Below, in pieces: positions 1-64,000 of a stretch of DNA of 64,000 bases (position 1 is the first letter of the stretch; every line of letters starts with the position of its first letter). A model generated the notes under the pieces. It had not been told where the DNA came from and did no database searches. It saw only the letters and a list, made by a program, of their open reading frames with translations. Where the stretch lies: the NCBI GenBank assembly GCA_944548615.1, contig OX155980.1, positions 36,400,381-36,464,380 of the forward strand. Direction: 5' to 3'. Made by a program: the position numbers and the translations under genes. The stretch comes from Micropterix aruncella. Taxonomy: Eukaryota; Arthropoda; Insecta; Lepidoptera; Micropterigidae.

Positions 1-3
1 GAA

Positions 4-181
4 TATTGAATATTATGTTTTTTCGTTGCAAGTCTGGCAACAATAGCACAGAACTGTCACAATAAAAAAATGTTTTGTAACCTCAAACTGAGTCGCTGTG
101 TTTTTTCTCTCATCGCGTCCCGTTTTCATTTTTGCTAGGACTTTAATTCACGCGGAACTTCCTGACTGGAACAATTCAACA
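4..181 (+). repeat. Copia 5' LTR
   Basis: The sequence starts tattgaatattatg and ends caattcaaca, and it recurs at 4611-4788 with about three substitutions. The outer dinucleotide is TA in both copies, not the canonical TG; the far end is canonical CA. Placing the border at base 4 is supported by the 3' copy, where the polypurine tract stops exactly before tattgaat. A border at base 7 (TG) is the alternative. Confidence 0.88.
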
Positions 182-196
182 GGTTATGGGCCCAGC
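182..196 (+). other. Copia primer-binding site (initiator tRNA-Met half)
   Basis: Directly after the 5' LTR comes ggttatgggcccagc. It is complementary to the anticodon-stem region of eukaryotic initiator tRNA-Met (the tRNA segment CUGGGCCCAUAACC). Drosophila copia is known to prime from a half tRNA-iMet in this way, not from the tRNA 3' end. The match was read by eye. Confidence 0.85.
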
Positions 197-603
197 TCAC
201 GACGACTGTGTAAAGAAAAGTGAAAATGCTGAAAACGCGGTTTTCGCGACTGAAATAGTGCAAGCGGATAAAGTGACTATTCTGGTGAATCGTTTTAAAT
301 CGCCTGGAATAATTCAACTGAATTAGTGCGATTTTAGATAAACGGACAAAAACAAAAGTGTCATTTCGTTTTGTGCGGTATTTTTTTAGTGGGTGCAGCG
401 ATTACTTTTGAGGTTAGAATCAGCAATTTTTCTGTCTGAAAAACTGTGGTGCGTCGATAGCGGTTTTTTGTGCGTGATTTCATCATCGCGTGGTACAAGG
501 AAAACGTTTTTCTCAACGCGCAGTTTTCCGGAGTTTTTTTTGGATTGAAATTGAAAAGTTTTTTTCGGAAAATTTCAAATCCGGCAATTCGAAAACAGAA
601 GAA
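197..603 (+). other. Copia 5' leader
   Basis: About 400 bases between the primer site and the gag-pol start. It is T-rich and purine-rich without a long frame of its own. An in-frame ATG equivalent lies upstream at 490, but the first residues from there do not look like gag, so I take 604 as the start. Confidence 0.6.
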
Positions 604-3600
604 ATGGAAGGTGATCGAATAAATATCGAAAAATTAGAAGGTGTCGCTGAGTCTTGCAATTGGCTGACATGGAAATTCCAAATGCGTCAAATTCTGGAGG
701 ACAATGCATTATTCGATATTGTCGATGGAGCCGAAGAGAAGCCAACGGCTGCAGAGCCGGACTATGCAACAAAAATCGTCATTTGGAAGAAGAAAGACGC
801 CAAATCGAGACGAATCATTTCGACAGCATGCAGAAGGCAGGCGGTAATGCAAATTATGACCTGTGCGACAGCAAACGAGATGTGGGAAATGCTCAGAGGA
901 ACCTATGAGCATACATCGAAGGCAAACACACTACTTTTACAACAAAAGTATTACAGTTATGCGAAGAAGGCAGGAGATGATATTGCGACGTTCTTATCGA
1001 AATTAATGGAAATTGTGCAACAGCTGCGAGATCAAAAGGAGACCATATCCGATTCCATGGTAATTTCGAAAATTTTAATAACGTTACCTGCTGAATTCAA
1101 TCATTTTCACAGTGCATGGGAATCTGCAAGTTCGGAAAGTCAAACTTTGACAAATCTGCGAGCGCGATTAATGGCAGAAGAGCTTCGCCTGAAATCGCAG
1201 GGACAAGTCGAAGAGGTGGAAGCGCTGATAGCTAAGCGAACTTTTCCCAAGAAAACCTACAACATCAAAAGGGGAAATTCGTCGAACAGCAACAACAAAT
1301 TGACGAATAAAAGCGACAAACCGAAAGGCAAGTGCTTTAAGTGCGGAAAAGGAGGTCATTGGAAGCGGGACTGCCCAGAGAAGAAGCATAGCTCTGACGA
1401 GAAACGAGAAGATGGCTCGGTCGACGCGTTCATTTGTCACTCAACGACGAGTGGAGACAAAGACACTTGGATATTAGATTCAGGGGCAACTGATCACATG
1501 AGTCACCGGCGCGATTGGTTCGAGAATTTCACTGAAATATCCGAACAAGTGAAGATAGGTAATGGCGATAGAATTGTGGCTCGAGGCAAAGGCGACATCA
1601 GCATTCACGCTTTCAATGGCAATGATTGGATCCGCAAGCGAGTCATGGGAGTTCTATTCGTACCGGATCTTCAGATGAATTTATTTTCATCAGGAAAGGT
1701 GACAGATCATGGACATCAGCTGAGCATGGACAACAAACGTTGCGAACTGCTGAAAAACGGAAACGTAGTTGCAGTGGGAGTTCGTAGAAACGGTTTGTTC
1801 CAGATGCTATTCAAGGTGAATCAGATTTCACGAATCGAGCCTACAGCAAACGTAGTAATAAAGAAGAGATCGCTTTGTTCGTGGCACGAGCGACTTGGAC
1901 ATCAAAACGTCATACATGTGAAGAAGTTTCTGCAGACTCGAAATATTGAATTCATCAATGAAGATTTCACATGTGAAGCATGCGTACTTGGAAAACACCA
2001 TCGAGGTAGCTTCAAGAATCGTGAGGAGAAGTCGAAAGCGTGTGGCGAAGTCATTCATACTGACGTGTGCGGACCATTCCAAGAAAATTCGATAGGTGGC
2101 GCCAAGTATTTCTTACTATTGAAAGATGATTACTCACATTTTCGTTTTGTCTACTTCATGAAACAAAAGTCAGAAGTAGCAAGCATCATCAAGAAGTGTG
2201 TGAAGCTGATTCAGAGGACATATGGACACAAAATTCGCATTCTCAGATCCGACAACGGCACAGAGTTCGTCAACGGAAAATTGAAAGCATTTTTCGAGGA
2301 AGTTGGTATTCATCACCAGCGAACTGTGCCATACACGCCTGAGCAAAACGGCTGTGCGGAACGGGAGATGCGAACAATCGTCGAATCAGCGAGAACGATG
2401 CTTCAGTCGAAGCAAATGGAAAAGAAGTTTTGGGCCGAGGCAGTAAATTCAGCAGTTCATGTGCTGAATAGATCTGGAACGAGCACAGTCGCGGACAAAT
2501 CACCGTATGAATTGTGGCACAACAAGGAAGCGAAGGTCGATCATCTGCGAATTTTCGGCTCGGAAGTGTTCATTCACGTTCCAAAGGAAAAACGGCAGAA
2601 GTTGGATCCAAAGGCAGAAAAATGTATGTTCGTTGGTTACGACAACCATTCGAAGGGATATCGAGTTTGGAATCCGAAAACAGGCAAAATCGAAATCTCA
2701 CGAGACGTCGTATTTTTGTTGGAGGAATCCATGGCCACACTGGACATCGGAGCTGAAGAAAAAACTATTGAGAGCACGGGCGATACAAACGCAAATAAAG
2801 ATGATGTAAATGATGAGGATGTAGAGGAACTCTTTACTCCAGAGGAACGCGAGGAACGTGGTGCGATATGCGACCTTGACAACAGAAATGTCATAAATCG
2901 GCATTTGCGCGATCGAAACACAATTACAGCAGCGAAGCGTTTGACATATTTCGCATCGGGACATCATTCGGCAATGTTAGCAGTCACCGAAGAGCCAAGA
3001 ACTTTTGAAGAGGCGATTAAATCGAGTGACCCCCGACAGTGGAAACAGGCCATGAACGAGGAGTACGATTCACTCATTAAAAATCGTACGTGGACTTTGG
3101 TTAAGGCACCAGTTGATCAAAGAGTTATAGATAATCGATGGGTCTATAAAGTCAAGCAGAATCCAGACGGAAGCATTGATCGCTACAAGGCGCGATTGGT
3201 AGTGCGGGGATTTACGCAGCAATATGGCATCGATTACCACGAAACTTTCAGCCCGGTGGTAAAGTTCACATCTATCAGAGCAATCCCGGCGTTGGCGACA
3301 TCGAAGAAAATGAAGTTGAAGCAGTTTGACATCAAGACGGCATTTCTAAATGGAGATTTAGAGGAGAATGTCTACATGAGCCAGCTGATCTTGATAGCCG
3401 AGCCAGCTATCAAAAAGCTTATATGGTTTGAAACAGGCATCACGCTGTTGGAACAAAAGGTTTACTTTGTTCATCAACAAATTTGGTTTCAAAGCAAGTG
3501 AATCGGATCCATGTGTTTTCGTTTTGCAACGGAGAAAACGGCATGCTAATTCTGGCAATTTACGTCGACGACGGATTGATTGCGGCGGAAAAGCAGGAAG

Positions 3601-4509
3601 CCATTGTTCCAGTCATCGAACACTTGAAAAAGGAATTCGAGATAAAAATATTTGAGCTGAAATGTTTTTTTGGGACTCGAAATTGATCAGCGATCTGACG
3701 GATCGATTCACATTCACCAACAGGGATATGCAAGAAAGATACTTGATCGTTTTAACATGACGAATTGCAATGCAGTGTCAACACCATTGGACATTTCTCA
3801 GAATCTTGGAGATTTTGAAACAGACGAAGAGACCGATTTTCCATATCGTGAAGCAGTTGGAAGTCTGATGTATTTGGCTGTCGCTACCAGGCCAGATATC
3901 AGCTTTGCAGTTGGAAGTGTCAGCAGATATTTGGAAAAACCAGCTGCAGCCCATGTGAATGCAGTAAAACGCATCTTAAAGTATGTCAAGGGCACGGTGG
4001 ACATGGGAATTCGCTTCGAGACAGAAAACGATTTACATTTTTGTGGATACAGCGATGCCGATTACGCCGGAGACGTCAGTACGCGAAGATCGACGTCAGG
4101 ATACGTTTTCATGTTCGGAGGAAGCGTTATCAGTTGGGGATCAGAACGACAAAAATCGGTTGCACTGTCTACAACAGAATCCGAATATATGGCAGCATCA
4201 CATGCCATAAAAGAATTGGTTTGGCTGAAAAATTTGTTGTGCGAGCTACAGCAATCGAAATTGGACGTGCCAATATTTTTCATGGACAACCAGAGCGCAA
4301 TTCGACTTGTGAAGAACCCGGAATTTCACAAGAGGACAAAGCACATCGACGTGCGATATCACTTCATCCGAGAGAAATTCGAAGACGGAATATTTGAGCT
4401 AAAATACGTTCAGACGGATGAGCAGACAGCTGATATAATGACAAAGGCATTATCAAGGCCAAAACATCAACATTTTTGTACTTTGATGAATGTCATTCCA
4501 AATAATTAA
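604..4509 (+). pseudogene. Copia gag-pol polyprotein, frameshifted
   Basis: The polyprotein of a copia element: capsid, protease, integrase, reverse transcriptase and RNase H. The chosen start is the ATG at 604 (context gaaATGG). Visible landmarks in order: gag; a CCHC zinc knuckle CFKCGKGGHWKRDC near 1333; protease motif DSGATDH near 1478; integrase HHCC region with HERLGHQN near 1885 and CEAC near 1975; integrase core with HTDVCGPF, RSDNGTEF and EQNGCAERE (2050-2360); RT beginning at RWVYKVKQNPDGS; YVDD near 3562; RNase H with SDADYAGD and STTESEYMA (4050-4200). The frame moves 1 to 2 to 3 to 1, with breaks at about 3380-3415, 3530 and 3663, the last in a T run. The C-terminal part ends at TAA 4507-4509. 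It cannot encode a full product as read. Confidence 0.93.
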
Positions 4510-4598
4510 CGTAGAGTATTCAAGGAATTAATCTTAATTTTGAATTCGTTGGTTAATTGTATTCTCATTTTTTTTTGATTTTGGCATTGACTTGTAAC

Positions 4599-4610
4599 AA
4601 AAAGTGGGAG
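4599..4610 (+). other. Copia polypurine tract
   Basis: The purine run aaaaagtgggag directly precedes the 3' LTR. It primes plus-strand synthesis in LTR elements, and its end defines the first LTR base. Confidence 0.8.
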
Positions 4611-4788
4611 TATTGAATATTATGTTTTTTCGTTGCAAGTCTGGCAACACTAGCACAGAACTGTCACAATAAAAAAATGTTTTGTAACCTCAAACTGAGT
4701 CGCTGTGTTTTTTCTCTCATCGCGTCCCTTTTTCATTTTTGCTAGTACTTTAATTCACGCGGAACTTCCTGACTGGAACAATTCAACA
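4611..4788 (+). repeat. Copia 3' LTR
   Basis: Second copy of the 178-bp LTR, beginning tattgaatattatg and ending attcaaca. It is followed by ttatctaaaa and then the start of a Helitron-like element only ten bases on. Confidence 0.9.
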
Positions 4789-4798
4789 TTATCTAAAA

Positions 4799-6055
4799 TC
4801 CTACTAATATTATAAACGCGAAAGTTTGTAAGAACGTACCTATATAATGTACAATGGAAATGTGTATCTTAAATAGTCCTACAAAAAAGCCAGCGACAGC
4901 ATATATGTATATTTTATGTGTAAGCCATTAACGCCAAAATAATGAACCATAAATACAATAAAAAAATAAAAATTATTTCTAACGCACATTTGGTAGTAAT
5001 AAATTGTTTATTATATCAAAATAAATACTTTTATAACATCTGGTATTTAAAGTAGATAAATGTTGTCTTTTACACTACATCATTTGGACAAATTTAAACA
5101 AATAGTTGAATAGTTATGACGATAACCAACCGAGTGCGCGACATTATGGTGATTTTTTAATACATTTTTTTATATTAAAAAAATAATTTAAATCGTTAGG
5201 TCATGCATGAATTGTTATCAAATTAAGTAAATTTATCGTCTCAAGTGTTGAAAACAAAAGACTTTTACCTTTTACTGCATAAATAGTTAAAGAGATAATA
5301 CGACATAGGTATGGAACCGCGACCGTGTCGTAATCTATACTTCTATACTAATATTATAAAGAGGTAAAGTTTGTGACGTTGTAGGAAGTAATCTCTGGAT
5401 CTACAGAAACCGATTTTGAAAGTTCTTTTAAGCCACGTTATTTGTGAGTGTCATAGGCTATATATTAATCCGAAAAATGAAAAGACTTTTTCGTGGATTT
5501 ACAAAGTAATTCGGAGAAAAACAGTTGAATGAAAACGTTTCTTACGAACGCTGCTTTAACGATGAGAGATATATGATTGAGTTCTAGAGAAAAGTTGTAG
5601 AGCTTGGTAATGCCTACAAAAAAGTAAGGGACAGCATATGTCTAAATTTTGTATTTAAGTCACAAAAAGTAGTTTTTTATATTTAAAAAAATATTTAAAT
5701 CGTTAGGTCATTTTTATTGGTCATATTATCAACAGTTATGAATTCATATCAAAATAAGTAAATTTATCCTCTCAAGTGACAAAAGACTTTTCCCTTTTAC
5801 TGCATATAATTTCCCATTTACTGCATAAATGGTTAAAGAGATAAGACACTCACAAATAAGACACTCACAAGAAGACACTCACAAATAACGGTAATATATT
5901 CAAATTGGCATGCAAATACATACATATGCAGTAAAAATATAACCCTTCTTTTGGCAGTCAGGAAATAATCATAGCAGTACTAACCGAACCACACTCATAA
6001 TTTCATCACAAGTAAAAATTTTTACCGCCCAACGAAGTGGGCACGGGTCAGCTAG
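4799..6055 (+). mobile_element. Non-autonomous Helitron-like element (composite)
   Basis: It starts TCCTACTAATATTATAAA after an A and ends ...GGGTCAGCTAG before a T, the A|TC...CTAG|T arrangement of Helitrons. A short hairpin (gcccaacgaagtgggc) sits just before the CTAG end. A second, diverged 5' end (tctatactaatattataaag) lies at 5342, so this is either two nested copies or a recombinant. No long reading frame is present. The interior is AT-rich, with a short tandem (agacactcacaa) near 5850. Confidence 0.7.
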
Positions 6056-6152
6056 TACCTATAACGATAAATGTCAAGTAAGTAGGAAAAAAATCTAAGA
6101 AATTGACATTCGAAATTTAAATTCTATCCTACTATCCTACTAATAATAATAA

Positions 6153-6364
6153 TCCTACTAATATTATAAACGCGAAAGTTTGTATGTATGTATGGATGTT
6201 TGTTACTCTTTCACGAAAAAACTACTGAATGGATTTTTATGAAACTTTACAATAATATAGCTTACACATCAGAATAAGACATAATTTATAAAGATATATG
6301 GTTTTCTATCATCATTATCACAATTTTTCATCACCACGCGGCTGAAACCGCTGGGCGCAGCTAG
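6153..6364 (+). mobile_element. Short non-autonomous Helitron-like element
   Basis: 212 bases starting TCCTACTAATATTATAAACG and ending GGGCGCAGCTAG|T. A hairpin (gcggctgaaaccgc) lies about 10 bases before the end. The 5' end is almost identical to that of the larger neighbour at 4799, so both belong to one family. No coding capacity. Confidence 0.75.
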
Positions 6365-7679
6365 TATTTTAATAAAATCAGAATTAATATGTACCTACTT
6401 TTGTTTTATATTTATTTTACATAACTACTTCTCTATACTTGTGAAATTAGTCTGATATTAACGAGTTTTTTCCAGTCGATGTTTTTGATAAACGCTGATA
6501 AACGTTTTCGTTAAACTGTTTTTGTTAAACGAGACGGTGTTTAAGTTTATCATAATTGAAATAAATATAAAACTTTTTTATCCACCGTTATTTTTTATCC
6601 GTCCGCTTTGAACAGTAAACGATTCCGGAATTGCATATTACATTGTAAGTATTGTTGCTTAATTATTCCCTCATTTGTCATAATTTCTACTACTCCAGCA
6701 AAGATAATTAAATCACAAAAATACAATCATATGAATGTAATTTTATTAATTGAAATAGCTAGAGCAACTTCGAGATAAAATGCAATATTATATTATTGAT
6801 TATTTCTATCATGTGCCTTCCATATTCCGATCAAAAAAACCTTGGAAGATGCCATCTCTCCGGTGAAGTCGTAATTTCCGAAATTATTATTAGGTATTCA
6901 TTGACTATAATGGTGTTGATTGCGCAACCCCATAAAACTATTTGGCAGCCCTTATACGCCGCGCCGGTGAAATGCAGGTGGCCCTTATAGCAATGACGGT
7001 CAAACTATTAACAACCTATTTAGGCAGCTTAATTAATATAAATAAAGAATATTTTTATAAAAAAAATACCGATTGATTATAAAAACCCAATAATTTAACA
7101 AACGAACTTTTAATTATTAGTGCCATCTATAGAATATAATAGAATACAATAACTTTATTGTGCTATAAAAATATTACTTAATGAATGTTACACCGGTTTT
7201 TTAAAAAAAGGCAATTTATGCACAAAGGGCGTACTTATCGCATAAGCGATATCTTACAGTCAACCGTTTATCGCATTTTTTTAATAGGCTGATTACATTC
7301 AATACAATCAATGATACATACGGAGAGATACAATGCCATCTATTAGAATATCTAAACATCAAAGCGCGAGATTATATTGACACCTTACATACCAAGTAAA
7401 AAAACCGGTTGCGTCACCCTAAGACTTTCCCGACAAGTAAACAAACCCCTCCTTCAACCCCCCCCCCCGCTTGGGGTAGGGCAGCCCCCTCCCCTTACGC
7501 GCCAATTTGTAGTATATTTGTAGTATTTTCCGTGGCCATTAAAATTGTATTTTTACAAAAATTATTAAGTATTTTCTTAAATATGGCGGAGTTTCAATAT
7601 TATTTGTGTTGTATACGAGATATTTCAACCTAAATTTCACAACGTGATTTGATCCAACAAGGCATCTTAGTACCTAATT
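6365..7679. other. No gene recognised; AT-rich intergenic
   Basis: AT-rich sequence with many short A and T runs and gccatcta motifs of the kind common in moth intergenic DNA. A C-rich patch lies at about 7445-7490. Short open frames here look random. Confidence 0.6.
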
Positions 7680-7925
7680 TAAATCCCTAAGTCCAATATT
7701 TGATATTGAAGTAAAGCCAGCGCGCCCTCTGGTGGACCGATTTCAACTACAATCTCCAACTCTTTCCAACTCTTGCCATGACCAATTGATGTCTGCATGC
7801 CAAATTTCAGCTCAGTTCGGATCGAGCGTTTGGGCGCTATCGTGGAGGAATACACACACACACAGAGATACACACACACAGATACACACACACAGACATA
7901 CTTCAGTTTGAAAATGGTCTTCATA
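7680..7925 (-). repeat. Dispersed repeat ending in a CA microsatellite
   Basis: Contains tgccaaatttcagctcagtt and a cacaca tract (about 7853-7895), a layout shared by many insect dispersed repeats with GT-rich tails. The family was not identified, and the strand is inferred only from the position of the simple-repeat tail. Confidence 0.45.
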
Positions 7926-8157
7926 TCGAAAAAAAAATTTGCGCGTTGACAATACTTAACGTCTTTGTCGGTAGGTACGCCAGTAAAGTAAAATAAACAT
8001 CTTTATTCAGATAATATTAAAATAATAAGAGCTATTATTTAAAAATTTATTCGTTATTACATTATTATTGTATCCGTATAGTCATGTTTAGAGCGCCATC
8101 TACAGTGCGCCACTATCCTGTTATACCACGAAAGTCGCCATACTGAACATGATAATT

Positions 8158-8667
8158 AGTGATGCCACAATATTCGGTAGTTACTATTCCGTATTCGGCC
8201 TATTCAGCCACTTTTTTTTAATATTCGGTATTCGGCCGATTACTGCGTAGGTACTATTCGTCCGAATATTGAATACCATGAAAAAAACGCACTAAAAATA
8301 TATCTATTTTAATCTTAAATTATATTATTTCATCAATACTAAAATCTATTAGTGGTAGGTTATGATGAATGAAAACATTTGCTTCATCATTGCTTGGTTG
8401 TAAACGATTGCGCTTTTCCTCGTAAACAATTCCTGCTTCTGAAAATAGCCTCACACTATAAACACTACTGCCAGGAGATGATAGATAAATCGTAAAGAAA
8501 AGTAGCAACCGATGAGACAGGCCATAAACCTGTCACACGCAATTATGCACGCCACGCACACATCTTACGCCGAACATTCGGTAGCCAAATATTCGGCGCT
8601 TCAGCCGATAGCGTGGCCGTATATTCGTTATTCGGTATTCGGCCAAATCACTATTCACGGCATCACT
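8158..8667 (-). mobile_element. hAT-like element relic, left arm
   Basis: Bounded by agtgatgcc and ggcatcact, a short terminal inverted repeat of hAT type; a clear 8-bp target duplication is not visible. Reading the minus strand from about 8490 to 8340 gives a peptide with SVRLFSEAGIVYEEKRNRL followed by FIHHNLPL. This matches the hAT C-terminal dimerisation region (the S-x-x-x-F-S-x-A-G ... K-R-x-R-L block). The rest of the transposase is absent. Confidence 0.75.
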
Positions 8668-9136
8668 AATAATAATAATATGTTATTACATTTTACTACG
8701 TGTATATGGCACTACGAGTGCCATCTACACGTTGCGTTTGGTAGTAAAATTCTGGTTGTGAAATTGTAGTACGACTTTTATACCTACCTACATATTACAA
8801 TCAATGATACCTACCTACATATCATGTAGGTATCCAAAATTTAATATTATGACGGTGCATGGTGATGTGTATGACCATTAAAGTCGATCAAAATAATTTT
8901 ATATTTTAAATTACTAAGAGTAAGCTTCTGCGATTTTGATGGAAGTTTATTTAAAGGCAGTCTTTATAGAAGCCGATAGAATGTCCTTACTCATTGTTCC
9001 AAGAAAACTCTGTTTTTTTTCCCGTATATAGGTAGTTTGTTAATTTCACAGCCAGAATTTTACTACCAATCGCAACGTGTAGATGGCACTCGTAGTGCCA
9101 TCGACACGTAGTAAAATTTATTAATGTATTATTATT

Positions 9137-9639
9137 AGCAATGCTGCAAATAGTGATTTGGCCTAATACCGAATAACGAATATTCGGCCATGCTATCGGC
9201 CGAAGCGGCGAATATTCGGCTGCCGAATGTTTAGCGTAAGATGTGTGCGTGGCGTGCATAATTGCGCGTGACAGATTTATGGCCCATCTCATCGGTTGCC
9301 TTTTTTCTTTATTATTAACTGTCATCTCCTGGCAGTAGTGTTTATAGTGTGAGGCTATTTTCAGAAGCAGGAATTGTTTACGAGGAAAAGGGCAATCGTT
9401 TACAACTAACCAACGATGAAAAAAATGTTTTCCTTCATTATAACCTACCATTGATAGATCTTAAGTATTGATGAAATAATATAATTTAAGATTAAAATAG
9501 ATAGATTTTTGAGTACGTTTTTTTCATGGCATTCGATATTCGGCCGAATAGTACGCAGTATTCGGCCGAATACAGAATATTAAAAAAAGTGGCCGAATAG
9601 GCCGAATACCGAATAGTACCGAATATTTGTGGCATCACT
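9137..9639 (+). mobile_element. hAT-like element relic, right arm
   Basis: Inverted copy of the element at 8158-8667. The plus strand at about 9325-9450 encodes the same dimerisation block (SVRLFSEAGIVYEEKGNRL). One terminal repeat is intact (ggcatcact at 9631); the other has changed to agcaatgct at 9137. Divergence between the arms is a few per cent by eye. Confidence 0.75.
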
Positions 9640-9808
9640 AATTATTATGTTCAATATGGCGACCTTCGTGGTATAACAGGATAGTGGCGCACTGTAGATT
9701 GTGGTCTAAACACGACTATACGGATAAAATAATAATGTATTAACAAACAAATTTTAAAATAATAGCTCTTATTATTTTAATGTTATTTAAATAAAGATGT
9801 TTATTTAG

Positions 9809-10074
9809 AGTAGTATCGGACCGTTTATTTTTGTTATCAAGTCCTGCCTACTTGCGGGGCGGGCGACGGCCCGAGCGATGGCAAGATTCCGTATTTGATT
9901 CGTCGGGCTACCATTATTCGTGGTGTGACAATTAACAAAATTATTATAAATTTAAACTTTCTCGGGTCGGTTCCATTTTCTCTTTCGACTCGTCGACTTA
10001 TAACTGCCATTATAGCCTAACTCAAATGTCATTTCTATTCTTGATTATTTTGTATTGTTTAAAAATGTTCCTAA
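9809..10074. other. No feature recognised
   Basis: Contains a GC-rich patch (cggggcgggcgacggcccg near 9855) in otherwise AT-rich sequence. No frame or repeat was recognised. Confidence 0.5.
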
Positions 10075-10600
10075 TATAATTATTTCTAAACTGAAACTGA
10101 CAATTTGAGAAGGCCAACTTATGTAGATTGTTTGCAAAGATCTCGGCGCAGTAAATTAGTTTTAAAATTATATACAAATTATAATTATGTATTTTTAATT
10201 CAAAGATGATAATTTAAGAGTATCAAATTATGCAGTTTGTTTTCAAATACCTTGGCACAGTAAATTATGTTTAAATTATATACAAATTACAAATAGTTGT
10301 AATACAAAGCTGATAATTTGGAGGTGTTAACTTATGTAGTTTGTTTTCCAAGACATTGGCACATTAAATTAGGTTTAAAATTATATGCAATTTATAATTA
10401 TTTCTAATTCCAAGCTAAGAATTTGAGACTGTCAACTTATGTAGTTTGATTGCAAATACCTTGGCGCAGTAAATTAGGTTTAAATTATATACAAATTATA
10501 ATTATTTCTAATACGAAGCTGATAATTTGTGAGTGTCAAATGTAGTTTGTTTTAAAAGACTTTGGCATAGTAAATTAGGTTTTAAATTATATGCATTTCC
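10075..10600. repeat. Tandem repeat, about 5 units of 105-118 bp
   Basis: Each unit contains gataatttgaga-like sequence, aacttatgtagtttg, cttggcacagtaaatta and aattatatacaaattata. Units begin near 10100, 10215, 10315, 10421 and 10520 and have diverged by substitutions and small deletions. Confidence 0.8.
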
Positions 10601-11334
10601 TAACAGTTTTGATGATCATTAAAGACAAATTTATTCAGTAGATTTGGTTGTTTTAATTAATCAGCAAGGCGCTAATCTGTTATTTACAATTTTGTAAAAA
10701 CGGACTTTTTACGATATACATAATAAAACTGTTTTTATAATACATATTATAAAACCGTTAATGTCACATTTCAGTTTTCATATAAAAATAATAAGTAGGT
10801 ACCTACCTAATCAACCGAATCGAATTATTATTTTAATCTGCAAGTGAAAAAACCTCCCTAAGTACGTAACGATCATGCAAAATAATAATATTATTTTGCA
10901 AATCTTATCTGTATAGAATTTTCCAAGATTATAAAAATAAAATATTAACCCAATTTAGGAAATTTTCCACAATTTATTTCCTACGTAAACGACCCAATTG
11001 ATATTTAGAGGTTTTTGACTTTTGGGCGGTGTTGTCTGCCCACCAGCTTGAAGTACAAATGTACGGAGAGTACGGAAGTACGGATAGTGTACTTTTAAAA
11101 GCCAAACTAATTATAGAAACACTTTTTTAACCCAAAAGTTTTACCAAATGCTACAAAAATATAGAGGTACATTATTTGGTTAGCTTATAAACATAATCCT
11201 GGGGTAATGATAATAATAATCCTGACGTAAAATGTTCTAGTGTAACTGGTAATTAGAGTTTCTAATAATTTGGTATATTCGGCGTATTTTTAATAATTTG
11301 GTATATAATATTACTCGGAAATTATAATTATCTC
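10601..11334. other. No gene recognised
   Basis: AT-rich sequence with stretches such as aataataataat. I see no coding region or clear repeat ends. Confidence 0.55.
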
Positions 11335-12780
11335 ATATATAAAAAGAGAAGTTCCGATTCACTCATTCATTCATTCATTCATGACTGACTAATCAACGCC
11401 CAGCCCTAACTCTAAGACCTAGAAAGCTAGAAAGTTTGTATGGAAAAACTATATAGATGTACTTTTTAATTCGAAACTTTGTAAGATAACTCTAATAAAA
11501 AAGTAAGCAAACACGTGTTTTATATTTTTTCAAAATGCAATCCCTAAAGGGGTGAAACAGGGTTCCAACGCTTGTACAAATAAACAATATTATATATGCT
11601 TTTTATTTCGACACTTTGTAGGATTACTCTAATGAAAAAAAAGGAAAATACGTCTTTCGTGGTTTTTCAAAATTCAACCCCTAAAGGGGTGAAAAGGTGT
11701 TATAAAATTTGTGTATATAAAAAATATAGATAGTATATAAAAAATAGTATATATATAAAATATAGACTTATATATATAAAAGATATATAAGATATATAAA
11801 AGATAGTATAAAAGATATATAAAAGATAGTATATAAAAAATATAGACTTTTTAATTCGAAGCTTTGTAAGATTACTCTAATAAACAAATATGCAAATAGG
11901 TGTATCAAGTTTTTCAAAATTCGACCCCGAAAGGGGTGAAACGGGGTTTAAAAATTTCTATGGATGAACGATATTAGATAGACTTTTTTTCAAAACTTTG
12001 TAAGATTACTCTAATCAACAAATAAGCAAATAGGTGTTTCGTGTTTTTTCAAAATTCAACCCCTATAGGGGTAAAACGGGGTTCCGAAGTTTGTATGAAT
12101 AAACGATATAAGATAAACGATTTATTTCGAAACTTTTTAGGATTACTCTAATAAACAATAAGCAGATAGGTATTTCGTGTTTTTTCCAAATTCATCCCTA
12201 AAGGGGTGAAAAGGGTTTCAAAATTTGTACGGGAAAACGATAAAGATAAACTTTTTATTTTGAAACTTTGTAAGATTACTCTTAAAAACAAATGAGCAAA
12301 GAGGTATTTCATGTTTTTCAAAATTCAACCCTTAAAGGGGTGAAACGGTATATCAAAGTTTGTATGGATAAACGATATTAGATGGACTTTTTAATTTAAA
12401 AATGTGTAAGATTCCTCTAATAAACAAATAAGCAAAGAGGTGTTTTATGTTTTTTTCAAAATTCAACCCCTAAAGGGGTAAAAAGGTGTTTCAAAATTTG
12501 TTTGGATAAACGACATTAGAAGGACTTTTTTATTCGAAACTTTGTAAGATTTTTTAAATAAACAAATGAGGAAATAGATGTTTAATCTTTATTTTTTATT
12601 CAACCCCTAAAGGGGTGAAACGGGGTTTAAAAAATTGTATCGATGAACATTAATGGAATGAGTTTTTATTTTAAAACTTTGTAGAATTACTCTAATAAAC
12701 AAATAAGCAAATACGTCTTTCGTGTTTTTTTAACAATTCAACCCCTAAAATATAAATTCCGACATACATTTTGATCAAAT
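11335..12780. repeat. Tandem array of about 137-bp units with a CCCCTAAAGGGG hairpin
   Basis: Nine units, each with ctttgtaagattactctaat, then ttcaaaattcaaccccta, then the palindrome CCCCTAAAGGGG and gtgaaacggggtt. The ctttgtaa motif recurs near 11474, 11611, 11862, 11993, 12132, 12263, 12402, 12539 and 12677, a spacing of 131-139 apart from one 251-base gap that holds extra tatataaaag repeats. A cattcattcattcattcatg microsatellite lies at the left edge. A single inverted unit of the same family is at 26560-26690. Confidence 0.85.
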
Positions 12781-13149
12781 AATAACGTTAAGCCGCCCGA
12801 GGCTAACCGAGAAACGAACCATATTAAGAAATATATATAATATTTTAATATCACGGAAATACTACAAAAATACTAGTGCTTGTAGTGGTGGTTGGGGGTG
12901 GGGGAGGGATGAGGAGCAAAAATATTTTTCTTTCTTTGATATTCTTCTTCATCCGTGGGTACCTATTCCGCCTTATCTAGAATGCTTTAAGTTCGAAGAA
13001 AATGAACCTGGAAGTACTCAGGATGTACAAGATTTACAGGATGTACAGGATGTACAAGATTTTTTTTGTGCAATAGACAAGGGGGAATGGTGCCTGACTC
13101 GGTGCCGCATACTAAAAAAGATAGGCGTGGTGCTCTAGGCTCCGATGGT
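12781..13149. other. No gene; G-rich patch
   Basis: Includes a G-rich stretch (ggttgggggtgggggaggg, about 12891-12909) and three copies of gatgtacag/gatgtacaag at 13020-13065. No coding signal. Confidence 0.5.
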
Positions 13150-14260
13150 TTCAGAGCTATTTAGCTGACAGAATTCAGGCTGTATCAATTCTGAACCGCA
13201 ATAGTAACAAAGAACTGCTAACTTATGCGGTTCCATAGGGAAGCGTCTTAAACCCAACTATTCCTCATTAATATCAACGATCTTTGCCAGTTACCAAAAG
13301 CAAAAATAATTACATATGCTGACGACATTGTAGTTGGCACAGATTGGCACAGTACATTCACAAAAGCAAACTTGGTCATGAAGGAAGTTATAATTGGCTT
13401 AAAAGTGCAAAGCTGACTAAATATTAGTAAAACACATATATGACTGACTTTGGTCCTACTAATAGAGATGCCTGAAACAGCCAACAGCAAACATACTACG
13501 ACTATTCACAAATGACACTCTAAAAGCTCTTATAAATGCGCACCACTAAAGAGGTCTTCCACTAACGTAACTATTTTAGTTCACAAAAAATTACGATGGG
13601 AAGAGCAGTTAATACAATGGCGTCAAAAAAAGTGAGAATGCTTGGATATACATACTTTTGATTGTTCTAGACAGCAAGACGAAAACTATTGTGTTTTTTT
13701 GCTATATGCGAAGCCATTATTTACTATAGTATAATTAGGTGTCGGGTGGGTGAACTAACACCCTCCTGAAAGCACAAAAAATATTTTTTTAAATCATGTA
13801 TCTCCAGCCGTCACAATATTCTTGTAATGAAATTTTTAAAGAGTTAGGCTAATCTATTTTGAAACTGCACTGCGCTGTATATACTCGACCAAACAAAATA
13901 AATCTCTAAATATTACGCAAGTGAAGCCCACTAGACAACTCCTTGTGATAATTGTAAATGTATCTAGAACTAAAATTTTAAAAAAAAACTAAGTAGTGAC
14001 ATACAAGCCAGCTCTAATGGTCATAAAACCAAAATAAATAAATGGCTGTTGCAAGAAGAATTGCGATTATCTATCCATGGCATGCTTGCTATGGTAGAAT
14101 GAAATAAACCAAATCAACTGTATTGTTTATTTTTATTTATTTTTTATTTATTTATATATTATAAAAATGTTTTTATAGCGATTTTACCACCTTTTTACAC
14201 TATTACATTTATTTTAGCGTTGTTGACTTTAATAAATTATTTTTATGACTGCTATTAAAT
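13150..14260 (+). pseudogene. Degenerate jockey-like LINE reverse transcriptase
   Basis: Across shifting frames the plus strand recalls a non-LTR RT: a GVPQGSVLGP-like start near 13230, a YADDI-like segment near 13315 (tatgctgacgacattgta), NWLKSAKLT near 13395, then a thumb-like region and a 3' part to about 14260. Many stops and indels are present, and no frame exceeds about 80 codons. The clade assignment is tentative. Confidence 0.6.
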
Positions 14261-17189
<2,929 letters not shown>

Positions 17190-17394
17190 CGTACCTCTAA
17201 CCAGTCGGGAGGCCGAAGAAATCTGACCGAAACTGGTAGTAAGTCTTGTACGCTCACCTCACGAGAGACAGAATGATCAATATCGTTAAAACTTCCTGAG
17301 GGTGAAGGATTCAAGTAACACCTCCAAGTATCCATCTTTACGCAATGTATTCGTCAGTCAAGTAGTTGTACTTGCATATGTAGCATGTTAGCCT

Positions 17395-17480
17395 TTGCAT
17401 GTGACTTGATTATTTGTTATTACACCCATAGCTCAAGATGTCTCTTAGCGCCCCGCCCCTCTTTGAGTTTTTTCTGTATC
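17395..17480 (-). pseudogene. CR1-like LINE 3' fragment
   Basis: About 85 bases nearly identical to 41030-41130 (catgtgacttgat...tttgttattacacc, caagatgtctcttagcgccc). At 41 kb the same sequence forms the tail of a CR1-like relic, which gives its identity here. It abuts the R2-like element directly. Confidence 0.6.
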
Positions 17481-17489
17481 CGTGACTGC

Positions 17490-20250
17490 CTTACCACGCA
17501 TTCACTTCCCCTTTGAAGCCCAAGAATTTGAAATGCGGATATCGCGGTTTTGGATATTTTTCTAGAAAGATGTTGATTATTTTTCTGGAGACCAAGATCT
17601 CTAAAGAGGTGAAACAGAGATTTGGCTGGCAGACCACTAGCACCAACTTTCACCTCGTGAAGGTAAACAGTGAAACCGTTCCGGGTGACGGCATTTCCGA
17701 GATCATGGTATTTATTTATGTAGTTTGTACTCGCGGACTTTTGGGATATTTGATTCCCAGGGAACAGTTGATTCTACAATAAGGACCATCTTCAGAGATA
17801 AAGTGTAAAGAGTTATATCTGGACGGAGGGCCATGCATCCGAGACTTTCAGGGAATGTATACTGCTTAGAGACCGAATCGACTTCCAGAATCCAATCTGA
17901 AGCTTTCTCGATTATTAAGAATGATTTTGTAGTGAAACGTCTTTTGCCTTTAAAGCCGTCCCGCACAAACTGTATTGGGGGTTTGGAGGGTAATGTCAGA
18001 CCCTTTTTGGCACGAGCCACTGAGGAGCAAGTGCAAATAACTGCAAGGATTTTGTCGTGGCGGTATCTGTACCGTCCTTGATCTAAGGCCACCTTGCAGC
18101 CAGCTGGAATATGTCTAACTGTGCAAGGAGTATTGCTACAAAGGGAACATTAACTATCCTCGGCATAGCTCCAACGAACAAGGATACTGAGGTCTGGAAA
18201 TGTATATTGAAAGGCGTTTAAATAAAATTTCAGAATCTCTGGCGTCATACACCATTATTTTCCATAGCATTGGAGGAGGTATGAAAAAGCCTCTGATTGT
18301 TGTCCAACCATTCTGGCATTGAAGTCAAAGAGCATGAACCATACTATTGCTGTCGCAATCTCCCCTCAAGAGAGATTTCTTCAAGTCCCCATCGCTCATG
18401 GTTTTACTGCCATATCCCAGACCATTGCCGTTCAGGCTGATTCCAGCAAGGAACTTTTTGTGAAAGTCTAAGCGGGCTTATAACTAGATCATTTAACTCA
18501 CTACGGCCACTTATTACTTACTTCGATATTGACGGATCCATGGAATTGGACAGAATCGGTTTTTCAGTTATTCTGGAGTTGGCGTAGAGCATAGAGGGCA
18601 GTTTTAAAGAGTGTGTTTTGATCTGAAGAGAGTCGAGGGGTCAGCTGGTTTAGCTAAGGACAACCAGGATTTCAGGGTAGATGTCACCAGTGCATCCAGA
18701 AGGGACATTTGGGTTTTGGTGGAATCGTAATATGACCATGGAATTGGCCATGACAAATGGAATGTTAGATAATTGCCATAGATCCAAGCCTTTCGTGGGC
18801 CAGAAATTGACAGAATTTCTAGTTTTGACAGGCAACGATTGAAATGCTCTATAACATGATCGCCAAAGAGGTATTTTCCCTGATGGGTGATTTTCCGGCA
18901 AAGGAATTTGAAATGGTTATTTGGGTCTATAATGGAGATATCAAAGCTCTTATAGACCAATTTGGGGTCTTAGTAAATGATTTTTTTGTGCCTATGTGGG
19001 CGAGTCCAAGCAAACACATTTGGAGGGCTTCACTTTTATGCAACCTGACCTGTCGCTGAACAGCCCCAATTTCTATAATAGCAGGGAAAGCTGCCTGGCG
19101 CTTCTAGTGATAAAAGTTAGGTCTTCGGCAAAAGCGAGGTACGACGAAGTATAAAGGTCGCCTGTTTTGAAACGGTAACGCCACTTCTTGTCTGACTGGG
19201 ACAGGCTTTCTAGCAGGATGTTGAAAACGGCATTAAATATCTTCGGAGAGAGGAAAAAGCCCTGAAATAGTCTAATTGAATATCATATAGAGCGGGTAAT
19301 CCATTATTGTGTTTTGAAATGGAACGTCAGGCAGTTGTAGTAGGAGGTCACAATGGCACGGACCACTGGAAGTTGTACCAGCGGAGTGCTAAGTGGAGGA
19401 AACTGTATCGGACTGCCCAAAAGCGTTCTCGTGGTCGAGCCTGCATACGTTAATTTGGCGTTCGTGCAGTCTCGCATCCTTCATGGCAGCAGCCAGGAGA
19501 GAATCGAGCTCAAGGCAGCCTGAGACGCCACGCGTGAAGCCTTTTTGCACTGATACTCCAAGGTACTCATTCCAGTGCATGAATTCGTTCATTCTCGTGT
19601 GGAATATGTCAAAAAAGATTTTTGTCACAGTATCTGTTAGAGCAATGGGCTGAGCGTCCGTTGGTCCGGTGCAAACCGGGAGTTCTTAATTAAGATGACT
19701 GTCACTCGGCCGAAATTCTGTGGGACTACACCGCTATTCCATATATGCCGGAAGATGAATCTTAAATATTGCAGAAGGCAGGGGCATTGTTGTACACCAA
19801 GTAAGGAATACCTTTGGGACCCGGAGTAGAGCCTGATGGCTTTCTCTTTACCTGAGTGTTTATCTCTTCTAGATATGGAGATTGAGAGGCGAAAGCTACA
19901 GTAGGCAGACGAGGAGGTGTAATACTCGGAGGAAGGCTGTACGGATGGAGCCGCAATTGCTACTCATAAGTGGTCAAAAAGTATTCCGTGGGTATTTCCT
20001 TCGAGATTTGGATTTTGCCATTGGCGGCAAACAACACTTTTTTGCTTTAGTTAAAACGGTTTTTGTCAAACCGGGCTTTCTCTTTGGATTTGAGAAACGC
20101 TGCCTTGCGCCTGTCGTTTAGCGTTGCTACGCTCTGTATAAGTTTGAATATAGAGCGGTAAGCGCGCGAAAAGTTATGGCAGAGGGCTTTAGCCCTTCAC
20201 GTAGCTGGCGACGAAGTAGCCGCTTTAGCCTACGGAGCTTTAAATTCATT
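17490..20250 (-). pseudogene. Degenerate R2-like non-LTR retrotransposon
   Basis: Read on the minus strand from 20250 downwards, the conceptual protein runs: basic N-terminal stretch; RT entry (RKPSGSTPGPKGIP, ~19850); RPISL-like region and TVTKIFFDIFHTRMNEFM (~19630); AAMKDARLHERQINVC and NAFG (~19480); QG-FLSPKIFNAVFNILLES (~19270); LAFAEDLTFIT (~19130), where the usual FADD reads FAED; a connection and thumb region (18960-18600) with ISGPRKAW and LKSWLSLAKPADPSTL; then the C-terminal domain with LDQGRYRYRHDKILAVI (~18080), ALRPDITLY and ELTVPWESN (~17800), ending near WLQRGSE (~17500). RPD...E-L-T recalls the PD-(D/E)xK core of a restriction-like endonuclease; that is inference. Frameshifts and stops are frequent. 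The clade name R2-like is tentative. Confidence 0.75.
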
Positions 20251-20884
20251 TTATCTTATTTATAAAACTGGCCACTTATAAAACAGGATATATTTACTTT
20301 CAAACACCCACGGGCAACATTATGTTAGAAAGAGAACGACAAACAAGGGTTATACATGAAACCCTTCCTTGTAAAAAACCAATCCCCGCGGTATAACTTC
20401 TCCTCAATTCATGAACGTATACATCAAGTTCCAGGTGCCGAAAGAAAATACTCATCCTGATTATTATATAGGATAAGGGCTAAAAAGGGGTCAATAATTT
20501 GGATGATAGAATTGACAACTTTACCTGACATGCCCCATAAATCTTCACATATTTTTTTTAAATTTAAAGACCTTATTGTTTTCATAATATTTTAGGCCTC
20601 CATATGCTTAATACTAAAATCATATTTACGTACATGAAGCTTTAATAAACTCTTTAAGTTTTAAAAAGTTTTAAAAGTTTAAGGTCTCTTCTGCCAGGTC
20701 AGATGCATTTAGGTTATAAGTAGTGGTGATGGAGATAATTAATTTTATTCGAATGTAGAATTTAATTAGAATAGAATTTTAAAATTTAGAAATTTTAGTA
20801 TTATAGAATTTAGAAAAGAAATAGAATTTTATTAGAATTTAGAGCGTTTAGAACCTACTATATGACCGCATTGCTCTCGCTATT
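20251..20884. other. No gene; AT-rich with tagaatttag repeats
   Basis: Nothing coding recognised. Short imperfect repeats of atagaattttaaaatttag occur at 20750-20845. Confidence 0.5.
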
Positions 20885-21770
20885 GCGTACATTTTGGGCT
20901 CGATTGCGTTTCTCTTGAACTAAAATCGTGTGAAGGAGACAGAGCAGTACGTTTCAAAACAGAGACCTGTATACCTACCTCGTGGTACCTCGCTTTTGCC
21001 GACGACCTAACTTTTATCACATGGCTGCTGCCATGAAGGATGCGAGACTGCACGAACGCCAAATTAACGTGTGCTGGCTCGACCAAGAGAACGCTTTTGG
21101 GTCAGTCCGACACAGTCCACTTCCCGTGGTCCGTGCCATTGTGACGTCCTATTACAACTGTCTGACGTTCCATGTCAAAACACAATAATGGACTACCCCC
21201 TCTATATGATATTCAATTAGACTATTTCAGGGCTGTTTCCTCTCTCCGAAGATATTTAATATCGTTTTCAATATCCTGCTGGAAAGCCTGACCCAGTCAG
21301 ACAAGAAGTGGGGTTACCGTTTCAAAACAGACGACCTGTATACCTCGTCGTACCTTGCTTTTGCCGACGACCTAACTTGTATCACTAGGAGCCCCAGGCA
21401 GCATTACCTGCTATTACTGAAAGTGGGGCTGTTCAGCGACTGGTCAGGTTGCATAAAAGTTAAGCCCTTCAATTGTGTTTGCTTGGACTCGCTCGCATAG
21501 GCACAAAATTTACGTCCGGAAGCGGAATGTGTGATGCACGGTTGTCAATATTCCGCGTTAAAACTACCCACCGAAGTAAAGAAGCTAAATCTAACACTAC
21601 ACGAAATGTGTTCAAACTTATTCATGCGTCTATAAGTTCGATAGGTAGTTTTGGTGCGGGAAAATCGACGACAGTTCATTTCATATTCCGTTCTAACGTA
21701 TTGCTCTATCTCGTTCGGTTGAACTAAGTTCCTATTTTAATTCACGAAGAAACGCAATCGAGCCCCAGTA
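20885..21770. mobile_element. MITE-like element interrupted by an insertion
   Basis: The left part (gctcgattgcgtttctc, 20893) is the inverse of the right end (gaaacgcaatcgagc, about 21752). The right half (21516-21770) matches the family copy at 42648-42920, sharing aaaactaccc, cgaaatgtgttcaaactta, cgggaaaatcgacg and attccgttctaacg. The left half stops at acagagcagtacgttt (20937-20952), where RT sequence begins, so the MITE was split by the LINE fragment. Confidence 0.65.
20953..21515 (+). pseudogene. R2-like LINE fragment, rearranged, nested in the MITE
   Basis: Plus-strand RT segments of the same family as 17490-20250: LAFADDLTFIT near 20995, then AAMKDARLHERQINVCWLD and ENAFGSVRHS (21025-21110), VVRAIVTSYYNCLTFHVKTQ, LFQGCFLSPKIFNIVFNILL (21228-21285) and a second LAFADDLTCIT (21355-21390). 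The FADD motif appears both before and after the earlier RT motifs, so the insert contains a duplicated, misordered piece. Unlike the copy at 19.1 kb, it keeps FADD. Confidence 0.75.
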
Positions 21771-22899
21771 TTATTATTAATGTATTATTGTCATCATAAA
21801 ATATGTTTTTTGATGCAATTAAAATTAATCACGTTACATAGGTAGAGATTGAAATTAAAAATAACTGGGTGTGATTGGAAAAACAGCATCCAGCTATTTA
21901 TAATACGAGATATGGGGCCGCGCAACGAGCCTCGACCACACATTCTTACATTTTTCTCCAACCGCGTGGACAAACGCCTCTTATCTCACTAACAATACTA
22001 AAATAATACATAATGTAATTATCGACGTTTCGACGTCACGTAACACCGCTTGTTGTTGTGAAATTGTACACAGTAACATCAAATGTTTGACAAATTTTCG
22101 GCTGTCTGATTAAACAGACCAATTTAAAATTAAATATCGTTTCACTGGGCAAACAGCTCCCTGCTTAGAAAACTAACTATGTTATCACGTCTATCCCTAT
22201 AATTTATTAATTTTGCTTATCTCACACCCAACTGATATCTCACAAAGGTAATATAGTTATCATGTATCAACAGTAAAACTACTCGACGAGAGATATACAA
22301 TAGTAATCCATCCACAACCAAAGAGTTTGAGTGCGATAGTGATTTCAACTTGAAACACATGGTTGTAAAAACTTCCTACATGTCGGTGAAGCCGCAAGCA
22401 AACGCCATAGAAAAAAATGCAATTCCTTCATACTTGCAGATGAAATGTTTTAATGTAGTACTAGGGAAAGTATTGTGTATATTCTATGTAAACGAAGTAT
22501 TAGTTAATGTGGAAAAAAACCAGTAATTCCCAAAAAATTACGCAAAATTTTCGACCGCCACAATTTTGAGTTTAAGCATTGACCAAATCACAAGTCTCGA
22601 AATTATACGAAGTATTAATAACTATACACAACTATATAAACATAACATAATAATCTTCATCCGCACCCGGGACATTGCTTCGATTAATGCTTCAAAACAT
22701 CTCAATGAATAATAAACGGTTCTGAAAGGCCCCCGTATTCCGATTTCTTTGTGCTTAATTAGGGGTCTAAAAACGTACTAAAACGGTGAATCATATTTAG
22801 TTTAGTCGATTTGGTATTCCCGTTCACGGAGGTGATTTATTGAAAAATATAGCATGCTAGATTAGTCTATGGTCTTCGATTAAATAGTTCTATAGACAT
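21771..22899. other. No gene recognised
   Basis: AT-rich sequence of moderate complexity. A 55-codon open frame (22359-22526) was considered and not accepted. No LRR exon was found here although the LRR gene must have exons upstream of 31846. Confidence 0.5.
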
Positions 22900-23040
22900 T
22901 ATTCTTTAGATATTCTTAAGATATCAATTTGATCTTAATAATATTATTCTTTATATCAATTTGATCTTAATAATATTATTCTTAGATATCAATTTCAATT
23001 TGATCTTAATAATATCAATTTGATCTTAATAATATATTTG
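22900..23040. repeat. Short AT-rich tandem repeat
   Basis: Repeats of atcaatttgatcttaataat with intervening attattctt, about five copies in 140 bases. Confidence 0.8.
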
Positions 23041-23293
23041 AATAAATAATCACTGCATTATTATATTCTACTGACATTTGGACAATTATTTATTTGACGT
23101 TTGGACAGTTCCGGTACCGCATGATAGCCGGGATAACATAACGATTCTAAAATTACCTCACACTTCTAAAAAGGTTCAAGCATTTAAAAGTTATGGTTGA
23201 ATAAAGAAACGGAAAACATACATACTCGTAAATGAACCCTGAACAAATTACACTCTTTCTTTGTTGGCAGTCGTATAAAAAGAGCCAGACCGG

Positions 23294-24030
23294 GCTACTA
23301 GATAGTTCAGTACGGCGGTGTCGACTACAGCCGGCGAACCCGTCATACCAGGCTGGTATAAAGATATGTGATCATTCTTTCAGCCGTGGAATGAAAGTAG
23401 AAGACTTAGAGACAAGACAATCTACTGTCTAGCTCCGCCGACAACCCTGTTAGAGGCCAACGCCTTACGGCGAGGTACCGGAAAAGGTACCTACCCAGCG
23501 GGCAGCCTCGCCCTCTAACTGCCCGTTTTAGAAGGATATCTCCATCTGGAATTAATCTCGAAGTCACTTGCGCGACCTCTACCTGCTGTATGTTCAGCGG
23601 TGATTCGGTTTGAATCTATCGCGGACCAAGTGCATCTTTTGCCCGGCTCTGAATTCAGGATCAGGTAGCCTAATGCTCATTTGAAGAGTGGTTGACGACA
23701 GGTCAACATCCACCCCCGCTGCTTAGGAGACAGTATATTTCCATAGTCTTCAGACTTGTTCAGCAATTAGTCAGGGTGCACAACCGATTGGCGTCACCGA
23801 ACGGTGCACAAACCGTCCAGTAGCGCCAGGGTGCAAACCCACCAGGAGAAACCGGTCCACCAGCCGTAAGGCCTGAGACGCGAGAGTCTTACCCGGGGTA
23901 GCCTTTCGCACGTGGAGGCTTCTGAATAGGAGCTGAATCGTGAGTTGAGCCGATCCGAGAACAAAATGGATCTTATGGCCCAAGCTGAACGAAACCATTC
24001 GCTACCATTCGCTACTAGATAGTTCAGTAC
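23294..24030. mobile_element. GC-rich retroelement copy with 20-bp target duplication
   Basis: The 20-mer gctactagatagttcagtac occurs at 23294-23313 and again at 24011-24030, bracketing 697 bases of much higher GC than the flanks. The insert starts ggcggtgtcgactacagc. That start is also seen near 54736, and its later part matches 35810-36160 and 54280-54665 (gattggctgacgcc-like, gcccgcaggcc-like, aggagcgcc). Long target duplications fit target-primed reverse transcription (a LINE or SINE mechanism). No intact frame is present. The second copy is preceded by a local ccattcgctac duplication. Confidence 0.7.
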
Positions 24031-24779
24031 TTGCTCACACTTTGTTTCGACATGCATAATAAGGCAGGAATTTAACAAAAGCCCTAGAAATTTCATGAAA
24101 TGCCAGATGATGTTAAAACGGTGAGAGAATTTTGATATAGTGGAAAAATTGATGGTATGATAAATTTGTAAATCCATCCTGGTAGAGTGCTCATAAATCA
24201 TAGACACTAGAATGAATGAAATATTTTATTTCATTCATTTTATTCCAATAGAATGCCGTTCAACTTTTTTAAATGGAAAGTCTAAAATCAAGTGCTATAT
24301 TTTTAGATATATCAACCACTTGTCAAAACTACGGGAAGAATTCCTGTCGTATTTTAAATGAGAATAAATAATATGTATCAGAAATTGAGGGTGTGGCGGC
24401 AACTATGATTTTTAATAAACAGTACGGAACGCCACACTAACTTTCTCGCAAAGGAATAGCTACAATGCTAAATAGAAAAAAAATACATTTTCAACATTCG
24501 GCGAATTTACCGGCGGATATAACCAGACAATAACAATGAGTATAATATGAATACTGTTACTAGCCGTTGAACGCGACTTCGGCGCGCCCTTCGTCGGTAT
24601 TTGAGAACCGATTGGCATTTGTTTAAAATAAATCGTAGGGTGGTTCTCGAGTAATAACTCCTTTTAACTTTTATAACTCTTTTTAAATATCTTTTATAAC
24701 TCGAAAACCACAAAACCATTTCATTCATATGAATGAATATTCATTCAATGAATGAATATTCCTCAAAATCAAAATCGAA
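24031..24779. other. No gene recognised
   Basis: AT-rich, with aatgaatgaatattcattca palindromic repeats at about 24718-24765. The minus-strand frame at 24507-24728 has no recognisable domain. Confidence 0.5.
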
Positions 24780-25940
24780 ATGTTCTTTATTCATATAGAC
24801 AAAACTAAATATTATTTTTAATGTACGTTCTTATGAGGCGTCCAAGCCTTACTCTCAAGCCGTTTTGTTATTTACATAAACAGATTTTGTACAGTATGCT
24901 TTTTTATACAATTTTGATTTGATGGTAGCTTTAAACTTATTTACAGATAGTACTCTAATAGTATGAGGAAGTTTGTGTTATAGAAGCGTATACATTGTCC
25001 CAAAAAAGAATTGCTTATTTTGTGGAGACGAGTAGCACGTACAACAAGGTTATGCATTATTCTAGTATTAACATTATGAGTGTCGCTTTTTTTTTAACTT
25101 GTCAATATTCTTGTGGACATACAACAGATTTTCGTATATATATATTGTGATGCAACAGTAAGAATATTTATCTCTTTGAATTTTTCTCTAAGTGAAACCC
25201 GAGGACCAAGTTTGTATATAGCTCTTACAGCACGTTTCTGTAGTATAAAGATGTTATTGATGTCCGCACAGCTTCCCCAAAGAAGAATCCCATATGACAT
25301 AATGCTATGAAAGTAACTAAAGTATACTATTCTTGCTGTATCTACATCAGTCAGCCGCCTTTTTGTTTTAACTGCGTATGCCGCAGGTCGTCGCAGGCTG
25401 CCGCGTAGGCAGCTAAGTTTTCCTGACATTTTCTCAATTTGTGGCCCCCATTGTAATTTAGAGTCAATTGTTATCCCTAGAAACACAGTTGACGCAACAG
25501 GCTCCAGTCTAGTTCAATTTATTTCTTAATTGGTTTGTACCTGCTTAACATTAGATGTAGAAAATTTAATCACTTTGGTTTTTTTTCATTTAACATTAGG
25601 TTACTTATATTAAATCAATGGACAACTTTTGAGAGTGCATTGTTAACTTCGTCATAATTGTACAATTGTCGACTAATTTTAATCGTCAAAGAAGTATCAT
25701 CAGCAAACAATACAATTTCGTGATTATTCCTGATGTGAAAGGGTAAATCATTGATATATATTAAGAAGAGAAATGGGCCAAGAATGGAGCCTTGTGGGAC
25801 ACCCATGGTGACCATAGATCCTGGTGATCTTTTACCGTTTACATCAACCTTTTGAATTCTATTTCCCAAGTAAGAAGTAAGAAGATCAAGAGCCTTGTTC
25901 CTAATGCCATAGTGATGTAATTTCTAGCAATATCCGGCAA
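24780..25940 (-). pseudogene. Non-LTR (jockey/CR1-like) RT fragment, 3' half
   Basis: On the minus strand: [18 protein letters not shown] then LFADDTSL (25800-25690), the RT palm with the FADD catalytic pair; after a frameshift FLGITIDSKLQW (25480), SIMSYGILLWG (25310), LQKRAVRAIYKL (25240) and FKEINILTVASQYIY (25170). These are the palm, thumb and C-terminal landmarks of jockey/CR1-type ORF2. The tail runs to about 24780 with further stops. The 5' part (endonuclease, early RT) is missing, as usual for 5'-truncated LINEs. Confidence 0.85.
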
Positions 25941-26216
25941 TATTGCCGGATATTGCTACTTAACCTCTGCGCTAACGCCAACTCGTGTATTATCGCGAAA
26001 ATGTTAAGAAAACACTCGATTGACCGCTAACACCTTAATCTGACCGCAATAATGTAGTTTACAAAATTAGCTGCTGCCGTGTTCAAACCGGGCGCGCAAA
26101 TGTTTCGGTCGTGCGATAGTCGCGCGACCGAAAAAGGTAGACGACAACGTATTGGGCCGGTTACATCAACGTCGAGCGATATCATAGAGTTGAGGCTCGC
26201 CCACCCATATAGTCGA

Positions 26217-26700
26217 CTAGCTGTTGCCCGCGGTTTCGCTCGCGTTAAATTTGAGGTAAGATAGATCCCTTTTTTCAATCAAGTGGTAAGTTTTTGCGTG
26301 TAATATATGAAGGTTTCCTACGTCCTTCTCTGTAATCCTGTCAATATATACTTCATGATGATCAACTAAGTAGTTAGGTCGTGAACATGTAACGAACGCG
26401 GTGCTTGAGCTACGCATTTTATCGAGACAAATGTTGAATTTATAATGAGGATTTAGCGTCTTCTCGCGTCCGGGAACCGTCGCGCGCGAGTCGAGTCGCG
26501 TCGCGAGAGTCTATTTTGATTTTTAAGGTTATTTACCCCTTTTCATGAAAAACATGAAACATGCATTTGCTTATTTGTTTAATATTATTGAAACCTCTTT
26601 TTGCCTCATTAGGGGTTGAATTTCAAAAAATTACGAAATACGTATTTGCCCAGATGTTTATTAGAGCATTCCTACAAATTCCATCTAATATCGTTTTTTA
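26217..26700 (-). mobile_element. Helitron-like 3' end with one unit of the 137-bp repeat
   Basis: On the minus strand the element ends ...gcgaaaccgcgggcaacagCTAG|T at 26217, with a small GC hairpin before CTAG. Further inside, 26560-26690 is the inverse of one unit of the array at 11.3-12.8 kb (gctctaataaaca, ttcaacccctaa). The other end was not found. Confidence 0.55.
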
Positions 26701-27119
26701 CTTTTTAATAACATTTTTAAATGTGGGAAATGTAGTTGAAAGCAAATTATGGAAACAAATTATATTACCGGCTTCGTCGGAGCTCAAATTATCGTATGAT
26801 CAGAACCATGCTGGTCAACGTCTAGATTGAAGTCGTTACTGAAAAGACTAGTAAATTCATTAAGGTTATCATCTATAGGGGATTGGGACTGCAATATGGC
26901 AACAAGCAGCCAACTAATTTATTTCGTTGTTTATTTTCAATAACCGGTGATCGAAATCGAAGCAGGCATTTTTATTTTGGCTACTGATAGTCAATATTCG
27001 ATGCTGTTGCGATGCTGCGAAATTAATTTAAAAAAATACGTGTGGCACTCGGGGACTGCCACGGTAAAGCTATTATTGCATAGCATTTTTAACAACTTAT
27101 GCAATTACAAATATTTATT
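26701..27119. other. No gene recognised
   Basis: AT-rich; no frame or repeat terminus identified. Confidence 0.5.
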
Positions 27120-27630
27120 TATTTAATTTTTTCTGATATCAGATAACTGCGCTCTATCGGAAAACGTTTAAATTATTCCGGATCATCTGCGGAAGCAAAT
27201 GATTCGGAATAATTTAAACGACTTCCGATAGAGCGCCGCGCATGAATTTTTTATTCGATAAAGCAAAAAAAACGGATTATTAAAAAAAAATCGTAGATAA
27301 AAAGATGGATAATTAAATTATCTTTAAAATGGTGCAGGTTTCATAATAATACGCCAGGTAGTATTTGCGTAGTAGTCGTTTTTGTGTTCGGTTAGACCTA
27401 ATTTCACAAATTAATTACACTATGTAATATAAACAAAAGCTAAAATATTCAAATCTAAGAATATTAGGAAAATGTTCTTGTTTAACATATATTTTTTTCG
27501 AATCGTAAGCAGTACTCGTTTGGACGTAATTATCAGTTTAAAATCATTCATTTTCGTTAAGAAATTTCTTCATTCGGTCGCCGCGCTGGCCTACTAGGCC
27601 CGCGATAAAAGCTATGCAATAGCTTAAAAA
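27120..27630 (+). repeat. ~510-bp direct repeat, left copy, with terminal hairpin
   Basis: Runs from ttctgatatcagataactgc to gctatgcaatagcttaaaaa and recurs at 29890-30415 in the same orientation at high identity. Near its left end 27149-27186 and 27199-27236 form a 38-nt inverted repeat with about three mismatches (gcgctctatcgg ... ccgatagagcgc). Confidence 0.85.
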
Positions 27631-27648
27631 CTATATAATTAAGATTAC

Positions 27649-28534
27649 CTGCAGTATTGTTTTCAAAATACTTTCATGTTTACTGGTCGACATTTTCAAG
27701 TCTCTTTTCCACCACAGTCTGTCGCAAATAATACAAGAATGACCAAATGAATTACTCGTAAAGTCTTTATAAAAATCAATATGACTTGTACTGTGTTTAT
27801 GATAATCTGTGTAAACTGGAATAGTACCATCAACAATAAAATCCATAATTTTTTCACCAATTCGATTTTCTCTATCAATCTCAATTTCATTTTCACGATT
27901 GTTATGGTTATCTTCGGTAGGATCTTCATTATAATTGTCACGCAATAGTTGCATATTGGCATCAACATAGGCTTTATTTTGGGTAGCGTCTTATATTGTC
28001 TGCAATAAATCTGATACTTCATAAAAAGGTGTGAAATGTTGGTCACGAAGATGAAGATGAATCCAGTTTTGTGTATCATTCGCTTTAAAATGACAAAAGA
28101 TAGTGTCTTGATTCGTTGTAGTTATGTTGTAAAAACAATAATGTACACAAACATTTTGATTGTACATTTTTGAAAATAAGTACAAACAATCCAAATCTCC
28201 GTAATCATTAGTGCTTGATAGAATGTTATATGCTTCTTGCGGATTGTGGCAGGAGTTTAAATAGGGTGAATCGCGTTACTGATTTCTCAAGTCACAAGTC
28301 TCAATTTGAAGTTGCAAAACACTTATGAGCGAGTGGAATAGACAATTACCATCGCCAGGAATTCCTGTGTTCCTGTATAGAATAACTTCGGGAGTAATGC
28401 ATTCATTACGCTGTTCATAAATTTGAAGTTGTTGGCTGTGAAATTGATTTTCATGTAGCGTTACATTTTCTATATTTTCAACAGCTCTACATTGCACGAC
28501 ATTCTCTTCATTACTGTCCAATTTTTGTCTTTTC
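27649..28534 (-). pseudogene. OTU-like cysteine protease exon with two in-frame stops
   Basis: One minus-strand frame of about 295 codons, interrupted by TAA at 28276-28278 and 27991-27993. It has an OTU catalytic block (IPGDGNCLFHSL, near 28350; Asp and nucleophile Cys) and a C-terminal HFTPF block near 28045 with the candidate catalytic His, with IHLHLRD just before it. Then follows a Cys-rich FGHSCIICDRLWWKRDLK near 27715. The exon starts after an acceptor (ctttttcacag, 28535-28536) and ends at a donor (ctgcag|gtaatc, 27649), so it derives from a spliced gene. OTU domains are known in Helitron and Helentron proteins, and the Cys block recalls those; a captured host gene is the alternative. 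No continuation exon was found below 27649. Confidence 0.7.
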
Positions 28535-28544
28535 CTGTGAAAAA

Positions 28545-29190
28545 GAAGTAGAATGTCAAGTTCGAAATTCAAAGCACAATACAAAATTTCGAAATTTTAA
28601 TTCGAATTCCGATATTATCGAAATTTATTCGAAATTCCGAATTTCAAATGTCAAAATGTCAAGTTCGAAATTTGAAGTAGAATGAATATTAACTTCGAAA
28701 TTTGAAGTAGAATGTCAAGTTCGAAATTCGAAGTAAAATGTCAAGTTCGAAATTCGACGTAGAATTACATGTTCGAAATTCGAAGTAAAATATCAAGTTC
28801 GAAATTCAAAGTAAAATGTGAAGTTCGAAATTCGACGTAGAATTTCAAGTTCGAAATTCGAAGTAAAATATCAAGTTCGAAATTCGAAGTAAAATGTCAA
28901 GTTCGAAATTCGACGTAGAATTTCAAGTTCGAAATTCGAAGTAGAATGTCAAGTTCGAAATTCGAAGTAAATATCAAGTTCGAAATTCGAAGTAAAATGT
29001 CAAGTTCAAAATTCGACGTTGAATTTCAAGTTCGAAATTCGAAGTAGAATATCAAGTTCGAAATTCGAAGTAGAATGTCAAGTTCAAAATTCGAAGCACA
29101 ATTTCAAGTTTGAAATTCGAAGTACAATTTCAAGTTCGAAATTCGAAATAGCATTCCAAGTTCGAAATTAGAAGTAGTAGAAATTAGAAA
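28545..29190. repeat. 26-bp minisatellite (TTCGAA-rich), about 23 units
   Basis: Units of aagttcgaaattcgaagta + aaatgtc with substitutions (tagaatttc, aaatatc variants). Each unit has TTCGAA twice and can form short hairpins. The array begins within about 10 bases of the splice acceptor of the OTU exon. Confidence 0.95.
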
Positions 29191-29889
29191 AGAAAAGAAG
29201 GTTTAAAAACTGACAAATTTTAAAAAAAGACTGTCTACCCACAGCGTTAGAGTCAGTCAGTGAGTCAGATATGCGCCTAACTATGTTATAAGTAGAATTA
29301 TTATGATTACTACTAGATTTTTGGCTAAAAACCACAAAATGATCTTATTGCCACAAATAGGTACAACCCCCTCCAACCAAAGTATAATTTACGTCATACT
29401 ACGAAAATCACGAATGAAATTTTGTCGCTTTATGAATGAATTTAGCAAATCGACGGTTCAACTTATACTTATGTGTAGGTACTTTTACCCGCAGGTTTCA
29501 TATTGAAATCGACCCTAAATAGATTTTCAAAATCAATATTCAAGTTTGATCTTACAGTAATCACGTCAGTTTATGAAATAAATGACGTATTTTATTTTAT
29601 AACTGTTAATTAGTTAACTTGTTGCACGAAGCCTATTCGTCTAATCACCCCAATGTGACGTCAGGCAAGGAACGTCAGAGCAGAGAAATGGTAATAAAAT
29701 ATACACGTAATAATACACGTTACTTACCTTAATAATCTATTTTTCTCCAGTATACGGCGTTTATGTTGTAAAAATTTTGATTTCCTGGCCATTTTGTTTT
29801 TTTAATAACGTAATGTATTTCGTCTTTCTTCGGAACACAATGTCAGAATCCTACTGTAACAGTGGCCGCGGTCATACTGTATTAATTCA
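29191..29889. other. No gene recognised
   Basis: AT-rich sequence between the minisatellite and the right direct repeat. The small plus-strand frame at 29303 has no recognisable domain. Confidence 0.5.
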
Positions 29890-30415
29890 ATTTATTTCTG
29901 ATATCAGATAACTGCGCTCTATCGGTAAACGTTGAAATTATTCCGAATCATAATAATATGGAGCTGCATAATCAAATGATTCGGAATAATTCCGATAGAG
30001 CGCCGCGCACGAATGTTATTCAATAAAGAAACAAAACCGGATATTATTCTTTTTCTTTGACTATTCGAAAAAAAATCGTAGATAAAAAGATAGATAATTA
30101 AATTATCTTTAAAATGGTGCAGGTTTCATAATAATACGCCAGATAGTATTTGCGTAATAGTCGTTTTTGTGTTCGGTTAGACCTAATTTCACAAATTAAT
30201 TACACTATGTAATATAAACAAAATATAAAATATTCAAGGCTAAGAATATTAGGAAAATGTTCTTGTTTAACAAATATTTTTTTCGAATCGTAAGCAGTAC
30301 TCGTTTAGACGTAATTATCAGTTTAAAATCATTAATTTTCGTTAAGAAATTTCTTCATTCGGTCGCCGCGCTGGGCTAGGCCCGCGATAAAAGCTATGCA
30401 ATAGCTTAAAAAAGT
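29890..30415 (+). repeat. ~510-bp direct repeat, right copy
   Basis: Matches 27120-27630 over its length, including gttcggttagacctaatttc and ggtcgccgcgctgg. The terminal hairpin is present but its inner arm is shortened. Confidence 0.85.
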
Positions 30416-31845
30416 AAGCAGTTTACTACCTAAGATAATGAGAATTGGCCGACCTTGGATATCTCAAGTAGTAAATCGGGTTATCACATCTTTCTTGCTA
30501 TCCGCAAACGGAGATGTCGGTCGTGCTGTTTAGGATTCTTGCAGCCATTTAGCTTGCAAAATAACGCTATTTAACTGGTATTTGGTATTGATCTCGTGTT
30601 CGTGCGTTTAAACAACGATTTTTCCGTCTCTGATTACAAACCTCAGCATAGAATGTCTGCTTTAATTTAGTCAACGATTCAGTCAACAAATATGGCGTTC
30701 TTTTGAGTTATTTTTTTATTCCCCCACGGAATTACGATCATATCTACTAAAAATATGTGATGATAAATGCTCCGCTTTTCATGGGTTCGCTTCGCTTCCC
30801 CCCGCAAAATGAGATTTCTATTGCCGTCGAGTTCAAATAAATTATTTTAAGTTTATTCGTGATAAAAATAACAGTTTTTGATAGCAATTTTTCATCCGGT
30901 AGGCCATGAATTAGCAAATTATCTTGCGGAATGTATCTGTCAAATTCATCTGAACGCGCAATTGCAATTGCAGAATCGATTTATGGATTGTGTTAAATGG
31001 GCCCAGTATGTATTTCTGGAATGAAGAAAACTCTGCAGATAGCCACCTCTCTGGAACTACACAGTGATCTTTTCTAGAGAAGAACCCTGTTTGAATTTGC
31101 CACTATCCCCAAAACATCAGGCCATTCGTTATCATGAGATGGAAATACGAAAATAAACTAATTTAGTGGCATCAAAACCGCATAGATTTATATTTTTTCT
31201 AATTGTCAATATACCATTGAAGAGTTTTTTTGCTGACTTCATGTATGCATGGACCATTGCAATTTTTGGTCGTTTTCCAAGATCAGGAATTTGAAGGACA
31301 AGGCATTTTCTAGTTAATCGTTTCCAAAGTAAACGTTAATGTCGTAAGTCAGGCGGCCGCACGGAAAGCACATTGTTTGAGTTTCATATAACATATATTA
31401 AGCGATAATATGTTTATTTATTTGTACTACATAGTTAATATCTACAGCTTTATTTATTCATTTATTGATTAATTTATCCTTAGGAAAATTTTAATAGTAG
31501 AACAGATGGCTAACATATTTTCACGGGTTAGCTTAAAGACATCTTTTCACCAAATTATATAGTTGTAAGTTAGTAATAAGCTCGCGTTTATGTAACAACA
31601 TATGATAAAAGTACAACATACATAGCCCGTGAAACAAAGGAGATTTCGTAGCGATTACAAAAATAAGCTTACGATTATTACCCGATCAGAAGTCATCTGA
31701 TTTATTTTTGTGAGGGTGAACGCTGAAATAGCTGAAGTAGAATATGTGTCAAGAAACTTACCACCTTTTGTGCAATGGGCAGTATTTATAGTTAGTAGCA
31801 AACTAAAACTATACGCATATTTATTTGTTTTTCGTTTCTTTTCAG
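30416..31845. other. No gene recognised upstream of the first visible LRR exon
   Basis: Mixed sequence. I searched it for the missing signal-peptide or N-terminal LRR exon and found none; upstream exons may be in large introns further left or outside the window. Confidence 0.5.
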
Positions 31846-50215
<18,370 letters not shown>

Positions 50216-50227
50216 AAATCGTACTCG

Positions 50228-51185
50228 GTAAGTTATTTTTGGTAGGTAACTTTAAACCCCTCTGACTCCTCTTATATTACACTAGCTGTAGATCCACCTA
50301 GATATTCAGCCCTAAGAGACAGGCTCCCGACTCTCATTTGCTTTAAGCCCTCAAAAAAACTGTTAGATATGAAAACTATGTTGTATATCTCATAAACCAC
50401 TGGACCGATGTTGATCTAAACATGTATAGATAGGAATACTCATGCTGTACTTAGAAGAAAAAAACCGCCTAAAATCGGTCTATTACTTTTATAGATCTTA
50501 GCGGTATCACACATAGAAGACAGATAAGCCACCAATTTATTTCGATGGCATTCAATTCAGCGTGTCTTAATTAGTAATCAATCACTCAAACCCAACAATC
50601 AACAGAAGTTGCATTTTAAAATATAAATAAAAAACAACCTTCTTCAACAATTCGATGGCTTGCAGAGGGTCACAAATATTATTGTCACGCATTTTATATT
50701 AGTGTGCATAATATGCATAATATATCTTTTAACGAGTCAACGATTTAATCGAATTTATTATAAAAAAATATACCTCAGCCTCCCAAAATTATAATACATA
50801 TTATTACTAACTTGTTTAACTAAACTTTACAAAACTTATACACCTAAATTCTGGAGAAAAACCCCTAAAACTTTAATATTATATGCTTCGATCAGTCACA
50901 ATATTATGATTACCCTGCAATTTCACTGCTATCAACGACACTTAAGCTCCTATATCAATTACGGGCGCTAGCTTAGTTAATGACTTAGAACTGTTTTCTC
51001 CACTTTACAATTAGCCCTCGGGATATGGAGGCAAACTGATATAAATAAAATACAAACGGAGCTGCCATGGAATTCACCGACCGAAGTCGGGCCCATCATA
51101 GAGTGTTATTACAGTTCTGGGGGGTGAGCAGTGGATTCCGGACAAACGACCGGCTGTGGTAGGTTTAGGACAGCTGTCTTGCTAC
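50228..51185. other. Putative last LRR intron, nothing recognised at its start
   Basis: AT-rich. An AATAAA at 50626-50631 could serve a transcript that ends without splicing to 56074. Confidence 0.5.
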
Positions 51186-52500
51186 ATGTGAGCGTTCACC
51201 TTACCACCCATTCACTCCCCCTTCGAAGCCATAGAATTTGAGATGCAGAAATCGTGGTTTTAGATAATTTTTCTAAGAAGGAGTTGATTATTTTCCTGGA
51301 GAGACCAAGATCTTTAAAATGGTGAAACAGAGATTTAGCTGGCAGGCCACGAGCGCCAACTTCCACCGTGTGAAGGTGAACAGTGAAGCAGTTCCGGGTG
51401 ACGGCATTTGCGAAACCATGGTATTTATTTAATTTGTACTCGTGGTCTTTTGGGATATTTGATTCCCATGGAACAGTTAATTCCACGATAAAGACCATCT
51501 TCCGAGATAGAGAGTAAAGAGTTATATCTGGACGCAGGGCTGTGCATCCGAGACTTTCAGGGAATTTATACTGCTTAGAGACCGAATCGATCTCCCGAAG
51601 CCAATCTGAAGCTTTATCGATTATTGAGAAAGGTTTTGTAGTGAAATGTTTTTTGCCTCTAGAGCCATCCCGCACAAACTGTATTGGGGGTTTGGAGGGT
51701 ATTGTCAAACCCTTATTGGAACGAAACACTGAGAGGCTAATTACCTCGCGAATAACAGCAAGGACTTTGTCGAGGCGGTAAGTGTACCGTCCTTGATCTA
51801 AGGCCACCTTTCAGCCAGCTAGAATATGTCTGGCTGTGCAAAGGGGGAATTGCACAGCCAGACAAGATGGTTTCAAAGAGGGCATGAAATATCTTCGGCA
51901 TAGCTCCAACGAGCGAGGTTACTGAGGTCTGGAAGCGTAAGCTGAAAGGCATTTAAATAAAATTTCGTCCAGTCATACAACATTACTTTCCAGTGCATTG
52001 GAGGAGAAATGCAAAAGTCTCCAATTGTTGTCCAATCATTCTGGCATTGAAGGCCAATAGCGTAAGCCATACTATTGCTGTCGTAATCTCCCCGCAAGAG
52101 AGACTTCTTCAAGTCCACATCGCTCATGGTTGTACTGCCATACCCCAGACCATTGCCGTTCTGGCTGATTCCAGCAAGGAACTTTTTGTGGAAGTCTACG
52201 CGGGCTTGTAGATCATTTGACTCAATACGGCCACTTATAACAGGCTTCGATATTACCGGATCCTTGGAATTGCTTAGAATCGAATTTTTGGTTATTCTGG
52301 CATTGGCGTAGAGCAGAGAGGGCAGTTTTAGAGCTAGCCCAAAATTGTATTTGGATCTGAAGAGAGTCGAGGGGTCAGCCGGTTTGGCTAATGACAACCA
52401 GGATTTTAAACTAGCTGTCGCCAGTGCATCCAGACGAGACAATTGGGTTTTGGTGAAATCGTAAATAAGAAAGGGCCATGAAAAATGTGACAAATAATTA
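51186..52500 (-). pseudogene. R2-like LINE 3' half, longest readable copy
   Basis: Two long minus frames (about 206 and 203 codons) cover the thumb or connection region (FSWPFLIYDFTKTQLSRLD, LKSWLSLAKPADPSTLF, LGLALKLPSLLYANARITK) and the C-terminal domain (LDQGRYTYRLDKVLAVI, TALRPDITLYSLSRKMVFI, ELTVPWESNIPK, VEVGARGLPAKSLFHHF), ending WLRRGSEWVV at 51196. Only one frameshift (near 51840, with a tctggctgtgc inverted repeat) is obvious, so this copy is younger than the one at 17.5 kb. The RT palm is missing: 5'-truncated. Confidence 0.8.
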
Positions 52501-52899
52501 GTCTAAATATACGTAGTATAAAAAAGAATTTCAATGAGCTATCAGCTACTCTTCATTAAATTGGTATTGAACTATTTACAGCTGCATGCTGGTTTCAAAG
52601 CTACTGCTCAACACAAAAAAAATACAATTACGATAGGTATCAAACAAAGAACAATATAAAACGAAACAACAGTTGTTTATAAGAAAGTCATTCAGCGCTA
52701 AATGTCAAGAAATTACATTTAACGACGCTGTCTAAAACAGTAATTAAAGAAACAGAAAATACTAGTGAGCCTAAAATAAAAGAACGCAACCGGAACAGAC
52801 TTCATCTGAAGCAAGGTGCTCAAACAGAAAGCGTGAGTATCTAGAGGTCTTTGGTGGGGCAATCCCTATTTGCACTGTTATGTCCCGTCTTCGAAGGTT
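52501..52899. other. Intron sequence, nothing recognised
   Basis: AT-rich with no recognised coding or repeat end. Confidence 0.45.
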
Positions 52900-53300
52900 G
52901 TGTGAAACATGAAATATAGTACTACAGGCCAATCAGTTTACTAACTATACTCTCAAAGAAATGGAAACTGTAATTAAGGATGCAGCAAAGAAAGAGGAAC
53001 TGAATATGCGATTGCTGAATTTACTAAGATAGTAGTTAATGCTCTTTACAATGGAGGAAAATGTAACGCCGAAGCATTTGATACTGTCAGCCACCCACTC
53101 CTTATTTTTAAATTAGAGCATTTGGGGGTAGGGGGTCTGGACTTGGACTGATACAGGGATTACTTGTCTGGGAGACGCCAAATAACAAATATATAATATT
53201 TGAGTGAAAAATCAGAGGAAAAAATTGGCATCCCCAGGGCCTACTTAAATGACTTTACAAACATGAAAGTAGATGGTAGTCTTCAGGGACAAAACAAGAA
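52900..53300 (+). pseudogene. Jockey-like LINE reverse transcriptase fragment
   Basis: Plus strand across frames: YRPISLLTILSKKWKL near 52925, then EAFDTVSHPLLIFKLEHLGV near 53074, GRRQITN near 53170, and a remnant of the G-x-P-x-x-YLNDF block near 53235. These are RT blocks of jockey-type LINEs in the right order, with stops and small indels; FADD is lost. Confidence 0.75.
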
Positions 53301-53754
53301 ACGCTGTAAAATCAAAATCTACTCTCGTTTAATATACACAAAACAAAATACATGGTATTACAAATCACCGATAGTTAACTAATAGACTGAATCTAATACT
53401 ATGAATGTATTAAAATCCATAACTATTTGCTATTACACAGTAACTGTAAATGCAATGCATTAGAGAGGTTGTCCACAATACCATACAAGGGACTATCTAT
53501 TGACGATAAACTAAAACGGACGATAAAAAAAAAAATGGGTAACTAATTGACCCATTTACACTACTAAGAACAGCACTATCAATAGATCTACTGAAGATAG
53601 TCACATTGTCCACTGATTTGTGTCAGTTGACCAAATCGAAGGAGGAACTCTGTTGCCGTGTTTTCCAAACGTAGCGCAGAAGTTCAAAAACCATAATTAG
53701 CTGACCGAAAGAGCCAATAAGCGGTGAAAAACAAATATTTCGATGACCTCAATG
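53301..53754. other. Intron sequence, nothing recognised
   Basis: AT-rich; could include the decayed 3' end of the LINE before it. Confidence 0.4.
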
Positions 53755-54155
53755 CCAGGGACAGTTGTTTGCCTTCAAGATACAATTATCAACCAGGATG
53801 AGGTAGTCAACTATCCCACAGGATTTTTTAATTCGCTGGGATTGCCTGGATTGCCACCTCACATTTGCAATAGAAATTAGGCTCAGTCATCATTATGCTG
53901 CGTAATATCAATCAACCTCGACAATCAACATCAATCAACAGATTTGCCATTTGATTTTAAACGGCTGCAATTCCCCGTGCGTCTGGCCTTTGCGATGACA
54001 AATCAATCAATCGTTTGCAGAATTAACTTGGAATTTCCGTATTTCGCGCATGGACAACTGTATGTCCCGTGTTCACGCGTCGGAAAGCCATCATTTTTGT
54101 TTATTTACGGGCCGGAAAACAAAACGAAAAACATAGTTTACCAGAATGTTTTGTG
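53755..54155 (+). pseudogene. Helitron helicase C-terminal relic
   Basis: Plus strand gives INQDEVVNYPTGFLNSLGLP near 53787 and, after internal deletions, DLPFDFKRLQFPVRLAFAMT near 53941 and FAHGQLYVPCSRVGKPS near 54044, then ENKTKNIVYQNVL. These match the C-terminal part of the PIF1-like helicase of Helitrons, including the last helicase motif (GQLYVACSRVG). The NKSQGQ motif after FAMT is lost. No Rep domain is present. Confidence 0.85.
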
Positions 54156-54279
54156 TTGAATGTTAACTGCATTTATATTTCACCATGTTAATTAATTATA
54201 CATTGAATTTATTTTAACTACAAACGACTTTCATTTAATAACCAAATGAAACTCAAACCGTACATGACTTAAGTAGCGG

Positions 54280-54690
54280 TGATACGGTGTCTACCGAATC
54301 TATCGCGGACCACAGCATCCTGTGCCCGACTTTTTCACCCGGGAACTGGTGGCCGAATGGTCGTTTCAAGAGCGGTTGTTTCAAGAGCGCTACAAGAGCA
54401 CATTACTGTTTCCAGACTCCCCCGACTGTTAGGCGGAATGCACGATCGATTGGCTGACGCCGCACAGTGCGCAAACCGTCCAGGAGCGCCTGAAGGTTGA
54501 CTCCTAGGGGAGACTGGCCCGCAGGCCAGTGTCCTACCCTGGCTCTCACTTCTGCGTGGAGGCCACCGGATGGGTGTCGACCCGTCCGTTTGACCGACCC
54601 AATACAACTGGGTCGTAGTGGCCAAACTGCAACAGGGCCCATTAGCTCCCATCCAGATGGGACAGTTGAGTTTTGGTGAAATCGTAAATA
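54280..54690 (-). repeat. GC-rich dispersed element, third copy
   Basis: Homologous to 23314-24010 and 35810-36160 (tctatcgcggacca, gattggctgacgccgc, gcccgcaggcc, gggcccattagctc). Minus-strand frame with LQALLDGLRTVRRQPI. It runs directly into R2-like fragments, raising the possibility that it is the 5' region of that LINE. Confidence 0.7.
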
Positions 54691-54910
54691 TCACCAAAAC
54701 CCAACTGTCTCGTCTGGATCCAGATGGGACAACTTGCGGTGTCAACTACAACGGGCGAGCCCGTCACCACAGGACGTTTTAACGATTTTAACGATCGACG
54801 TTTTAACGATCCAGATGGGACAGTTGGGTTTTGGTGAAATTGTAAATAAGGGCTTCTCATGACAAAAGTGAAGTTAGATAATTGTCATAGATCTAAGCCT
54901 TACGAGGGCC
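54691..54910 (-). repeat. R2-like LINE fragments, scrambled
   Basis: Three copies of catctggat/ttttggtgaaatcgtaaat sequence in both orientations (54651, 54690 inverted, 54808), corresponding to the DFTKTQLS-LD region of the copy at 52470. Then 54835-54910 matches further upstream sequence ending at ISGPRKA. gcggtgtcaactacaacggg at 54736 equals the start of the 23314 element. Confidence 0.65.
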
Positions 54911-55006
54911 AGAAATTAGCAAGGCATAAATCCAATCATAAAGTAAAAACCAATCAAGTCCAGTATCACAGCCAGAAAGTAAAAATGGCATCAAGGTAAC
55001 CCCACA

Positions 55007-55262
55007 CCCCAACGTAAAATGAAGGAATGAAATGGACCCAGGTGCCAAATTTTGCCTGCCACCCATACACTGAGTATACATCTCTGTCTTAATTATTTAC
55101 TGTGTCTCTTTAATCCATAAACTTCTTTAGACAACCCCAACGTAAAACAAAGGAATTTCGACGGCCCAGGTGCCAAATCTCATTTGACACCCGCACATTG
55201 ATCATCTATCTCTTATCTTACTTATTGGTTGTTTCTATTTCATCCATAAACTTATTTACCGC
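55007..55262. repeat. Two-unit tandem duplication, 128 bp
   Basis: ccccaacgtaaaa, ccaggtgccaaat, acacccgcaca-like and atccataaactt recur with a period of 128 bases, diverged by roughly a quarter. Confidence 0.8.
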
Positions 55263-56073
55263 TTTAGTTTCGAGATAAGAAAAACGTACTTACTCGGTAT
55301 TACTCACTACAGTTATTTTTACTATTAATAGTTGATATTGATATACAACCTCCATCCCAAAAAAACGGACTGATTTAAAATAGATGATTCTAGTGGCGCC
55401 ACCTATTGTTGGGAATATGCATTGGAAAGCTACATCCTTGAGTGACGTCATGTCAAAGTTTCATTGAATTCATATGTAAATAAACAGAGTTATTGCGTCG
55501 AATGCGTTAGTATATTTTGCGACTCAATACATAAATGAATTTCGAAGAAAGAGCTGCGATCAAGTTTTGTTTTAAACTCGGTAAATCCGGAAGTGAAACG
55601 CACCATATGCTTTTAGATGTCCATTGCTGATTTTAGATGTCCTTTACTGCAACTTTTTAGAGAAGTTTCTTATGGCAAATAGCACTAAAGATTACAGTTT
55701 ATAGTACTGTTAATCTAAGGAAGTCAGTTTACCCACTAAAAATTCATATTATCACTGAGTGATAAAATAGTTCCGTTAGTTGTGGGAATAGCTCTGTCAT
55801 ATACTGCATTACGTTGAGTGGAAGGAATAAACATAAACTAAAATTTGTGAACTGAATGATTGTAAAACAAAAAAAATAAATAAAGTTATAACAAGTAAAT
55901 GTAATGTTGCTAATTTACTGATTTCAAAATTACCTAAATTAATAATATTTAATATAAATGTGTCAAGATCTATCAAACCCCATAATCATAGCTAAACCAT
56001 TTCCGACGTAAAGCCAACTTTATTATGTTTATTTAATTATTTATTTATTTAATAATCCCTATTTCAATTTCAG
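55263..56073. other. Intron sequence with a mariner N-terminal scrap
   Basis: At 55535-55630 an ATG frame encodes MNFEERAAIKFCFKLGKSGS and ETHHML, which follows the N-terminal helix-turn-helix start of Mos1-type mariner transposases. Nothing further of the transposase follows. The rest is AT-rich. Confidence 0.55.
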
Positions 56074-56211
56074 AATGGAGGACTAATTACTGAAAGGAGT
56101 CTAAGTAACCAATTCTACGATATAGAACCAAACGACCATCTAACTGCAGTAGAATTTCGAAAACGAATGAAGATGCGAATGCAAAATAATACCTACTTTA
56201 AGAAATATTAA
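56074..56211 (+). CDS. Probable last exon of the LRR gene, beyond the TAG
   Basis: Acceptor tttcaatttcag|AATGGA, then 45 open codons and TAA (56209-56211). The peptide has segments NGGLITERSLSNQFYDIEPN and HLTAVEFRKRMKMRMQNN. It is in phase 0, the phase left by the donor at 50228. If the TAG at 50213 is read through, absent in other alleles, or a base error, the protein gains KSYS plus 45 residues. Otherwise this is a spliced 3' UTR exon. ATTAAA lies at 56431. Confidence 0.6.
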   Translation, partial: NGGLITERSLSNQFYDIEPNDHLTAVEFRKRMKMRMQNNTYFKKY

Positions 56212-56430
56212 ATTGTGTAAATTAATTTATGTTAGCGTTTTAGATCTCTTAACAAATGATACTTGCACAATACAGGTGGCCAGTATCGGAGCAGTGTTTA
56301 GGAAGAATTTGGTTAAAGAAAAGTGTTTTAATTTTGATACAAAAAGTGTGTCTGTGTGGGTGCCTGTGTACATACTCGTATATTTAGGAATACAAATTAA
56401 CTTAATACATTATTTATGTCACAGTCAGTG

Positions 56431-56436
56431 ATTAAA
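56431..56436 (+). terminator. Possible polyadenylation signal of the LRR gene
   Basis: ATTAAA 220 bases after the TAA of the last exon, followed by T- and GT-containing sequence. An AATAAA lies further on at about 56866. Confidence 0.4.
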
Positions 56437-56967
56437 GACTGTTTTATTCCTCGGATGTAAAACGAATCCTCCGAAAGAGGAGTGCGGTCGTCACATCTAT
56501 CAATCGGCTGCGGAAACCTACTGTCGTGGTCACATTATAGTATTACAGGATGTTCAATGTACCTGCCAAAACCAATTCATTTACCAAAGAACGCACACGT
56601 TGATTCTTTATACCGGAAACCGATTTTTATATTTATTTATATTTTAATTTTGGTGAAATGAAAGAATAGTCATTTAAGAATTTCTGTATATTATTATGTA
56701 TAGAATAGTACAAGAAATCATCTGATACTTATACAATTTTATTAATGATTCTTTTTTAAACAATAGATTTTTTAGTGGAAAATTAATTGATAGTAAAAAT
56801 TGCAAAATTAGGCCAGACATTCTAGACGCAAGAAATTTAGATGTGGCAGCATCATACACATTATTTTTAATAAATTACAACATGGATTTTATTTGTCTTT
56901 CATTGTTTTGTATATCATTTTGGGATCGCCATATGAAAGTCTAAAATAATAAAATCTAAGATTTAAA

Positions 56968-56973
56968 TTTATT
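56968..56973 (-). terminator. Polyadenylation signal of the orphan membrane exon
   Basis: AATAAA on the minus strand, about 22 bases after the TGA at 56995. Confidence 0.5.
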
Positions 56974-56994
56974 TACTAATAAACAAAAGTAATA

Positions 56995-57229
56995 TCAAAA
57001 TGCAGCAGACCCTTGTGATAATGTTGGTGGTGGCGTTGGACCTCTCATTAAAATATCAGTCCTATCGAAAGTCATCAAAAAATCACTGGCAGCAGCAACG
57101 AATATAGAAAGTCCTGCGATAAACTCGCCATATACCACACCACTACTAACAGAAGCCACTATAATCATTACAATAAAAGTTACAGCAAGCGAGAGATCAC
57201 TAATAAAATCACCTAATAAAATAAAAATC
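56995..57229 (-). CDS. Terminal exon of an unrecognised membrane protein
   Basis: Minus strand: acceptor tcattttctag|G at 57230-57231, one base completing a codon, then 77 residues and TGA. The peptide starts IFILLGDFISD and has two hydrophobic segments, LSLAVTFIVMIIVASVSSGV and FIAGLSIFVAAASDFLM, then a polar proline-rich end (DRTDILMRGPTPPPTLSQGS). The layout recalls the last two helices of four-helix MARVEL-type proteins, but I cannot assign it. It has no ATG, so it needs upstream exons; none was found up to 64000. It lies 290 bases beyond the mannosidase stop on the same strand. Confidence 0.6.
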
Positions 57230-57436
57230 CTAGAAAATGAATTATTCTAAATCACCGTTTGACGGTGTTCTAATAGAATGCGGAGGACAACGGTCCACGT
57301 AAAACAAGGGTCCACTATATTGAATAATCACAATATTGCATCTCTTAAAAATAGTTAAAAATCAACAAGAGAGGAAAATCCTGAATTCGCTATCACATTA
57401 ATTCCTATACAATTCCTATTAATTCCTTATACATAA

Positions 57437-57442
57437 TTTATT
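57437..57442 (-). terminator. Polyadenylation signal of the mannosidase gene
   Basis: AATAAA on the minus strand about 80 bases after the stop at 57522. Confidence 0.5.
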
Positions 57443-57521
57443 GAAAATCATAAATCTCACTAATCTTTGGAAAGTTAAGATTTGTCAAAATGTTCGACTC
57501 TTATTTCAACAAATAATTTTG

Positions 57522-57740
57522 CTATGAGCTGTGTATAGGTAGTGGATGTGCTTCAGAATTTATAACGTATTTCTCCAGGTCGATGATATATCTGTCATCG
57601 CTGAATAGTAAGTAGCAATACTTGAGTGTTTCCGCTAGAAAAAATGACTCCATCATGTCCTTGGGCTTGGTGTTTTGTGCGTTACGGACGTTGCCCAAGG
57701 ATGTGTACCCATTCTTCACTTTGGCATAGCTTTCAATAGC
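57522..57740 (-). CDS. MAN1B1: Mannosidase terminal exon
   Basis: Acceptor tattttttgcag|GCTATT, stop TAG at 57522-57524. It encodes [20 protein letters not shown], then [20 protein letters not shown] and [15 protein letters not shown]. It contains substrate-binding acidic residues and the calcium-site position, which is Ser. Confidence 0.95.
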   Translation of the reverse strand, partial: AIESYAKVKNGYTSLGNVRNAQNTKPKDMMESFFLAETLKYCYLLFSDDRYIIDLEKYVINSEAHPLPIHSS

Positions 57741-60700
57741 CTGCAAAAAATAATACATCCATATATTATACGAAAGTGATTTGGCTTTAGTCAGGCATTT
57801 CTCTATTTGCCTTACTGGATTGTAACAAGGATGATATCATACAATTCGGATCGGTCTGAGGATGAAACTGATATATTTTCCATCTACATTGCTAAGTTAG
57901 GCTTATGCAAAAGATAATGTTTAAAGTTGGAAAAAAATAACTGTCAAATTTTAACCAGAGGTGTAGTTACACTGGCGATTGGCAGTGCTATCGTATACAT
58001 TCATAAAACAATTGTTAGAAAGAGAAGTGCTTTATAATAATACCTGGAATATTTTCCATCCGTGCTCTTGATATGTTGAGTTTCCCGTGAGCTGGTACAT
58101 ATACCACAAACTTTCTAAGTATTCGGGCCGTAATAAGCTGTGCGCATCATTAATTTTTACGTGCATGTCTACATCGCCGCCAGCCTAAAAACAAAATCAG
58201 GTTACTACATTATAATAATTTCGATAAAATAAGTATAATAACAAAACATTAATTCAAACTTAAAAACCATGAAATTCACCGAAAAAGCAAATCTAGGGGA
58301 GAATGTTATGAAACAAAAGTAAAAACTAGGTAGTAAACTGTTAGTAAAAACACTAGGTAGTAAAAACTGTTATGATTGAAATGACAGGTTTTGAACATCT
58401 CGTCAAAGGGCAACGAAATAAACCACAGATAAACGTAAGTTTTGTTGAATACATAACTTTTATGGCAACATAGTTTGATGCTCAGAATGAAGGGTATAAC
58501 AGAGCGATGATAAATTAAAACTCATATGAATTTGGGACTACCAAATACCAAAGGCTTTATTTTGGCATAGTAAACTGCTCTGGCCACTGCTGTTTTTTTA
58601 TATTAAATACACTATAAATAATATTTACCTGATTGAAATAAGTAATTTCCGGAGCTAAATAAGTAGGATGCATGGCATAAGTCTGTAGACATGTGCGCAT
58701 TAAGTCATGAGCCAATTGCATATGCCATTCAGGAAGACCATTTGCCACACCCAGGGCCAGAGTTCCAGGTAAATAACAAGTGAGATGGTCCATTTTTGGT
58801 TTTAGTTCCTGTAATAAAAAAATATATATCATTTTAGCCCTTATAAAGTCGAATTCCCTCCCCTCTGAAACTTAAGCTAATTTACTAAAAATATATGGTG
58901 TCTTCCTTCTTTTTTATTTTCTGAGTAAATCTTGTACCTTGATGAGTACATGCTGCGATACTTGTCAAGTGATATGTCTCGGGATATACAAGGAGTAATT
59001 GGAAAGTTTTAAGGCAGGAGCTGCTACTGCTTAATATGAGGAGATTAATGTTCCTACGTATGCGGAAAAAACTTGTTTTGTTCTTGAAATGTTCTAAAAA
59101 TATCACCCCGTTATGTTTGTTCAGTATAGAGTGATAGTCTGTTAAGTTAATGATCTCGGCGGTTTACTCGTCGGCTTTTGTCGGATACGTCGGATTCGGC
59201 TTACTCGTCGAACAATTCTTTCGAAAAGATATACAAATAGAAATAACCCAGGAAAAGTGACTCAAAACTCGAGTGTAACAAATAAAAAACTATGAATAGT
59301 TATAGCAGACGCAGGACAGAATATGTAATTCCTGAAATAATAAATAACATGTCTATCGAAATGAAACAATCATTAAATTAAAAAACATAAAATCGAAATT
59401 AAAAAATCATTTCTTATCAAAATTATACATTAAAAAAAACACAAAATAAAAACGAAATACTTAAATAAGGAGCAACCTTATAACTAACATAAAAAACGAA
59501 TTTACCGTGTGAATTTTGTAGCACTCGATATTTCGGCGACATTGCAGCCGCCGTTGTCCAGGGTAGACTGAAAGAGCTGTCAATCCGTTGTTACGCGGGT
59601 AGGCTGCATACCGCTGCCGCCACTGCGTAAATTAAAACGGTGGTGGGGTGGCGGGCTCGACGAGTGCGAATTTCGAAAGTCGGTCGTGCATACAACACTC
59701 ACTGTATCCTGTCTCACGTCCTTGCGTTCGGCTTTTGGCGGTAGGAACATTTTAAGAAGAGGCTTCCACGTAGAAGACAGTTAGTAACCGTCATCTCTAT
59801 TGAAGTTCGGGGTTCTTCTTATTTCAATGGCTTCCCGGATCATGCGAGGAAAGTAAAATTGTTCTTTGGATAGCACAATGGGATTTTGAAACTGCATCTA
59901 GTGGTTACTTCCGCTATCCAATATATGTTCGCAGATCGCCGATTTTTCTCGCTGAACGTTTTTAACAGCTTGATGTGTTCTATCAATCGAGTTGCTATGA
60001 GCCGTTTCGTTTGTCCAACGCTTGAAAATCGTTTTTATATCGAATTTATTCAGCATCTTACTTATTCGATCTGTCACGCCCTTGACATATGTTAAGAATG
60101 CTCTTGATCTGCTCGGATCAAGAGCAATCTTACCATACTGGAAGTAACCACTGAATGCAGTTTCAAAATCCCATTGTGCTATCCAAAGATCAATTCTACT
60201 TTCCTCGCATGAGGAAAGCCGGGAAGCCATTGAAATAAGAAGCCATTTTCTGGGAAACCATTGAAATAAGAAGAACCCCGAACTTCAATAGAGACGACGG
60301 TTACAAACTCTCTTCTACGTGGAACCCTCTTCTTAAAATGTTCCCACTGCCAAAAGCCGAACGCAAGGATGTGAGACAGGATACAGTGAGTGTTGTATGC
60401 GCTCGTCGCGCCCGCCACCCCACCACCGTTATAATTTACGCAGTGGCGGCAGCGGTATGCGGCCTACCCGCATAACAACGGATTGACAGCTCTTTCAGTC
60501 TACCCTGGCCAACGGCGGCTGCAACGTCGCCAAAACGTCAGGTGCTACAAAATTCACACAGTAAATTCGTTTTTTATCTTATTTATAATGTCAAATAACC
60601 GCAATAGTCTCCGATTTCATAAGGAGCAACCTGTATGTACGTGATTTGGCCAGCCATGATAGTAACAGGTGCGGCCGAAAAGTAATTCACCGCTCAACAC

Positions 60701-62721
60701 AGCTTAAAACAGCTGTGTAAATTGCAGGGTAGAACTAAATAAAATGTTATTATCTAAGTAATTAATGAATTTGATTGACTGTAAACCCGTTACGTATTCT
60801 AAGTGTAGAGGCTTTCTTTTATATCACAGGCAAACCAGACCTGGTTTTAGTGATATATCTAATGTATTCATTCTGTATTGTTTTTTTTTTGTATACATAA
60901 AAAAACATATTTTAGCTGGCTACAAGGCAGCCTTGGATCAAGGACCGACTTGCTGTTTGTTATCCGTGAGGTAATTAGCCTCTCAGTGGCTCCTGTCAAG
61001 GGTCTGATAGTACCCTCCAAAGCCCAAATGTGCGTAATGGCTCTTAAGACAGAAAACGATCCACTTCAAATCCTTTCTAAATAATAAAGCCTTAATTGGA
61101 GAATTATCATATTATTTTTACATGTGGTATTTATATTGGTACTCCTGTTTTCAAATGCGTAATTTTATTCATAAAAGTTATAAACAAGTGTTTTATTTTC
61201 ATGTGGCATAATTAATACTTATAAACATTGCCATCTGTTGGTGGGAAGATTGATACGGCTGAGTATTAAAGTCATTAAATGGAATCTTTGCTCATATATG
61301 CAGGGTTACGAGGGCGGGTCAATAAATCCGTGACTTTTAGAATTTCCCGCCTCTGAACTGAAAAGGCAACACTGCTCCTGACAACAGGCAACTGTCAGTT
61401 GACTCCTGTCAAAATGTGAACAAGCTGCGTCATTTAGTGTGTGTATGACAGCCATTGATAGCAGACTACTGCATGTTTTGAGAAGAAAAAGGAAAAAAAT
61501 AATTGCGTGTGCTCATTAAGCATTATTTTTGGCGGAAAAAAACCATCACTCAAACCAAAGCTAAACTCGATAAATACTATGGGACTCTGCACCGTCAATT
61601 TTAATGGTAAAGAAGTGGTTTACTAAATTTTGTTGTGGTCTCTACACCCGAAACAATTGAAAAAAGTTACGATATGGTGTTGGCCGATCTGAGATTAAAA
61701 GTCAGAGAAATTGTGGAAGCCATAGGCATCTCACATAGCTCAGTGGTTTCCATTTTGAATGATCACTTGGGTATGAAAAAGCTTTCCGAAAAATGAGTGC
61801 CGCGTTTGCTCACAATCGACCACAAATGCAATTGTGTGACAACTTCGCAGGAGTGTTTGGCGTTGTTGAACCACAATATGGATGAGTATTTGCGATGTTT
61901 CGTAACCGTGGACGAAACTTGGATCCACCACAACAGACCAGAGACCAAACAGCAGTCAAAACAGTGGGTTTCTTTGGGTGAATCGGCGCCAAAAAAGGCC
62001 AAGGTGGGTTTGTCAATCAATAAAGTCATGGCGACCGTTTTTTGGGATGCATGCGGTATAATCTATATTGACTACCTTCAAAAGGATAAAACAATCAATG
62101 GCGAATATTATGCCAACTTATTGGATCGATTTATTGAGGATTTATGCCATGGAAACTGCACACGTAAGGCAGTTTCCATGGCATAAATCCATGAATTGGG
62201 CTACGAATTGCTCCCACATCCGCTCTATCCTCTGGATTTAGCTAGTGACTATTTCTTGTTCACAAACCTGAAGAAATGGCTCGGCGGAAAGAGAAAAACT
62301 CCAACGATGAAATCATCTTACAAACAAATACCCATTTTGATGACCTCGACAAATCTTATTTTTTGGAAGGGATAAAAAAATTGGAGAAACGTTGGACAAA
62401 GTGTATAGAACTCAAAGGAGATTATGTTGAAAAATAAAATATTTTTTATCCAAAAACCTGTGTTTCATTCAAAAAGTCACGGACTTATTGACCCACTCTT
62501 GTATTTTTTAACATTTTCGGATTAGGAACACATGGAAAAAGCATTGGGTTCCAAACATTTCAGCAGGGAAGCCACTACTACTTTAAATATACAATTTTAA
62601 AAAAGTAATTACCTTACTGCCCGACACCAGTTCGCCAATAAAAACATATTGATTAGGAGAAGTCTGCGCCAATAATAATTTTCTTATACCTTCGATAGCA
62701 GCTAGGTAATCTTCGAGAAGA
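57522..62721 (-). CDS. MAN1B1: ER alpha-1,2-mannosidase (GH47, MAN1B1-like), 3' part
   Basis: Four exons on the minus strand: 62721-62613, 58808-58629, 58184-58044 and 57740-57522, about 215 codons, with a 5' half beyond 64000. The product removes a mannose from Man9GlcNAc2 in the ER or early Golgi and tags misfolded glycoproteins. The exons align in order with the C-terminal half of human MAN1B1: [17 protein letters not shown] ... [30 protein letters not shown] with MRTCLQ (the conserved Cys pair); [18 protein letters not shown], holding the catalytic RPE Glu; and [20 protein letters not shown] with the end NSEAHPLPI. The [11 protein letters not shown] and MDHL context separates it from EDEM and Golgi MAN1A types. 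Phases: a leading T, then 0/0/0. The usual NTEAH is NSEAH here. Confidence 0.93.
57741..58043. other. Mannosidase intron
   Basis: 303-bp intron, no other feature. Confidence 0.8.
58044..58184 (-). CDS. MAN1B1: Mannosidase exon (too short for ORF calling)
   Basis: Acceptor tgtttttag|GCTGGC and donor TTCCAG|gtatta. 47 codons: [20 protein letters not shown] then [20 protein letters not shown]. The RPE motif carries the catalytic glutamate of GH47. Contains one Asn-Ser-Thr sequon. Confidence 0.93.
58185..58628. other. Mannosidase intron
   Basis: 444-bp intron with a short tandem (aggtagtaaa, about 58327-58370) and no other feature. Confidence 0.8.
58629..58808 (-). CDS. MAN1B1: Mannosidase exon
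   Basis: Acceptor tttattacag|GAACTA and donor AATCAG|gtaaat. 60 codons, phase 0 both sides: [51 protein letters not shown]. The two cysteines correspond to the disulfide of class I mannosidases. Confidence 0.95.
58809..59478. other. Start of the 3.8-kb mannosidase intron
   Basis: AT-rich; a tcgtcggcttttgtcggata-like repeat near 59170-59205. No coding signal. Confidence 0.6.
59479..60618. mobile_element. Head-to-head Penelope-like pair with 14-bp target duplication
   Basis: A minus-oriented copy (59479-60139) meets a shorter plus-oriented copy (60140-60618). ataaggagcaacct occurs at 59465-59478 and 60619-60632, flanking the pair. The minus copy encodes [18 protein letters not shown] and IKTIFKR, then [15 protein letters not shown], which match the C-terminal RT-to-GIY-YIG linker and endonuclease region of Penelope-like elements (F-L-P-Y-V-x-G-x-T-D-R-I; T-D-K-S-A-x-A-E-H). 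Both copies share the 3' part (ttcaaaatcccattgtgcta, caaaagccgaacgcaagga). The plus copy has a small internal duplication around gccattgaaataagaag. Confidence 0.8.
60619..60924. other. Intron sequence, nothing recognised
   Basis: Includes the right-hand target duplication, then AT-rich sequence. Confidence 0.5.
60925..61080 (+). pseudogene. R2-like LINE fragment (C-terminal domain start)
   Basis: Plus strand across frames: AALDQG then [13 protein letters not shown] and [10 protein letters not shown], matching LDQGRYTYRLDKVLAVIREV and KGLTIPSKPP of the copy at 51.7 kb. Only about 50 codons. Confidence 0.65.
61309..62501 (+). mobile_element. Mariner DNA transposon, defective
   Basis: Terminal inverted repeats of about 34 bp (cgagggcgggtcaataaatc, cgtgacttttagaa against caagagtgggtcaataagtc, cgtgactttttgaa) lie directly inside TA on both sides (61307 and 62502). 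The length of about 1193 bp is normal for mariner. It sits antisense in the mannosidase intron. Confidence 0.9.
61440..62440 (+). pseudogene. Mariner transposase, broken
   Basis: The longest frame has [20 protein letters not shown] (first catalytic Asp), [20 protein letters not shown] and [13 protein letters not shown]; the C-terminal [14 protein letters not shown] and [13 protein letters not shown] follow. The segment that should carry HQDNAP with the second Asp is absent and is replaced by a 22-bp perfect inverted repeat (62138-62190). Frameshifts and stops also occur in the N-terminal third, e.g. TGA near 61795. Confidence 0.9.
62613..62721 (-). CDS. MAN1B1: Mannosidase exon, most 5' one visible
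   Basis: Acceptor ttatttacag|T at 62722-62723, then CTTCTC..., donor AGTAAG|gtaatt. 36 codons after a leading [21 protein letters not shown] then [16 protein letters not shown]. It corresponds to the LLEDYVEAVEGV ... FVGEL part of human MAN1B1, so the first catalytic acid and the N-terminal membrane anchor lie outside the window. Confidence 0.93.
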
Positions 62722-62829
62722 CTGTAAATAAAACAGAATACACAGTTTATGTAAAAATAAAAAACAGAACTCTCGTGGAATATTCAATTAGGGTTCAGTC
62801 TAACAAATAATGCACTTATAGGAGGTTAA

Positions 62830-62960
62830 TACTGTATCCGGGTGTTCACCTTACCATGCTACATTCCCCCTCCGAAGTGATATTACAGGAGATGCAATTT
62901 AATTGGTTTTGAAGTACAAAAATCTTTGAGTTTTTTGGATATATGAAATATGAGATGGAC
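62830..62960 (-). pseudogene. R2-like LINE 3' end fragment
   Basis: gtgttcaccttaccatgcta, cattccccctccgaagtgat resembles 51188-51235 (gcgttcaccttaccacccat, tcactcccccttcgaagcca), the C-terminal end of the R2-like frame, and stays recognisable to agatgcaatt. Confidence 0.5.
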
Positions 62961-63480
62961 AATCCCAATTGTAGCGGTTATTAATGATCTTGACCACAGA
63001 CTGTAAAAAGGGTCCCGATCGAGTGAATGATCAAGCAGTGACGCTTGCCGCATAACGGGGTGACACCTCGCTACTGAAACACCGCAATAGCCTCAGTTCT
63101 CCATCTAAGACATCGTTAAACTCCCTGTTCTCTGGCACCAATAGAACACAGCAATCACCATTGACGATATATCCGAAGAGAGCTGTTTTTCAAACCAAGA
63201 AACAGGAGTATTCCTTAGTGACTAAACAAATGTCACTTTCATTTATTAGAACTAAATACACACCTTTTTTGGCATCGTGTAGCTAACGACAAAGTAGCTG
63301 TTTTTACCACGGGAGTTAGGCTTTGAAGGCAGTTTCTCTGAGAACCGGATTTGATTATAGTACCTGGGGAATATTCGTAGATCTCTGTCTGAAAGCAAGA
63401 CAGCTGAATATCTGCAGAGACTTTACGATCTACAGAGTGGTCAAGAGTCAAAGTTAAAAGGCTTTGTGGAAGCCCCCATC
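62961..63480 (-). pseudogene. Decayed coding-like sequence, unidentified
   Basis: Minus frames with plausible protein composition (YSCFLVWKTALFGYIVNGDC, LLVPENREFNDVLDGELRLL, and KVSADIQLSCFQTEIYEY upstream) separated by stops. It follows the R2-like scrap and may be another part of it or a different retroelement. I do not recognise a domain. Confidence 0.3.
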
Positions 63481-64000
63481 CTTTTCAGAAAGGAAAGGAA
63501 AGTTTAACCCTTTCCGTGTCGACTATGTGTACACATATTGAATTGTAAGCATTTTAAACAAAATTAATATATTTGGCACCGTGCTTAGGCGAGCATTTCA
63601 CACTTTAGCACTAGAAATGCCACGTTTTTTTTAAAAAAATCTCTTACTTAAAATAATTAAAATATAGCATTCCAATGTAAAGGCACTGTTGATCAGACCA
63701 TCCCTTTCGTCCGGCAGTAAAAAGGTTAATAGGGTGAAGGGGATGGGTGCAAGTAGTGCATACATTTGGAAAGCATGCTGGAAAACATAATATCATTTTA
63801 GCATGCTGTAATGCAAAACCAAACCGATTCCTAAGAAAAAAAAAATATAATTACAAATGTTTTAACTATAAAATTAAATGTTATACATATAGAATCAGGT
63901 AATAGTCTAAAGCATTTGTAATTTTTATGTAAAAATCTTCTGAAAGTTAAAACAAATACGTAAATAAAATATAATAATGAAGTTTTTTTTTAATGTTAGG
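63481..64000. other. Mannosidase intron or upstream sequence, nothing recognised
   Basis: AT-rich. I looked here on the minus strand for the preceding mannosidase exon and did not find one. Confidence 0.55.

What the first reader, a model, noticed from the sequence alone, without database searches (positions are those of the whole stretch)
50213..56211. In-frame TAG followed by an in-phase coding exon in the LRR gene
Seen directly: the LRR frame reaches TAG at 50213, then four sense codons, then a strong donor (TCG|gtaagt, phase 0). At 56074 an acceptor opens a 45-codon frame in exactly phase 0, ending in TAA. The peptide looks like real protein, and the introns upstream all obey phase. The TAG is 12 bases from the junction, too close to trigger nonsense-mediated decay. 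Possible meanings: stop-codon readthrough giving a C-terminal extension (well documented in insects), a nonsense allele in the sequenced individual, a base error, or a spliced 3' UTR with a chance open frame.
Basis: partly seen in the sequence, partly recalled or inferred. Interest (0 to 1): 0.75.

Follow-up and report, generated by a model that had tools for sequence, protein, structure and literature searches.

The report
Ordinary stop codon of ltl gene
An insect gene for a leucine-rich-repeat protein (larval translucida) most likely ends at an ordinary stop codon, and the open stretch found about 6,000 bases further on looks like chance rather than a hidden extra piece of the protein.

Summary
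The letters are as described: TAG at 50213-50215, a strong donor (TCG|gtaagt, 50228), an acceptor before 56074, and 45 phase-0 codons ending in TAA. The gene is most likely an ortholog of insect larval translucida (ltl); its protein is sister to Lepidoptera in a quick tree (SH-aLRT 100), so the animal is probably a caddisfly (inference). The 45-codon frame is not more than chance: in 20 evenly spaced 10-kb stretches of the same genome, 126 of 240 overlapping six-kb segments hold an acceptor at least as strong that opens 45 or more codons in a fixed phase. Its codon and amino-acid scores lie within the non-coding range, though these tests are weak. No protein found carries the peptide. The one tail-matching exon found (P0121, unnamed contig) stays alignable to 6 codons before the TAG and its frame ends close by, so the protein probably ends near here. 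Best reading: TAG is the normal stop; the donor after it may open a 3'-UTR intron (one so strong lies within 30 nt of 67 of 4909 TAG triplets, 1.4%); the 45 codons are untranslated. Readthrough is not excluded without RNA or ribosome data, but nothing found favours it.

The parts
31846..32014 (+). ltl coding exon (LRRs), first one found in the window
   Evidence: homologous to P0001 residues 110-167, 50% identity; junctions and phase
41691..41897 (+). ltl coding exon (LRRs)
   Evidence: 52% identity to P0001
41980..42168 (+). ltl coding exon (LRRs)
   Evidence: 62% identity to P0001
45992..46222 (+). ltl coding exon (LRRs)
   Evidence: 75% identity to P0001; Pfam LRR_8 8e-13
47069..47290 (+). 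ltl coding exon (LRRs)
   Evidence: 73% identity to P0001
49378..49576 (+). ltl coding exon (last LRRs)
   Evidence: 72% identity to P0001
49725..50212 (+). last coding exon: GNPVLCD cap and proline-rich tail ending ..PDKRII
   Evidence: 38% identity to P0001 over the tail up to about PPITLPP; P0121 alignable up to EPPPDSV
50213..50215 (+). TAG, taken as the normal stop codon
   Evidence: direct; P0121 frame ends about the same place
50228..50233 (+). strong donor-like site gtaagt, 12 nt after the stop; possible start of a 3'-UTR intron
   Evidence: score 4.81, highest of the gene's seven donors, next 4.70; such a donor near a TAG: 67 of 4909
56074..56211 (+). 45-codon open frame after an acceptor-like site; most likely untranslated
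   Evidence: open-frame rate at chance; codon and amino-acid scores within the non-coding range; one match in the genome
50626..50631 (+). AATAAA, possible poly(A) signal if the donor is not used

Best explanation
The gene is an ortholog of larval translucida (ltl), and TAG 50213 is its ordinary stop codon. The strong donor 12 bases later may start a 3'-UTR intron, whose downstream exon may or may not be the one at 56074. If it is not used, the message can end after the AATAAA at 50626. The 45-codon frame 56074-56211 is an accidental open frame and is not translated. Shown: exon structure, homology, one match in the genome, chance level of the frame. Inferred: orthology in the strict sense (no reciprocal test was made), that the stop terminates efficiently, and whether the donor is used.
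For: Homology: 895 proteins at E<=0.001 (120 listed), best E 2.8e-199; of the top 29 rows 26 are named and all 26 are Lepidoptera; three of the 26 (P0001, P0005, P0008) bear the name larval translucida or ltl, the rest other LRR names. Chance: 126 of 240 six-kb segments hold an equally strong acceptor opening 45 or more codons. Codon and amino-acid scores inside the non-coding range. The best BLAST match of the extension in the 120 listed homologs has E 0.68 and lies in the LRR part; the search confined to residues 530-618 found nothing at E<=10. P0121 keeps ..[25 protein letters not shown] and its frame ends about where the window's TAG lies. No unusual RNA fold after the stop.
Against: The donor is the best-scoring of the gene and unlikely so close to the stop by chance (1.4%), so a spliced downstream exon is plausible. 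The frame's GC by codon position (0.42, 0.29, 0.29) is mildly coding-like, and 81% of 1757 GC-matched controls score below it. The codon test is weak: ltl's own last two coding exons score -0.12 and -0.09, not far above the extension's -0.17. P0121's last residues (QGN, then stop) could be encoded by AAG|GTAACT, a donor; 7 of 69 other protein ends allow one as good. In the pairwise alignment that includes the extension, MAFFT put P0121's last seven residues against the end of the extension; I take this as an end effect.
Confidence: 0.82

Rival explanations
1. Functional stop-codon readthrough (or A-to-I editing of UAG to a Trp codon) into a spliced exon gives ltl a 45-residue basic C-terminal extension.
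For: Phase 0 is kept across a strong donor and a good acceptor. Abundant readthrough has been conjectured for insects and crustacea (PMC5100048, passages).
Against: Open frame at chance; codon and amino-acid scores in the non-coding range; peptide not found in any protein; the stop is TAG while known candidates prefer TGA and, less so, TAG (PMC5100048); no RNA structure.
Confidence: 0.06
2. Recent nonsense allele or fixed truncation: the extension was the normal C-terminus and TAG is a new stop.
For: Strong in-phase donor directly after the stop.
Against: P0121's frame ends near the same place (caveats above); lepidopteran tails do not resemble the extension (mean score reached by 109 of 500 shuffles).
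Confidence: 0.06
3. An alternative donor upstream of the TAG (50153, AAT|gtaaaa, phase 0) splices to 56074 and skips the stop.
For: It is in phase 0.
Against: Score -1.84, below every other donor of the gene (lowest -0.14); none of the 120 listed homologs ends like the extension.
Confidence: 0.03
4. Single-base assembly error at the TAG.
For: Cannot be excluded without reads.
Against: Not needed: P0121's frame ends near the same place.
Confidence: 0.03

Closest known systems
larval translucida (ltl; the link to Drosophila CG32372 is recalled) and its insect homologs
   Same: LRR array, GNPVLCD cap and, with Lepidoptera, the ..[13 protein letters not shown] tail
   Different: After LPP the window has its own proline-rich end instead of the lepidopteran NVVVKWPDERR..HPLADHLRLRDLN end (17 lepidopteran rows)
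Insect stop-codon readthrough genes (PMC5100048 and PMC3840789; passages seen)
   Same: An in-frame open stretch follows the stop, here only if a 5.8-kb intron is removed
   Different: No conservation signal available, TAG stop, no RNA structure, open frame at chance

Membership tests
larval translucida (ltl) orthologs | LRR array homologous along its length | tested here: met
   seven exons, 38-75% identity to P0001
larval translucida (ltl) orthologs | groups with lepidopteran ltl in a tree | tested here: met
   (quick tree, 34 chosen rows): sister to 8 Lepidoptera, SH-aLRT 100; other LRR families were not in the tree
larval translucida (ltl) orthologs | signal peptide and N-terminal cysteine cap (about 110 residues) | tested here: inconclusive
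   not found in the window with P0001 (output cut after P0001 and part of P0006) or in the 10 kb upstream; presumably further upstream
stop-codon readthrough gene | protein-type conservation of the extension in relatives | tested here: inconclusive
   no relative of the extension found; no caddisfly DNA to score
stop-codon readthrough gene | extension looks coding | tested here: inconclusive
   36% of 8453 controls score as well (32% of 3835 plus-strand ones, 19% of 1757 GC-matched); another frame of the same DNA scores higher (0.044 against -0.174); 38% of 5899 controls, yet the amino-acid score also lies within ltl's own range. Small training set, low power
stop-codon readthrough gene | RNA structure after the stop (present in about 10% of Drosophila candidates, PMC5100048) | tested here: not met
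   z 0.21 unspliced, 0.46 spliced
stop-codon readthrough gene | translation shown by ribosome profiling or peptides | not testable with these tools
   no such data

The most novel reading that the evidence does not exclude
Caddisfly ltl makes a second, C-terminally extended form by reading (or editing) UAG across a spliced exon, adding a basic tail (..AVEFRKRMKMRMQNNTYFKKY) that might change how this secreted BMP regulator binds heparan-sulphate proteoglycans.
Probability: 0.06. Interest if true: 0.55.

Novelty: not a real feature. Interest (0 to 1): 0.1.

Why it matters
It shows how easily an open frame after an acceptor arises by chance in AT-rich insect DNA: about half of the six-kb segments tested offer one as good (126 of 240). 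If the extension were real it would be a regulated second form of a BMP feedback regulator, but nothing here supports that.

Tried and rejected
The extension does not look like a copy of the lepidopteran tail: its mean local score against 29 lepidopteran-type ends (picked by pattern from rows P0001-P0039) was reached by 109 of 500 shuffles, the maximum by 35% of them; its best score over the ends of the 120 listed proteins was reached by 197 of 200 shuffles. Two lepidopteran tail peptides found no convincing second place in the window (best E 0.53). The extension is not a repeat copy: one match in the 1.08-Gb genome, though that tool skips very common words. RNA folding gave nothing. Codon usage was trained only on the 568 ltl codons, because the genome search that was to supply more genes did not complete. 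Donor and acceptor weights and average amino-acid frequencies are recalled, not taken from a call. The paper searches (in only 15 of 17 and 10 of 22 papers were listed) showed no paper on ltl readthrough by title or start of abstract; the held main text of PMC3840789 holds neither 'ltl' nor 'larval translucida'. Supplementary lists of readthrough genes were not readable here, so whether Drosophila ltl is on one is unknown.

Full report
What is there. Seven coding exons from 31846 to 50227 join in phase; the frame meets TAG at 50213, and TCG|gtaagt follows 12 bases later. At 56074 an acceptor-like site opens 45 codons in phase 0.

What the gene is. The joined protein finds 895 proteins at E<=0.001, of which 120 are listed; only the 7985 candidates sharing most words were scored. 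Of the first 29 rows 26 are named, all 26 Lepidoptera, and three are unnamed contigs; identity is 53-63%. Three of the 26 (P0001, P0005, P0008) bear the name larval translucida or ltl; the others carry various LRR names, so the label rests on a few names and on similarity, without a reciprocal test. In a quick tree of 34 chosen rows the window is sister to the eight Lepidoptera used (SH-aLRT 100). No caddisfly was in the tree; that the animal is a caddisfly is an inference from this position. In Drosophila, Ltl is a secreted feedback regulator of BMP signalling that binds Dlp (PMC10847725, passages; that Dlp is a glypican is recalled). The first about 110 residues were not found in the window or in the next 10 kb upstream. 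The convergent gene downstream is a GH47 mannosidase on the minus strand, with its C-terminal exon at 57522-57836.

Is the tail before the TAG real? Yes. It aligns with Lepidoptera through ..[13 protein letters not shown]. The last protein search, with the tail plus extension, gave one hit among 146 candidates: P0121, a 141-residue frame on an 1121-base unnamed contig, E 1.7e-3, 35% identity over 55% of the query. It shares [18 protein letters not shown] and then EPAPDTV against the window's EPPPDSV; after that the window has six codons before the TAG and P0121 eight before its end. It argues that ltl in this lineage ends here. Two caveats. Its last residues, QGN and the stop, could be encoded as AAG|GTAACT, a donor-like site, so that its stop might be intronic; 7 of 69 distinct ends of the other proteins allow a donor as good. 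And in a pairwise alignment that includes the extension, its last seven residues were placed against the extension's end, which I read as an end effect of global alignment.

Is the extension more than chance? I scored acceptor-like sites with a simple weight matrix (recalled weights). In 20 evenly spaced 10-kb stretches of the same contig, both strands, genes and repeats not removed, 36 of 350 sites at least as strong as 56074 open 45 or more codons, and 126 of 240 overlapping six-kb segments hold one or more. In the rest of the window, with the copia element, TA repeats and exons taken out, it is 14 of 104 sites. Between 50288 and 57000 five sites are this strong, 56074 among them. Codon score, trained on the 568 ltl codons: 36% of 8453 overlapping stop-free controls reach it, 32% of 3835 on the plus strand, 19% of 1757 with similar GC; one of the other two frames of the same DNA scores higher. 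This test is weak, since ltl's own last two coding exons score only slightly better (-0.12 and -0.09 against -0.17). Amino-acid score: 38% of 5899 overlapping controls reach it; 11 of 12 ltl windows score higher, but the lowest does not. Third-position GC is 0.29, against 0.53 in the ltl coding exons. No Pfam family matches it at E<=1. Among the 120 listed homologs its best BLAST match has E 0.68 and lies in the LRR part, and a search confined to residues 530-618 found 33 candidates and none at E<=10. So nothing sets the frame apart from chance.

Is the donor more than chance? Probably. It scores 4.81, the highest of the seven donors, the next being 4.70. Of 4909 TAG triplets in the control stretches, 67 have one this strong within 30 bases. 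A 3'-UTR intron starting just after the stop is plausible; 12 bases from the stop it would not be expected to trigger nonsense-mediated decay by the usual 50-55-nt rule (recalled). If the donor is not used, AATAAA at 50626 could end the message.

Readthrough signs. Known insect candidates prefer TGA and, less so, TAG, and about 10% of the Drosophila ones have predicted RNA structures (PMC5100048, passages). Here the stop is TAG, and the downstream RNA folds no better than shuffled RNA, spliced or not. None of this excludes low readthrough; none of it favours it.

Verdict. The TAG is most likely the ordinary stop of this ltl gene, with a possible 3'-UTR intron after it. The 45-codon frame is most likely untranslated.

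Noticed in passing
window 478-4509: Ty1/copia-type element: ORF 478-3501 (gag, integrase, start of reverse transcriptase) and ORF 3661-4509, with like short peptides near 1-150 and 4600-4750 that suggest long terminal repeats.
   Followed up: partly
window 57522-57836 and 58557-58871, minus strand: Exons of a GH47 mannosidase, convergent with ltl.
   Followed up: partly
window 61797-62186: Transposase_1 (mariner-type) fragment, PF01359.
   Followed up: no
window 51196-52502 (-) and 17712-18149 (-): Minus-strand ORF remnants sharing a KVALDQGRY.. stretch, with a similar word near 60866; the two ORFs at 51196-52502 have no Pfam match. Perhaps an old mobile element lying inside the presumed ltl 3' intron.
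   Followed up: no
window about 16685-17230 and 42210-42450: Long (TA)n-type arrays, seen as YIYIYI translations.
   Followed up: no
P0069-P0119, hymenopteran rows: The hymenopteran homologs in the list end in the same ..FAATLE, while the ends seen in other orders look different from it and from each other (by eye); the C-terminal tail of ltl seems to be rebuilt from order to order.
   Followed up: no
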